From positions 1 to 64,000 of the forward strand of contig NZ_QHLX01000006.1 in NCBI RefSeq assembly GCF_004135675.1: a stretch of 64,000 bases of DNA. Reading direction: 5' to 3'. A program made the position numbers and the translations under genes. Source of the DNA: Marinitoga lauensis (GTDB taxonomy: Bacteria; Thermotogota; Thermotogae; Petrotogales; Petrotogaceae). Of this stretch, positions 1-64,000 are shown piece by piece; position 1 is the first letter of the stretch; each line of letters starts with the position of its first letter. Under the pieces are notes generated by a model. The model saw only the letters and a program-made list of their open reading frames with translations. It did no database searches and was not told the DNA's origin.

Positions 1-35
1 AAATCACCTTCTTAATTGAAAATTCCTATTTATAT

Positions 36-973
36 TTATATACTCATTTTAAACATATTTTCTAATATGAAATATATTAAAAATGTTATTAATCCAGAAG
101 AAATAGGTGTATTTACCCATGCACTTAATATTTTTAATAATATTTTTTTATTTGTTAGTTTCGATCCTCTTGCGTATCCAGCACCTATAACAGCTCCCAC
201 TGTCGCCTGAGAAACAGAAACAGGAATCCCCAATAAAGCATAAATCCAAACAGTTGTTGCTTCACCTAATACAGCAATAGCTGCTGAGAAATAATCAAGA
301 TCTATTATTTGTTTTCCTACTGTCATCATAATTTTCTGACTAAAAGTTAATCCTCCAAAAGCAATTGCCAATCCTCCTACCAATGCTGCTGTACTTACTC
401 CAATCGTTTTTGCAAAAACACCTGTTATATTTGCAACATTGTTTGCCCCTAATGAATAAGCACCATATGCACTTACAATTATTGTAGCTATTTGTATAAA
501 TCTTTCTTTAGCATATATTGACTTTATTTTATTAAAGGGATAGAAAGAAACTTATAATATACAAATCCAAATATTATTCCACCAATTGGAGTACCTATCC
601 ACGCTAAAATTAATTTTAATATAATTCCCCATTGTACTCCACCTTTAATCAAACCAACAGATATTATAGAACCCACTATTGCTTGAGAAGAAGATACAGG
701 AATACCTATAGATATCATAATTGTCATTGTTAAAGCCGCAGATAATACTGATATAGAGCCCGAAAGCATATTTTGCGTGGTAACACTGCTAATTGTTTCT
801 ATTCCTTTTGCTCCCCCCATAACTGCACCTAATAGGATAAAAATCGCAGATATTATTGTAGCTATTCTATATTTAACTATCCTATTTGAAACTGCTGTTC
901 CAAATATATTAGCAGCATCATTTGCTCCTAAGGACCATCCAAAAAATATAGCCGGTAATAAATAAAAAAACAT
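36..973 (-). CDS. PiT-family inorganic phosphate transporter (one frameshift)
   Basis: Membrane permease that probably takes up inorganic phosphate with a cation. Both halves carry the repeated PiT signature: GANDAANIFGT near the N-terminus and GANNVANITG in the middle, each followed by several hydrophobic segments and a PVS(S/V)SQA motif. The reading frame breaks near 530-540 (PLIK-stop in one frame, FNKIKSIYAKE in the next), so one base is missing. Repaired length is about 312 residues, compact for the family. ATG at 973 is preferred over TTG 976 because an AAGGTGG ribosome site sits just upstream. No phosphate regulator is visible nearby. Family assignment is firm; the exact ion coupled is unknown. 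Confidence 0.88.
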
Positions 974-1146
974 CAAACCACCTTCTTTGCTATGACTCAG
1001 AAATATTTATAGTATTATATTTTATAATATTTTTCTCTTTTTAAAAAAGCTGAAAATATTCACTAAGAATAGATTACAAATATTTAAATTTAAATATAGT
1101 AGTAATACTTCGTTTTATTAAAAAAAATGAGGAATATAAAAATTCC

Positions 1147-1722
1147 TCATTTAAATCCTTTAATATCTGGTAATTCTTCTTTTTTATTGAAAAAGTTTTT
1201 AAGATTTGTAAGTTCGGTATCCAATATATCCGGGTTAACAATTATCTTAAAACTCAACCCTATCAAAAATGTTTTTATCAATTCAGAATTATCCTCAATA
1301 TTTTCAAGTCCAATTTCATGCATTTTTAAAAATTCTTTTATAGTATTGGTAAAATTCATATCTAAAAGTCTGGCTTTCCTGGAAACCTCTTTTTGTCTGA
1401 AAGGATATGTTAATATTTGAGAAAAAGCGATCATATACTTTGGGGGACTATAAATCCTTCTTATTTTTTCTTCTGCTGTCAATGTTCGTTTTTTAAAAAT
1501 TTCATTTATCCAATCTTCTAAAATACTTTCTCCTGTGGCAACAAGAGCACCGTCTTTTGAACCAAAATAATAATGTAACGATGCAATTGTTAAATTGGAC
1601 ATTTCTGAAATATGCCTTGTGGTTGCTTCTGCTATTGATTCTTCGGTTATAATTTTTATTATAGAATCCATTAAATTTTCTTTTCTTTTTGCTCTTAAAG
1701 TTGGGTTTGGCCTTCTTGCCAT
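1147..1722 (-). CDS. TetR-family transcriptional regulator
   Basis: DNA-binding repressor of about 191 residues. The N-terminal helix-turn-helix spans roughly residues 20-60 and contains the typical TetR run SNLTIASLHYYFGSKDGAL. The C-terminal part is the variable ligand-binding and dimerisation domain, with no recognisable ligand signature. The start at 1722 is chosen over the upstream ATG at 1746 because AAAGGAGG lies just before it. A consensus sigma-70 promoter lies upstream. The gene stands alone, divergent from nothing and followed by the PiT gene with a gap, so its target cannot be deduced. Confidence is in the family only. Confidence 0.9.
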   Translation of the reverse strand: MARRPNPTLRAKRKENLMDSIIKIITEESIAEATTRHISEMSNLTIASLHYYFGSKDGALVATGESILEDWINEIFKKRTLTAEEKIRRIYSPPKYMIAFSQILTYPFRQKEVSRKARLLDMNFTNTIKEFLKMHEIGLENIEDNSELIKTFLIGLSFKIIVNPDILDTELTNLKNFFNKKEELPDIKGFK

Positions 1723-1757
1723 AAAAATTAACCTCCTTTTTATCATTTTATAAACAA

Positions 1758-1786
1758 ATTATATCATCATTTTATATCATTGTCAA
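1758..1786 (-). promoter_or_regulatory. Consensus sigma-70 promoter of the tetR gene
   Basis: On the minus strand, TTGACA at 1786-1781 and TATAAT at 1763-1758 are separated by exactly 17 bases. Both hexamers match the consensus perfectly. The start codon lies 36 bases downstream of the -10 box. Confidence 0.85.
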
Positions 1787-2345
1787 ATCACCCGATATAT
1801 TTTATCAGTTAATTTTTTGTAACAAAATTTCTTCGCTGCGCGAAAGGGTTTTGGTTTTTTTATTACAATAAAAAAATAACCTTAAATCTTTTATTTATGG
1901 ACTCTTCAAAAATAGCGTCCAGCAGGAAGTAAAAAAGAGATGAAAGAAGTTAATAACATATTACACGAAGAGATGGGATGGGAAAAATAAAAGAAATTCT
2001 GGAGAAATAACAAAAGAAAAAAAGGAAATGTAAGAAAAGGTAAAAAATAAAAAGAAATAGATTGAATTTAAATCAACTCAGCGGATAAAAAATATTAAAT
2101 TTAATTGTAGTAAAAAATTATAAAATACTGAATAATTAAATTCTAATATAATAAGACTTAGTTTTGCTAACAGAGCCAGTAAATAAAAGAGAATTTTTTT
2201 ACGAAGCGAAAAAAATCTTCCTCAGAGAGGAAGATTTTAGATTAAATATTATTTAATAATAATTTTTATTCCAAAAACCCTTCACGAAGTGAAGAGTTTT
2301 TGCGAAACAAAAGTTGAGGTGCTTTCGCACCTCATTTTATAAATA
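1787..2345. other. Long intergenic region without a supported gene
   Basis: No convincing gene. A small palindrome TTCGCTGCGCGAA lies near 1831. An open stretch of about 25 codons near 1917-1990 reads as a plausible protein tail but is directly preceded by a stop and has no start or ribosome site, so it may be a gene remnant. The right end (2213-2334) holds three stacked hairpins. Confidence 0.5.
2213..2334 (-). terminator. Three stacked hairpins after the binding-protein gene
   Basis: Hairpins at 2213-2237 (11-bp arms around AAATCTTCCTC), 2273-2301 (CTTCAC/GTGAAG flanked by A and T runs) and 2315-2334 (TGAGGTGC/GCACCTCA). Read on the minus strand, the distal one ends in a seven-T run. They probably end transcription of the gene ending at 2346. 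Confidence 0.7.
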
Positions 2346-3640
2346 TTATTCAGCTAATTCTTCATTTTCAACCAATAAATTCTTTATTTCTTCAATCATT
2401 CTATTATAGGCATCTTCAGCTGTAATTTTATCATATAAGAAATCACTTGTGATTGTTCCCAAAGCATTTCTAATGTCATACCATGCTGCTGGTTTTGGAT
2501 CAGGAACTGCTGTTTTTAATGAATTTAAGGCTATTGTTGGTTTTTCATCATTTGCAACATATGACTTCCATTGTGAAGTTTCAACTACATCTTTTCTAAC
2601 CGGTACATATCCTGTGTTTACTGCCCAATAAGCTTGATTTACTTTATCTAATAAGAATTTCATAAACATCCATGCTGCCTGTTTTTGTGCTTTATCTGCC
2701 CATGCAAACATTATTAAATCTGTTCCTGCTATTGGTGAATGTGGTACTCCATCTACTGATGGTAATGGAGCCCATGTCCATTCATATTTCCCTTTTATTG
2801 ATTTTTCCACATATGGTTTTCCTGCTATTGTTCCCATGTACATGGCAATTTGTCCATTACCAAATGGATCATTTAAGTATCCACCTTGAACAAAAGCTAC
2901 TTCGTCTGCTTTTAATTTGTGCATAAAGTTTAATGTTTTTATTGTTGTTTCTTTATCTAATACAATTTTCCATTTTCCATTTCCTGCATATTCCAATACT
3001 TTTCCATTCATTGCATACAAGAATGTTTGGAAGTCATCAACTGTTGTTCTAAAACCTAAACCGTATTGATCAATTTGACCATCACCGTCAATATCTTCTG
3101 TTAATTGTTTTGCAACATCATATAATTCATCTAATGTTTTTGGCGGTTCTACTCCGTATAAGTCGAATAAATCTACATTATAATAATTGGTATACACACT
3201 TTTATTAAATGGTATTGAATAAATTGTATCTCCCATGTACACATATCTTTAAATACTTTGTATATTTGATTTTCCCATACTTCTTTGAATTCAGAATCAC
3301 CGTAAATAAACTTATTTAATGGTTCTACTATTCCTTTACTTTGTAAGTATTTTGATGTCCAGTTTGAATATGCTTGTGCTATAACTGGTAAATTATCTCT
3401 TGTACCTTCATTATAAGCAACAACTGTACTCAATAATTTTCTCGATAATGCACCATAATTTCCTACATAAACTGGAACAATTTCAACATAAGGATTTTCT
3501 CTATTAAATGCTGCTACTAATTCTTCTAATGCCTTTCCATGTCCCCCACCCATGGCATGCCAAAATTCCACTTTAATTTTTTCACCAAAAGAAAAAACCA
3601 TAACAAACAACAACAATGTTACCAAAAGTAGTTTCTTCAC
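2346..3640 (-). CDS. ABC transporter sugar-binding protein, family 1 (one frameshift)
   Basis: Exported solute-binding protein that presents a sugar or glycerol-phosphate-type ligand to an ABC importer. Residues 1-17 form a signal peptide (KKLLLVTLLLFVMVFSFG), followed by VEFWHAMGGGHG, a typical UgpB-like N-terminus. SIPFNKS and YGVEPPKTLDEL are further family motifs. The frame breaks near 3235-3242 (one base). I place the start at GTG 3640: AGGAGGTG precedes it and the upstream ATG at 3673 would lie before that site. No permease or ATPase adjoins the gene, so it must share transport subunits encoded elsewhere. The ligand is unknown. Confidence 0.88.
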
Positions 3641-3707
3641 CGATAACACCTCCTGAATAGATTTGTTTAACATAATATTATACTACATAAAATGATGTAA
3701 AATCAAA

Positions 3708-4271
3708 TTAAATTTTTTTAAGTATTTTTAATAATTCTTTTTTAATTGCATCTAATCCATTATTATTAACTATTTTAAAGTTATATTTATACTTTATATT
3801 CCTTTGAGAATTTATGATATTTTTTGCTTTTTCAAAAGGTATTTTTCGCAATTTTACAAGACGTTCTAACCTTTTCTCTTCTGAGGAATCTATAAAAATA
3901 ATATAATCACAGATTTCATCCAACCCTATTTTTTCAATTAAGGCACCATCAATAAAAATTATTTCTTCATCCATATTTTCTATTTTTCTTTTCACCCTTT
4001 TTTTTATCATTGGATGTAATATTGAATTTAATAATTCTAATTTATTTTTATTTTCAAACACAATTTTTGCTAATTTATCTCTTCTTATTTCATCGTTTTC
4101 AAAAATATCCTTACCAAAAAAATTTTCCAATTTATTTTTAGCTTCTTCTTCTTTAAGTATTTCATGCCCCTCAATATCCAAATCTATAACAACATAGCCA
4201 ACATCCCTGAGAATCCTGGCTATTGTACTTTTTCCACTACCAGCATATCCTGTTATGCCTACTATTTTCAT
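3708..4271 (-). CDS. coaE: Dephospho-CoA kinase
   Basis: Last step of coenzyme A synthesis: phosphorylates the 3'-hydroxyl of dephospho-CoA. The 187-residue protein starts with the P-loop [12 protein letters not shown], then the family motif [11 protein letters not shown] (substrate aspartates). [19 protein letters not shown] is the conserved C-terminal lid region. Length is normal. Its ATG overlaps the stop codon of pgi by four bases, so it is translationally coupled as the last gene of apt-pgi-coaE. The open frame is intact. Confidence 0.95.
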
Positions 4272-5634
4272 AGTATAAACTTTTCCTTTTTTTCTACTTT
4301 TTCTTTTACTTCTTTAGAAAATTCTTCATATCCTTCTCTTCCCATTAAAGCATAAGTAACCTTTTTACCCAATTCTACTCCCGGCTGATCGTATGCATTT
4401 ATCTCTAATAATTTACCCATTATCGCTGTTTGAAATTCGTATACAAAGAAAAATTGACCAACATTAAAAGCATTAATTTCTGGAAAGATTACTTTCATAT
4501 TTGGCTTTCCATGCTCTGTTAAAGCATATTCTGTTCCAAATAATTCAGTATTCAACAACTCTGATAACGTCTTTCCACCTAAATAAGATAATGCAGAATA
4601 CTCTTCATGTATTTTAGGAATTTTTATATCCCTTTCAAACTTTTCTAATTTAATAAATGTAATAATTTTATCATCTGGTCCTTCATTATATAACTGAACT
4701 TGAGAATGCTGATCGGTGGCTCCTAATGCTTTTACAGGTGTTTGACCAACATTTACAACTTCTCCATTTATATTGTATTTTTTTCCTAAACTCTCTGCCC
4801 ATAATTGCCTATACCAATCAGCTAATAATAACAATTTATTGGAATATGGCATCATTACTGATATGTTATAACCTTTTTTATAATAAAGAAAATGAAGTAA
4901 AGCATTTAATGCTGCAGGATTTTCATATATATTTTTATTTGATACTTTTTCAAACATGGCTTTTGCACCATTTAATAAATCAATTATATCTATACCACCT
5001 GCCAATGCAGATAATAATCCCACCGGAGTTAAAACGCTAAATCTTCCACCTACTTCAGGTGGAATTTCTAAAGTTTCTATTCCCTCTTCCTGAGCAATTT
5101 TTCTTAAAATACCATTTTTCGGATCAGTTGTAAATATTATATGCTTTTTAGGATCCAACCCATAACTTTCTATTATACCTCTTGCTATTAAATAATTAGA
5201 CATAGCTTCTGCTGTCGTTCCAGATTTTGATATAACATTGAACAATGTAGTATGTGGATCTATCTGGTCTAAAACAGATGCAACAAAATCCGGATCCACA
5301 TTATCCACAATAAATATTTTTGGGGTTTTTCTGCTCTTCGTATAATTATAATTTAAAGGATTTAATGTTGTTTGTAAAGCAATATTGCCTAACGCTGAAC
5401 CCCTATACCTAACACTACAAAGTTTTCAAACGATTGAATCCATTCCTGAATGTCCAATATTTTATCTAAATATTTTGTATTTTTAAGAAGTTTCAAAAAA
5501 CCTGGTTCTTCCTCTAAAATTTCAGAGATTATTTTTTCTATCTTTTCTTTATATTCATTTATTTCTTCATATTTTATTCCTTTTTCAATATTGGGATAAA
5601 ACATATTTGTAAAATCAAATTTTATTCCTTTCAT
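4268..5634 (-). CDS. pgi: Glucose-6-phosphate isomerase (one frameshift)
   Basis: Glycolytic interconversion of glucose 6-phosphate and fructose 6-phosphate. Family motifs are clear: VLGIG(G)S near the start of the sugar-phosphate domain, SKSGTTAEA (phosphate binding), the signature [11 protein letters not shown], and [13 protein letters not shown] in the C-terminal half. The frame breaks at the four-C run 5400-5403. Restoring one base gives a continuous [12 protein letters not shown] reading of about 456 residues, the usual short bacterial length. ATG 5634 is chosen because GGGAGGGG precedes it. The gene sits 37 bases after apt. Confidence 0.94.
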
Positions 5635-5671
5635 ATTACCCCTCCCATTCACTAAAATTTAAAGTGAAAAA

Positions 5672-6183
5672 TTAATATACCAATACACTTTCTACTTTAA
5701 CTTCAGATAATTTTTCACGTGGATTCAAAAAGCTCAATTCAATTAAACATAAAACGCCAGAAACTTCTGCCTCTAATTTTTTTACTAAAGTTTCTATTGC
5801 TTTTATTGTTCCCCTGTGGCTAATACATCATCCACAATTAAAACTTTTTCACCTTTTGCTAATGCATCTTTATGCATTTGTATCTTAGCTTCACCATATT
5901 CTAAAGAATAAGATACTTCTACAACATCATAAGGAAGTTTTCCTGGCTTTCTTACTGGAACTAATTTTTTCCCTAATTTATAAGCTAATGCTGAACCAAA
6001 TAAAAAACCTCTAGCTTCTGGAACTAATATCGTGTCAAAATCTAAATCTTTTACTTTTTCAGCCATAACATCTATTACTTCTCTAAAAGCTTCTGGTGTT
6101 GCCAATAAAGGCGTAATATCTTTAAATATAATACCTGGTTTTGGAAAGTCAGGAATATCTCTAATATACTTTTCAAAGTTCAT
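5672..6183 (-). CDS. apt: Adenine phosphoribosyltransferase (one frameshift)
   Basis: Purine salvage: adenine plus PRPP gives AMP. Family motifs seen are IPDFPKPGIIFKDITPLL at the N-terminus, VPEARGFLFG, and the PRPP loop VLIVDDVLATG(G)T. The frame breaks inside that loop at the four-C run 5811-5814. Adding one base continues the protein as TIKAIETLVKKLEAE to a stop at 5672, giving about 170 residues, the normal length. The start has a good AAGGAGG site. It is first gene of an operon with pgi and coaE; a possible promoter (TTGTTT, 16 bases, TAAAAT) lies upstream. Confidence 0.94.
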
Positions 6184-6281
6184 TTTTTTTCCTCCTTCGA
6201 TTTTATTGACAGGATTATTTTACCATATTTTTTTTAAAAAACAATAACCTATTCTCAAATACAAAAAAACATAATAAAACA

Positions 6282-6320
6282 AAAAAAGATCCCACTAATA
6301 TTTTAGTGAGATCTTTTTTT
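6282..6320. terminator. Bidirectional terminator hairpin
   Basis: Stem around GATCCCACTAA and TTAGTGAGATC with A and T runs on both sides. The stop codon of the 69-residue minus-strand gene lies inside it. Confidence 0.75.
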
Positions 6321-6512
6321 ATTAAGATTATATGAATAATTCAAAAATAATACTATTTTTCTTTCTAATTCTACTAATGTTACTTTATTTCCCTCTTTTA
6401 GCGTTTCAAATGCAGCTTTCAGCACAAGAACTCTTGGGTATTTATTTAATGTTATTTTAATTGGATCTGTATTATTAAAATTTTCTTTACTTTTAACATC
6501 TAATGTTTTCAT
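6303..6512 (-). CDS. Small protein of unknown function, 69 residues
   Basis: Not recognised. The sequence is mixed charged and hydrophobic without a membrane segment, with a central run PRVLVLKAAFETLKEGNKVTL that could form a strand-helix unit. The start has a clear GGGAGTG ribosome site, and the gene is followed by a strong terminator whose stem overlaps the stop codon, which supports it being expressed. It is divergent from the tRNA gene. No cysteine cluster or DNA-binding motif is visible. Confidence 0.6.
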   Translation of the reverse strand: MKTLDVKSKENFNNTDPIKITLNKYPRVLVLKAAFETLKEGNKVTLVELERKIVLFLNYSYNLNKKRSH

Positions 6513-6540
6513 TTTTTTATCACTCCCTTCAAAAAAACAC

Positions 6541-6569
6541 TTGACAAAAATAAAATTAGATGTTATAAT
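6541..6569 (+). promoter_or_regulatory. Perfect sigma-70 promoter of the CAU tRNA
   Basis: TTGACA at 6541-6546, a 17-base spacer, and TATAAT at 6564-6569. The tRNA begins 20 bases after the -10 box. Both hexamers are perfect, as expected for a strong stable-RNA promoter. Confidence 0.9.
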
Positions 6570-6588
6570 CTAATCGCTTAAGTTGTTT

Positions 6589-6665
6589 GGGCTCGTAGCT
6601 CAGTTGGTGAGAGCTTCCGGCTCATAACCGGGAGGTCGGTGGTTCGAATCCACCCGAGCCCACCA
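6589..6665 (+). tRNA. tRNA with CAU anticodon (Met, or Ile2 after modification)
   Basis: Full cloverleaf: acceptor GGGCTCG pairs with CGAGCCC, D-arm with AGCTCAGTTGG, anticodon stem TCCGG/CCGGG around loop CTCATAA (anticodon 6623-6625), T-arm GTGGTTCGAATCCAC, encoded ACCA end. It could be elongator Met or the AUA-reading Ile tRNA; the initiator is unlikely without the usual run of three G-C pairs in the anticodon stem. Followed by a terminator. Confidence 0.93.
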
Positions 6666-6668
6666 ATG

Positions 6669-6692
6669 CGGGGTATTATTACCCGTTTTTTT
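6669..6692 (+). terminator. Terminator after the CAU tRNA
   Basis: Hairpin CGGGGTA/TACCCG followed by seven Ts, four bases after the CCA end of the tRNA. Confidence 0.8.
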
Positions 6693-6946
6693 ATTCTCTT
6701 TTAATATTTTAATATATTTTATTTTTTTGTCAAGTTTTTTTGTTTTTAATGTTAAATTTTTAACTCTTCAATCGCACAAATATTCTTGCTTATCTTAATT
6801 CACGAATATGTAATTGAATCTTAAATTAAATTTCACTTTCTTCCCCTGCTAATAAATTTAACTTTTGATATTATACTTCATTTTTATATATAGCTATGAT
6901 ATAATATTAATTAATCAGGTGATATATTAATAAAAGGAGGATTAGT

Positions 6947-8741
6947 ATGAAAAAAATATTGATATTTGTTTTACTCCTGATAAACTTAACGATTCTATTT
7001 GGAATTAAAATAGTGTCTTTCTCAGACGAAATTTTAAATGGCGAATTTCTTTCAATGAACAATACACAACTTTTTTTTAAGATTGATAAAAAGTTTTCAA
7101 ATTACCAATTCAGGAGATTAAAAATATTGAATTCAATCAAGATGAAAAAGAAAATATGTTTTTTTCATTAGTAAATAATTATACATTTAAAGGTGCGCTG
7201 GAAAAAATAGAACGTGATTATTTTGTTTTTAAAAATTTAGAAAAAATATATAGAATTTCAAAAAAAGATTTAAAGATTATCGTATCAAAAAAAGAATAGA
7301 ATCAAATATTCTGGCTACTAATTTTGGAAGATTTCATTTTACTCCTCTCGAAATCATTTCTGATAAACTCTGGAAAATAAAAACAGATTATGGTATTTTA
7401 ACTTTACCTCCAGAAGCTATATTGTCATCTTTTAGGCCAAATATTTCAAGCGAAAATAAAAATATTCTTTATTTAATCAATGGTGATTATTTCTTTTATG
7501 ATTCTGTATTTATAAAAAATTCTTTATTTAATTTTTATATATATAATTTTTCCATCCAAATTCCAAAAAATAATATTTTATTTTTAAAAAATCATTCTTT
7601 TACTCCTTTAAAAATTAAATCAAAAAAAATCTTCAGACTTAATGTTAATAATAAAAACTATTTTTTAGATGATTATGAAATTAAAAATAATAAAATCATC
7701 TTAGATAATATAGTTATAGAAGATCCGGATATCAAATTTATTTCAAATTCTATAATAAATTTATTTATTTTATCTGATGTTTTTTACAGTGGAATTTCTG
7801 TATATAATGAAAAATTATACGTATCTGGCTATTCCAAAAATTTATATGAACTATCCTATTCTGGAAAAATTATAAATAAATATAATATAGGCTCATATTC
7901 ATTTGACTTCCCTGTAATTTATAATAATAACATTTATATTTCAACTTTTAGAAAAAATTTAATAATCGTAGATTTAAATTCTAAAAAAATAGGAAAAATT
8001 AATATTTCAAATCTCTATTCAGGCATAACTGTTTTAAATAAAAATCAATATTTAATACACTTATGGAGTAATTATCTTCATCTTATGGAAAAAGAAAATA
8101 TTGTTTCATCCCTTAATACAAAAACATCTAAAAGAAGTCCTTTAATAGATTATGAAGGAAATATTATAGATTTAGATATTAACGGTAACCTAAAAAAATT
8201 GGATAGAAATTTTAATATTATTTTTGAAATTTCTTTGAAAGGGAGAACAGATTTTTATAATATAGATATTGATAATAATATATATATTAATGGCCCTAAT
8301 AAAACTTTCACAGTACTTGATAAAAATGGAAATTTATTATATTCTTATAAAATGAGTGATATTCCATATTCTTTTCCATTAATTGATAACAATACTCGCA
8401 TTATTTATCTTGCTTCAAAAGATTTATATCTTTACTCTCTAAAAAATGGGAAAGTGCTCTGGAAAACCAAAGTTGGATATGTTCCAGGAGTTGGTATTTT
8501 AACAAATAAGTATATTATTCTTAATAACTTAGCACATAAGATTTTATTCATTAATAAAAATACTGGAAAAATAGAAAAAGAATTTCGTCTGGGATATTCA
8601 ACAAATTTGTCTATGGATAAAAATGGCTTTTTATATAGTGCATCTTCAAATGGTGTAATAACAATTCTCGATGTCGACGACAATCCTATTAACCAATATA
8701 AATTTAATGTTCAACATACCGGAAATCCTAATATAAAATAA
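6947..8741 (+). CDS. Exported beta-propeller-like protein (two frameshifts)
   Basis: Secreted protein of unknown role. Residues 1-20 form a signal peptide (KKILIFVLLLINLTILFG). The C-terminal 300 residues show repeated units resembling PQQ/quinoprotein-type propeller blades, for example NGKVLWKTKVGYVPG and NTGKIEKEFRLGYS, with alternating DKNGN/DNN turns. The frame breaks near 7110-7125 and at an A run near 7290 (SKK to KRIESN); repair gives about 598 residues. AAAGGAGG precedes the start. The gene has a TATAAT element upstream and a terminator downstream. It may bind another envelope protein, but no catalytic motif is visible. Confidence 0.75.
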
Positions 8742-8766
8742 AAGCTCGCACAGCTGCGAGCTTTTT
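8741..8766. terminator. Bidirectional terminator between convergent genes
   Basis: AAAGCTCGCA and TGCGAGCTTT arms around a four-base loop, with T runs on both strands. It serves the propeller gene and the convergent minus-strand gene. Confidence 0.85.
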
Positions 8767-9193
8767 AAAATATCAATCCACTATTTCCTTTATTATTTGT
8801 TTTTTTCATCTGATCCAATTGATTTAATAAATCTGGAGGCGCTACACTAATATCTGGTGTTTCTGCTTGTTGCATCAATTGCTTTAATTGCTCTTCATAT
8901 TCTTTCATTTTTTTCTTCATTTCTTCTAAATCAATTTTAATCCAGTTTAAAATATCTTTAGACATTTCTTTTGCTTTTTCTTCAGGTAATTCCACCCCTT
9001 TTCCTTCCAATTCTGTATGTGCTTTAAATTCATCTTTTATAGCTTCTATTAAATTTTCTTCTGTAAGTAATTCACTCTTGTATAATACCCTTAAAGCTAT
9101 ATTTGTTCTAAACTTTAAATCTTCTACCGACATTTCCAAACCTTCTAATTTTGCCATAATCACATTTATAAGTTGATCCAATGATACTTGCAT
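8765..9193 (-). CDS. Conserved-looking hypothetical protein, 142 residues
   Basis: Not recognised. The first 75 residues are predicted helical (LDQLINVIMAKLEGLEM, then NIALRVLYKSELLTEENL). Residues 80-115 are a charged coiled coil (LEEMKKKMKEYEEQLKQLMQQ), followed by a Pro-rich tail. No signal peptide or membrane span, so it is probably cytoplasmic. GGGAGG precedes the ATG. The coiled coil suggests oligomerisation or a scaffolding role, but this is inference. Confidence 0.65.
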   Translation of the reverse strand: MQVSLDQLINVIMAKLEGLEMSVEDLKFRTNIALRVLYKSELLTEENLIEAIKDEFKAHTELEGKGVELPEEKAKEMSKDILNWIKIDLEEMKKKMKEYEEQLKQLMQQAETPDISVAPPDLLNQLDQMKKTNNKGNSGLIF

Positions 9194-9346
9194 TTTGTAA
9201 CCTCCCTTTCTCTTTCTTAGAGAATTATATAAATTGTTTTTTAAATTATAGTTTCATTTATTTCATTAAGAATAACTTTATTTATCTTTTTATGTTATAA
9301 TTAAGACATACAAAAAACAAATTCAAATTTAAATAAAAAATTTTAG

Positions 9347-9427
9347 GTTGAAGAAATCTTAGGAGAGTTTTCAAAGAATAATGATATAGAATATAATTTC
9401 CCAAATCAAACTATATATTTAAAATAG
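9347..9427 (+). pseudogene. Possible 3' remnant of a lost gene
   Basis: A 26-codon open stretch reading VEEILGEFSKNN...YLK ends at a TAG just before a terminator hairpin, but there is no start codon or ribosome site and the frame is closed upstream. A TATAAT element lies near 9295. The pattern suggests an internal deletion that left promoter and tail. Low confidence. Confidence 0.3.
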
Positions 9428-9455
9428 CCTGGACAAATAATCCAGGCTTATTTTA
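9426..9455. terminator. Bidirectional terminator after aspA
   Basis: AGCCTGGA/TCCAGGCT arms around a seven-base loop, with T-rich flanks on both strands. It lies just after the aspA stop codon on the minus strand. Confidence 0.75.
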
Positions 9456-10817
9456 TAATATAACCTAATCCTGCAGATTTGTTTGATTTAATTTTTTTTA
9501 TCATTTCTTTATAATTTAAATTATGTTTTTCAGATAGTGATAAAAGTGTTTTTTCAAGGTCATAATTATTTTTCTTTAATTCTTGAGATACTTCTGTATA
9601 ACCTAAAATATCTATTAAAGGTGTAATTATTGTAAATGATTTGAGTAAATTTTCTTCGCATTTATTTATATCTGCTTCTATTAATTTTATATAATTCATT
9701 AAAGAATAGGATGCTTTTTTCAAAAAATCTATTGATTTTAACGTGTAATGAATTATCGCAGGAGTAAGATGATTTAACTCAAAATTTCCCTGACTTGATG
9801 CATGAGTTATTATATTATCAAATGAAGTTACACTTAAAGAAAGTTGTATTACATATTCTGGAATAACAGGATTTACCTTTCCCGGCATTATAGAACTCCC
9901 TGCTTGCAATTTAGGTAATATTATTTCATGAATTGCATTAGAACCAATAATCTAATATCATTAGATATTTTTATTAAATTTACAGCAAGAGATTTCAATA
10001 AACCACTAACTTCAGAAAATACATCTAAATTTTGTGTATTATCTATTAAATTCTCTGCTTTAGCTATTCCAATCCTGGTTATTTCTCTGACTTTACTTGC
10101 TATTTTTAAAATATATTGTTTTGGAGCTGCAATTCCTGTTCCTATAGCTGTTCCACCTATATTAACACTTCTTATTCTTTCCTCAACTTTATATAATCTC
10201 CATCTATCCCTACTCAATGCATCAGCCCATGCACCAAATTCTTGTCCTAACAAAATGGGAACTGCATTCATTAATTGCGTTCTACCAATCTTCTTTATAC
10301 CGATAAATTCTTTTTCTTTTTTTTGTATTTCATCCTGCAATTTAATTATATTTTCAATTAATTCTCTTAACTCCTTTATAATAGCAATTTTTCCCGCTGT
10401 TGGAAATACATCATTTGTCGACTGATGTAAATTGACATGTTCCAATGGTTTAACTATATATTCTGATTTTTTCCCTTCTAAGAATTCAGTAGCTTTATTA
10501 GCAACAACTTCATTAACATTCATATTAATTGATGTTCCTGCACCACCACTTAATGGATCCACTACAATTTCCTTTTTTAAAATTTCCCATTCATCACATG
10601 CATTTACTATGGCATCACAAATCTTTTTATCAATATATCCTAATTCATAATTCAATAACGCTGCTGATTTCTTTATCATAAACATTGCCCATATAAAACT
10701 TTCATTTATGATTTCCCCTGTTTTAGGAAAATTTTTCAATGCCCTATATGTATGTATCCCATAATATACATCATCAGGTAATTTAACTTCACCTATAAAA
10801 TCTTTTTCTACTCTCAT
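9448..10817 (-). CDS. aspA: Aspartate ammonia-lyase (one frameshift)
   Basis: Converts L-aspartate to fumarate plus ammonia. The aspartase/fumarase superfamily signature GSSIMPGKVNPVIPE is present. SGGAGTSINMNVNEVVAN favours aspartase over class II fumarase, which has GSGTQSNMN here. Other family motifs are HLNQSTND-like HLHQSTNDVFPT and GRTQLMNAVPILLGQEF. The frame breaks near 9910-9950 (one base); the repaired protein has about 456 residues, the normal length. It starts two bases after the hydF stop codon with a GAAGGTG site, so it belongs to the hyd operon. It may supply ammonia for hydrogenase cofactor assembly (inference). Confidence 0.9.
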
Positions 10818-10819
10818 TT

Positions 10820-12028
10820 TTACACCTTCTTCAACTCCGGAAAAATTTCAAGAGCCCTATCTAATACTCCATGCAAATAAGATATAATTACACCATAATT
10901 CACAATAGGTATATTATACATTTTTGATATGTGTATTCTTCTTAACATACTTTTTCTGGTCAATGTGCAACCTCCGCAATGTATAATTAACTTAGCATCT
11001 TTTACTATTTCATAATCTGGAAATTCGGTTCCAGCAAAAAAATCTATATTTAATTTTATACCTAAATGGTTTGTCAACCATCTCGGTATTTTAATTCTTC
11101 CTATATCTTCAGTTAACGGTCGATGAGAGCATCCTTCCATAATAATAACCTTATCATTTTCTCTTAAATTTTCAATAGCTTTTATTCCGTCAACAAGAAC
11201 CTGTAGGTCTCCTTTATGACGCGCTTCCAAAATTGAAAACGTAGTTAATGGAATATCAAAATCTATATCTGAAACAACTTTCATAACGCTCTGTGAATCG
11301 GTTACAACAAGGTCTGGTTTTTGATTTAACTTTTCTATTGTATGCCTTAACTCCCTTTCTTTAGTAACAATTGCTACTGCTTCCCTATCTAATATCTCCC
11401 TAATTGCAGTTACCTGCGGCATTATCAATCTGCCTTTCGGAGCTCCAAGATCTATTGGAACGACTAACATAATCAATTGTCCAGGTTCTATCAGGTCTGC
11501 TATTAATGGAATTTCCTCTTCTTTAGGAAGTATTTTTACCATTTTCTCTTTTAATTTCTCAATATTCTTTTTTTCCTTTGCTGAAATTTCTATTATTTCA
11601 TTTGTATATTCCAAACATGTTTCTTTTATTTTTTCTATATTTTTTATTTCATCAATTTTATTTATGACTATTAGAAATGGAATATCCAATTTTTTAAAAT
11701 TATTGATTAATTCTCTTTCATAATTGGAAATTATATCTGTTACAACTAACAAGGCTATATCAGCTTTATATAAGGCTTTTGTAGCCTTTTTAATCCTTTT
11801 TTCTCCAACTGATCCCTCATCATCTATTCCTGGTGTATCTACAATAGTAACCGGTCCAAATGGAACTAATTCCATTGTTCTATAAACTGGATCCGTTGTA
11901 GTTCCAGGCATATTGCTCACAATAGCAATGTCCTGATTCAAAATAGTATTTATTAAAGTTGATTTCCCTACATTCCTTTTTCCTGTTATTGCTATATATT
12001 TTCTATAACCTTTCACCGGAGAAGCCAT
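10820..12028 (-). CDS. hydF: [FeFe]-hydrogenase maturation GTPase HydF
   Basis: Scaffold GTPase that assembles and delivers the diiron subcluster of the H-cluster to HydA. The N-terminal GTPase domain shows GKRNVGKSTLIN (P-loop), PGTTTDPV, DTPGIDD and NKID. The C-terminal half carries the FeS-cluster ligands: the CSH motif in EGCSHRPLTEDIG and, about 50 residues later, HCGGC. Length 402 residues is typical and the frame is intact. Start is supported by AAGGAGG. Located between hydE and aspA with short spacings, so co-transcribed. Confidence 0.97.
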   Translation of the reverse strand: MASPVKGYRKYIAITGKRNVGKSTLINTILNQDIAIVSNMPGTTTDPVYRTMELVPFGPVTIVDTPGIDDEGSVGEKRIKKATKALYKADIALLVVTDIISNYERELINNFKKLDIPFLIVINKIDEIKNIEKIKETCLEYTNEIIEISAKEKKNIEKLKEKMVKILPKEEEIPLIADLIEPGQLIMLVVPIDLGAPKGRLIMPQVTAIREILDREAVAIVTKERELRHTIEKLNQKPDLVVTDSQSVMKVVSDIDFDIPLTTFSILEARHKGDLQVLVDGIKAIENLRENDKVIIMEGCSHRPLTEDIGRIKIPRWLTNHLGIKLNIDFFAGTEFPDYEIVKDAKLIIHCGGCTLTRKSMLRRIHISKMYNIPIVNYGVIISYLHGVLDRALEIFPELKKV

Positions 12029-12029
12029 A

Positions 12030-13130
12030 TTATGCCTCCTTAATAAATAAATTTCTCAGTGTATATGGAGGAATTTTTAATCCCATATCCAATATTTTTT
12101 GTGCTGTTCCCAATAAATCAACTTTTATTTTTTCATCATATATATTGTAATTTTCCCGATATTCATCAGGCGTTAAATTAACCATAATTACATTACACCC
12201 ACAATTTAAAGCTTTAAATTGATAATCTCTGTCTATAGTGCCCAGTGCTGTTGTGGCCGGCATTTGCGCAAATGGTATCGTTAACCTTGTTGCTGCATAT
12301 GCATTTAATGTTAACTCTGCTGAACCATTTTCCAGATTTTCTAAAGGCGTATTATACGTAGAAATAAAAGGACCTATACCTATCATTTTAATATTATGTT
12401 CTTTCATAAAGATTATATCTTTCGCTATATCCTCCAATGTTTGATCAGGTAATCCTATTATATTACCAGAACCAGTTATATATCCTAATTTTACAAGATA
12501 ATCAAGCAATTCTATTCTTAAATCATAATCTTTATCTGGATGTATATTTTCAAATATTTTTCTATTTATTGTCTCGTGTTTTAACAAAACCTTTGAAGCA
12601 CCTGCTTTTCTAAACCGTTCATATGCTTCTTTACTTCTTTCACCAATAGAAATAGAGACTGCTGTTTTAAGTTCATGATGAATTTTGTATATTAACCTTT
12701 CCATATCCTCATCACTATAATAATCGTCTTCACCTGACTGCAAAATTATTGTTGTTAACCCACTCTTCACTCCATTTTTAGCTATTTCAAAAATTTCATC
12801 CACAGGTATTCTATACCTTTTTATTTTATCATTTTGAGCCCTGATTCCACAATAATAACAGTTTTTCTTACAATAATTGCTAAATTCAATTACTCCTTTT
12901 AAAGTAATAATATCTGTGTTTAATGTTTTGTTTACTACATCTGCTACTTTATATATTTTATCTTTTAATCCCTTTTCATTTAAAGAAAGTATCCATAACA
13001 CTTTTTCATAATTCAAAGTCATATGTTTTAAAAAATAGTCAATCACTTTATTTATTTCCTCTGGCATTTCTTCTTTTAAGTCAATTAATCTTGCTTTTAA
13101 TCTCTCTATTCTCTTTGAAATATCTATCAC
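12030..13130 (-). CDS. hydE: [FeFe]-hydrogenase maturation radical SAM enzyme HydE
   Basis: Radical S-adenosylmethionine enzyme that acts on the HydG product during H-cluster synthesis. The radical SAM cluster motif CKKNCYYC (CX3CX2C) lies near residues 88-95. Later come the SAM-binding and barrel motifs LQSGEDDYY, GNIIGLPDQT and AQMPATTALGTI. Length 366 residues is normal and the frame is intact. The only in-frame start near the hydG end is GTG 13130, which lies very close to its upstream GGCG, so translational coupling to hydG is likely. Confidence 0.96.
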   Translation of the reverse strand: MIDISKRIERLKARLIDLKEEMPEEINKVIDYFLKHMTLNYEKVLWILSLNEKGLKDKIYKVADVVNKTLNTDIITLKGVIEFSNYCKKNCYYCGIRAQNDKIKRYRIPVDEIFEIAKNGVKSGLTTIILQSGEDDYYSDEDMERLIYKIHHELKTAVSISIGERSKEAYERFRKAGASKVLLKHETINRKIFENIHPDKDYDLRIELLDYLVKLGYITGSGNIIGLPDQTLEDIAKDIIFMKEHNIKMIGIGPFISTYNTPLENLENGSAELTLNAYAATRLTIPFAQMPATTALGTIDRDYQFKALNCGCNVIMVNLTPDEYRENYNIYDEKIKVDLLGTAQKILDMGLKIPPYTLRNLFIKEA

Positions 13131-13133
13131 CGC

Positions 13134-14551
13134 CTAAAAATAAAGATCTCTTTCGCCTTCTTTAACCTTTTTTATTTTTTCAAGTAATTGTTCTTTTAAA
13201 GGATTATTATTCATATTTTTCAATTCTTCTTCTATTCTTTTTATACCTATTATTTTTGTCTTTTCTGGTGCATAATCTTCTATATATTCTAAAAATGTCA
13301 ATATCGCATTAGGTGTACAAAATCTTTTAACAAATCCAGGTATTGCAAATTCCATGAAATGCTCCCCTGTTCTTCCTAATCTATAACATCCTGTACAAAA
13401 TGATGGTAAATATCCTTCTTCAGCCAATTCTTCAATTATCTGATCCAGAGTTCTATTATCGCCTAACAAAAACTGACTTCTTTTAATTTTTTCATCATCT
13501 GTTTCATGGTAACTTCCAACACCAATTGAAGACCCACCATCTATTTGTGAGACCCCAAACTTCATTACTTCATTCCTTATTTCTACAGGTTCTCTTGCTG
13601 TTAATATCAAACCCGTATAAGGAACGCTCAATCTTAATATTGCCACTAATTTTTTGAATTCATCATCAGAAACTGCATATGGTGGTCTTTCAGCAAGAGG
13701 TGTATCCAATGCAGGTTCCATCCTTGGGAAGGATATTGTATGCGGGCCTACATTAAATCTTTCCTCAAAATGTATTGTGTGATATAATAAACCCATTGCT
13801 TCGAATTTCCAATTATATAAACCAAATAATGCACCTATTCCAACATCATCCAATCCAGCTTGAAATGCTCTATCTAATCCATATAATCTCCAATAGTAAT
13901 TAGACTTTGGACCACTTAAATGATATTTTTTATATGTTTCATAATGATAAGTTTCCTGAAAGATTTGAAATGTTCCTATTCCTACTTCTTTAAATAATTT
14001 ATAATCTTCTACAGTCTGAGGAGCAGCGTTAACATTAACTCTTCTTATTTCCCTTTACCAGACTTTGTATTATATATAGTTTTAATTGTTTCTGTCATAA
14101 ATTTCGCATCATATTTCGGGTGTTCTCCAAAAACCACTATCAGTCTTTTATGTCCTTTATTCTCCAATGCTTTCACTTCTTCAACAACTTCATCTAACGA
14201 TAAACTTCTTCTTTCAATTGTTTTATTTGTAATCCTAAACCCGCAATATTGACAGTTGTTTATACATTCATTACCTATATACAATGGAGCAAATAATACT
14301 ATTCTATTACCATATATTTTTCTCTTTAGCTCTCTTGCTCCCTCAAAAACTTCTTCGAGTAATTCTTTATCTTCAACATTTAATAATATGGCCATTTCTT
14401 CTGGTTCTAATCTATTTTTATCCAAAGACTTTTGTATAATTTCTCTGACTTTTACAGGATCAGGATTTTTTGTTTTTTCTAATAAATCAAATATAGTCTG
14501 TTGTGGAATAAAAGATTTTAAATTATCATTATCTTTAATAAAATACATCAT
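13134..14551 (-). CDS. hydG: [FeFe]-hydrogenase maturation radical SAM enzyme HydG (one frameshift)
   Basis: Tyrosine lyase that makes the CO and CN ligands for the H-cluster. The radical SAM motif CINNCQYCGF is in the N-terminal third. The C-terminal auxiliary-cluster motif CX2CX22C is visible, starting CTGCYRLGRTGEHF and ending at the cysteine of VKRFC. The frame breaks near 14053 (SGKGK-stop against GEIRRVNVNAAPQ); one base restores about 473 residues, the normal length. ATG 14551 has a GAGGTGAG site. It is second gene of the operon, ten bases after the TM1266-like gene. Confidence 0.96.
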
Positions 14552-14560
14552 AATCTCACC

Positions 14561-14809
14561 TCATATCTTTAAAGTATTTGTTTTTACTTTGACAGATTCA
14601 ACCTGACCTAACTTACCTGATAAAGCTCCTAATTCATCAGTTGTCATTTCAACAACTAAAAATATTATTGCTATGCCTTTCTCTTTCATTGGGTATCCTA
14701 CTCTTAGAAGAATCTTCTTACCATAATCGTGTAAAATATCACTTACTTTTTGGTAAGCTATTTCTCTGTTATAAACCACAATAGAAATAGTGCTAATTTT
14801 TTCTTCCAT
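14561..14809 (-). CDS. TM1266-family putative hydrogenase system regulator
   Basis: Small ACT-like protein of 82 residues found next to [FeFe]-hydrogenase maturation genes in Thermotogota and Clostridia, where it is annotated as a putative iron-only hydrogenase system regulator. The protein has a beta-alpha-beta pattern (ISTISIVVYNRE, a helix KVSDILHDYG, then GIAIIFLVVEMTTDELGALSGKLGQV), matching a ferredoxin-like fold. No DNA-binding helix-turn-helix is visible. The start codon lies directly after the T run of a terminator hairpin whose right arm carries the purine-rich ribosome site, so expression is tied to that leader. Confidence 0.88.
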   Translation of the reverse strand: MEEKISTISIVVYNREIAYQKVSDILHDYGKKILLRVGYPMKEKGIAIIFLVVEMTTDELGALSGKLGQVESVKVKTNTLKI

Positions 14810-14934
14810 AAAAAAACCCCCTTCCTTTTAATGACCCAAGGAAGGGGAATATCATTATTCCTCATATCTCCCCTCCCTTGATGTCAGGATTTTTCCCTTC
14901 ACCTCAGGAGAATTTATTCACTTTATTTGTGATT
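14810..14934 (-). promoter_or_regulatory. Leader RNA with terminator and antiterminator ahead of the hyd operon
   Basis: The leader (TATAAT at 14940-14935) carries two mutually exclusive structures. The terminator pairs AAGGAAGGGG-type sequence at 14838-14848 (plus-strand view) with 14817-14827 and is followed by seven Us just before the start codon. The left terminator arm can pair instead with 14869-14879 over 11 positions with one G-U. The upstream CTCCT near 14905-14910 could in turn pair with part of 14869-14879. The layout is that of a transcription-attenuating riboswitch or protein-binding leader. I could not match it to a known riboswitch class. Confidence 0.65.
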
Positions 14935-14990
14935 ATTATAACATTATCATTTTACAAAAATATTAAAAATTAAAAAATATTAAACGCAAT

Positions 14991-15021
14991 AAAATAAGCG
15001 AGCTAATCGCCCGCTTATTTT
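14991..15021 (-). terminator. Terminator after the rubrerythrin-SOR operon
   Basis: AAAATAAGCG and CGCTTATTTT arms around an 11-base loop, with the last T-rich arm overlapping the end of the superoxide reductase gene. Confidence 0.8.
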
Positions 15022-15376
15022 ATTCAACGTCTATTTCTTTTTCTGATTCCCATAAACCGTGTATATTACAATAAGAATGAGCAATTAATGTTCCTTTTTT
15101 ATCAAGTTTTATATGAGTAATTACATGTGGTTCTGTAACTGATGGACCAAATTCAAATCTTCCTAAATGAATAGTATTTGGATTACCTTCGTAATGAACA
15201 TATAAATCTATCCAGGCAATATGATGTTCTACAGTGTTAGGATGTGGAATATCCTTTCCTACCTGAACTTCAACCTTAAATAATTCCCCAGATTTCACTT
15301 TTTCTGGAGCATCTATTACAGGAACATGTTTCTCATTTTTGAAATCTGCACTTTTAATTACATCTCCTAATTTCAT
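15020..15376 (-). CDS. Neelaredoxin-type superoxide reductase
   Basis: Reduces superoxide to hydrogen peroxide in anaerobes without making oxygen. The one-iron (class II) domain is visible: Glu and His in EKHVPVI, the histidines of VEHHIAWIDLYVHYEG, and the Cys/His ligands of AHSYCNIHGLWESEKE at the C-terminus. There is no N-terminal desulforedoxin cluster. At 118 residues the length fits neelaredoxin. ATG 15376 is chosen because GAGGAGGG precedes it; the upstream in-frame codon at 15391 lies before that site and overlaps rubrerythrin. Co-transcribed with rubrerythrin. Confidence 0.94.
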   Translation of the reverse strand: MKLGDVIKSADFKNEKHVPVIDAPEKVKSGELFKVEVQVGKDIPHPNTVEHHIAWIDLYVHYEGNPNTIHLGRFEFGPSVTEPHVITHIKLDKKGTLIAHSYCNIHGLWESEKEIDVE

Positions 15377-15387
15377 GCTTTCCCTCC

Positions 15388-15897
15388 TCAAAATTCTTTA
15401 AATTTGTCTGCTGGAGCCCCACATACAGGACATTTTTCAGGCACTTCATCAAATGTTGTATACCCACAAATCGCGCATATAAATATTTTTTTATCTTCTA
15501 AATCTTCATTTGACTTCAAATATTCTCTTGCATCATTATACATTTTTTCATGAATTTTCTCAGCTTCTAATGCAAAATGTGCACTTCTTACTGCCTCTTT
15601 TTCTTCCTGAAATTCAGATGCATTTTTATATACAGGATACATTTCTTCAATTTCGAAATGTTCTCCTGCTGCTGAATCCTCTAAATTAGCATCAACTGCA
15701 CCTAAATATCCCAATGCTTTAAAATGATTTCTTGCATGAACAAACTCAGCATAAGCTATAGCTTTCCACAATCTTGCTAAATTCTTTTTTCCTTGTGCTT
15801 CTGCATCTTCTGCATAAATAGAATATTTCATATGAGCTTTGGATTCCCCACAAAATGCATCTTCTAAAAATTTTCTTGTCATTTCTTTCTTAACCAT
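15388..15897 (-). CDS. rbr: Rubrerythrin
   Basis: Non-haem diiron peroxidase that removes hydrogen peroxide, using a C-terminal rubredoxin site for electrons. The diiron ferritin-like domain has the Glu/His ligands in FCGESKAHMKY, YAEFVHARNHF and AEKIHEKMY. The rubredoxin domain has CAICGY and CPVCGAP at residues about 140-160. Length 169 and the frame are intact, with AGGGGGTGG before the start. It is the first gene of a two-gene oxygen-defence operon: superoxide reductase makes peroxide and rubrerythrin removes it. Confidence 0.96.
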   Translation of the reverse strand: MVKKEMTRKFLEDAFCGESKAHMKYSIYAEDAEAQGKKNLARLWKAIAYAEFVHARNHFKALGYLGAVDANLEDSAAGEHFEIEEMYPVYKNASEFQEEKEAVRSAHFALEAEKIHEKMYNDAREYLKSNEDLEDKKIFICAICGYTTFDEVPEKCPVCGAPADKFKEF

Positions 15898-15925
15898 AGT
15901 TCCACCCCCTAAAAAGATTTTAAAA

Positions 15926-15940
15926 TTAGAATTATTACAA
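15926..15940. promoter_or_regulatory. PerR-like box upstream of rubrerythrin
   Basis: TTAGAATTATTACAA matches the PerR consensus TTATAATNATTATAA at 12 of 14 defined positions. It lies about 30 bases before the rbr ribosome site, the expected position for a peroxide-responsive repressor. No perR gene is in this window. In an A+T-rich genome chance matches occur, so this is a candidate. Confidence 0.45.
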
Positions 15941-16124
15941 AAAAATTCTATAGTTTTTTCTTTAAAATAAAGTTACGAGTATTTTTAATATTTTTTACAA
16001 AACAAAATAAAAAATAATGTATGCAAAGATTAATTTGAGATTTTTGTTTTGTATATTATCTACAACAATTATTTATGTTATAATTACTACGGTATTATAA
16101 ACTTAACTATAAAAGGAGGATATA

Positions 16125-17369
16125 ATGGACAAAAAATACAAGGATTTGCAATTTTATAAATTTTGTGCATATGGATTTTTAAAAAATCTTCGATTTTTTG
16201 AACCATTTCTGATATTATTTTTCCTTGAAAAAGGATTAACTTATCTTCAAATAGGAGTTTTATACTCTATTATGAAAGTAGCTACAAATATTTTTGAAAT
16301 TCCAACAGGAATCATTGCAGATACTATTGGAAGACGGCGTTCTATGGTATTTTCTTTTTCAAATTATATTGTATCTTTCTTTATTTTTTATATTTCAAAA
16401 AGTTTTTATTTGTTCGCCTTTTCCATGGTATTATATGCCATAGGCGATGCTTTCAGGTCCGGGACTCATAAAGCTATGATATTAGAATATTTGAAAATTA
16501 AAGGCTGGACTAATTTGAAGGTTCATTATTATGGTAATACACGCTCCTGTTCTCAATTGGGATCTGCTATATCATCTTTGTTAGCTGCCGGTATAGTTTT
16601 TTATTCTGGAAATTATCAAATTATATTCCTGGCTTCAATAATACCATATATTTTAGATCTTATATTAATGCTTACATATCCAAAAGAATTAGATGGAGAA
16701 TTAAAAAAACTAAATATGAAAACTCTTAAAAAATCGTTTATTACAGTATTAGGTGAGTTCAAATTAGCTTTTAAAAATCTTAGTTTGTTTCGAAGTATTA
16801 TGTTAACTACTTCATATAGTGGTTATCATTCAGCAGTTAAAGACTTTCTTCAACCAGTATTAAATTCTTTTGCTTTATCTTTACCTGTTTTTGTTTATTT
16901 AGAAAACGAAAAACGTTCAGCTATAGTCATAGGTATTGTTTATTCTATAATTTATTTTTTAACCTCTTTCTTTTCCAGAAACTCTGGAAGGTTTTCAGAG
17001 AAATTCAAAAACCATTTTACACCTTTAATAATTACAATGAATTTAGGATTTCTTTTTGGTATAATTAGTGGTTTTTCATATAATCATAACTGGTTAACTG
17101 TTTCCATCCTTTTCTATATGGGTATATACTTAATAGAAAACCTAAGGAGACCTATAGGCGTTGCTTATATTTCCGAAAATATTAATAGCAATATTTTAGC
17201 CTCAGTTTTATCTGTTGAATCACAATTAAAAACTATTTTAGCAGCTGTTATAGCACCAACTATCGGTTATTTTGCAGATAAATACAATGTTGGTATTGCC
17301 ATTATAATAATTTCATCCCTTATGCTGCTATTTAACCTTTCTTTTATAACCAGAAATAAGAAAAAATAA
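16125..17369 (+). CDS. MFS-family transporter, 12 membrane segments
   Basis: Major facilitator exporter or importer of 414 residues. The motif-A loop between helices 2 and 3 is visible as PTGIIADTIGRRRSM near residues 63-77. About 12 hydrophobic segments follow, with a longer central cytoplasmic loop around residues 195-220. AAAAGGAGG precedes the start and the frame is intact. No neighbouring gene suggests the substrate; this pattern is common in drug-export-like MFS proteins. Confidence 0.85.
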   Translation: MDKKYKDLQFYKFCAYGFLKNLRFFEPFLILFFLEKGLTYLQIGVLYSIMKVATNIFEIPTGIIADTIGRRRSMVFSFSNYIVSFFIFYISKSFYLFAFSMVLYAIGDAFRSGTHKAMILEYLKIKGWTNLKVHYYGNTRSCSQLGSAISSLLAAGIVFYSGNYQIIFLASIIPYILDLILMLTYPKELDGELKKLNMKTLKKSFITVLGEFKLAFKNLSLFRSIMLTTSYSGYHSAVKDFLQPVLNSFALSLPVFVYLENEKRSAIVIGIVYSIIYFLTSFFSRNSGRFSEKFKNHFTPLIITMNLGFLFGIISGFSYNHNWLTVSILFYMGIYLIENLRRPIGVAYISENINSNILASVLSVESQLKTILAAVIAPTIGYFADKYNVGIAIIIISSLMLLFNLSFITRNKKK

Positions 17370-17398
17370 TTACAAATAATTTCAGCTGAAAGCTAAAA

Positions 17399-17800
17399 TT
17401 ATAATTTATCATTTATTATTTTTAATATTTTTCCAAATTTTGTTATATCATCGATAAAAAACAAATTAGATTCAACTTTCAAATCTGTAGCTCCAAAACC
17501 TTTAATTGATTTAAAATATTTAGATAATAAAACAGATATTTCTTCTTCCATTCTATTTGCACTCGGAAAAAGAAATATCTGTTTTATATTACCTATTTCT
17601 AAAAGATTGTCTATATGCCAGTGTTTTTTATATTTTCCATTTTTAAAATTCATATGCCTATTTACTCTTTGAATTAAATTTTTCATTGCAGAACCACAAT
17701 AGGCATATAGCCCTTTTTCAATATTTGATTTTTTCTTAGAAATACTTAAATTCACACTTTTTTCTATTTCTATTAATAATATATAACTGCCTTTATTCAT
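17399..17800 (-). CDS. DUF123 / GIY-YIG-like domain protein
   Basis: Small 133-residue protein of the DUF123 family, which resembles GIY-YIG endonucleases. Visible motifs are GSYILLIEI (first strand), GLYAYCGSAMKNLIQRVNRH (YxYCGSA and Arg/His), and KKHWHIDNLL. A conserved late glutamate/acid patch and KGFGATDLKV follow. The cellular role is not established; some homologues are fused to base-excision enzymes. It overlaps the end of the rseC-like gene by eight bases, so it is last in the sigma-factor operon. The frame is intact. Confidence 0.8.
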   Translation of the reverse strand: MNKGSYILLIEIEKSVNLSISKKKSNIEKGLYAYCGSAMKNLIQRVNRHMNFKNGKYKKHWHIDNLLEIGNIKQIFLFPSANRMEEEISVLLSKYFKSIKGFGATDLKVESNLFFIDDITKFGKILKIINDKL

Positions 17801-18254
17801 TAAGTATTCCCAATTTTAAATTTAAATTATTTTTCTTTTTCAATACTTCTACAACTGATGGTTTATATTTTTTCTTAAATACGGTTCTGTCTAAGTAAGC
17901 TATAATTCCATATGCTCCACCTAATCCTAAAACTCCGAATAAAAATGCCTGCATATCATTTTTCGTAATAAAATATGCTATTAATAAAAAAACTAAAAAG
18001 GATAATAGAGGGAATCCATAAATTATAAAAGAAATTTTAGATGCGGAAAAATCAGGAATCTCAACTATTACATAATCTCCAATCTCAGGTGTTTTCTCAA
18101 ACTGTTCTATTTCAATTCCCATTACTCTTTCGCTATTACTTCCTGTTAAATTACAAGCACCATTCAACGCACAACTTTCGCAACTTGAACTTCTCGTACT
18201 TATCAAACTAACCTTTTTTTCATCTACAGAATTAACAATAAAAACTTCTCTCAT
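17793..18254 (-). CDS. RseC/MucC-like membrane protein (SoxR-reducing type)
   Basis: Membrane protein of 153 residues with an N-terminal four-cysteine patch in SSCESCALNGAC (about residues 22-35), then two membrane spans (SFIIYGFPLLSFLVFLLIAYFI and AFLFGVLGLGGAYGIIAY). In known members this layout modulates SigmaE signalling or reduces SoxR. Here it directly follows an ECF sigma factor and a 69-residue gene, as expected for an envelope-stress operon. GGAGGAATAAT supports the ATG. Also in Thermotogota such proteins sit next to Rnf complexes; no rnf gene is visible here. Confidence 0.82.
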   Translation of the reverse strand: MREVFIVNSVDEKKVSLISTRSSSCESCALNGACNLTGSNSERVMGIEIEQFEKTPEIGDYVIVEIPDFSASKISFIIYGFPLLSFLVFLLIAYFITKNDMQAFLFGVLGLGGAYGIIAYLDRTVFKKKYKPSVVEVLKKKNNLNLKLGILNE

Positions 18255-18255
18255 A

Positions 18256-18465
18256 TTATTCCTCCATATCTATATCGATAATAATTTTTGAAATTATTGT
18301 TTTTTTGCATTTATTAATAATAGCATAACTTTCCTGAGAAAGGAAATATGCTTTTATATATGTTTTATATTTTTCAACTTCCTTTTCTAATGATTTATCT
18401 ATCTGTTCCATATATTCTCCATCCAGAACTTTATTTAATAAATCATATTTTTTTTCATCAATCAT
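18256..18465 (-). CDS. Small protein in anti-sigma position, 69 residues
   Basis: Unrecognised. It starts inside the end of the sigma factor gene (four-base overlap) and ends two bases before the rseC-like gene, the position usually taken by an anti-sigma factor. The sequence is helical and charged (DEKKYDLLNKVLDGEYMEQIDKSLEKEVEKY) with no zinc-binding HxxxCxxC motif and no membrane span. It could be a minimal anti-sigma domain acting together with RseC, but nothing in the sequence proves it. A GGAGGAG site supports the start. Confidence 0.65.
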   Translation of the reverse strand: MIDEKKYDLLNKVLDGEYMEQIDKSLEKEVEKYKTYIKAYFLSQESYAIINKCKKTIISKIIIDIDMEE

Positions 18466-19022
18466 GCGAGGTTCTCCTCCTTTAATAACTTTTGGAACTT
18501 TTTTCTTGCATAATGCAAACGACTTTTTACACTTCCTAATGGTTTATTCAATTTTTCTGCAATTTCATCATAACTTAAACCGTCTATATCTCTTAATTTT
18601 ATTAAAATCCTATCCTCTTCAGACAACCTTTCCATAATTTTAGTTATTTTATCCATTTCCATTTCATCTAACACTTCATTTGAAACATTAACATCTGCCT
18701 CAGGCTGTATCCCTATTCCTTCTGTATAATTCTCCGTTAAATCTATATTCTCAACAACATTCTTCTTTTTCTTACGAATATAATCTTTTCCAACATTAAT
18801 AGTAATCTGATATATCCAGGTAGATAATTTTGAATCTCCTCTAAATGTGTGTATACCCTTAAATATCTTAAAAAAGACCTCTTGTAACGCATCTTCTATT
18901 TCACTCAAATCAACAAATCTTTTCAGCGTTACATATATTTTAGGTGCATATTGATTGTATAATTCTTCAAATGCCTCTTTATCTTTCTTTTTTAACTTTT
19001 CAATTAATCTTTTTTCATTCAA
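18462..19022 (-). CDS. ECF-type RNA polymerase sigma factor
   Basis: Alternative sigma factor of 186 residues (sigma-E group). Region 2 shows FEELYNQYAPKIY and DALQEVFFKIF, with the -10-reading part FRGDSKLSTWIYQI. Region 4 shows LSEEDRILIKLRDIDGLSYDEIAEKL then GSVKSRLHYARKKFQ, the helix-turn-helix that reads the -35 element. The start is TTG 19022, eight bases after GAGGTGA; the ATG nearby is out of frame. An inverted repeat surrounds the promoter -10 box. Operon: sigma, small protein, RseC-like, DUF123. Confidence 0.93.
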   Translation of the reverse strand: MNEKRLIEKLKKKDKEAFEELYNQYAPKIYVTLKRFVDLSEIEDALQEVFFKIFKGIHTFRGDSKLSTWIYQITINVGKDYIRKKKKNVVENIDLTENYTEGIGIQPEADVNVSNEVLDEMEMDKITKIMERLSEEDRILIKLRDIDGLSYDEIAEKLNKPLGSVKSRLHYARKKFQKLLKEENLA

Positions 19023-19031
19023 GAAAAATCA

Positions 19032-19069
19032 CCTCTTTGTGGTTTTTTTTTATTATACCACAAAAGAGG
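19032..19069 (-). promoter_or_regulatory. Inverted repeat flanking the -10 box of the ECF sigma gene
   Basis: Arms CCTCTTTGTGG (19032-19042) and CCACAAAAGAGG (19058-19069) enclose TATAAT, read on the minus strand at 19057-19052. Arms bracketing a -10 element look like an operator. The downstream arm also carries the ribosome site GAGGTGA. The regulator is unknown. Confidence 0.5.
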
Positions 19070-19113
19070 CTGTTACATTGCTTTAGACTGTAATTATTAT
19101 ATTTTGTTCAAAT

Positions 19114-21072
19114 TTATTTAACTTCTAAAATTATGTTTTGTAAATATAAATTTTTTAAATTAGATAGTAATACAGGATTTTGTGGATCTGAAATATCGTA
19201 TATAAGAAGTCCATTTTCTCCATCTGCAACATACAAATAATTCTCTCTAATATATCCTCCATAACAAAAACCCTTTGTATCAATAGTAGATAACAATATT
19301 GGATTCGATTTATCAGATACATCGATCAGGGAAAATCCATTTTCTCCTTCTGAATAAAAAACTATATTATTATCTAGGAAAACCCTTCCCCATTTTGAAT
19401 TTATATCTAATTTAGAAATCAATTTAGGATGTTTTTTATCTTTCACATTTACTATTTTTAATCCTTTTCCACCATCAGCAAGATAAGCTATATTATCTTT
19501 TACAAATACATTATATGCAAATCCTTCTGCATCATAATAACTTAGCAATTTCGGTATTTTAGGGTCTGAAACATCAACTATTACAAAACCATCATATCCC
19601 ATTGGTACGTATGCATAATTATCCTCAACAAATATTCTTCCAGATGAACCCCTTAATTCAAGATAACTCATAGTCTTTAATGAATAATCTTTATTGATCT
19701 TTACAACTTCCATACCAGAATTTCCTTCAAGAATATACGCTATATTATCTTTTACAAAAATAGAATATACTTTTCCAAATGTCTTAAGTTTTGCTATTTT
19801 TTCAGGTTTTTTTACATCGCTAACATCAGCAACAACTACTCCATTTATCCAATCAGCTATATATGCATGCTTGTCTCTTACATATAATCCGACAGCCCAT
19901 CCTTCAGTATATACATGATTTATAATTTTAGGATTTTCAGGATCTGTAACATCTATAATATACATGCCAATTCCACTACCTGTAGTATAAATATATTTTT
20001 TATTTGTTTTTATAGTTTCTTCCAAATAAATTGTTGGTGTAATTTCTGTTGTTATTGTAGGCTCTATAGATATAACACTACTTTCAACTGTTAGTTCCGT
20101 TGATGGTTCGGAAATTTCTTCCTTTATTAATAATTTTTTTGTAGAGAAATTCCATATAGAGCTTTCTTTCTTTTCATTCCCTGATTTTGCCACTACTTTC
20201 CAGTAATAATCTTTCCCATAATCAACTGATATATCATAAAATTGATATCCTAAATTTTGTGCTACTAAAGTCATATCTTTTGGATCAAGTCCAAGATAAA
20301 TATCAAATAATGCTTCTTTTCCTTCATACTTCCACTCTAAAGTAATTTTTGTTTCTAAATTTGTTGCTCCATTTGTAGGTGTTGGATTAAATGGCTTCCC
20401 AAGTTCTTTTACCGATTTTGTTTGAAAAGCCCATATTTCACCATATCTAATTCCGCCGTGCCCATCTTTTGCCACTACTTTCCAATAATATCTTGCATCT
20501 TCTTTTAAGTTAACCTCAATAGAAGTTGCTTCCATTCCTGTAGCTATAGGTTTCATAGTATCTATAGAACGTCCTAAATAAACATCATAAAATATCTTAT
20601 CTCCATCAAGATCTTCACATTGCCAGTTTAATGTTGTTATTAACGGAACATTGATTTCTCCATCTGACGGTTTAGGTGAATGTGGCTTTAATGGTATTGC
20701 ATTTTCTGTACTAAAAAGCCATATATCACTATCTGTTTTATGTTTTTTATCCTTTGCCACTACTTTCCAATAATAAGTTTTATTGTATTTTAAAATTTTG
20801 GTAAAAGAGGTTTCTGTCAAATTCGACGCAATAGGTGTGAGATTATACCTATCTGTGGATAAGTATAAATCATATGTTAATGTATCTCCATCAGGATCTG
20901 TTGCATTCCATGTAAATACTGTATTTACAGGAATACCAACAGCTCCATTTTTAGGAGTATATAAATCTGGTATTGATGGCGGTTCATTTTTATATATAAT
21001 AGGTAAAATGACAACTCCTGTCATTACAACTATAAATGCTGATATTGCAAGTATTATAAATTTTAATTTCAA
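19114..21072 (-). CDS. Exported FN3-repeat and LVIVD beta-propeller protein
   Basis: About 652 residues. An N-terminal hydrophobic anchor (FIILAISAFIVVMTGVVILP) is followed by three fibronectin-III-like units of about 95 residues, each with a DxDGD turn and a YYWKVVAKD strand. A Ser/Thr/Glu linker at about 320-355 leads to a propeller of LVIVD repeats with the recurring pattern VxDNxAYxxDGxxGLxIVDVSDPxxPxL. The start is uncertain: ATG 21078 lies only two bases after GAGGTG, so TTG 21072 with normal spacing is preferred. It is likely an outer-envelope (toga) or periplasmic binding protein. Function unknown. Confidence 0.82.
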   Translation of the reverse strand: MKLKFIILAISAFIVVMTGVVILPIIYKNEPPSIPDLYTPKNGAVGIPVNTVFTWNATDPDGDTLTYDLYLSTDRYNLTPIASNLTETSFTKILKYNKTYYWKVVAKDKKHKTDSDIWLFSTENAIPLKPHSPKPSDGEINVPLITTLNWQCEDLDGDKIFYDVYLGRSIDTMKPIATGMEATSIEVNLKEDARYYWKVVAKDGHGGIRYGEIWAFQTKSVKELGKPFNPTPTNGATNLETKITLEWKYEGKEALFDIYLGLDPKDMTLVAQNLGYQFYDISVDYGKDYYWKVVAKSGNEKKESSIWNFSTKKLLIKEEISEPSTELTVESSVISIEPTITTEITPTIYLEETIKTNKKYIYTTGSGIGMYIIDVTDPENPKIINHVYTEGWAVGLYVRDKHAYIADWINGVVVADVSDVKKPEKIAKLKTFGKVYSIFVKDNIAYILEGNSGMEVVKINKDYSLKTMSYLELRGSSGRIFVEDNYAYVPMGYDGFVIVDVSDPKIPKLLSYYDAEGFAYNVFVKDNIAYLADGGKGLKIVNVKDKKHPKLISKLDINSKWGRVFLDNNIVFYSEGENGFSLIDVSDKSNPILLSTIDTKGFCYGGYIRENYLYVADGENGLLIYDISDPQNPVLLSNLKNLYLQNIILEVK

Positions 21073-21142
21073 ACCCATCACCTCTGTATTATCTTATTCA
21101 ATCTGTTATTCTACAAATAAAATTCTCTTTCCTAATTCATAT

Positions 21143-21172
21143 AAAAAAAGCCAACCAAATAAGGTTGGCTTT
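21143..21172 (-). terminator. Terminator of the tRNA-Pro gene
   Basis: AAAGCCAACC/GGTTGGCTTT arms around a six-base loop; on the minus strand the second arm runs into a T stretch directly after the tRNA. Confidence 0.85.
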
Positions 21173-21244
21173 GGTCGGGCGACTGGACTTGAACCAGCGA
21201 CCTTTTGCGCCCATGCAAACGCGCTCCCATCTGCGCCACGCCCG
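21172..21244 (-). tRNA. tRNA-Pro (GGG anticodon), apparently missing up to three G/C bases
   Basis: The minus strand has the proline features TGGCGCAG D-arm, a T-arm GCTGG/CCAGT around TTCAAGT, and an encoded ACCA end. As given, the acceptor is CGGGCG/CGCCCG (six pairs) and the anticodon loop has six bases (ATGGGC) between TTTGC and GCAAA. Restoring one G in the loop gives GGG plus G37, which tRNA-Pro requires. Restoring one base in each acceptor strand gives the normal seven pairs CGGGGCG/CGCCCCG. I read these as undercalled runs of four, not as a dead gene. Confidence 0.75.
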
Positions 21245-21406
21245 AACTGCACATTATTATATCATATTTTATATTATCAGTCAATAGATTATTTATATGA
21301 TTTGACAATTATTTTTTAACATTATATAATTACGTCAAATGTTGTATTTTTAGTTCTATCAAAAATAAATATTGATTATCACATAACTAAAATTGGAGTG
21401 AATAAT

Positions 21407-22579
21407 ATGAATGAACGTTCTAATAAAATGAGAATAAAGGCATTGGGATATCTTTTACTTCCCATAATTTTCCTTGTTTTTGTTTATATATCTTATGGTG
21501 TAATCATTCAAGGTTTTGTTTCTACAGAACTACAGGACTATTTTAATCTTAATTTAAACATGATATCTTTATTAAATATTCCAATTTTTGCGGGAATGTG
21601 TTTTGGTGTATATATTTCACATTATAAAATTAAAAACAAAAAGCTCTTTTATTCATTTCTTTTATTTTCAATTATTGTAAATTTTTTTAATTTTTTTATA
21701 AAAAATTATATTTATTTTCTTATTATTAGATTTATTTCAGGAATAGGATTCGGTTATCTTTTTGGATACCTCAGCATTTATTATTATTTTTATAAAACAA
21801 AATTAAACATAAAAAATATATCTTTAGAATGGGGAAAGGCGTTCGGTATTTTATTTGCAGCTCTTTTTACTTACTTTTTCGTGCCTTTTTTAGGGTGGAA
21901 ATTTGCTTTTTTTATTCTTTTATCTGGAGTATTTATTATTATTCTACTCAGTTTTTTACCAGAAATTGAAAATATTTCAAATTTAGAGTTAAAATCACTC
22001 TCGAAAGGAAAAAAATCATTGTTATATTTATTCATGTTTATATATTTTATTATTGGAAATAATTATTATATCTTAATGATGAATATAAAAAATTTATTCG
22101 CTCATTTTTCCCCAAAATATATCACTGTACATTTTTATTTAATACTGTTCTCAATTACCATAATATTTGGTTATCTTGCATCAATATATTTATATGATAA
22201 ATTCAATAAAATTTTTTTGATTTTTTCTTTAAATTTACTATTAATATTTATTTCTTTTATAAGCATTTTTGTCTTTTCTGAAATCCAAATAACTTATTTT
22301 TTATCGTTAAATATAACCATTCAAATTATAATCTGGAATATCCTTTTAGTATATAGTTTAACTTTTTTTGATTCACAAAATTATTACATCGTTATAAAAT
22401 CAATGTTTTTTATGATCTCACTTGGAGGCATTTGTTCTTCAATATTTTCTTTTTTCTTTAATGCAAAATTATCTACAAACATATTTATATTTATTGGATT
22501 TACATCTTTAATACTTTTAATATTGACATATATTTTATCCAAAAAATATAACAGGCACGATCATTTCATGAAAAGATAA
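21407..22579 (+). CDS. MFS-like membrane transporter, 12 segments
   Basis: Very hydrophobic 390-residue protein with about 12 membrane segments in two groups of six, the MFS pattern. The loop after helix 2 is short (ISHYKIKNKKLFY) and lacks the full motif A; FISGIGFGYLFGYLSIYY resembles the helix 4 region of sugar or antibiotic efflux proteins. ATG 21407 is chosen because GGAGTG precedes it. Its last 45 bases overlap the convergent phosphodiesterase-like gene. Substrate unknown. Confidence 0.75.
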   Translation: MNERSNKMRIKALGYLLLPIIFLVFVYISYGVIIQGFVSTELQDYFNLNLNMISLLNIPIFAGMCFGVYISHYKIKNKKLFYSFLLFSIIVNFFNFFIKNYIYFLIIRFISGIGFGYLFGYLSIYYYFYKTKLNIKNISLEWGKAFGILFAALFTYFFVPFLGWKFAFFILLSGVFIIILLSFLPEIENISNLELKSLSKGKKSLLYLFMFIYFIIGNNYYILMMNIKNLFAHFSPKYITVHFYLILFSITIIFGYLASIYLYDKFNKIFLIFSLNLLLIFISFISIFVFSEIQITYFLSLNITIQIIIWNILLVYSLTFFDSQNYYIVIKSMFFMISLGGICSSIFSFFFNAKLSTNIFIFIGFTSLILLILTYILSKKYNRHDHFMKR

Positions 22580-23756
22580 TCCACCATGTTTCCCTTTCAG
22601 ATGAACAAACGAACCACCATATTTATACACAAAACTATAATTACTCTTTGAAATCATAATATAATCTCCAACTCTTTCTTTATATCTTGGATTTAATTTA
22701 GCACCAAATAAATTTATCTTTTCTGCTTCTACAATATCAATAAGGTTTCCATAATCTCTATAATTTGAATTAAAAAAATCATAAAATCCTTTTTGTTTTT
22801 TGTATAAAAATACATCATTCTCATTTCTCCACCCGGTGGAATCCATAAGTGTTTTGATATTTCATTTTCATTAGAAAATCTTATTTCTTTTGTCAATGGG
22901 ATTCTAACATACCGTGATCTGCAGTAATTATTATTACTGTATCTTTCAATATTTTATCATTTATTTTTTCCAAAAATTCATTCTCCAACATTTTCAAAAA
23001 CCAATATATTTGTGCCTTATATTTATAATCTTTAGCGCCATACTTATGTCCTATGCCATCAACATAACCATAATATGAAAATTGAAATGATCTTTCATCC
23101 TTATTTATAAAATCAATAAGTTTATCATATACCATACCAAACATCTCAACTAATGATTTATATCCTTTTATATTGCTCCCTTTATTATGAATTTTACTTA
23201 ATCCACTTCCAACTATATCAGAATGCGTATGAGTAAATGTTTTAACACCAAGTTTTCCTAAAACCTCATTTATCGTTTCAACTTCTAATATATCATTTAC
23301 TAAATAAGGTTCAAAAATTCCTTTTCCACCAAATAATGGCGAAAATTCTATCATATTAACTAATGCACCCAATTCTTTTAAAAATAATATATAACCTAAA
23401 ATGCCATGTTCAGCTGGTGGCTTTGCTGTCATAAAAGTTGTAATTGCATTGGCTGTAGTAGAAGGAAATATTGAAGTAGCCGGAAAAAATTGATTCCTTC
23501 CTAAAAATTTAAATTCATTTTTTTTCTCTTTTAATACCAATTTGAATGTATTATAACTCATTGCATCAACTAAAAATAAAACCACATGTTTTTTTCCTTT
23601 AAAAGGCAATGGATACGATTTATAAAAAGGAACTCCACCAAAATTTTCAATAATCCAATTTGCAATATTCAATATAGAATACTCTTCATAATGCGGTAAA
23701 ATGCCCAATCCTTCGATTTTATTTTCATAGATCTTTTTAAAGATATCTTCCCACAT
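22535..23756 (-). CDS. Alkaline-phosphatase-superfamily phosphodiesterase (two frameshifts)
   Basis: Metal-dependent phosphoesterase of the nucleotide pyrophosphatase/phosphodiesterase type. VVLFLVDAMSYNT carries the first metal-binding Asp; FPATSIFPSTTANAITTFMT carries the nucleophilic Thr region; YGYVDGIGHKYG and ITADHGM carry the further metal ligands. The frame breaks at a CCC run near 22903 (ESH-stop to ESPLTKE) and near an A run at 22800; repair gives about 407 residues. Soluble, without signal peptide. It overlaps the convergent MFS gene. Substrate not identifiable. Confidence 0.82.
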
Positions 23757-23790
23757 ATATTACACCTGCTTTCAATTAAACTATTATTTT

Positions 23791-24062
23791 TTATCTAATA
23801 TTTAATTTGAAAATATGTATATCCCTCAGGGATACAATTTCTTCTTCAATATTCTCAACATCTGAAAAACCATTTCCTTTAATTAAATATTCTTTTAATA
23901 TTTCGTGCTTTTCTGTTTCCCTTCTGCCCATATTTCAACACTTCCGTCTGGCATATTCATCACATATCCATTCAATCCAAGAGATTCGGCAATTTTATTC
24001 ACAAACCATCTAAACCCTACTCCCTGAACTCTTCCATATATTCTATACCTTTTTGCTACCAT
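23791..24062 (-). CDS. acyP: Acylphosphatase (one frameshift)
   Basis: Hydrolyses acyl phosphates such as acetyl phosphate or 1,3-bisphosphoglycerate. The N-terminal signature [20 protein letters not shown] contains the catalytic Arg and phosphate loop, and [20 protein letters not shown] is the second conserved block with the catalytic Asn. As given, the frame stops early (KQKSTKY). Restoring one G in the run near 23930 (WAEGETEKHE) extends it to a stop at 23791, about 90 residues, the normal length. ATG 24062 has a AAGGAGTG site. Easily missed because the broken frames are short. Confidence 0.92.
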
Positions 24063-24185
24063 TCTTTCACTCCTTATTTGTTTTATTTTATTTTACCATT
24101 TTTAATCTTATATCGTCAAATTTTAGTCTTTTTCTGGTATACTATAGATAAGAAAATAAAATTTTGAAAGGGGAAGTATTTAAAT

Positions 24186-26141
24186 ATGAAAATAAAATCA
24201 TACTTCTTAGCAGTATTTTTATTGTTTGCTGTATTAATAATAGCAAACCAATCTTTGTTTATCAATAGTTACGAAGAGGGTGTTAGTCTAATTAATTTTG
24301 AAAATCCGGTAGTTCCAAAATTAATAGCTTCATATCCTAATATATTAGACATAAAAAATGTACCGGTGTTTTTTGATTCTAGGGTTACTTCTTTTTATAC
24401 AAATAACACTTTTATGGTAATTGGTTTAAAGTCAAACAAAGTTTATTTTATCAATTTAAAAACTCATAAATCTCAAATGTTCACTTTAAAAAATTATCCT
24501 ACTCAAATAAAACAATACGATAAAATAATATATGTATCTGTATATAACAGTGAAATTATCCCATTTAAAATAACCGAAGATAAAGTAATCAAAAAACAAG
24601 AATTAATTCTATAGGCGAAACTTTTGATTTTGAATTTTCAGATAATTACTTATATGTTGCTGATGGAATTAAAGGATTAGCTATTTATTCAAAATCAAAT
24701 GGTTCATATAAATATATGAGGCATTTAAAAACAGGAGGCGAGGTTCAAAAAATATATATTGACGGAACCCATCTATACACTCTGGATGGTGCAAAAGGTA
24801 TATCCATATTCGACATTTCATTTAAATTACTCCCTTTCTTAGTAAAAACTGTTGATACTGGTGGAGGAGTAAATGCTATTCTAAAAAATGGGAACTATTT
24901 ATATGTAACTGATAAATGGTATGGATTAGAAGTATTTGATATGAAAGATATAAATAAACCAGCAAAAAACAAAAATGAAAAAATCAATCCTATTTTTAAA
25001 CATTATACTCTTAATACTCCTATTGACTTAAAATTAATAAATGAAAATTATCTTGTAGTTACAGATAATTGGGCGGTTTGGAAATTTTTAATATCTCAAA
25101 TCCTAAAAAACCAGAATTGGTAAAAATATTTAATTATCATACAGATTTGCAGGGATTATATGTAAAAGGAAATTATCTATATGCTGCTGATAAAAAAGAT
25201 GGATTAATAATTTTTGACATCAGTAATCCTGAAAATCCGTTAGAAATTTCGTCCAAAAAGACTTTAAATTTAAAATTGTTACCTAAAAAATTAGAAAAGA
25301 CTTTAAATGATGCTGTTAGTGTTTATATCAGTAACAATACTGCATATATTGCTGATAGACAAAATGGGTTTACGATATTTGATATATCAAACATTGAAAA
25401 ACCAAAAGTATTATCAAATTACGTTGATGTAAAAGAAAATAATAATGTTATTTTAGGATATACCAATAATTTTATAGTAGAAGATAATAAAGCATATATT
25501 GCTGATGGATATAAAGATCTTGTTATTTTGGATATTTCTAATAAATCAAAACCTAAAATTTTATCAATAAATAGAGTATCTGGAAGAACCATGGATGTTG
25601 CTAAAAAAGGCAATTATATTTTCCTAGTAACTGATGACGTTGGCTTTGAAACTTTCAAACTTTCAGACTCAACTATAAGTCATTTGCCACCCAAATTTAG
25701 AATTAATGGATTTGCAAAAGATATTGAAATAAATGGAGATTATGCATATGTTTCGGTTGACTGGAAATATACTGTGCTGAAAAAGCAAACAATTCCTGTT
25801 GGAAAACCAGGCATATATGTAATTAACATAAAAGATAAAAATAATCCTTTTATTGAAAAATAATAAATTTAAATAACGATGGTGTTTTAAAATTACATAT
25901 TTTTAATAACCTTGGTTTTGCTGCTCTTGGAGAAAACGGATTTGCAATAATTGATTTAAAAACAGAAAAAATTTTATCCCATATAAATACACCTGGAAAT
26001 ACAAAAGATTTATATGTAAAAGATAATTATCTTTATGTTGCTGATGGGAAAAATGGCATGATGATATTTAACATACAGAATCCAGAAAAACCAATTTTCG
26101 TAAAAAAAATATTCTGGATGACATTCGGGAGAATACAATAG
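24186..26141 (+). CDS. Exported LVIVD-repeat beta-propeller protein (several frameshifts)
   Basis: Signal-peptide protein (YFLAVFLLFAVLIIA) made almost wholly of LVIVD-type repeats, for example NYLYAADKKDGLIIFDISNPENP and NKAYIADGYKDLVILDISNKSKP. The frame breaks near 24612, 25070 and 25863; the repaired protein has about 650 residues. The C-terminus is uncertain: the frame followed here stops at 26141, just before a stretch resembling the tail of the next gene. Related in architecture to the 19114-21072 protein. Lies directly before the oxygen-sensor-like gene. Function unknown; a surface binding role is inference. Confidence 0.75.
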
Positions 26142-26219
26142 GATTTTATGGATTGGTTTAAAAATTTGGAATGTGGTGAAGATATTATAGAAAAAACTTA
26201 TTATAACTGGGAGGGTAAT
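26142..26219 (+). repeat. Duplicated 3' tail of the ODP-type gene
   Basis: Reads DFMDWFKNLECGEDIIEKTYYN, closely matching the repaired C-terminus of the following gene ([19 protein letters not shown], 26918-26970). The DNA matches well over about 60 bases. It is probably the leftover 3' end of a second, tandem ODP gene removed by recombination, or a collapsed tandem repeat in the assembly. Confidence 0.55.
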
Positions 26220-26973
26220 ATGTCTAATTCCATTATTTTATTCGAAAATGATAATCACAAATTTATTTACCTTGGTGTAGAAAAAAATAATCTTGAAGGA
26301 ATTTTTACAAATCAATTCTTAGTTATTCACAATAATGAAGGAATACTGTTAGATCCAGGAGGTGTTCATGTTTTTCCTAGAGTACTCGCAAATGTTTCAG
26401 AACACATAGATACAAAAAATATAAAGGCTATTTTTTATACTCATCAAGATCCTGATGTTTCTTCAGGTGTGGCTTTGTGGAGTTCAACTCTGGAAAATGC
26501 AAAAATTTATATCTCCGGATTATGGGAAAGATTCTTACCCCATTTTGGTGTTTTTGATCCTTCTATACTTGTTCCTATTGAAGATAAGGGAGGTAAAATA
26601 GAATTTTCAGATGGAACAAATTTAGAAATAATTCCTGCACATTTTCTACATTCTCTTGGAAATTTTTCTTTGTATGATCCTATATCAAAAATATTATTTT
26701 CAGGAGATATTGGAGTTGGAGTTGTTCAACCTTCAGAAAATAATATCTTCGTTGAAAATTTTAATGATTACAAAAAACATATGGAAGGATTTCATAAAAG
26801 ATATATGGCATCAAATGCTGCTGCTAAAAAATGGGTAGAAAGAGTTTCAAGGTTGGATGTTGAAATAATGGTTCCACAACATGGATTATTATTCAAAAAA
26901 ATGAGTATTTGAAATTTCTAGATTGGTTTAAAGAATTAAAATGTGGGTCGATATTATAGACAAAATTTATTAG
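26220..26973 (+). CDS. Metallo-beta-lactamase-fold diiron protein of the ODP oxygen-sensor type (two frameshifts)
   Basis: Flavodiiron-like metal domain without the flavodoxin part. Metal ligands visible: His/Asp/Asp in [11 protein letters not shown], a His in [11 protein letters not shown], bridging Asp in [10 protein letters not shown], and His in MVPQHG. HQDPD in place of HxExD is typical of the oxygen-binding diiron proteins (ODP) that signal to chemoreceptors. The start ATG 26220 follows GGGAGGG; earlier ATG 26148 lies in the preceding duplicated tail. The C-terminus needs two restored bases to read [17 protein letters not shown](V)DIIDKIY. It is 11 bases before a soluble chemoreceptor gene. 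Confidence 0.85.
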
Positions 26974-26984
26974 GAAGTGAGAAA

Positions 26985-27830
26985 ATGAGCGAAAATATAT
27001 CCAAAAGAATTATAGAAAAAATCGCTGAAAGTATTTATCATGAAAATATTCTTACATCTTTTATAGAAAATCTTGATGAAATTTTAGGAGAAAGATTTGA
27101 AGAGGCTAATTCTTTAACCGATAATGTTGGTAATAAAATAATTAGTGCTATCGATAATACGGAAATTATTACCAAAGAAATTGAAAACATGTCTCTTCAA
27201 AGCCAGGAGAAAAAAAATGAACTTTCACAACTTAATGAAAATATAATAAAAAAATTAAAAAATATAGGAAATAATCTCAGCGAAGTTAAAAACGATGTTA
27301 ATGAATCAATAAATATGGTTTCAGATGCCCTCAATAACTTTGATGAAGTAATAGAAATTACAAAAAATATAAACAAAATAGCCCGTAAAACAAATATGTT
27401 ATCGATTAATGCATCAATTGAAGCAGCGAAAGCTAAAGAACATGGAAGAGGCTTCGCTGTTGTTGCTGAAGAAATACAAAAGTTATCTTCAGAAACAAAT
27501 GATAGTGCAAAACAAATTAATGAAAAAATAAATATGTTATCAAATGAAATTAAAAATGTGCTGGATAAGATAAATTATATTTCAAAACTTTTTAATGTAG
27601 TAGCAGATGTTACTGAAGATTCTTTAGTTGTTCTTGAAAAAAATGAAACTTTCCTTGATGATTTAATAGAATCATTACATTCAAATTCATTATTATTGGA
27701 AGATAATATAGGAAATTTGTCCTTATCAAAAGAGGAAATGATGGAATTAATTAATACTATATCTACTTTAAATTCAGTTGTAAAAAATGTGTTGAAAATG
27801 CAAAAAACAATAAAAAATATAAAAATTTAA
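26985..27830 (+). CDS. Soluble, short methyl-accepting chemotaxis-like protein
   Basis: About 281 residues, almost entirely coiled coil, with no membrane span or sensor domain. The signalling tip is recognisable but altered: [37 protein letters not shown], where most receptors have [24 protein letters not shown] 26985 follows AGGAAGTG. Its position just after the ODP-type gene fits a two-protein oxygen sensor in which the diiron protein supplies the input. Whether the altered tip still couples to CheA/CheW is unclear. Confidence 0.85.
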
Positions 27831-27870
27831 TTTTCATTTTTTATAAATTCTAAAGTATTAAATAATTATA

Positions 27871-27902
27871 AAAAACAACGGCCATTTCGGCCGTTGTTTT
27901 TT
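27871..27902 (+). terminator. Terminator after the soluble chemoreceptor gene
   Basis: AAAAACAACGGCC/GGCCGTTGTTTTT arms around a five-base loop; strong rho-independent form, symmetric on both strands. Confidence 0.88.
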
Positions 27903-28032
27903 ATTTATTTATTTCCAGCTTACAAAAAAAGTTTTCTTACTATTTTAAATTTATTTTTTGTGTATTTTAGGTTAAAAATATGATATAATTAATATATGCT
28001 TTTCATAATATTAATTTTAAAGGGGTATTTTC

Positions 28033-28990
28033 ATGAAAAAATTTTTTATTTTGTTAATGGTGACGTTGTTTTCTTTAGTATTATTTTCTGAGAATATCAT
28101 ATTACAATTAAAGTGGTTTCATCAATTCCAATTCGCAGGATTTTATGTTGCAAAAGAAAAAAAATTTTATTCTGATTATGGACTAAATGTTACTATTAAA
28201 CAAGGCGGTCCTACTGTAAGCCCTTTAAAAGAGGTTTTAACTGGAAAAGCTCAATTTGGTCTTGAAGGGCCAAACGTTATACAAACTAAAGCTGGGGTAA
28301 AAGAATTAAAGTTGTAATGGTCATATTACAGCAGGAACCTGTTTCTTTTATGTCATTAAAATCTTCAGGAATCACAAAGCCAGAAGATTTTAAAGGCAAA
28401 GTATTGGGGAGTGCTGGTTTTGCGTATCTTGAATCTCAGCTTTTATTAAAAAAAGCTCAATTATCAAAGAAAGATGTAACCTTTAAACGCTGGACTTTTA
28501 ATATGGATTCTTTTTATAAAGGAGATTTTGACGTAATACCTATTTATATAACAAATGAACCAGATTTGGCAAGATCAGCGGGTATGCCGTCAATATTATC
28601 AAACCATCTGATTATAATATTCACTTTTTTGGTGATACCTTATTTGTCTCTGAAGAATATCTGAAAAATCATCCTGATAACGTACAAAAATTTATTGCGG
28701 CTACTTATAAAGGGTGGCTTTATGCCATTAATCATCCAGAAGAAGCCGTAAACTTAATATTAGATAAATATAACACTCAAAAACTTTCAAAAGATCATTT
28801 AATGTATGAAGCTAAAGAAATAATAAAATTAGTAAAATCTGGACTTCCTTCTGAAAAGAAAATAGGAACATTTAATAAAAAAGTATGGGAAGAAGTAAAC
28901 AAAACCATGTTTGAATACAAGGTATCAAAAAAACTTATTGATATTAATGATTTAATTTATGATGAATATATAAATGAAATTGCAAAATAG
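28033..28990 (+). CDS. NMT1/THI5-like periplasmic binding protein (two frameshifts)
   Basis: Exported binding protein with signal peptide KKFFILLMVTLFSLVLFS. The start of the mature part, LQLKWFHQFQFAGFYVAKEKKFYSDYGLNV, is the signature of the NMT1/THI5 family, often found fused to sensor kinases. The frame breaks near 28316 and 28600; the repaired length is about 320 residues. No permease or ATPase follows; instead a membrane chemoreceptor begins 20 bases later. The ligand may be a pyrimidine or other small nitrogenous compound, but only the fold is secure. Confidence 0.85.
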
Positions 28991-29010
28991 ATTTATAGGA
29001 GATGATATTT

Positions 29011-31376
29011 GTGTTTCACACTTTAAAAAGTAAAATTATAACCTCTATAATATTGGTAATAGCTTTCATGGTTACATTCATTTTATTCATAAATAATAAT
29101 TCATTTGAAAAAATAATAGAAATTACCAATAACTCTTTTGATTCTATACTTTCCAATGTTTCAAAGAGTTTTGAATCAATGAAAAACGAAACTAATAACA
29201 TATTAAACACTGCTGTAAAATCCGAAACAGAGAATATGATTACAAATACTGAAAACTTTGTTCAAAAAAGCCTTAATGATTTTAATAAAAAAATTATTAA
29301 TGAATTAGCGTTAGAAGCGAGGAAATCAGCTATATCCGAAATTACAAAAAAGATTAATTCCAAAGAATCTTTTATTAAAAATAATATTCAAACATATATT
29401 TATAATTATGTAAAAAGCATTTCTATGCTACCTTCAATAAAAAATTTCTATGATCTATATGAATACGATCTTGGCTCTGCCGAATCTATTGCCAATGATA
29501 TTGGAACATTTTTATATCAACAAATAATAGTAATAATAAAGTTTTTAGCAAGTTCATTTTAACTTCTTACGATGGGGCAATATTAATAGATGTCGACTCA
29601 AATGGAGATATCTTATTTGATACTGGAGAATATATTGATGAAAAACTTTTTAATAAATTATCTTCTTTAAAAGAAAATCAAATTTCTATAGAAAATATTA
29701 ATTACAAGGATTATTCTTTTATTATTGGAATTCCTGTATATATTTCTGGTGATTTCAATGGTATCATCTTAATGAAAGGCAATTTTTTAAAACCTATAAA
29801 GTCCTTATTAACTGCTCCATCGAAAAATAGTTCTATATTTTTATTAAATGGCAATAATGATATTATTTATCCAGAATATGAAAAATCAAATTTGAATTTC
29901 AATTATGGAGTATTTGAAAAAGAGAATAATATTTATGCATTTAAAAAAATAGTAGTTAATGATATTGAATTTACATTATATATGAAGGCTCCTGTTTCTG
30001 ATTTTAAAAGCAATATTGATATAACAATTTCCAACTTATTATCAGAAAATTTAAAAGATATGAATAATAATTTCAAAGTTCAAAAAGAGCAAAGTTTGAA
30101 GAACTTTCAAAAAAGTTTAGACAATATAATACAAAAATATGAAAAAACTATTATTAATGTGGAAAAAGATATTAAATCTGAAACAATTACCGCAAAAGAA
30201 CATATAAAAAAGCAAAAGAGCGATATTTTTCAATTTATGTTATTTATTGGTATTGGATTTATCTTAATAGGAATATTTATTTCAATTATTCTTGGCAATA
30301 TTTTATCTAAAGGTATATTAACATTGAATACAACCCTTGATAAAGTAAAAAATGGTGATCTTAGAATTAATACTTCTCACACAGAAGACAAATCTGAAAT
30401 TGGAAAGATTAAAATTGCTGTAAATACAACTATTGGAGCTTTAAGAAATCTTGTAGGAAAGATTATTGAAACATCTAAAAATTTATCCTCTATTATCAGC
30501 TCATTGGGAAATATATCAAATATATTAACCAAAACATCAAATCAAATCCAGAACAACGTCGATAAAATCTCAGAAGATATTAATACAACTTCTGCTGCTA
30601 TTGAAGAGGTTTTAGCGGGTGCTGAAGATGTTGCTTCTCTTTCTAAAAATGTTTCCGATTTAACAAATGAAGTTGCTCAAAACTCTACAGAAGTCAGTAA
30701 AGATGCATCAAATGGAAAAGAGGATATTAAAAAAATCATTTCAGCTATCAATCTAATTACTGATGGGGTAATGGAAACAGCTACAAAAGTAAAGGACTTA
30801 AATATATTCACACAAAATATAGAAGAAATTGTCAATGATATCCTATCCATAGCAGAGCAAACCAATTTACTTGCATTAAATGCTGCAATTGAAGCAGCAA
30901 GAGCTGGAGAAGCCGGAAAGGGCTTTGCAGTGGTTGCCGATGAAATAAGAACGCTTGCTGAAGAAAGTAAAAATACTACTGATAAAATTGCAGAAATATT
31001 GCATTCAAACAAAGAATATGTCAGTGAAATAGATAAAAAAGTCGAACATGTAGTTAATGTATCTAAAGAAGCTAAATTAAATGTAGAAACTGTCGGAAAC
31101 AGACTTGAATCTATTTTAAATCAAATTGAAAATATTAACAACATGATTAACGATGTTGCTGAAATGTCTAATCATCAGAGTTCATCTGCAAATGAAATTT
31201 CAGATGCTGTTGCAAATGTTCACAATTTAATAGAAAATGTTGTAGAAAATATTAATAATATTTTCACTGATATAAATAAATTAGTAGATATCTCAGCAGA
31301 AGTTAATAATGATACTGCATCTCTTGAAAGTGTTGACAAAGAATTAACTTCTTTAATAAAAAAATTCAAAGTTTAA
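29011..31376 (+). CDS. Membrane methyl-accepting chemotaxis protein (one frameshift)
   Basis: About 789 residues. First membrane segment at residues 8-27 ([19 protein letters not shown]), a large helical periplasmic part, second membrane segment near 30236-30300 ([19 protein letters not shown]), a HAMP domain, and a signalling domain with [40 protein letters not shown] split around its tip. The frame breaks near 29520-29540 (QQIIVIIKF to [10 protein letters not shown]). GTG 29011 is the preferred start because AGGAG ends directly at ATG 29002. Transcribed with the NMT1-like protein, which may be its ligand carrier. Confidence 0.9.
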
Positions 31377-31409
31377 AAAAGCAACGGCCGTTTTTGGCCG
31401 TTGCTTTTT
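31376..31409. terminator. Bidirectional terminator between MCP and pgk-tpi
   Basis: AAAAAGCAACGGCC/GGCCGTTGCTTTTT arms around a six-base loop between convergent genes. Confidence 0.9.
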
Positions 31410-33374
31410 ACATTATTATATCTCTCATTATATCTGCTAATTCTATAAATGATTCCTTCAATGAAGCTCCACCAACTAATCCACCATCTATATTTGGTTT
31501 TGTGAACAATCCAAAATAATTATTTGGTTTTACACTTCCCCCATATAAGATAGTAATTGATTCTGCTGTTTCTTCATCATAAATTTCTGACAATAATTTT
31601 CTTATATATGCATGAACTTCTTCAGCTTGCTCTGGTGTTGCTACTTTACCTGTTCCAATTGCCCATACAGGTTCATAAGCAATAATCATTTTCTTAGCTT
31701 CATCTTTATCTAAACCGTTAAATCCTTCCTTTATCTGTCTTTCTATAACATTAAAGGTTAAATCTTTTTCTCTTTCTTCCAATTTTTCACCTATACAGAA
31801 AATCGGTGTTAATCCTTTTTCCAATGCTTTTTTTATTTTCTTGTTTATTATTTCATCTGTTTCACCAAAAATGTTTCTTCTTTCAGAATGACCTAATATA
31901 ACATATTCAACGCCTATAGCTTTTAACATATCAGCTGAAATTTCACCGGTATAAGCACCACTATCTTCAAAATACATATTTTGTGCGGATACTTTTATAT
32001 TGGTGCTTGTTGTTAAATCTACTGCTTTTTCTAAAGCCAAGAATGTAGGTGCAATTACAACTTCAAATTTCTTTTCTTTTCCAATATTAGCTGTTAATTT
32101 TGAAATAAATTCTGCAGCTTCAATATTTGTTTTATTCATTTTCCAATTACCAGCTAATATATATTTTCTACTATTTATTTTTTTTTTAGATGCAATACTT
32201 GCTATTCCTGGTAATTCTTTACCTTCTAAAAATTCCAATGAAGCTCCTCCACCTGTTGAAACGTGAGAAACCTTTCTTTCAAGTCCAAATAACTCTATTG
32301 CTGCGGCACTATCTCCACCACCAATTATTGTTGTTGCACCTTCTTCTGTAATATCTGCAACCATCATTGCAACTTCCTTTGTTCCTGTTGCAAAATCTTC
32401 TATTTCAAAAACGCCCATAGGACCATTCCATACTACTGTTTTTGCTCCATTTAATTCATCTTTAAATAATTCTATACTTTCTGGACCAATATCTAAACCC
32501 ATCCAACCATTTTCTATTCCATCATCTATCTTTACAACTTTCTTTTCAACACCAGCTTCTAATTTTTGTGCAATAATTGCATCAACTGGAAGAACGATTT
32601 CTACTCCTTTTTCATTTGCTTTTTCTAATAATTCTTTTGCTAAATCAACCTTATCTTCTTCAAATCTTGAAGAACCAATTTCTTTACCTAAAGCTTTTAA
32701 AAAAGTAAACATCATAGCTCCGCCAATTAAAATTTTATCTGCTTTTTCTAATAAATTATTTATAACTCCAATTTTATCAGAAACTTTAGCTCCCCTAAAA
32801 TTACAACATATGGTTTTTCTGGATTTGCTGTTGCTTTTGATAGGAATTTAATTTCTTTTTCCATTAAAAATCCTGCTACACTTGGTATAAATTGAGCAAC
32901 ACCAACATTTGAAGCATGTGCTCTATGAGCTGTTCCAAAAGCATCATTAACATGAATATCTGCTAATTCTGCCCATTGTTTTGCTAATTCTGGATCATTC
33001 TTTGTTTCACCCTTCATATATCTTGTATTTTCTAATAACAACACTTCACCTTCATTTAATTCTTCTACTGCCTTTTTTACATTTTCTCCAACTACTTCTG
33101 GAACAAATTTTACTTCTTGATTCAACAACTCCCCTAATCTTTCTGCTACTGGCTTTAAAGAGAATTCTGGCTTTGGCTCGCCTTTTGGTCTTCCTAAATG
33201 AGATAATAGGATAACTTTTGCACCTTCATTTAAAACATGTTTTATTGTTGGTAATGCTGCTTTTATCCTTTTATCATTTGTAATAACTCCGTCTTTCATT
33301 GGAACATTAAAATCTACTCTCATTATTACCTTTTTTCCTTTTAAATTTAAATCCTTAATTGTCATTTTTTCCAT
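31408..33374 (-). CDS. Phosphoglycerate kinase-triosephosphate isomerase fusion (one frameshift)
   Basis: Bifunctional glycolytic enzyme, about 655 residues. The PGK part has [31 protein letters not shown] and the nucleotide motif [10 protein letters not shown]. The TIM part begins near residue 405 at [11 protein letters not shown] and carries GHSERR and [11 protein letters not shown] (catalytic Glu). The frame breaks at the four-C run 32792-32795; restoring one base reads [20 protein letters not shown] fusion is a known Thermotogota trait. Start ATG 33374 has a GGGGGAG site. It is downstream of gap, separated by a hairpin. Confidence 0.95.
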
Positions 33375-33410
33375 TGTTTTTCTCCCCCTTTATCAAATTA
33401 TTTTCATTTC

Positions 33411-33438
33411 AAAAAAGGGGACTAAAAAGCCCCCTTTA
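33411..33438 (-). terminator. Intercistronic hairpin between gap and pgk-tpi
   Basis: AAAGGGGG and CCCCTTTTTT arms around CTTTTTAGT on the minus strand. Could be a partial terminator or mRNA-processing site that sets a different level for gap and pgk-tpi. Confidence 0.6.
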
Positions 33439-33446
33439 CTATTTTA

Positions 33447-34451
<1,005 letters not shown>

Positions 34452-34578
34452 TTAACAACACCTCCTGATTTATGATAAATTGTTATTTTTTTCTCTAAGT
34501 ATATTATATACCTCATATTTAAAGGTTATATTTTGCATTTTTAAAGTTTTATAGTTGATTATATTTAAATATTGTTAA

Positions 34579-34962
34579 TTATATACCTAAATTTAATCCG
34601 CCTAAATATTTTTGTGATATTTTTTCTGTTTCTTCTTCCTTATATTTTTTAGCCTTTTCTATAGCTTCATTTGTTGCGGCAATAATCATATCTTTTATTA
34701 TCTCAAATTCCTCATCTGCTAGCTCTTCAGAAATAACGATATCTTTTACTCTTAAATCACCTGTCACTATTACTTTAACAACACCGCCACCGCTTGTTGC
34801 GTCAAATTCTTTTATTGAAAGTTCTGCTTCAAAGGATTTTAATTCCTGTTCCATTAATTCTTGAGTTTTCTGTGCTTCTTGCATTAATTTCATTATGTCA
34901 TTTTTTTTACCGCCAGAAGATTTTAAACTTCTTCCGCCTAAACCTCTTATTTTTTTAGCCAT
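34579..34962 (-). CDS. YbaB/EbfC-family nucleoid-associated protein
   Basis: Small DNA-binding protein of 127 residues. The family core is visible: MKLMQEAQKTQELMEQELKSFEAEL (long helix), then SGGGVVKVIVTGDLRVKDIVISEEL (beta hairpin), and a final helical part. It carries an unusual basic Gly/Ser-rich N-terminus (KKIRGLGGRSLKSSGGKK) not in the E. coli protein. Start has a GAGGGG site. Usually near dnaX-recR, but that is not the case here. Acts as a dimer on DNA. Confidence 0.88.
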   Translation of the reverse strand: MAKKIRGLGGRSLKSSGGKKNDIMKLMQEAQKTQELMEQELKSFEAELSIKEFDATSGGGVVKVIVTGDLRVKDIVISEELADEEFEIIKDMIIAATNEAIEKAKKYKEEETEKISQKYLGGLNLGI

Positions 34963-35119
34963 TTCTTTCCCCTCTCTTTTTTTATTTATTTTATTAAATA
35001 TAGTCTATTACCTGTTATCAGTTATATTATACCATAAATCTCAAATTTTAACGATTATGTCTAAATAAATTAAAAAATCGCTTTCTCTTATGAAAAATTT
35101 TTCATATTTTATTTATAAC

Positions 35120-35146
35120 AAAAAAGCTGCCTCGCAAGAGGCAGCC
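35120..35146 (-). terminator. Terminator after groEL
   Basis: GCTGCCTC/GAGGCAGC arms around a GCAA-type loop, followed by six Ts on the minus strand. Confidence 0.88.
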
Positions 35147-35160
35147 TGGATTATTTTTTA

Positions 35161-37062
<1,902 letters not shown>

Positions 37063-37100
37063 TCAAATCACCTCCTTATTTAATTTTTAATTTTTATTTT

Positions 37101-37127
37101 TTAGCAGTCAATATACCCGAGTGCTAA
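37101..37127. promoter_or_regulatory. CIRCE operator (HrcA site) of groESL
   Basis: TTAGCAGTC, nine bases, GAGTGCTAA. This differs from the CIRCE consensus TTAGCACTC-N9-GAGTGCTAA at one position. It lies about 40 bases before groES, overlapping the likely promoter, so HrcA-mediated heat-shock control is expected. Confidence 0.93.
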
Positions 37128-37245
37128 TTTCCATTGATATGATACCCTTTCTTGAAAAAATATTCAAGTTTGATTATTACTAATTATAACTTATTAATGA
37201 AAATTATTTGCATTTATAGCTTAAATTCTCATTTTTTCTTTATAT

Positions 37246-37518
37246 TTATTTTTTTGTCCAAATTATTTCATTATTTCTATCATCATATATTTCATTTATA
37301 TCTTCTGGAACAGTTAAGTCCTCAGAATATTTCTTTAAAACTTCAATAATTAAATCTTTAGGTAATGATGATATTACCCATAAATCACTTAATAAAATTC
37401 TCTTGTCATTTTTCACTGGAGCTTTTATTATTGAACTTTCTATAGCTTTTAAGAATATCGATAAATCTTCTTCTTTATAAAATCCTTTACCAGTATCTGC
37501 ACCATAATTAATAGGCAT
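37246..37518 (-). CDS. Hypothetical protein, 90 residues
   Basis: Not recognised. Acidic, mixed alpha/beta protein (KEEDLSIFLKAIESS, ILLSDLWVISSLPKDLIIEVLKKY) without a signal peptide, membrane span or cysteine. AAAGGAGGGAG supports the ATG at 37518. It stands alone between the lacI-type gene and groES. N-terminal INYGADTGKGFYKEED could be an extended binding loop. Confidence 0.65.
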   Translation of the reverse strand: MPINYGADTGKGFYKEEDLSIFLKAIESSIIKAPVKNDKRILLSDLWVISSLPKDLIIEVLKKYSEDLTVPEDINEIYDDRNNEIIWTKK

Positions 37519-37620
37519 TCTTTCTCCCTCCTTTTTTCCTTATAGAATTTATTTATTACTATCAGTTACATTATATCATTGATAAATTTCTATTTAATTA
37601 AAAATAATTATAAACACACA

Positions 37621-37647
37621 AAAACCAGGGAGGATTCCCTGGTTTTT
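37621..37647 (-). terminator. Terminator of the sugar-transport operon
   Basis: AAAACCAGGG/CCCTGGTTTTT arms around AGGATT, just after the stop of the lacI-type gene on the minus strand. Confidence 0.85.
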
Positions 37648-37659
37648 GTATTTAAAATA

Positions 37660-38637
37660 CTATCTTGTACTCTTTCTTTTTACAAATTCAGTATATAAAG
37701 AAATTCTTACTGGATGCGTATTTTCATTTAACATCAACTCATATAATCTTTTAAAAGCCATATTTCCCATTTCTTGCTTAAAAACTTTTACTGTAGTTAA
37801 AGATGGTTTATATTTTTTCGCCCTTGGTATATCATCAAATCCTATAATAGATATATCATCTGGTATTTTTATATTATATTTTTTCAATTCGTCCATTATT
37901 CTAATTGCAGTCATATCATTCGATGCGAATATTGCCTCTGGAATTTCAGTTTCTATTATCTTTTTCAATACGATATCTATATTATTATTGATATCATCAT
38001 ATTCATAATATACAGGAGTTAATCCAGCAGAAATCATCGCCTCTGTATAACCATTATATCTGCTTTTAAACCCATATGAATTCAATGGACCATGGATGTG
38101 AACTATATGCTTCATACCTTTTTTAATCAAATAATTTACAGCATAAAAAGCACCCGTAAAACTATCGGGAGAAATACTATCTATCTTTTCACCTAAAATA
38201 TAATGATCCAATAAAATTATGGGTTTTTTAAAAATTTTATAATTATTCAAAATTTCTTTTGTAACATCACCACCAATAAGAATATATCCATCATATCCTT
38301 TTTCTGGACTCTCTAATAAAATTTCTTTTACATTTATCCCATAAATAGTTGCCATACCTTTTATCTCTTTTAGAATAATTCCATAAAATTGGCCTATTTC
38401 ATCGTTAGAATCCTTTATTAATTCCATTCTTTTACTAAGACTTATAGCTATTCTAAATTGTTTTTTACTATGAGCTAAAGCTTTAGCTGAAAATTGTGGT
38501 CTAAATCCTAGTTTTTCTATTGCGTATAAAACTTTCGCTCTTGTTTCTTCGTTAACTTTTGCACTATTATTAATAACCCTCGATACAGTTGCTTTAGATA
38601 CTCCAGCTAATCTGGCAACATCATTTATTGTCGCCAT
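37660..38637 (-). CDS. LacI-family transcriptional repressor
   Basis: About 325 residues. N-terminal helix-turn-helix ATINDVARLAGVSKATVSRVINNSAKV with the hinge LGFRPQFSAKALA, then a periplasmic-binding-type effector domain ending IIGFDDIPRAKKYKPSLTTV. ATG 38637 has the best spacing to GGAG; 38640 is an alternative. It is the last gene of an operon with a glycosyltransferase and a sugar ABC transporter. A LacI-type palindrome lies over the promoter of the first gene, 44577-44590, which suggests it controls its own operon. The inducer sugar is unknown. Confidence 0.93.
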   Translation of the reverse strand: MATINDVARLAGVSKATVSRVINNSAKVNEETRAKVLYAIEKLGFRPQFSAKALAHSKKQFRIAISLSKRMELIKDSNDEIGQFYGIILKEIKGMATIYGINVKEILLESPEKGYDGYILIGGDVTKEILNNYKIFKKPIILLDHYILGEKIDSISPDSFTGAFYAVNYLIKKGMKHIVHIHGPLNSYGFKSRYNGYTEAMISAGLTPVYYEYDDINNNIDIVLKKIIETEIPEAIFASNDMTAIRIMDELKKYNIKIPDDISIIGFDDIPRAKKYKPSLTTVKVFKQEMGNMAFKRLYELMLNENTHPVRISLYTEFVKRKSTR

Positions 38638-38648
38638 CATTCCACTCC

Positions 38649-39952
38649 TCACGAACTGAATATAATTTCCTTTATTATTCTTTTTAATGTTTCAAAACTA
38701 AATTCCTTTTTTCCAATTTCAAAATTTTTATTTACAATGTTATAATATTTTTCTCTATCAAATAAAATTTCAATACTCTTTTCTGACGCTTTTTCTAAAA
38801 CACTTTCATTTATTTCTATAAAACTTCCATTTCTATTATATTTATTCCCTAAATTTACATATTCCAAACCTGAAGACTTAATATCACTTAAAAATATTTC
38901 ATATTCGAATAAAATCACAGGTCTTTTAACTATAATTGCTTCAAGTAATTGATTCCCCACCCTTCCAATATTGATGGATATGTAATTATATCAGAAATAT
39001 TATACAAATCCCAAAAACTCCAAATTCCTTTTTCTACAGATTTATACATATCAATTATTTTAACATTCATATTTTTTGCCTTTTCATAAAGCTCATTTTT
39101 ATATTTCTCATCTTCACACATACCTGAAAAAACTAAATAAATATTTCCATCAAATATCTTTCCATTATATAATTTTTTTCCAATAAAATCTCTTATTTTT
39201 AATTGTACTTTATTTATAAGATCTATTGCCAATTCAATAGCTTTTCGTCTTGTTATCCGCGTTGCTTGAAGGAATACCACACTTCCTTCAGAAATACCAA
39301 ATTGTTTCCTTATTCTTTCATTTAATTTTTCACTCATTTCAAAAGGTTTATCAAAATCCATAACATTAGGAACTACTATAGCTTTTATGTTTTTCCTTTT
39401 TAAAACTTCTTCTTTAGCAATTGTATTAATTACCATATGTTTAATGTTTTCACCTGTCGGAGGACAGTATTCCCATAACAAATTCATAATTTTTTTCGAT
39501 GTTGCGTTCAAAAAATATTCTCTTTCCCACCAGAAATCATGATGATGGGAAATAAATATTTTATCTGGATGTGCTTTTGAAAATTCATATAAAGCTATAG
39601 CAACAGGCAAATATGCTCCTAATGACCAGATATTATTTGGAAATATTACATCGTAATTAATTAGTTTTTGATTAAATATTTCCACTATCTCTTTACTTTT
39701 TTCCATTATGAAATTTAGTAATTCATCTTCAGTAAAATTTTCTAATTTTTCAAATGCATTCTTATTAATCAATCTAAATTCTGGAATTTCAAATCCTATT
39801 TTTTTAATATTTAAATCTACTCCTTTATTGTTATTGCCAGCTACAATATCCACTTTATGCCCCATTTCTTCTAATACTTTTTTCCATTTTTCCATTTCAA
39901 GCGAAACACCATCCATTAACCCTCCACGATAATGTAATAACGCCATATTCAT
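38649..39952 (-). CDS. GT4-like glycosyltransferase (one frameshift)
   Basis: Retaining glycosyltransferase of about 434 residues. N-terminus MNMALLHYRGGLMDGVSLEMEKWKKVLEEMGHKV holds the acceptor-side Gly loop; the C-terminal domain has the sugar-nucleotide motif YPSILEGWGNQLLEA with the EX7E-type glutamates. The frame breaks at the four-C run 38955-38958, and one base joins EGWG to NQLLEA. Located in a sugar-uptake operon. It could be a synthase or a phosphorolytic enzyme acting on an imported disaccharide, or make a compatible solute such as glucosylglycerate derivatives; this is inference. Confidence 0.85.
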
Positions 39953-39956
39953 ATTT

Positions 39957-41051
39957 TCATCCCCTAATTCTTTTTTCTGTTTCTATATCAAAAAGCATAA
40001 TTCTATCCTCATCAAAACTAATGTTAATAACATCATTTGCTTTGTATTTAGGAAATGATGGAGCAACTATTTTAACTATTTGATCACCAATTTCAAGGGC
40101 TACTATTTGATGCGATCCCTGTGGCTCAACAACTAATATTTTTTCAGTGAAATATGAGTTTTCTCTATTTTCAACTATTTCAAAACTTTCTGGTCTAATC
40201 CCCAATATCACCTGATTCTTATTATAATTATTTAATAAATTTTTTATTTTATTTGGCAATGCAAATTCTAAATTTTCATTAAATACTTTAAGTTGATTAT
40301 TTTCATGTTTTATATTCATTTTAAAAAAATTAGTAGGGGGTGTTCCAATAAAACCCGCAACAAAAACATTTTCACTATCAAAATATACTTCATCTGGCGT
40401 ACCAACCTGTTCGATATGCCCATTTCTCATTACAACAATTCTATCTGCCATCGATAATGCTTCTGATTGATCATGCGTAACAAAAATTGTAGTTGCTCCT
40501 GTTTTACTATGAATTGCTTTTAATTCCGTTCTCATTTTCACTCTAAGTTTTGCATCAAGATTTGAAAGTGGCTCATCCATAAGGAATATTTTTGGTTTAA
40601 CAGCTAATGCACGGGCTAATGCAACTCTTTGCCTTTGCCCTCCTGATAATTGTCTGGGATATCTCTCAAGATATTCTTCTATTTTAACCATAGCTGCAAC
40701 TTCTCTAACCACAGTATCTATATTTTCTTTTGGCTCTTTTTTTAATCTTAATGGAAAAGCTATATTTTCATAAACAGTCATATGCGGCCATACAGCATAA
40801 CTTTGAAAAACCATACTAACTTCTCTTTTTCTTGGCTCCAAATAGGTTACATCATTACCATCTATTATTACCTGTCCTTCTGTAACTTCTTCTAACCCAG
40901 CAATCATACGCAATGTTGTTGTTTTTCCACAACCTGATGGTCCAAGAAAAACAATAAATTCTCCCTCATTTACTTTTAAATTTACATTCTTTGCGCCCCA
41001 TATATTTTTCCCATATCTTTTAGAAAGTTTAATAAGTTCTAATGTGGCCAT
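39957..41051 (-). CDS. Sugar ABC transporter ATPase (UgpC/MsmK type)
   Basis: Energising subunit of 364 residues. Walker A GPSGCGKTTTLRM, Q-loop VFQSYAVWPHM, signature LSGGQRQRVALARAL, Walker B IFLMDEPLSNLDAKLR and H-loop VTHDQSEAL are all present. The C-terminal regulatory domain (about residues 240-364) contains VILGIRPESFEIV, typical of carbohydrate ABC ATPases. Intact frame, AAGGAGAG start site. Partner of the two permeases and the binding protein in the same operon. Confidence 0.96.
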   Translation of the reverse strand: MATLELIKLSKRYGKNIWGAKNVNLKVNEGEFIVFLGPSGCGKTTTLRMIAGLEEVTEGQVIIDGNDVTYLEPRKREVSMVFQSYAVWPHMTVYENIAFPLRLKKEPKENIDTVVREVAAMVKIEEYLERYPRQLSGGQRQRVALARALAVKPKIFLMDEPLSNLDAKLRVKMRTELKAIHSKTGATTIFVTHDQSEALSMADRIVVMRNGHIEQVGTPDEVYFDSENVFVAGFIGTPPTNFFKMNIKHENNQLKVFNENLEFALPNKIKNLLNNYNKNQVILGIRPESFEIVENRENSYFTEKILVVEPQGSHQIVALEIGDQIVKIVAPSFPKYKANDVINISFDEDRIMLFDIETEKRIRG

Positions 41052-41082
41052 ATCTCATCTCTCCTTATTTTTATTCTTATTT

Positions 41083-42376
41083 TCATACTCTCACTCCACC
41101 CCACATCTGAAGTATATAACGTCTTATTATAAGCGTAAAAATTACTGCTGGTAATGCCAGAGAGACTCCACCTGCTGCACTTAAGTTTATTAAACCTTTA
41201 GCCCTACTAAAGTCTGATAAACAACTACTGGAAAAGTTGGATTAAATTGAGTTAGAACTATTGCCTGTGCTGTTTCTGCCCAACTACCAATAAATGCATA
41301 CATAGCACTTGCAGCAAGACCAGGTAATGCTAAAGGAAGTGTTATTTTTATAAATGCACCAAATCTCGAAGTGCCAAATATCATAGCTGCTTCTTCCAAT
41401 TCAACAGAAATTCCCATAAATATACTTGCAGTAATCCAGATAGTCATTCCTATTTGTCCAACAGAATATACAAGAGATAAGCCTATTGGTTTATCATAAA
41501 ACCCATGTTTATTAATATGATAACCATTGGCATTGCTATAGAAATACCTGGAAACATACGTACAAATAAAACACTTAACTTGAGCCAATTTTTACCTTTA
41601 AAATAATATCTTGCAAAGGCATATCCAGCCATTCCGCCTATTGTTAAAGATATTAAAACAGTAAGAACTGCCACTTCAATACTTCTTATTAAAGCTGGAA
41701 TAGCATCACTGGTTACCCTAAAAAATGTCACGTAATTATCAAATAACTTTTTAGGAACAGTAAAATGCACAGTACCAAGTTTATCAAAATCTTTTTCAAC
41801 CTCTTCAATCCTTTTTTCCACTTTTTCTATTTCTTCGTTCTTCTCATTAATAGTTTCTTTTATTTGTTTTATTAAATCATCCATGCCACCTATTTTCTGA
41901 GCCATTTCAAGCTTTTCCATCAATCGTCCTACTTCAACATTCAAAGTATTTTGCTTTTTTATCAATTCAGTTTTTTCTGAAATTATTTGTCTTAATTTAT
42001 CAGAATTTTTTCTGAAATTTCTTTTAATTTTTTAACTGTTTTTCAAATAATTCTTCTTTTATTACACTATTTGTTTTTCTTCTTATAAACGTTTGAAGTT
42101 CTTCGAATTTATTCGTTTCAAGTAAAGTTACATATATTTTTTTCGAAGGACTATAAACCCTATAATATATTTATTATCATTTGAAGCCTCAAGGCGAAAA
42201 TGATTGAAGAATGATGGTATTAATCGAGTAGGCCAATCATACGCTTCTTGATCAGACATTAAAGATATAGTAACAAGAAAATATATAGGAGTAATTATAA
42301 TCAAAATTATTCCTGTAACTACTATATAAAATAATGTTGTATATAGTATTTTTTTATATGATTTACTTTTGTACAT
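41083..42376 (-). CDS. MalG-like sugar ABC permease with coiled-coil insertion (several frameshifts)
   Basis: Inner-membrane permease; repaired length about 430 residues against the usual 280. The first membrane segment (LFYIVVTGIILIIITPIYFLV) is followed by about 160 residues outside the membrane, most of it coiled coil (KQIKETINEKNEEIEKVEKRIEEVEKDF). Then the normal MalG core follows with the EAA loop LEEAAMIFGTSRFGAFIKITLPLALP and ends YILQMWGGVRV. Breaks lie near 42140, 42030, 41510 and 41205; each is repaired by one base. GGGAGGAAATATAA supports the ATG. Pairs with the upstream MalF-like permease. Confidence 0.85.
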
Positions 42377-43245
42377 TTATATTTCCTCCCTTTCGAAGGC
42401 CCAGAAACTTTTAAATAAATTATTGAAACTATGGACACTATTATAGAAACTATAACCGAATAAGCAAGAGCTACTCTATAAAAACCAAGAACCTGTTTTT
42501 TATAAAAAACAACTTCTTCTAAAAGAACTGGTATTCTTCTATAACCATATATCATTACAATAATTAACCACACTTGAATGGCTGAAATTATTCTTAAAAT
42601 TAATGCTGTTTGAATGCTGGATTTTAACATTGGCATTGTTATTTTTTTCAAAACTGTAAATTTTGTACCACCAAAAATATATCCCGCTTCAATTGAATCT
42701 TTCGGAATACTCTGTAATCCAGCCAATAATATAACCATCATAAAAGGGATAACCTGCCAGGCATCAATCAATATAATTAACATTAATGACTGAAAATCAT
42801 TTCCAGCTAAAAATAAAATTTTATGATTGGCATCAATTATACCAAAATGATATAAAATACTATTTATCCAACCATACGAAGCAAAACCACTTGACCACAT
42901 GGCACCAACAGCTACTGCTGGTAATGCCATAGGAATAAGTGATATAGATAATAAAATTTGAGATCCTTTAAATTTTTTATTTATAATTAGCGCCAGAGAT
43001 AGTGCTATAAGAAATTCTAAAGTTACTGAAATTACAACAAAAATAGTAGTATTAAATACAGCTTGTTTAAAAAATGGATCTTTAAAAATATATATATAAT
43101 TATTTAAAGTAAAAATATTACTTTCATCAAAAAAACTATATATTATTGCTGTTAAAACAGGTCTAAACCAAAAAATTATATAAAATAATATAGTCGGAGT
43201 AATCAAAAGATATGGAACCCATTTTTTTTCCAGTGTATTTTTCAA
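42377..43245 (-). CDS. MalF-like sugar ABC permease (frameshift at the 3' end)
   Basis: Inner-membrane permease of about 289 residues with six membrane segments and the EAA loop SIEAGYIFGGTKFTVLKKITMPML. Translation as given runs past the true end (SKGRKYKCTK...); restoring one G gives SGPSKGEEI-stop, just before the MalG ATG. The start is uncertain: GTG 43254 and ATG 43251 lie too close to GGAG, so TTG 43245 with eight-base spacing is preferred. Third subunit of the sugar importer. Confidence 0.88.
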
Positions 43246-43265
43246 AATCATCACTCCTTTACTAA

Positions 43266-43288
43266 AGGGGCGCTCCTAGAACGCCCCT
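43266..43288 (-). other. Intercistronic hairpin after the binding-protein gene
   Basis: AGGGGCG/CGCCCCT arms around nine bases, without a T run, between the binding protein and the MalF-like permease. Such stems usually stabilise the upstream message so the binding protein is made in excess. Confidence 0.6.
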
Positions 43289-43302
43289 ACCTCAAAAAAT
43301 AT

Positions 43303-44514
43303 TTATTTTCTCATTGCATCAATTTTAAATTGATACAATTCCATTAAATCTGGTTCAAATTTTTTATCTTCTAATATCATCTTCTTAAATAAGTCATCAT
43401 AAACAAGCTTTACCTGTCCCCAATCTTTCCACATTGGAGCAATATAAGATAAAACTCCTTCATTCATAACTTTAACTGCATTTTTTATAATTATATCTTT
43501 TGGATCATTCCCAAGATATTTAATAGCTTCATCAACAGGTGGAATGAATCCTCCAGTTCCTTTACTTGCTTTCAACATAATATCTGGTCTTGTCATATAT
43601 TCTACAAATTTTAATGCTAAATCAAAATGTTTTGTTCCTTTAACAATTGCAAATCCACTTGTACCTGCAACAGAACCTCTACCTGCTGGACCTTTTGGTG
43701 CAGGAGCAACAATAAATTGAGTTGGATTGCTATTATATACTTCACCTACACGAGCACAATGTGCTACTGTCATCCATGTTTCTTCTCTTTTCATTGGAGG
43801 TCTGGTATCATCATAAGTCTTTATAGCTGGTGAAAATGCATCTTTCATTTTATATACTAAATACCATGCTGCCATAGAACCAGGATTGTCTAAATTTGGC
43901 CAGTCTGCTCCATAAGATAATGCTATTGCACCGATTTGATATATCAAAGATTTCATAGGAACACCTGTAACTGCAAACTTTCCTTCACCTTCTGCTTTAG
44001 CTACTAAATTTGCCCATTCTGCTAATTCTTCCCATGTAATATTGTTTATATCTATATCTTCTGGTTTATACTTCAAAGCCTTCTTGTTTATCAATGTTAG
44101 GTAAACATCTGCTCCTACTGGTAAGAAATATCTATGACCATTAAATACTGTCATTGAATCAAAACCCTTTGAAAAATGTCTGTCTGTCCATTTTTTTACA
44201 TATGGTGTTAAATCATATACATAACCATTGTTTACTGCTTTTGGCATATTTGATGCATATAAGATAATTACATCTGTTGTAACTTTATTTGTTTCTGTTT
44301 GCACTTTTAATTGATCTAAAATACTCTGATCATCCATGGTTTGAAACTTTACTTTTACTCCATACATATCTTCAAATGGTTTGATAATTTCATTAATAAT
44401 ATACTCTTTTTCTGTAGGTGGTGTCCATAATCTTGAAGTTACTACTAGAGTTTCAATACTAAATCCTATTACCATAAGTGAAATAATTAAAAAAGTGATA
44501 ATAAACTTTTTCAT
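43303..44514 (-). CDS. ABC transporter sugar-binding protein
   Basis: Exported family 1 solute-binding protein of about 403 residues. Signal peptide KKFIITFLIISLMVIGFS, then IETLVVTSRLWTPPTEKEY and AGTSGFAIVKGTKHFDLALKFVEYM, typical of MalE/UgpB-type proteins. ATG 44514 (third codon of the longer frame) has the proper spacing to GAGGGGG. First gene of the operon: binding protein, MalF, MalG, ATPase, glycosyltransferase, LacI. Frame intact. The sugar cannot be told from sequence. Confidence 0.92.
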   Translation of the reverse strand: MKKFIITFLIISLMVIGFSIETLVVTSRLWTPPTEKEYIINEIIKPFEDMYGVKVKFQTMDDQSILDQLKVQTETNKVTTDVIILYASNMPKAVNNGYVYDLTPYVKKWTDRHFSKGFDSMTVFNGHRYFLPVGADVYLTLINKKALKYKPEDIDINNITWEELAEWANLVAKAEGEGKFAVTGVPMKSLIYQIGAIALSYGADWPNLDNPGSMAAWYLVYKMKDAFSPAIKTYDDTRPPMKREETWMTVAHCARVGEVYNSNPTQFIVAPAPKGPAGRGSVAGTSGFAIVKGTKHFDLALKFVEYMTRPDIMLKASKGTGGFIPPVDEAIKYLGNDPKDIIIKNAVKVMNEGVLSYIAPMWKDWGQVKLVYDDLFKKMILEDKKFEPDLMELYQFKIDAMRK

Positions 44515-44562
44515 ATCCATTCCCCCTCTTAAAATTTTGGCATTTTTATGCCTCTATATTAT

Positions 44563-44591
44563 ATAATATCACTTTATGAAACCGCTTTCAA
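44563..44591 (-). promoter_or_regulatory. Sugar-operon promoter with overlapping LacI-type operator
   Basis: On the minus strand: TTGAAA (44591-44586), 17-base spacer, TATTAT (44568-44563). The palindrome TGAAACCGCTTTCA (44577-44590) fits the LacI-family form TGAAANCGNTTTCA and covers the -35 box. Binding there would block RNA polymerase. Confidence 0.75.
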
Positions 44592-44718
44592 ATCTAATAA
44601 TACAGATTTACATTTAATAAAACCCTTTTAAGGTAAAATATTAATTTTTTATTCACATTTCTGCGATTTTATGATACAAAAAAAATATGTTAATATTAAT
44701 ATAAAAAGGAGGGATTTC

Positions 44719-45428
44719 ATGAATTTTATCAATTATGTGAATTATCAAAAAGATTTAAACGAAAAATCTAAAATTTTTTTAATAAAAAACTGGAAAATTG
44801 GAGAAGGAATTTTTAAAAAAGTTGATATTCAAGGAAATTATATTGATTTTTTTGGAAATACTGTTCTCATATTTTTAGAAAAAGAAGAAATTGATCTTAT
44901 TGAAAAAATTCAAAATAAGTTATATTCTAAAATTGGTAATTTATTAGCTAGACCATTGACCCCTCGACATTTCATGTTACTATTCATGATTTATGTAATC
45001 CTTTTACTTCAAAAAATAATGTTCCATGCATAAACGATACTAAAAAGAAAATTCAAAAACTTTTTATAGATGATTTTAAAAAATATATAAATGCAACGAT
45101 TAAACTTGAGTCTATTGGATTATTTCACGGAGGTTCAGCAATAGGAATTCAATTTGTTCCTTCTTCAAATAGGGATTTCAACATTTTAATGGATATATAC
45201 AATAAAATAGATAAAATATTCCCGTTAAATTCAATTTTAATTCCGCATGTAACTCTTGGATATTATAAACCTATAAATTATTCTTTAGAAGAAAAACAAA
45301 AAATAAAAAAAGCTATAGAAAATATATCCTCTAATATATCTTTAAATCTTAAAATAGAAAACTTAACTCTACAAAATTTTTATACAATGAATGATTATAG
45401 AGAAGTTTTCACATTAAAAAAATTGTAG
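44719..45428 (+). CDS. 2H phosphoesterase / 2'-5' RNA ligase-like protein (frameshifted)
   Basis: Soluble enzyme of about 237 residues with the two HxT motifs of the 2H phosphoesterase superfamily: RHFHVTIHDL (after restoring one T near 44972) and IPHVTLGYY. Members hydrolyse cyclic phosphates on RNA ends or ligate tRNA halves. The frame is broken near 44960-44990. ATG 44719 has AAAAGGAGGG before it. Its terminator and the end of the gene lie next to an IS element whose long target duplication has copied that terminator. Confidence 0.75.
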
Positions 45429-45525
45429 TGCACACTTTCTGTGTGCACTACTTATTAAAATATAGGGATAAGTAATCATCGACAAAATTTATCCACAACT
45501 TTTCCACATCAATAGATTTTGCATC
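45419..45525 (+). repeat. 107-bp direct repeat, left copy (IS target duplication)
   Basis: Identical by eye to 47451-47557. It carries the shared terminator palindrome and, on the minus strand, a stranded copy of the last 24 or so codons of the TetR gene found intact to the right of the IS. Best explained as the duplicated target of the inserted IS. Confidence 0.88.
45425..45451. terminator. Terminator after the 2H phosphoesterase gene
   Basis: GTAGTGCACAC/GTGTGCACTAC arms around TTTCT, a perfect 11-bp stem. A second copy lies at 47457-47483 in the other half of the IS target duplication, where it ends the TetR gene. Confidence 0.8.
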
Positions 45526-47450
45526 TCCTGCCTTTGACAGCAATTTGGCGATTTTAAGGAAATGGAACGGTAGAATGCGGGTTTGAGGCGTGTATTTTTC
45601 AGGAAGTCGAAAAATTGTGTGGCTAACTTTTGTTACAGAGAATTAACTATAATTAGTAATATATTAGTCCTTTTGGTGGTATAATATATATGACAACCAC
45701 TGAAAGGAGATGTTTTAAAATGTATCCTAAAATATCAAAAGTGAAAGGAAAAAGATATTTAAGGATAATGGAAAGCAAAAGAGAAAATGGAAAAGTGAAA
45801 CAGCATACAGTAATAAATTTTGGAAATATAGATAAGTATAGTAAAAAAGATATAACAAAACTTGTAGATAGTCTTTTTAAAATATTTGAAATAGATGAAT
45901 ATGAAAAAATAGAAGATGATTTAATGGAAGAAATAGCAAGAAGAAATTACGGAGCCAAAGTAATAGTAAATAAGATATTTGAAAGATATGAGATGAAAAG
46001 ATATTTTGAAAGACTGGATAAAGAAATAAAATACAATGCAGAAGAAATGTTAAAAATAATGGTGATGAATAGAATAGTAGAACCGAAGAGTAAATTGGGA
46101 ATATTTAATAATTTAGAGTATTTTGGATATAACAAAGTGGAAGTTAAAAAAGAAAAAGACCTGGAAGAAAAAGATGTAATGTTGCACTGGTTATACAGAA
46201 CATTGGATATATTAGCAGATAATAAAGAGTCGATAGAAAAACATATGTATAATCAAAGGATAAGTTTGTTTAATACAACGGTAGATTTAGTATTTTACGA
46301 TGTAACAACATTAGCGTTTGAAACACAACAAACAAATGAAATATTACAAATGGATATTCAAAGGATAAGAAATTTAATGAGTCGCAAGTAGTATTAGGGA
46401 TGTCAATAGATCAGGATAGAATGCCAGTTAGTTTTGATATATATGCAGGAAATACATTTGAAGGGCATACATTTAAAGATTCAATAGAAAAAATGAAAAA
46501 AGAATATCAATTAGGAAAAGTAATAGTAGTAGCAGATAGAGGAATGATGAGTAAAAAAAATATAGAAGTAGTAGAAAATTCTAATTATGAATTCATAGTA
46601 GGAAAATCAATAAAACAGTTAAAAAAAGTAAATATATTTGAAGGAGAATTCATAGAAATAGCAAAAGGAATAAAATATAGAGAAGTAGAATATGAAAATA
46701 AAAGATTACTCATAATATATTCAGAAGAAAGAGCCAAAAAAGACAGAGCAGATAGACTACGATTAATAGAAAAAGCGAAAAAAATGTTAGAAGAAGGAAA
46801 TATAGATTCAAAAAGTAAAAGAGGAGCGAAAAAATATTTAAAAGAACAGAACAAACAAAATTATATATTGGACATAGAAAAAATAGAAAATGATGAAAAA
46901 TACGATGGATACTATGGAATAATAACAAACACAAAACTATCTCCAAAAGAAATATTAGAACAATATCATACATTATGGAAAGTAGAAGAAACATTCAGAA
47001 CATTAAAAAATTATCTTGAAACAAGACCGGTATTTCATTGGACACCGAAAAGAATAAAAGGACATATTGTAATGAGTTTCATATCTTACATAATTCAAAG
47101 AACATTAGAATTAGAACTGGAAAAAAATAATATTGAATACTCTCATGAAAAAATAAGAGAAGCTATAAAAAAAATGGAATACTCTGAAATAAGATTAAAA
47201 GACAAATTATTTGCATTAAGAGCCAATTTAAACGATTTTCAAAAGCCATATTAAAAACATTAAAATAGAAAAACCGAAAAAATGATGGAATTAGATGAAT
47301 TTAAAAAATAATCTCCTAAAACACGCATGAAAAGCCAAAAAGGAGGAGGTGTGTGGCTAATTTCTCTTTTATAAAAAGTTAACAATAGCTATTTTTTGAA
47401 TAATTCTACTTTTTAGAATTTTGTTGATAATAATAGTGTCAAACTCAGGA
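45526..47450 (+). mobile_element. IS1634-like insertion sequence, copy 1 (about 1.93 kb)
   Basis: Ends are imperfect inverted repeats: left TCCTGCCTTTGACAG, right GTGTCAAACTCAGGA, against TCCTGAGTTTGACAG in copy 2. It carries one DDE transposase and is flanked by 107-bp direct repeats. IS1634 and IS1549 are known for long, variable target duplications, and the transposase resembles that family. The promoter region has an imperfect inverted repeat around TATAAT (CCTTTTGGTGGT/ACCACTGAAAGG). Confidence 0.88.
45720..47254 (+). CDS. IS1634-family transposase, copy 1 (frameshifted)
   Basis: DDE transposase of about 510 residues. The first catalytic Asp is in LVFYDVTTL, the second in VIVVADRGMMS, and the Glu block is YHTLWKVEETFRTLKNYLETRPVFHWT, the Y-x2-R-x3-E-x6-K region of IS4-superfamily enzymes. 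The frame breaks near 46350 (LQMDIQRIRN against LQMGYSKDKKFNE in copy 2: one G lost) and again near 47230-47260, so the listed end is approximate. ATG 45720 has AAAGGAGA. N- and C-terminal parts differ from copy 2 while the core is nearly identical. Confidence 0.85.
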
Positions 47451-47557
47451 AAAATTGTAGTGCACACTTTCTGTGTGCACTACTTATTAAAATATAGGGA
47501 TAAGTAATCATCGACAAAATTTATCCACAACTTTTCCACATCAATAGATTTTGCATC
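47451..47557 (+). repeat. 107-bp direct repeat, right copy (IS target duplication)
   Basis: Identical by eye to 45419-45525. In this copy the minus strand encodes the true C-terminus of the TetR gene (SIDVEKLWINFVDDYLSLYFNK-stop) followed by the shared terminator, so the regulator survived the insertion intact. Confidence 0.88.
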
Positions 47558-48047
47558 TATAGAAATATACATTCCCAATGAATCAAGAGTTATAAAATCT
47601 TTTGTGCTATAAGATTACTATTTGCATTTCTATTTACAATTCCTTCTTTTTCATTTCGTCAATTTTTTTTTGAATAAAAAAATTGACTTTTCTAAAAATT
47701 CATTCATAATTTTTTTATTTTTTATTTTTCATTGCTTGAAAAAAGAAATCCAATAAAAAATTCTGCATTTGCCTATTATCTTTATATTCTTTAATAAACT
47801 GCAATCCTATTTCCTTTATCATATTGAGGTTAAAAGTTTGCATTTTTGCCATTTTTATGTCAATTTCATTTATAAAATATCCCAATACACTCAAATATAA
47901 TTCTTCTTTACTTTTAAAATAATGATAAATTGCACCTTTAGATACTCCTGCTTTATCTTTTATTTTATTTATACTTGCATTTTGATACCCCTCTGTCGAA
48001 AACAATTCATATGCAGCTTTTATTATTTTTTCATATGTTTCCTCCAT
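47480..48047 (-). CDS. TetR-family regulator of the RND exporter (frameshifted)
   Basis: Repressor of about 189 residues when repaired. The N-terminal helix-turn-helix is EKIIKAAYELFSTEGYQNASINKIKDKAGVSKGAIYHYFKSKEEL, textbook TetR. The C-terminal half needs about three restored bases (A and G runs near 47700, 47650 and 47610) to read on to YLSLYFNK-stop at 47480, inside the IS target duplication. It follows the RND gene by 50 bases. A 40-bp perfect palindrome before the RND gene is its likely operator. Confidence 0.88.
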
Positions 48048-48097
48048 AATTATTCCCCAAATTTGTCTTCTTTTTATATCATTAATTGTACATATTT

Positions 48098-50638
48098 TTA
48101 TTTTCCCTGACTCTTTTCATCATCCATATAACTTAATATTGAAGTTACAACAAAAATGGTTATTAGATAACTGAAAATTACCCCAACAATAATAATAGCC
48201 CAAAACCAACAAAACCTCTATATTTAGCTAATATAAACGACCCAAATGCTGCTCCTGTAGTTAATGTTGTCATAGTAATTGCCTTACCTGTGCTCTTTAA
48301 AGCATCATTTATATTTTTTTCTCTTCGGTATCTATGTATTAAATGAATTCCGTCATCAACACCAATACCTATTATTAGAGGTAATGCAATAATATTTACA
48401 ACGTTAAACTTAATATCAAACCATCCCATTACTCCTAACATTAATATTATTGATAAAACCATTGGTAGCATTGCTAAAATTGCATATTTAATATTTTTCA
48501 TATCAAATAACAATACAACAAATATGAATATTATCGTTAAAAGTAATATTTTTCTTCCTTCACTGGCAGAAATTTGTATAAGTCTTAAAAATATAAGTGC
48601 AGTTCCACTTACATTGTTAACATTTAATTTATTTAATGCCTCAAAATATTTTTTCTGATAATCTGATTTCCACATATCTCCATTCGAGTATGCTGTAGTT
48701 AATATCATACCTTGTTTCCCTAAATAATTCTGTTTTATTTCAGCAGGTAAGTTATCCATACTAATTAAAGTATTATCATTTATATTTTTTCTCCATTCAG
48801 AAATTTTAGTTATAATAATATTTTGAATATTTTTAATTCATTTTCAGATTTATTCGATATTTTCAATAATATCCCACTTTTTATAACATTCCTTAATTGA
48901 GCAGCTAGTTCCTTTTCCCTATTAAACTCAACGATAATGCCGCTTTAGATAGCGAAAAATTAATTTTATTTATTTCAGATTTTAATTTTTTCAAATCGAA
49001 CTCACTTTTCCTGAATTTTAAATTTTTCATCTCATTCGCATTTTTCAATCTTTCTATTTGAAATTCCGTTTCAGGTATATAGGCAATTATGCTATCCACT
49101 TCTGAAAATATATTAAGGCTTTTAAGCTTATTATATAACCCTTTGGCTTCAACCAAATTATCACTAATAAAAATTGTGTTATCTGGAGAAAATTCAAATT
49201 CATCCAATATTTTTTGATTTAATCTTATACTTTCAAGGCCTTTAGCCTCAATATTCATCATATTCTTATCAAATTCCACTTCAGAAATTTTAAAAAAGGA
49301 TAATATAATTAATATGATTAAAACAACAAGAGGATAAATTTTATGTTTTCCAACATCAAAATTAATTACAAATGCGTTACCTGGATTTTTATATTTTTCG
49401 CCATATTTTTTCAATAATATTGTTAATCCAAAAATAGCTGCTAATACTGTAAATATTATACCCGAAGATAAAACTATCCCAAATTCTCTAAACCCGGAAA
49501 AGAACTAATTGAAAAAATACCAATACCTATAGCTGTAGTAAGAGCACCTGCTATAATTCCTCTAATATTTTTTCAAAAACCCCTTTTAAAGCACTTGAGG
49601 TAGAAAATCCTTTGCTTTTCAATTCGATAAATAATGAAATAATGTGTATAGAATAATCAATACCTAAACCTGCAAGGATAGCTCCCATCATAATAGTCAT
49701 AATATTCAATGAACCAATAGTAATTTTTGTAAATCCCAAAGCCCATATTATACCTAAAATAAGTGGAATTACGGATAAAATCATATATTTTAAACTTCTA
49801 AAACCTAATATAAATATAATTAAAATCAATATCATAGATACAATTGTAGCAACCGTCATATCCCTTTCAGAAACAACCATTTCATCTCTTGCTATAACCA
49901 GAGTTCCTGTTAATCCTGCATTTACATTATATTTTCTACTCCTCTCTTTAACAATCTCTTCAATATTATTAACAAGTTTCACTACTTTTTCTATATCATT
50001 TGAGCTTATTGTGGGTCTAATAATAATCATCCCAAATTTTCCATCCTTAGAAATTAGATATTTCTGACCAAATAACATATTTTCAAGATTATCTATAATT
50101 AATTCAGGATCATTTGAATTAATTCCATTAAGAAAATCACTAAAACTTTTTAATATATATTCATACTGTTTTCTATCCTGTTCAGTTATATTATAACCAC
50201 TTTTCGGTTCTTCAAACATATTTTTTAATGCTTTAAAAAATTCTTCTAAATTATTAGATGAATATATTTTTTTTAAAAATTCTTGTTCATAATCAGGAGT
50301 TAAAATAAAAATATTTTTCGATATAAATTCCATTGGATTTTTATAATAAATTGTATCAATATATTCTACTTTTTGAAGTTTCTTTGAAATATCTTCAATA
50401 TATTTAATTATATTTTTTTATCTCCTTCAATACCGATAATTATACTATCAACACTTTTAAAATTTTCAGTAGCTTTCCGATAAACTTTTACATAAGAGTC
50501 ATTATCAGGCAATAAATCTAAAAAACCTGGTCTAATTTTTAAAAAAGGTATTAAAATCATTGAAATAATTGTAATGGTCAAAAGGACCCAAAATATAATT
50601 CTAGAATTTTTCATAATAAATTTTCCCAGTTTTTCCAT
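48098..50638 (-). CDS. RND/MMPL-type exporter (multiple frameshifts)
   Basis: Proton-driven exporter of about 847 residues with two repeated membrane halves. The first half has MMGAILAGLGIDYSIHIISLF and the second LPLIIGIGVDDGIHLIHRYR, the conserved GxGxDxxIH segments of hydrophobe exporters (MMPL/HAE3 type). Breaks lie near 50405, 50335, 49550-49415, 48905-48760 and 48180; the last is one lost G, after which it ends YMDDEKSQGK at 48098. The first gene of a two-gene unit with TetR. Substrate unknown: lipids, hopanoids or drugs are possible. Confidence 0.85.
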
Positions 50639-50650
50639 ATTACCACCCCA

Positions 50651-50690
50651 ATATAATAAATATACCGACTGGTCGGTATATTTATTATAT
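50651..50690. promoter_or_regulatory. 40-bp perfect palindrome: operator of the TetR-RND unit
   Basis: Arms ATATAATAAATATACCGAC and its exact complement (19 bp each) around TG. The core TACCGACTGGTCGGTA is a typical AcrR/TetR operator form. It lies 12 bases before the RND start codon and contains TATAAT on both strands, so repressor binding would cover the promoter. Confidence 0.85.
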
Positions 50691-50784
50691 CTTCTACATG
50701 TTACAATATTATTTCTTATAAAAAAGAACTAAATTTTATATAAAATACAAAACATAATTTTTCTTATTTTAAGACTATATGTTG

Positions 50785-51506
50785 CTAAAATAAAGAATTT
50801 ATTTTATTAAATGCTCCAGGTATATCTAAAACCTTCTCAACTTTCTTTATTGAATTTTTTATAGCTTTTTTGATAGAATAATCATTTAACATATAATGAA
50901 TAAAAAATCCATCAAAAATATCTCCCAATCCTGTTTTATATTTTGCCAGTATTTCATTTGACTTATAAATATTACCTTTAAACATTATTCCTTTATTCCC
51001 AAGTTTTATTATATCGCATTCTCGAACTATACATTCATTGTTTGTTCCTAAAATAAAAGCGTTTTTGAACATATTGTTGACAATATTTGGTCTTGGACCA
51101 ATGTCCAGAAATATTTTTGAATAATTTAATTTTTCTATTCTTTTAAGCTCCCTTTTTGAAATTTCTGTAGTAATTATAGCTATTTCTGATGTTTTTTTTA
51201 AATTTTCATATTTTGAATCATTAATTTCTCTTTCTATACCAATGGGATATCATTCTTAGATATAAACGTTGCTGTTTTCTTCTCTTTCACTTGAATATTT
51301 TTAAATGGAATTATATCTTTTAAATATTTACCTTTTAAATCATTTCCTATAAAGCCATTAAATGAAATATTATATCCAAGCTTATATAACAAATACGCTA
51401 TATTAAAACCCGATCCACCTGGTATTTCTATTATTTGAGATTCATGAGGTTTTTCTCCATAAATATAAATATCATAAAATAAAGCTCCATACACATCTAT
51501 ATTCAT
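50785..51506 (-). CDS. PfkB-family sugar or nucleoside kinase (one frameshift)
   Basis: Ribokinase-like kinase of about 240 residues, short for the family. N-terminal motif IPGGSGFNIAYLLYKLG (substrate GG(S/N)xxN) and the C-terminal ATP/anion-hole block KYKTGLGDIFDGFF, where GxGD has the catalytic Asp. The frame breaks near 51236 (DIPLV-stop against DIPIGIERE, one C of a run of four). ATG 51506 has GGAGTG. No operon partner reveals the substrate. Confidence 0.8.
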
Positions 51507-51543
51507 ATTCTCACTCCAATTTTTCCTATATTTATTAAATAAA

Positions 51544-51566
51544 AATTCCCCTAAAAAGGGGAATTA
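51544..51566 (-). terminator. Terminator after the LysM-phosphatase gene
   Basis: AATTCCCCT/AGGGGAATT arms around AAAA, with T-rich sequence following on the minus strand. Confidence 0.75.
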
Positions 51567-51568
51567 TA

Positions 51569-52507
51569 TTATTGTTCTGGCCATTTAGTAATAACTGATT
51601 TTCTTGCTTTGCTCTTTTCTTCAGGACTTAAACCCCAATTTCCATTATATATTGCACCTTCCCAATCTCCATAAATTGGATTTGGTAATAAAATGAATTT
51701 TACTCCATATTCATTCTTGAATTGATCTACTAAAGCATTTCTTTCATTTAATCCTTTATGTCTAAATACAGATGTGAAATCATTTAAATTATCTCCCATC
51801 AATAATACAATTCTATGATCTTTTTCCACCATTTTTCTTCTTGGTTCTTTATCTGAAGTATCTGTTCTTAATAATACGTGATCATCAGTTACCTGTGGGA
51901 AACCTAAAGCTTTTAAGTTCTTCATTGTTCCTTCTTTTACAGCAACTTTTCTATTAGAAATATAATATACATCTGCACCTTTTTCAACTACATAATTTAA
52001 GAATTCAACTGCTCCAGGTAGTGCTTTTGCTTGAGCTGCATTACACCAATCATTCCAACCAGTTGGATAAGCATGATTTGTATCTATATGTCCTGCATCA
52101 TAAGGACTATTATTTAAAATTGTTTCATCAATATCCACAATTATTGCTCTTTTAGTTGGATCGTTATTATTTGCTAAATCATTGTCAAAAACCATTTTTG
52201 CAACATTAAATGCTTGATAAGCTAATGCTTTCATTTCACCTGATGTTTGATACCAATCCATTGCTAAAACCATTTGTTCATTTAAATCTCTTTGTGTATA
52301 CTCTGGCATTAATCTTAATCTTTGTCCAACTTTAATAAAATCAGGATTTTCAATTTTATTATACTTTACTAAATCTTCAATGCTTACACCTGTAATTTCA
52401 GAAATTTTTGATAAACTATCCCCACTTTTTACTACATAATATTCAGCATTTGCAAAAATCAAAGCAGAAAATAAAACTGCTAATAATACAACAAGAACTT
52501 TTCTCAT
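51569..52507 (-). CDS. LysM-domain acid phosphatase of the HAD e(P4)/class B type
   Basis: Exported protein of 312 residues. Signal peptide VLVVLLAVLFSALIFANA, then one LysM domain (YYVVKSGDSLSKISEITGVSIEDLVKYN, residues about 22-67) that should bind peptidoglycan. The HAD domain has the DxDxT nucleophile motif VDIDETILNNS, YYISNRK, and VLLMGDNLNDF. The catalytic part resembles lipoprotein e(P4) acid phosphatases, which release phosphate from nucleotides. The lipobox Cys is absent, so LysM may replace the lipid as anchor. Intact frame, GAGGAGGG start site. Confidence 0.9.
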   Translation of the reverse strand: MRKVLVVLLAVLFSALIFANAEYYVVKSGDSLSKISEITGVSIEDLVKYNKIENPDFIKVGQRLRLMPEYTQRDLNEQMVLAMDWYQTSGEMKALAYQAFNVAKMVFDNDLANNNDPTKRAIIVDIDETILNNSPYDAGHIDTNHAYPTGWNDWCNAAQAKALPGAVEFLNYVVEKGADVYYISNRKVAVKEGTMKNLKALGFPQVTDDHVLLRTDTSDKEPRRKMVEKDHRIVLLMGDNLNDFTSVFRHKGLNERNALVDQFKNEYGVKFILLPNPIYGDWEGAIYNGNWGLSPEEKSKARKSVITKWPEQ

Positions 52508-52664
52508 ACTTCACCCTCCTCATAATTTTTTTGCATAAATATAATATCAAAAAATAAACAAAAATGCAACACTTATATTAAATTATAAAAAGCCATAATA
52601 ACTAAAAAAATAGAATTATCTATATTTTTAGGCAAATATGTTATAATTAACATGAGGTGAAAGC

Positions 52665-53257
52665 ATGACAAGATATGATTTAATTGCAAAGTATTATGAT
52701 AAAATTCTTAAATCTTTAGAAAGCACAACAATGAATGAATTTAGAAAAAAATTTGTTCCTAAAATAGAAGGATATACATTAGATTTAGCTGTTGGTACAG
52801 GAAATAATATTCAATATTATCCTCCAAATTCACATGTTATTCTTATTGATAAAAGTGAAAAAATGCTGGAAATCGCAAAAGAAAAAGCAAAAAAAAGGAA
52901 AGACTTAAAACTGGAATTTGTAAATTCATCTGTTGAACATTTACCTTTTGAAGATAACACATTTGACACTATTTTATCGATAGATGTATTTTGCTCTGTA
53001 AAAATCCTTACTCTTCAATGGAGAAAGTTAAAAAAGTTTTAAAACATGGTGGAAAAGGTATTTTTGTAGAACACGGATTAACTGGAAATATTTTAAAAGA
53101 TGGTTTATTGTATTTGGTAAATATTCTTACTTACCCAACAGTAGGTTCATCTATGACAAGAAAACCTTTAGAGTATATTCAACATGCTGGTTTTAATTTA
53201 CTGGAATATGGCCATTTAAAAAATTCATTTTATTATTTTATAGTTAGAAAGGAGTAA
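52665..53257 (+). CDS. SAM-dependent methyltransferase, class I (one frameshift)
   Basis: About 198 residues. Motif I is LDLAVGTGNNIQYY, then ILIDKSEKMLEIAKEKA and LPFEDNTFDTILSIDVFC, the UbiE/COQ5-like pattern. The frame breaks at an A run near 53003 (VKILTLQ against VKNPYSSMEKVKKVLKHGG). It ends three bases before the HAD gene, so they are co-transcribed. GAGGTGAAAGC supports the ATG. Substrate unknown. Confidence 0.85.
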
Positions 53258-53260
53258 AAT

Positions 53261-53942
53261 ATGAAATACGAAATAGTGTATTTTGATCTTGACCACACTT
53301 TGCTTGATTTTGGAAAATCTGAAAAAATTGCTTTATTTAATATGCTAAAGCATTTTTCAATTGAACCTGAGGAAAAATATTTAGAAATTTATAAACCATT
53401 AACGAAAAATGGTGGAAATTATTTTCCGAAAAAAATATCCCAAAGAAGTTATTGTTATTGAAAGATTCAAAGAATTCTTTGAAAAAATCGGTTTAGATTC
53501 AAAATATGATATAAAAGAAGCTTCAAATATCTATTTAGAAAATCTCTCACACCTGGGTTTTTTCTTTGAAGGTGCAGAAAACTTATTAAATAAACTTAAA
53601 CAGCGTGGACAACGAATGGCGGCTATTACTAATGGCGTGGAAAAGGTTCAACAGGGAAGAAGTAAAGCTTTAAATTTACAAAATTATTTTGAATTCATTC
53701 TAACTTCAGAGAAAGTAGGAAAACCGAAACCAGATCCTCTAATCTTTTATGAAGCAGCAAAATTATCTGGAGTTCCTATTGAAAATTCTGTTTATATAGG
53801 AGATAATCCTGATTCAGATTATTTAGGAGCTAAAAATGCTGGAATGGATTTTATTCTATATGACCCTAAATCTATACATACCCATCTTGATTGTAAAAAG
53901 GCTACTGATTACAGTGATTTACTCTCGACGTTAATAAAATAA
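53261..53942 (+). CDS. YjjG-like HAD hydrolase / nucleotidase (frameshifted)
   Basis: Haloacid-dehalogenase hydrolase of about 228 residues. Motif I is YFDLDHTLLDF, motif II AAITNGVEKVQQ, motif III lysine in SEKVGKPKPDPLIF, motif IV YIGDNPDSDYLGAKNAG. The helical cap carries PINEKWWKLFSEKKYPKEV once two bases near 53399 and 53425 are restored, as in YjjG-type pyrimidine nucleotidases. AAGGAG site before the ATG. Soluble; likely nucleotide house-cleaning. Confidence 0.87.
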
Positions 53943-53968
53943 AAAGGAAGAGCTCCGCTCTTTCTTTC
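53943..53968 (+). terminator. Terminator after the HAD hydrolase gene
   Basis: AAGGAAGAGC/GCTCTTTCTTT arms around TCC. Confidence 0.7.
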
Positions 53969-54070
53969 AGACTGTTGACAAAGTATAAAAAAATAATATG
54001 AGAGAAGGCTTGAATTTTTCCGAAAAAAATATGAATGAAATTAGCCAATTTTGCATGGATGCAAAATTGA

Positions 54071-54163
54071 GCGAAACCGAGCATGGATGTGAGTTTGAGC
54101 GGCTAATGAGAACGAATATTTTTTGAGGATAAAAAAATTCACCGCCTGAGCGAATATTATTTT
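54071..54163 (+). repeat. 93-bp direct repeat, left copy (IS target duplication)
   Basis: Identical by eye to 56078-56170. It is the right half of the palindromic element in which IS copy 2 landed. Confidence 0.88.
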
Positions 54164-54269
54164 TCCTGAGTTTGACAGTATTTTTTTCAATAAAATTCTA
54201 AAAAGCAGAATTATTCTAAAAAACAACAATTGTTAATTTTTTATTAAATACAAAAGTGTCATTACACCC

Positions 54270-55896
54270 CTAAATTTTATATTTTTCTTTGAATTCTGTA
54301 TAGGGTGAAATTATTTTTGGTACAGGAATATTTAATGTATTTAATATTCTTTGTCCTAATTTATTTAAATTCATTCTCGCTACAAGATGTTGCTTTTGTG
54401 TTTTAAATTCAATGTATTCCATATTTTTAATAGCTTCTCTTATTTTTTCATGAGAGTATTCAACATTATTTTTTTCCAGTTCTAATTCTAGTGTTCTTTG
54501 AATTATGTAAGATATGAAACTCATTACAATATGTCCTTTTATTCTTTTTGGTGTCCAATGAAATACCGGTCTTGTTTCAAGATAATTTTTTAATGTTCTA
54601 AATGTTTCTTCTACTTTCCATAATGTATGATATTGTTCTAATATTTCTTTTGGAGATAGTTTTGTGTTTGTTATTATTCCATAGTATCCATCGTATTTTT
54701 CATCATTTTCTATTTTTTCTATGTCCAGTATATAATTTTGTTTATTCTGTTCTTTTAAATATTTTTTCGCTCCTCTTTTACTTTTTGAATCTATATTTCC
54801 TTCTTCTAACATTTTTTTCGCTTTTTCTATTAATCGTAGTCTATCTGCTCTGTCTTTTTTGGCTCTTTCTTCTGAATATATTATGAGTAATCTTTTATTT
54901 TCATATTCTACTTCTCTATATTTTATTCCTTTTGCTAGTTCTATGAATTCTCCTTCAAATATATTTACTTTTTTATTTGTTTTATTGATTTTCCTACTAT
55001 GAATTCATAATTAGAATTTTCTACTACTTCTATATTTTTTTACTCATCATTCCTCTATCTGCTACTACTATTACTTTTCCTAATTGATATTCTTTTTTCA
55101 TTTTTTCTATTGAATCTTTAAATGTATGCCCTTCAAATGTATTTCCTGCATATATATCAAAACTAACTGGCATTCTATCCTGATCTATTGACATCCCTAA
55201 TACTATTTGTGATTCATTAAATTTCTTATCTTTTGAATATCCCATTTGTAATATTTCATTTGTTTGTTGTGTTTCAAACGCTAATGTCGTTACATCGTAA
55301 AATACTAAATCTACCGTTGTATTAAACAAACTTATCCTTTGATTATACATATGTTTTTCTATCGACTCTTTATTATCTGCCAATATATCCAATGTTCTGT
55401 ATAACCAGTGCAGCATTACATCTTTTTCTTCCAGGTCTTTTTCTTTTTTAACTTCCACTTTGTTATATCCAAAATACTCTAAATTATTAAATATTCCCAA
55501 TTTACTTTTCGGTTCTACTATTCTATTCATCACCATTATTTTTAGCATCTCTTCTGCATTGTATTTTATTTCTTTATCCAGTCTTTCAAAATATCTTTTC
55601 ATCTCATATCTTTCGAATATCTTATTTACTATTACTTTGGCTCCGTAATTCTTTTTATCCGGTGCCTTTTTTATATCTTCTGTATCAATATAATTTTTTA
55701 AATCAAATATTTGTATGAGTTTATTTACTATATTTTTCGCTTCATTTTCGCTAAAAGAGTCAATCCTTCCTAAGTTTGCAACAGTTCTTTGCTTTATCTT
55801 ACCATTTTCCCTATAACTTTCAACAATTCTTAAATATTCAACACCTTTGTTATTTTTAACTACTCTCAAAACACAAAAATCACCTCTTGATTTCAT
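54270..55896 (-). CDS. IS1634-family transposase, copy 2 (frameshifted)
   Basis: DDE transposase with the same catalytic blocks as copy 1 (LVFYDVTTL, VIVVADRGMMS, YHTLWKVEETFRTLKNYLETRP). The frame breaks in the A run near 55035 and near 54985. About 545 codons; the first few may not be translated, since AGAGGTGATTTTT followed by GTG lies inside the listed 5' end and a restored T would put that GTG in frame. Its N-terminal 75 and C-terminal 60 residues differ clearly from copy 1. Confidence 0.85.
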
Positions 55897-55939
55897 AATA
55901 CCATTACTTATTATACCACAAAAATATTATGAAATCAAG
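55886..55939 (-). promoter_or_regulatory. Inverted repeat around the transposase promoter of IS copy 2
   Basis: Perfect arms CTTGATTTCATAATA and TATTATGAAATCAAG, 24 bases apart, enclose a TATAAT read on the minus strand. The downstream arm adjoins the AGAGGTGAT ribosome site. It could be an operator for self-control of transposition. Confidence 0.5.
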
Positions 55940-56077
55940 AATATAACGCTATTGTTAAAAATATTTGTGTCACTACAAAAATTTTTCAACCCCAATTTTC
56001 ACCCTTTTCATCGTCGCAAACCCGCATTCTACCGTTTCGATTTTTCAAAAATCATGAAATCGCTGTCAAACTCAGGA

Positions 56078-56170
56078 GCGAAACCGAGCATGGATGTGAG
56101 TTTGAGCGGCTAATGAGAACGAATATTTTTTGAGGATAAAAAAATTCACCGCCTGAGCGAATATTATTTT
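56078..56170 (+). repeat. 93-bp direct repeat, right copy (IS target duplication)
   Basis: Identical by eye to 54071-54163 and directly adjacent to the right inverted repeat of the IS. Confidence 0.88.
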
Positions 56171-56207
56171 TAAATACTTTATAAGTAAATAAGTTTGTCT
56201 ACAAACC

Positions 56208-56236
56208 AAAAGGAAGAGCTTCGCTCTTCCTTTTTT
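56208..56236 (-). terminator. Terminator after the dCache chemoreceptor gene
   Basis: AAAAGGAAGAGC/GCTCTTCCTTTT arms around TTC, symmetric on both strands. Confidence 0.85.
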
Positions 56237-56242
56237 ATTTTA

Positions 56243-58224
56243 TTAAATTTTAAATTGCTTTATTAAATCATTAAGTTCTTCACTTAAATTTGATAATTCT
56301 TTTGATGCTCTTGCAACATTTTCAAAATCTTTATTTTGTTCTGCTATTTCGTTTTTAAAGTTTACAACATCTTCAGAAACGCTTAAAACTGCTTTATTAG
56401 CTGTATCAGTTGCAGCAGCTATCTCTTCTGTTGAAGCAGTTTGTTCTTCTGCTGAGGCTGCAGTGTTATCAACCATCATAGAAATTTGTTCTATCTTATC
56501 TGTAATGCTTTCAAACTGTTCTGCTATTTCAAAAATCATTTCATTAGTTTCTGATATACTTTCCACAACATTTTCTGTTTCTTTATCAACCTGTTTTGCA
56601 CTTTCCTGAATTTTTCCTAATATAACAGCAATTTCTTCTGTTGCTTTTTTACTTTCTTCTGCTAATTTTCTAATTTCATCCGCAACTACTGCAAATCCTT
56701 TACCTGCTTCTCCTGCCCTTGCCGCTTCTATAGCTGCATTTAAAGCCAATAAATTTGTCTGCTCTGTAATAGAATTTATTGTTTCAACAATTTCTTGAAT
56801 ATTTGCTGTTTCATTAGCCAACGATTTTACTGTTTTAGCATTTTCTTTAGCTTTTTCATTCACATCGTTTATTTTTACCTTTACATCTTCTACGTTTTTA
56901 GCCCTTCTTTTGCTAACTTTGAAGTTTCTGTTGTTCTTTCCATAACTTCCTGGGTAGATTTAGAAACACTTTGTGCAGCTGCAGCTATCTCTTCAACACC
57001 TGCTGTTGTTTCTTCTAATGATGATGATGCATCTTGAACCTTAGCATTTATTTCCTCTATCTCAGCATATATATGTTCATTTACACTTGCACTCTTATTT
57101 ATTGAAGAAGATACATTTTCCGAGGTTTCAATAAGCGTTTCAGATGATTTTTTAACTTTTTCAACCAAACTCCTCAATGACATTATTGTTTTATTCATAA
57201 TTTCAGCTAATTTACCTAACTCATTTTTAGCTGTAACGTTTACTTTTACATTTAAATGCCCTTTCCCAACTTCTTCCATATCTTTAGACATAGTAATTAT
57301 TGGTTTTACTACTGCATTGTTTACAAACATTAAACCTATAATAAATGCTATAACAATAATAATGATACCTACTATGATATACATATATGTTTGTTTCCAA
57401 ACTTGATTTTGAATAACTACTTTTGGAATTGCTGTATATACAGTCCATCCTAATTCTGGTATTTTATAATAAAAAGCAAGCTTATCTACATTGTTATATG
57501 TATATTCAACAACCCCACTTTGAGAAGTTGCATTTGTGAAAAATTCCATTGAACTAACATCTACACCCCATTTATCAGGATCTTCATGAATTAAAGTTAT
57601 TCCTTTGTCGTTTACTATATATGGGGTCTCTTCATCAAAAAGTTGATCTCTTAAAAAGGATTCTACAAGTTTTTTTATTGAAAGATCTATACCTAATACT
57701 CCTATTATCTGACCGTTATTATCTTTTACAACCTTGGAGACCGTTATTAATATATTTCCACTTGATGCATCTGCATATGGTTCTGAAACAACTACATTAC
57801 CTGGTTTAGCCATTGCAGCCTTATACCATGGCCTTTTGGTTGGATCATAATCTGGTGGTAATTCTGCAGCAGGTTTCATCAACATTGTTTTATCTTTTAA
57901 TCCAATATATACCGCTTCAAAATTACTATACTTTTTTACAATATTATCAAAATTTTTCAACAACCATGTTCTTTCATCATATTTATTTGAATATGAACCT
58001 TTTACATTTGCATCATCTGATAACATATTTGCCATATCAAAAATAGGTTTAAAGTAGGTTCGCAAAACTTCTGCTCTATTCTTAGTCGAATTTTCAAGAT
58101 GACTAGTAATATTATTAAATGTTCTACTATAATTTTGATAGGCACTTAAAGCGGTAAAAATAACCATCGGCAACAATGAAATCAAGATAATTATTAAAAT
58201 CATTTGACTCTTTAAACTTTTCAT
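56243..58224 (-). CDS. Membrane chemoreceptor with dCache sensor domain (one frameshift)
   Basis: Methyl-accepting chemotaxis protein of about 660 residues. First membrane segment [20 protein letters not shown], then a periplasmic dCache_1 domain with [15 protein letters not shown] and [12 protein letters not shown], the ligand-binding pattern used for amino acids. Second membrane segment [24 protein letters not shown], and the signalling tip [40 protein letters not shown]. The frame breaks near 56895 (one lost G: EGLKT against EGAKNVEDV). GAAGGAGGG precedes the ATG. Confidence 0.93.
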
Positions 58225-58311
58225 ATTTCCCTCCTTCGTTTTCCAGAATGTAATATTATTATATCATAAATTTAATATTTTTCAAAAAAGAATTCGAAAA
58301 TATATCTATTT

Positions 58312-58940
58312 CTAAATATTTTTACTATATGAAGCAATATATAAATTTCTCATCCATTTTATATCCTCTTCAGAAAGTTTATGACCTCCCCCATTAATTC
58401 TACATTATATGCAATATTTGCACTTTTTCTATAATTTCTGCAGCAATCAATGCTTCTTTTAAACTTCTTCCTATGGAAACTATACCATGATTGGCTAATA
58501 ATATACCATAAACCCCAGTTTAAACTTTTTTACTGCCTCAAGTGCCAGATCAAGTGTTCCCGGTAACTTATATTCAGCAACAGGTATTTCGCCACCTATT
58601 ATTTGCGCCTGATCCTCAATATAGCATGGAACTGGTTTCCTTAATGCTGAATAAATTGAAGCATATAAGCTATGTGTATGCACTACTGCCTTTATTCCAG
58701 GAAAGTTTTTATAAATTTCTAAATGTAATGCTTTTTCACTTGACGGTTTTAATCCTTCAATATGTTTTTCTGTTTCGAAATCCAGGACAGAAATATCCTT
58801 CTCTTTTAAAATATCATAAGGTACACCAGAAGGAGTAATATATATTTTATTGTTTATTTTCACACTCAAATTACCCCATGTTCCTTTTATTAAACCTTTT
58901 TTTCAAGATATTCTATAGCCTTAATTATTTCGCCTTTCAA
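58312..58940 (-). CDS. Class II aldolase/adducin-family protein (frameshifted)
   Basis: Zinc-dependent enzyme of about 210 residues, such as a fuculose- or ribulose-phosphate aldolase or methylthioribulose-phosphate dehydratase. Conserved blocks: GTWGNLSVKI (phosphate loop), AVVHTHSLYAS (HxH zinc ligands), and LLANHGIVSIG (third His). Breaks lie near 58890, 58516 (one lost G), 58415 and 58390. TTG 58940 is the likely start, following GGTAGGTGATATT and overlapping the region just after the aminotransferase stop. The substrate is not determined by these motifs. Confidence 0.82.
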
Positions 58941-58952
58941 AATATCACCTAC

Positions 58953-60133
58953 CTATTATTGTAAGCTTTTACAGCTTCTGCTAATATATATGTTGCAAAT
59001 TTAAGCTTTTCACTATCTAAAACATATGCAATTCTAATTTCCTGTTCCCAGAATTCGGTGTTGCATAAAATCCAGTTAAAGGAGCTACCATTACAGTTGT
59101 ATTGTCTATACTAAATTCAGTAAGAACCCATTTCACAAATTCTTCACTATTATCAATTGGTAATTTCACCGAAACATAAAAAGCTCCTTTTGGTTTCTGA
59201 AATATAGCACCTTCTATTTTTGATAGTTCTTCATAAACAGCCAATCTTCTCTTATCATATTCCTTATATACTTCTTCAATATAAGAATCATCCATTTCTA
59301 ACAAACCTATAGTTCCCAATTGTGCTATCATTGGTGGGCATAATCTTGATTGTGCCATTTTCATTACCTGATTATATAAATCTTTATTTTTTGTAGCAAA
59401 AACCCTACTCTTGCACCACACGCACTATACCTTTTTGAAATACTATCTACAACTATAGTCCTATCATATTCTTCAAAATTCATTGTAGATATATGTTTTG
59501 TTCCATCAAATGTAAATTCTCTATACACTTCATCAGAAATAATAAATAAATCATATTTTTAGCAAAGTCAACAATTCTTTTTAATTCATCTTCAGAATAA
59601 ACAGCACCTGTAGGATTTGATGGATTAGAAAATAGAATTCCTTTGGTCTTGTTCGTTACAACTTTCTCAAATTCTTCCATATCTGGAACAGCATATCCTG
59701 TTTCAGGTAATGCTCTTACAGGAACGAGTTTTACATTTATCATTTCAGCAAATCCTTTATAATTTGCATAAAATGGTTCAATTACAATAATTTCATCTCC
59801 AGGATCAGCTATTGCTCCCAATGCAAAAATAATTGCTTCGCTTCCACCATTCGTAACTATAATTTCTTCAGGTGTAAATGGAATATCGTGTTTATTATAA
59901 TATTTTGAAAAAGCTTCTCTTAACTCAAACAACCCAGCAGAATGAGTATAAGCCACAACGTTAGATCTATGATTTTCTATATAATTAAAGAATGCCTTTG
60001 GTGTTTCAATATCAGGTTGCCCAATATTCAAATGTAAAACTTTTTTACCTTCTTTCTTTGCTTTTTCAGCATAAGGAATTAATTTTCTAATTGGTGATGC
60101 CTGCATGTTTAACACTCTTTCTGAAAAATTCAT
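58953..60133 (-). CDS. PLP-dependent aminotransferase, class I (frameshifted)
   Basis: Aspartate-aminotransferase-type enzyme of about 394 residues. HLNIGQPDIETPKAFF, VTNGGSEAIIFAL (PLP phosphate), NPSNPTGAVYSEDEL, and the Schiff-base lysine region SISKRYSACGARVGF are visible. Breaks near 59560, 59405 and 59045 are each one base; it ends AEAVKAYNNR at 58953. AGGAGGGAATAAA supports the ATG. It overlaps its downstream aldolase's ribosome site, so the two are coupled. Likely substrates are aspartate, alanine or aromatic amino acids. Confidence 0.9.
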
Positions 60134-60271
60134 TTTATTCCCTCCTATGAAATAATTTTTCTGATATTTAATTTTACCATAAATGTTAAGATTTTTTCAT
60201 ATAAATTTGTAATAATAATATGTGGTAAAAATTAATTTCTTATGTCTAGAAATATATATGAGAGGTGTAAT

Positions 60272-60927
60272 ATGGATTTAGAATATTTAAAAAAATATGG
60301 TAAAATTATTGGGATAGACGAGGCTGGAAGAGGTCCTCTCGCAGGACCTGTTGTAATAGGCTCAATATTAGTTGAGAATGAAAAACAACTTAAAATTTTA
60401 GAAAATATTTCAAATGATTCAAAAAAAATGACAGAAAAAAATAGAGAAGATGCTTATAAAATCATTGTAGAAAATTTCAAATATTCCATAAAAATATCTA
60501 CGCCTGAAGAAATAGATTTATACAACATATTTTCCGCAACAACTTTAGGAATAAAAAGAGTTTTGGAAGATTATGATATTGAGAATAAATATATTATAAT
60601 AGATGGAAAAAATTTTAAACTTAACATAAAAAACTATGAGTGCATTGTAAAAGGGATTCAAAATCTAAAATTATTGGGCTGCTTCTATATTGGCAAAGGT
60701 ATTCAGAGATAAAATAATGGTGGAATTAGGTAAAAAATTCCCTGAATATAATTTTAAAAAGCATAAAGGATACCCACAAAAGAACATGTTGAAAACATTA
60801 AAAAATATGGATAAAAAATTTTTATAGAATAACTTTTAATCCAATAAAGAAATTATTGCTAAACAATGAAATAAAATATAATAAAAACGAATTTAATTAT
60901 ATTAGATTAATGAAAATAGGTTTGTAG
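60272..60927 (+). CDS. rnhB: Ribonuclease HII (four frameshifts)
   Basis: Removes RNA from RNA-DNA hybrids and single ribonucleotides from [19 protein letters not shown] carries the first catalytic Asp and Glu; IIDGKNFKL the next Asp; after repair [21 protein letters not shown] carries the last. Bases are missing at 60656 (GGG), 60679 (GGG), 60773 (CCC) and 60812. With all four restored it reads on through [33 protein letters not shown] to a stop at 60927, about 219 residues. ATG 60272 follows GAGAGGTG. Confidence 0.92.
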
Positions 60928-60935
60928 GAGGTATT

Positions 60936-61616
60936 ATGAACGAATTAGAAAATTTTAAAAAATTATTGGAGATTATGGAAATATTGCGTTCTGAAAATGG
61001 ATGTCCATGGGATAAAAAACAAACTCACGAATCATTAAAATCTTACGCAATTGAAGAAGCTTATGAACTCGTTCATGCCATTGATAGTAAGAATAAAAAA
61101 TATTTAATTGAAGAATTAGGTGACGTGCTTTTACAGGTAATATTTCATTCTCAAATTGCCAAAGAAAACGGAGAATTCACAATTAATGATGTTATAGAAA
61201 ATCTCAATGATAAACTTATAAGGCGACATCCGCATGTTTTTGAAAATACAGGCGAATATTCCTACGAACAATGGGAAAAGTTGAAAGCAAAAGAAAAAGG
61301 GAAAAAAGCATATTCAAAAATTGGAGATTATAATCCTGGAATGCCTCCTTTAATGAATTTAAGAAGATTAATTGAAAACTCTTTATCTGTTAATTATGAT
61401 CCATATGAAAATGAGGATATTATAGATTTGCTGATTGAAGATTTAAAAAAGATAAAAAATGAAAAAACAAATGAAAAATATAATATTGATTTTTTAACCC
61501 ATTTGATATATTTCTATGTTAAAAATAATATGAATATGGATTCTATTATTTCTAAGGCGGCAAAAAAATTTATTAAAGAATATAAAAAAAATGAAGATAG
61601 GGAGGATTCAAAATGA
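60936..61616 (+). CDS. mazG: MazG nucleoside triphosphate pyrophosphohydrolase
   Basis: House-cleaning hydrolysis of abnormal or excess nucleoside triphosphates. The N-terminal MazG domain shows GCPWDKKQTHESLKSYAIEEAYELVHAI (EExxE metal ligands) and EELGDVLLQVIFH (second ExxD). RRHPHVFENTGEYSYEQWEKLKAKEK is the family's link. At 226 residues the C-terminal MazG repeat is reduced. Start has TAGGAGG. Stop overlaps the next ATG by four bases. Confidence 0.94.
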   Translation: MNELENFKKLLEIMEILRSENGCPWDKKQTHESLKSYAIEEAYELVHAIDSKNKKYLIEELGDVLLQVIFHSQIAKENGEFTINDVIENLNDKLIRRHPHVFENTGEYSYEQWEKLKAKEKGKKAYSKIGDYNPGMPPLMNLRRLIENSLSVNYDPYENEDIIDLLIEDLKKIKNEKTNEKYNIDFLTHLIYFYVKNNMNMDSIISKAAKKFIKEYKKNEDREDSK

Positions 61617-62643
61617 AAAAATTTTTATTATCGTTGGGGATGTTACTGCTTATTTTTACTTCTTTTGGAATCATAAAATATGAGAATCTTGATCCCAAAA
61701 CTATATCTATTATTAATGGTGAAACAATAAATTATGATTATTTTCAATCACAGGCAAAAACACTTGAAATATTAAGAGGTATAAATAAAATAAATAATAC
61801 CTTTTATAAAATATTAATTGGAAGCGTTGAAGGAAATAATGTAATACAAAAATATGAAAAATCAAAATTAGATAAGTTAGCTGGGGAAATATTATTTATT
61901 CAATTCACAGAAAAGAAAAAAGGTCTGAATTTAAAAAAGAAGAGTTGTACAATTCTATAAAATCACAAATTGAGAATATTTTTAATTCTTCAAAGCTTTC
62001 AGAGAATGATATTTTATTATACTTAATTTCCAAAGGTTTTGAAAATAAAGAACAATATATTTATAGTGTTTACCATGAAAAATTATATCAACGTGCTGTT
62101 TCAGCTATTTACCAATATTTAATTGATAATGTCTCAGTCTCAGAAAACGAAATTAAAGATGAATATAACAAAAATAAGGACAAATATTATAAGCCACAAT
62201 CAGCAAATATTAAACTCGTTTTATTCAGCTCATCAGATGACGCATCTTTAGCTTATCAAAAAATAATAGATGGATATTATTCTTTCGATGATATCTATTT
62301 TAATAAGCTCACAACTAAAGAAGCTACGATTATAAAAATTAATCTGGAGGATAATACAAGTAATTTGATAAAAACTATTAAATCATCATTTCCAGGTGCT
62401 ATATTAAAACCTATGAAATATAATAATAATTATTACGCTTTAATAAAAATAGATAAAAAAATACCAAAACAGCAGATGTCTGTAGAAGAAGCTAAATCAA
62501 AAATTATTGAAAATATAAAAGATGAAAAAGCTAAAAAGTTATTTGATAATTTAGTTGCTTCAGAATTTCAAAAGTTTAAAGATAATTCTGAAATTATTAT
62601 AAATTCAAAATTTTTTAAAGGAGATGAATCAAATGGTAACTAA
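61613..62643 (+). CDS. SurA/PrsA-like exported folding factor (one frameshift)
   Basis: Signal peptide KKFLLSLGMLLLIFTSFG followed by a SurA N-terminal-type helical domain (ETINYDYFQSQAKTLEIL, NDILLYLISKGFENKEQYIYSVYHEKL) and a degenerate PpiC-like part (VSENEIKDEYNKNKDKYYKPQSANIKLVLFSS and MSVEEAKSKIIENIKDEKAKKLFDNL). About 344 residues after one base is restored near 61930. Probably a periplasmic chaperone or prolyl isomerase for envelope proteins; catalytic residues for isomerisation are not obvious. Overlaps mazG by four bases. Confidence 0.8.
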
Positions 62644-62932
62644 AGAACAAGTTATGGAAGCATTAAAAAATGTATATGATATGGAAGTTGGTTTTGATGT
62701 TGTATCTTTAGGACTTATTTATGATGTTAATATAGATGAAGAAGATAATGTTCATGTATTAATGACATTAACAACTCCTATGTGTCCGTTAGCAGGTTTT
62801 ATTACAGAAGATGCTAAAAACAAAATAGGCTCTATTGAAGGAGTAAAAAGTGTAAATGTTGAATTAACCTTTGATCCTCCGTGGGATCCTTCAAAAGCAT
62901 CAGATGAGGTTAGAACTATTTTAGGGATATGA
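62633..62932 (+). CDS. DUF59/MIP18-family iron-sulfur assembly protein
   Basis: About 99 residues. Family pattern: VTKEQVMEALKNVYDMEVGFDVVSLGLIYDV, then MTLTTPMCPLAGFI with the conserved cysteine, and VELTFDPPWDPSKAS. Members (SufT, PaaD, MIP18) aid FeS-cluster insertion. ATG 62633 is chosen because AAAGGAGA lies eight bases upstream; it overlaps the end of the chaperone gene by 11 bases and ends overlapping the prmC start. Confidence 0.92.
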   Translation: MVTKEQVMEALKNVYDMEVGFDVVSLGLIYDVNIDEEDNVHVLMTLTTPMCPLAGFITEDAKNKIGSIEGVKSVNVELTFDPPWDPSKASDEVRTILGI

Positions 62933-63756
62933 CATTAAAAGAATACCTGAAAAAATATAAAAATATTATCACTAAAAAGGGGATTAAAAATCCCCTTTAT
63001 TTTGTTGCAAAAATTATTTCTGAAATCACCAATACAAATATAACCAAAATATTAATAGAAAAAGAATATATCCTTCCTGAAAATTTATTACATAAATTAA
63101 ATAAAATAATAATTGAAGATTATCCTCTTGAATACATTACACATAAAGTTATCTTTTATGGATATGAATTTTATGTGGATGAGAGAGTATTAATTCCGAG
63201 AATTGAAACAGAAGATTTAATAAAAATCGCTATTAACATAATAAAAGATAAACATTATAAATATATTATGGATATTGGAACAGGTAGTGGAATCATACCC
63301 ATAATACTGAAAAAAGAATTGCCCTATTTAAATATATATGGAGTTGATATTTCAAAAGATGCTCTAGAGGTGTCAAAAATCAATGCAAAAAAGCATAACG
63401 TTTCTATCAATTTCATCCAAAGCGATATATTTAATAATATTTCTGAAAATATTATAAATCGTTTAGATTTTATTATATCCAATCCTCCTTATGTAGAAAC
63501 CTCTTTTTTTGAAAATAGTTCTTCACTAAAATATGAACCTAAAATAGCCCTGGAAGCTGGTAATGATGGACAAGATTTCTTTAGAAATATAGCTAATAAT
63601 TATCCTGAAATTCTAAAAGCAAAACATTTTTTATTTGAAACCACTGAATTTAATATCGAAAAAACCGTTGAAATTTTATCCAAATTTGGAAAATGCAATA
63701 TTTATAAAGACTCTTTTAATTTTAGAAGATTTGTAGAAAAACTTCATCTAAATTAA
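62929..63756 (+). CDS. prmC: Release factor glutamine methyltransferase
   Basis: Methylates the GGQ glutamine of peptide chain release factors. LEYITHKVIFYGYEFYVDERVLIPRIETE is the N-terminal RF-binding block, DIGTGSGIIPIIL the SAM site, and ISNPPYVETSFF the NPPY catalytic motif. Length 275, frame intact. The ATG overlaps the preceding stop, so translation is coupled; no release factor gene is visible before it. Confidence 0.95.
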   Translation: MTLKEYLKKYKNIITKKGIKNPLYFVAKIISEITNTNITKILIEKEYILPENLLHKLNKIIIEDYPLEYITHKVIFYGYEFYVDERVLIPRIETEDLIKIAINIIKDKHYKYIMDIGTGSGIIPIILKKELPYLNIYGVDISKDALEVSKINAKKHNVSINFIQSDIFNNISENIINRLDFIISNPPYVETSFFENSSSLKYEPKIALEAGNDGQDFFRNIANNYPEILKAKHFLFETTEFNIEKTVEILSKFGKCNIYKDSFNFRRFVEKLHLN

Positions 63757-63813
63757 CAAATAAATATAATATAATATAATATAATAACAAAAAAGGATGA
63801 TAAAGATGAAAAG

Positions 63814-63843
63814 AAGTGCTGCCTTTAAATATGGCAGCACTTT
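63814..63843. terminator. Bidirectional terminator between prmC and ileS
   Basis: AAGTGCTGCC/GGCAGCACTT arms around nine bases between convergent genes. Confidence 0.85.
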
Positions 63844-63851
63844 GATGTTTA

Positions 63852-64000
63852 TTATAATTGTTCTAAAACATTCACACATCTTGGACATGCATCTGGATAT
63901 TTTTCATTTGTTCCAACTTCTGGATGTATCTTCCAACATCTTTCACATTTTTTACCTTCCGCTTTTACAACCTTTACCTTTGCATATTCACCTTCATATC
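63852..64000 (-). CDS. ileS: Isoleucyl-tRNA synthetase, C-terminal end (continues beyond the window)
   Basis: The last 48 codons only. The minus strand reads YAKVKVVKAEGKKCERCWKIH, then PDACPRCVNVLEQL-stop. The two pairs CERC and CPRC form the zinc finger at the C-terminus of bacterial IleRS, which is needed for aminoacylation. The rest of the gene lies to the right of the window. It is too short for an open-frame scan to list. Confidence 0.9.
   Translation of the reverse strand, partial: YEGEYAKVKVVKAEGKKCERCWKIHPEVGTNEKYPDACPRCVNVLEQL

What the first reader, a model, noticed from the sequence alone, without database searches (positions are those of the whole stretch)
14810..14940. Riboswitch-like leader controlling the hydrogenase maturation operon
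The leader of TM1266-like-hydG-hydE-hydF-aspA can form a strong terminator (14817-14827 with 14838-14848, then seven Us), or its left arm can pair over 11 positions with 14869-14879. The terminator's right arm carries the ribosome site of the first gene, so both transcription and translation could be gated. A CTCCT upstream could act as anti-antiterminator. I could match no known riboswitch. A ligand linked to H-cluster assembly (iron, SAM, tyrosine product, redox cue) or the TM1266-like protein itself are candidate inputs.
Basis: partly seen in the sequence, partly recalled or inferred. Interest (0 to 1): 0.75.

Follow-up and report, generated by a model that had tools for sequence, protein, structure and literature searches.

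The report
Symmetric RNA switch for hydrogenase maturation
The start of this messenger RNA carries a conserved, nearly two-fold symmetric hairpin, apparently not catalogued before, that can switch off genes building the active site of iron hydrogenases, and it travels with one small uncharacterised protein that is probably its sensor.

Summary
The minus-strand leader holds a terminator (14838-14848 with 14817-14827, seven U, then ATG) and a competing antiterminator (14869-14886 with 14832-14848). A 46-nt element (14868-14913) folds the antiterminator's 5' strand into a hairpin. Its model hits 64 of 103 genomes of the phylum; 58 collected elements covary (98.3% paired, 7 of 12 pairs with two-sided changes). 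Diverged forms precede the same gene in Omnitrophota, and similar hairpins occur in three Bacillota records. Nothing in Rfam matches. Both strands read CUGA-N4-RAGG. Copies also precede hydF, hydG or hydA. The element tracks the TM1266-like gene rather than H-cluster maturation: among HydF-bearing genomes, 63 of 65 with TM1266 and 0 of 6 without (Thermotogota); 57 of 67 (33 of 43 outside model training) and 3 weak hits in 32 (Omnitrophota). Best reading: the TM1266-like protein binds the hairpin and causes termination and ribosome-site burial, a PyrR-like OFF switch. Binding is inferred, not shown; a ligand-only riboswitch remains the main rival.

The parts
14935..14943 (-). probable extended -10 promoter (TGT TATAAT); transcript would start near 14928
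   Evidence: read from sequence; the pattern scan did not list it; inference
14868..14913 (-). conserved TM1266-associated dyad hairpin (anti-antiterminator element)
   Evidence: model R1 hit, 62.8 bits, E 9.9e-13, only hit in this genome at E <= 0.001; this sequence is one of the 21 the model was built from
14906..14910 (-). P1 5' strand CUCCU, pairs with 14873-14877
   Evidence: covarying P1
14900..14903 (-). P2 5' strand GGUG, pairs with 14880-14883, flanked by two purine-purine internal loops (14904-14905/14878-14879 and 14898-14899/14884-14885)
   Evidence: P2 varies with pairing kept: GGUG/CACC, GAUG/CAUC, GAUC/GAUC, GGCU/GGCC and others
14869..14886 (-). antiterminator 5' strand, within the 3' half of the hairpin
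   Evidence: duplex with 14832-14848, -28.1 kcal/mol, z -5.2
14832..14848 (-). shared strand: antiterminator 3' strand, containing the terminator left arm 14838-14848
14810..14827 (-). terminator right arm 14817-14827 (contains ribosome site GGAAGGGGG) and U7 14810-14816, abutting the start codon
14561..14809 (-). TM1266-like protein, 82 aa, proposed RNA-binding regulator
   Evidence: TIGR03959 90.9 bits, cut-off 60.8; PF21699 98 bits; relative of solved structure 2NZC
13134..14551 (-). hydG, read in two frames (break near 14045)
   Evidence: TIGR03955 in two pieces
12030..13130 (-). hydE
   Evidence: TIGR03956 over cut-off
10820..12028 (-). hydF
   Evidence: TIGR03918 over cut-off
9921..10817 (-). 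aspartate ammonia-lyase-like, 5' part in one frame; the similarity continues in another frame beyond 9921
   Evidence: best match NF008909 399.5 bits, below its cut-off of 510, probably because the frame breaks

Best explanation
It is a protein-gated OFF attenuator. The nascent leader first folds a short hairpin whose two strands each read CUGA-N4-RAGG, so that two alike purine-rich internal loops flank a 4-bp helix with near two-fold symmetry. Left alone, the 3' half of the hairpin is captured by the next stretch of RNA, forming the antiterminator, and the operon is transcribed. When the TM1266-like protein, a small protein made by the first gene and so in a feedback loop, binds and holds the hairpin, the left terminator arm is free: the terminator forms, transcription stops and the ribosome site is buried. 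A metabolite or cofactor state sensed by TM1266 probably sets binding. Shown by sequence: the elements, mutual exclusivity, conservation, covariation, symmetry, co-occurrence. Inferred: the OFF direction, protein binding, recognition by a symmetric oligomer, the effector.
For: Hairpin in 64/103 genomes with covariation: 98.3% of cells paired, 7 of 12 pairs with two-sided changes, 95 such cells against 32.4 +/- 8.5 in shuffles. Competing antiterminator pairing in 42 of 50 leaders with a detected terminator (56 distinct loci tested). In L025, L028 and L069 the hairpin's 3' arm itself is the ribosome site of TM1266, so a stabilised hairpin would mean OFF in both designs. All 64 RNA-bearing genomes have TM1266. 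Among HydF-bearing genomes the RNA occurs in 63/65 with TM1266 and 0/6 without. In Omnitrophota 57/67 (33 of the 43 not used to train R2) versus 3 weak hits in 32. Copies lie away from TM1266, before hydF (6 genomes) and hydG (8 Thermotogota, 2 Omnitrophota), and before a hydA-TM1266 pair (G050), all in TM1266-bearing genomes. 52 of 55 distinct Thermotogota elements match the half-site on both strands. Similar hairpins stand before TM1266 in three Bacillota records (picked by eye). Outside data: in Thermotoga neapolitana under CO2 the TM1266 homologue, hydG and hydE rise 6.0, 6.4 and 7.5-fold (PMC7039931, passages).
Against: No binding, transcript-end or mutant data. TM1266 is not known to me to bind RNA; its weak RRM_1 match (E 0.18) means little. 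Co-occurrence is partly shared ancestry: five of the six Thermotogota HydF+ TM1266- genomes are one genus, the sixth is 60% complete. Three Thermotogota TM1266 genomes (G035, G042, G053) have no element, also not near the gene in an unfiltered search, and 10 of 67 Omnitrophota TM1266 genes lack an R2 hit. R2 gave hits at E < 0.003 in 12 TM1266-negative genomes where about 0.9 is expected, so its E-values are too optimistic; on inspection 9 lie inside and 1 partly inside ORFs, 2 do not, and none precedes a maturation gene. The symmetry is weaker in Omnitrophota: 11 of 24 match the half-site pattern twice. Antiterminator pairing is weak there (7 of 22 with z < -2) and missing or weak in 8 of 50 Thermotogota leaders (7 with a ribosome-site-like arm, and L075). 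hydF rises only 1.28-fold where TM1266, hydG and hydE rise 6-7.5-fold.
Confidence: 0.6

Rival explanations
1. A new riboswitch class: the hairpin itself binds a small ligand of H-cluster assembly (iron, tyrosine product, cyanide/CO-bearing intermediate, SAM), perhaps two copies in the two alike purine loops, and TM1266 is a co-regulated gene with another role.
For: Strongly conserved bases in the internal loops, simple mutually exclusive switch, hydrogenase genes downstream in nearly all cases seen.
Against: The element is absent from HydF-bearing genomes that lack TM1266 (0/6 and 3 weak hits in 32; the HydF regions of 5 of the 6 and 12 of the 32 were searched without filters), although the pathway and its intermediates should exist there. 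No Rfam riboswitch matches.
Confidence: 0.25
2. TM1266 and the RNA act together with a third partner, or TM1266 is only an RNA chaperone that speeds folding; the sensor lies elsewhere.
For: TM1266 is small and has no recognised nucleic-acid-binding domain above cut-off; 10 of 67 Omnitrophota TM1266 loci show no R2 hit.
Against: Tight link with TM1266 in two phyla. Other possible partners were not searched for.
Confidence: 0.1
3. Unregulated or purely thermal attenuation: a fixed fraction of transcripts terminates and the fold sets only basal expression.
For: Near-equal energies of the two states; many hosts are thermophiles (recalled).
Against: The hairpin's internal-loop bases are conserved far beyond what a terminator/antiterminator pair needs, and the hairpin is kept where its arm is instead the ribosome site.
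Confidence: 0.05

Closest known systems
PyrR attenuator (Rfam RF00515) of pyrimidine operons
   Same: Works alike: a small protein, encoded in the operon it controls, binds an anti-antiterminator hairpin and so causes termination; binding sites repeat along the regulon (recalled knowledge).
   Different: No sequence membership (20.2 bits, gathering 54); different protein family; double half-site hairpin here.
LicT/SacY RNA antiterminator sites
   Same: Short hairpin with two internal loops, bound by a dimer, overlapping a terminator (recalled).
   Different: There the protein stabilises the antiterminator (ON, recalled); here the hairpin opposes the antiterminator (OFF by anatomy). Protein family differs (TIGR03959/PF21699).
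Transcription-terminating OFF riboswitches such as SAM-I
   Same: Aptamer-like hairpin, antiterminator and terminator mutually exclusive (recalled for SAM-I).
   Different: No Rfam riboswitch matched the leader; the distribution follows a protein gene rather than a pathway.
NikR C-terminal domain / ACT-type sensors
   Same: TM1266 weakly resembles NikR_C (E 0.087, cut-off not reached); ACT-type small-ligand sensors are common (recalled).
   Different: At 82 aa it has no room for NikR's DNA-binding part, and no Cys or His is among its invariant residues (R36, G38, P40, G65, G68 in 30 sequences).

Membership tests
Any described riboswitch / Rfam family | score above the family's gathering threshold | tested here: not met
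   whole window: 3 matches, none in the leader; 14700-15050 at E up to 10: best 20.7 bits against a gathering score of 80
PyrR binding site RF00515 | conserved PyrR-binding loop sequence | tested here: not met
   20.2 bits, gathering 54
Terminator/antiterminator attenuator | mutually exclusive terminator and antiterminator upstream of the gene, conserved in relatives | tested here: met
   42 of 50 leaders with a detected terminator (56 distinct loci tested) have the competing duplex at z < -2
Terminator/antiterminator attenuator | premature transcript ends that change with conditions | not testable with these tools
   no transcript-end data held
Protein-gated (PyrR-like) attenuator | anti-antiterminator hairpin with conserved non-helical bases, repeated across a regulon | tested here: met
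Protein-gated (PyrR-like) attenuator | presence only where the regulator gene is present | tested here: met
   64 of 64 Thermotogota genomes with RNA have TM1266; HydF-bearing genomes without TM1266: 0 of 6, and 3 weak hits in 32 Omnitrophota
Protein-gated (PyrR-like) attenuator | direct protein-RNA binding | not testable with these tools
   needs gel shift or footprint
Ligand riboswitch | direct small-molecule binding by the RNA | not testable with these tools
   needs in-line probing
TM1266 family (TIGR03959) | score above curated cut-off | tested here: met
   90.9 bits, cut-off 60.8

The most novel reading that the evidence does not exclude
TM1266-family proteins are a new family of RNA-binding attenuation regulators: ACT-type homo-oligomers that read a near two-fold symmetric RNA hairpin (an RNA operator with two CUGA/RAGG half-sites) and report the state of H-cluster assembly to the hydA, hydG, hydE and hydF transcripts, in several bacterial phyla.
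Probability: 0.5. Interest if true: 0.88.

Novelty: new variant of a known kind. Interest (0 to 1): 0.78.

Why it matters
How cells match H-cluster assembly to need is, as far as I know, open, and the 'putative regulator' TM1266 had no target in the papers my searches listed. This pairs it with a specific RNA in a defined regulon, and a solved protein (2NZC) plus a 46-nt RNA make the question directly testable. If right, it adds an RNA class absent from Rfam, an RNA-binding protein family, and a handle for tuning [FeFe]-hydrogenase maturation in hydrogen production.

Tried and rejected
Rfam at low stringency gave only chance-level hits. The consensus promoter and terminator scan missed both features. 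A lone-gene reading (element only before TM1266) was rejected after finding copies before hydF, hydG and hydA. My checkpoint note counted G151 as a copy away from TM1266; coordinates show element-TM1266-hydF there, so it is not counted. The first antiterminator test (29 of 31) had been given 32 of the elements in hand and left out nine's twenty (L067-L073, L081, L082); I therefore repeated it on the 58 elements (56 distinct) with dinucleotide shuffles (42 of 50). A run in between (39 of 50) used a shorter strand by a scripting slip. R2 hits in TM1266-negative Omnitrophota were suspected as counter-examples; of 12 inspected, 9 lie inside and 1 partly inside same-strand ORFs of 90 codons or more, 2 (L155, L164) do not; none precedes a maturation gene, and none of these genomes is in the HydF list. 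R2 found no convincing element in the 30 Verrucomicrobiota-like loci (best E 0.24); a loose pattern, without chance control, found a related plan in 12 of 30, kept as a lead only. The paralogous CPF_0552-like protein (CxIKTRLGLHD motif) was considered as the partner and set aside: G026, G032, G033 and G037, which have only such a below-cut-off match, have no element. Papers: ten searches listed none that I recognised as describing this element; in PMC8632094, PMC11109978, PMC2965389, PMC3636130 and PMC3543383 I only searched for terms and saw the outline of the first.

Full report
What is in the window. The operon lies on the minus strand: a TM1266-like gene (14561-14809), hydG, hydE, hydF and an aspartate ammonia-lyase-like gene. 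The leader runs from a probable extended -10 (14935-14943, my reading) to the ATG at 14807-14809. The alternative pairing is in fact 17 pairs long, 14869-14886 with 14832-14848 (-28.1 kcal/mol; z -5.2 against dinucleotide shuffles).

A conserved element. I took the leaders of the TM1266-like gene from related genomes (33 of 61 had the gene; 30 loci returned, one of them this genome's own) and saw the same block of about 46 nt in 22 of the 30; 21 were aligned, leaving out L018, whose leader repeats that of L016. A covariance model of these 21 (R1) hit 64 of 103 genomes of the phylum at E <= 0.001, once in this genome (14868-14913, 62.8 bits). On 58 elements (55 distinct) 98.3% of cells form standard pairs; 7 of 12 pairs change on both sides; 95 such cells against 32.4 +/- 8.5 in shuffles; slid structures fall to 42-68% pairing. 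That alignment was fitted to the model, which leans towards the structure; the MAFFT alignment of the first 21 gives the same picture (98.0%), and RNAalifold drew nearly the same hairpin unasked.

Near two-fold symmetry. Each strand of the hairpin reads CUGA-N4-RAGG. 52 of 55 distinct Thermotogota elements match this on both strands (pattern CTRA-N4-RRRG); in Omnitrophota only 11 of 24 do. The N4 parts pair with each other and vary (GGUG/CACC 27, GAUG/CAUC 14, with rarer GAUC/GAUC, GGCU/GGCC, GGUC/GACC). The flanking purine loops (GA facing RA) each adjoin a U.G pair that is U-A in 3 of 55 elements. Tandem sheared G.A pairing is my inference.

The switch. The 3' half of the hairpin is also the 5' strand of the antiterminator. 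Of 56 distinct Thermotogota element loci, 50 had a terminator by my detector, and 42 of these had the competing duplex at z < -2, mean z -4.3 over the 50. The eight others are L025, L028, L067, L069, L071, L081 and L082, where the hairpin's 3' arm reads GAGGAGGU or AAGGAGGU, and L075 (z -1.7). Six loci had no detected terminator (L012, L048, L053, L068, L070, L072). In L025, L028 and L069 the GAGGAGGU lies just before a start codon of the TM1266 gene. A stabilised hairpin would thus switch genes off in both designs. In the window, hairpin plus terminator and the antiterminator fold are nearly equal in energy (-40.2 and -39.7 kcal/mol, on stretches differing by 10 nt).

Regulon. Copies stand before hydF in G057, G061, G092, G094, G069 and G080, before hydG (not beside TM1266) in G021, G022, G023, G043, G052, G055, G057 and G061, and before hydA-TM1266 in G050. 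I checked by family scan the hydA of G050 and three of the eight hydG (G022, G057, G043); the six hydF follow from coordinates; the other five hydG are read from their N-termini. In G064 one copy lies between what looks by eye like the end of a hydrogenase gene and an ABC transporter whose permease and ATPase resemble known families. In Omnitrophota, G360 and G329 carry a copy before hydG on a contig other than that of TM1266.

Beyond the phylum. A TM1266-like gene of a Candidatus Omnitrophota record led to 285 genomes of that phylum, 67 with TM1266 over cut-off. Their leaders carry a diverged element. R1, trained on Thermotogota only, finds five of 27 searched loci at E < 0.01, all just upstream of the gene. 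P3 is rebuilt with many paired changes (parsed by script). A second model (R2, 24 leaders) hits within 700 nt upstream of TM1266 in 57 of 67 genomes at E <= 0.05; all 24 training genomes and 33 of the other 43. Three Bacillota records carry a similar hairpin before TM1266, found by eye and without a chance control; in Acetoanaerobium the downstream terminator loop also complements the hairpin's 3' half (read by eye). In leaders from the phylum of an Opitutaceae record (91 of 288 genomes with TM1266) R2 finds nothing convincing in 30 loci; a loose pattern of the same plan occurs in 12 of 30, and of three examples folded two share the shape and one roughly does.

What does it follow? In the phylum of the window, all 64 RNA-bearing genomes have TM1266; three TM1266 genomes lack a hit (G035, G042, G053), and an unfiltered search around their TM1266 genes found none (best 12.3 bits). 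HydF over cut-off occurs in 71 genomes: RNA in 63 of 65 with TM1266, 0 of 6 without (Fisher p 2e-7, phylogeny ignored). Five of those six belong to one genus; their hydG-hydE-hydF loci hold no element (best R1 score 10 bits); the sixth genome is 60% complete. In Omnitrophota HydF occurs in 99 genomes: 57 of 67 with TM1266 have the element upstream; of 32 without, 3 have any R2 hit, at E 0.012-0.048 (1.6 expected at face value); p 2e-13, phylogeny and training ignored. In 12 of those 32 I searched the HydF neighbourhood without filters: best 16.6 bits (E 0.017), just past hydF, not before it. The 42 strongest R2 hits are all in TM1266 genomes. Against this, 12 TM1266-negative genomes have R2 hits at E < 0.003 where about 0.9 is expected; they look like chance hits of a short model (9 inside, 1 partly inside ORFs) and none of those genomes has HydF over cut-off. 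So the RNA follows TM1266, not the maturation pathway.

Mechanism. I conclude, with confidence 0.6, that the TM1266-like protein is the trans-acting partner that stabilises the hairpin and represses its own operon, in the manner of PyrR. The family is named a putative regulator in NCBIfam and Pfam; it has a solved member, 2NZC, whose sequence equals that encoded behind the element in L057, L058 and L060 over the residues compared, apart from the start (compared by eye, since the script's identity count was out of register by one). No Cys or His is among its invariant residues. Independent data fit strong co-regulation: in Thermotoga neapolitana CO2 raises TM1266, hydG and hydE 6.0, 6.4 and 7.5-fold, but hydF only 1.28-fold (PMC7039931, passages seen); I did not check whether hydF has the element in that species. 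The effector is unknown.

Known or new. No Rfam family matches. The papers listed by ten searches gave no description of it that I could find (see Tried and rejected); subscription papers and supplements were not seen. The kind of mechanism, protein-gated attenuation, is known; the RNA class, its symmetry and the proposed role of the protein family are not, as far as I could see.

Limits. The hydG and aspA frames of the window are each broken once, which suggests indel errors in this assembly (87.9% complete); the leader nevertheless agrees with its relatives.

Noticed in passing
window 13853-14045 and near 9921: hydG and the aspartate ammonia-lyase-like gene are each split into two reading frames while TM1266, hydE and hydF are intact; probably indel errors of the assembly.
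   Followed up: partly
window 53997-54153 and about 56089-56135: A TwoAYGGAY RNA (RF01731, 47.7 bits) lies at 53997-54153, and a 47-nt stretch of it recurs identically about 2 kb downstream (starts 54082 and 56089), so a second copy may exist.
   Followed up: no
window 15020-15897 (-): A rubrerythrin-like gene and a desulfoferrodoxin-like gene lie directly upstream of the hydrogenase maturation operon on the same strand, with a terminator-like hairpin at 14996-15012 in between.
   Followed up: no
L070 2430-4957; L118 3501-6088: In G064 an element precedes an ABC transporter-like gene set, and in Vescimonas fastidiosa TM1266 is followed by annotated ABC transporter genes: a possible uptake system tied to H-cluster assembly.
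   Followed up: partly
L226, L227 (G179, G159): In two Omnitrophota genomes without TM1266 over cut-off a paralogue with a CxIKTRLGIHDKCSD-like motif lies next to hydF, as if it replaced TM1266.
   Followed up: no
L177, L179, L180: Two similar hairpin patterns stand in tandem in these Verrucomicrobiota-like TM1266 leaders.
   Followed up: no
L067, L071, L081, L082: Elements end in an AGGAGGUU arm followed by at most a short frame before hydG; they may be remnants of a place where TM1266 once stood, as that gene lies elsewhere in these genomes.
   Followed up: partly
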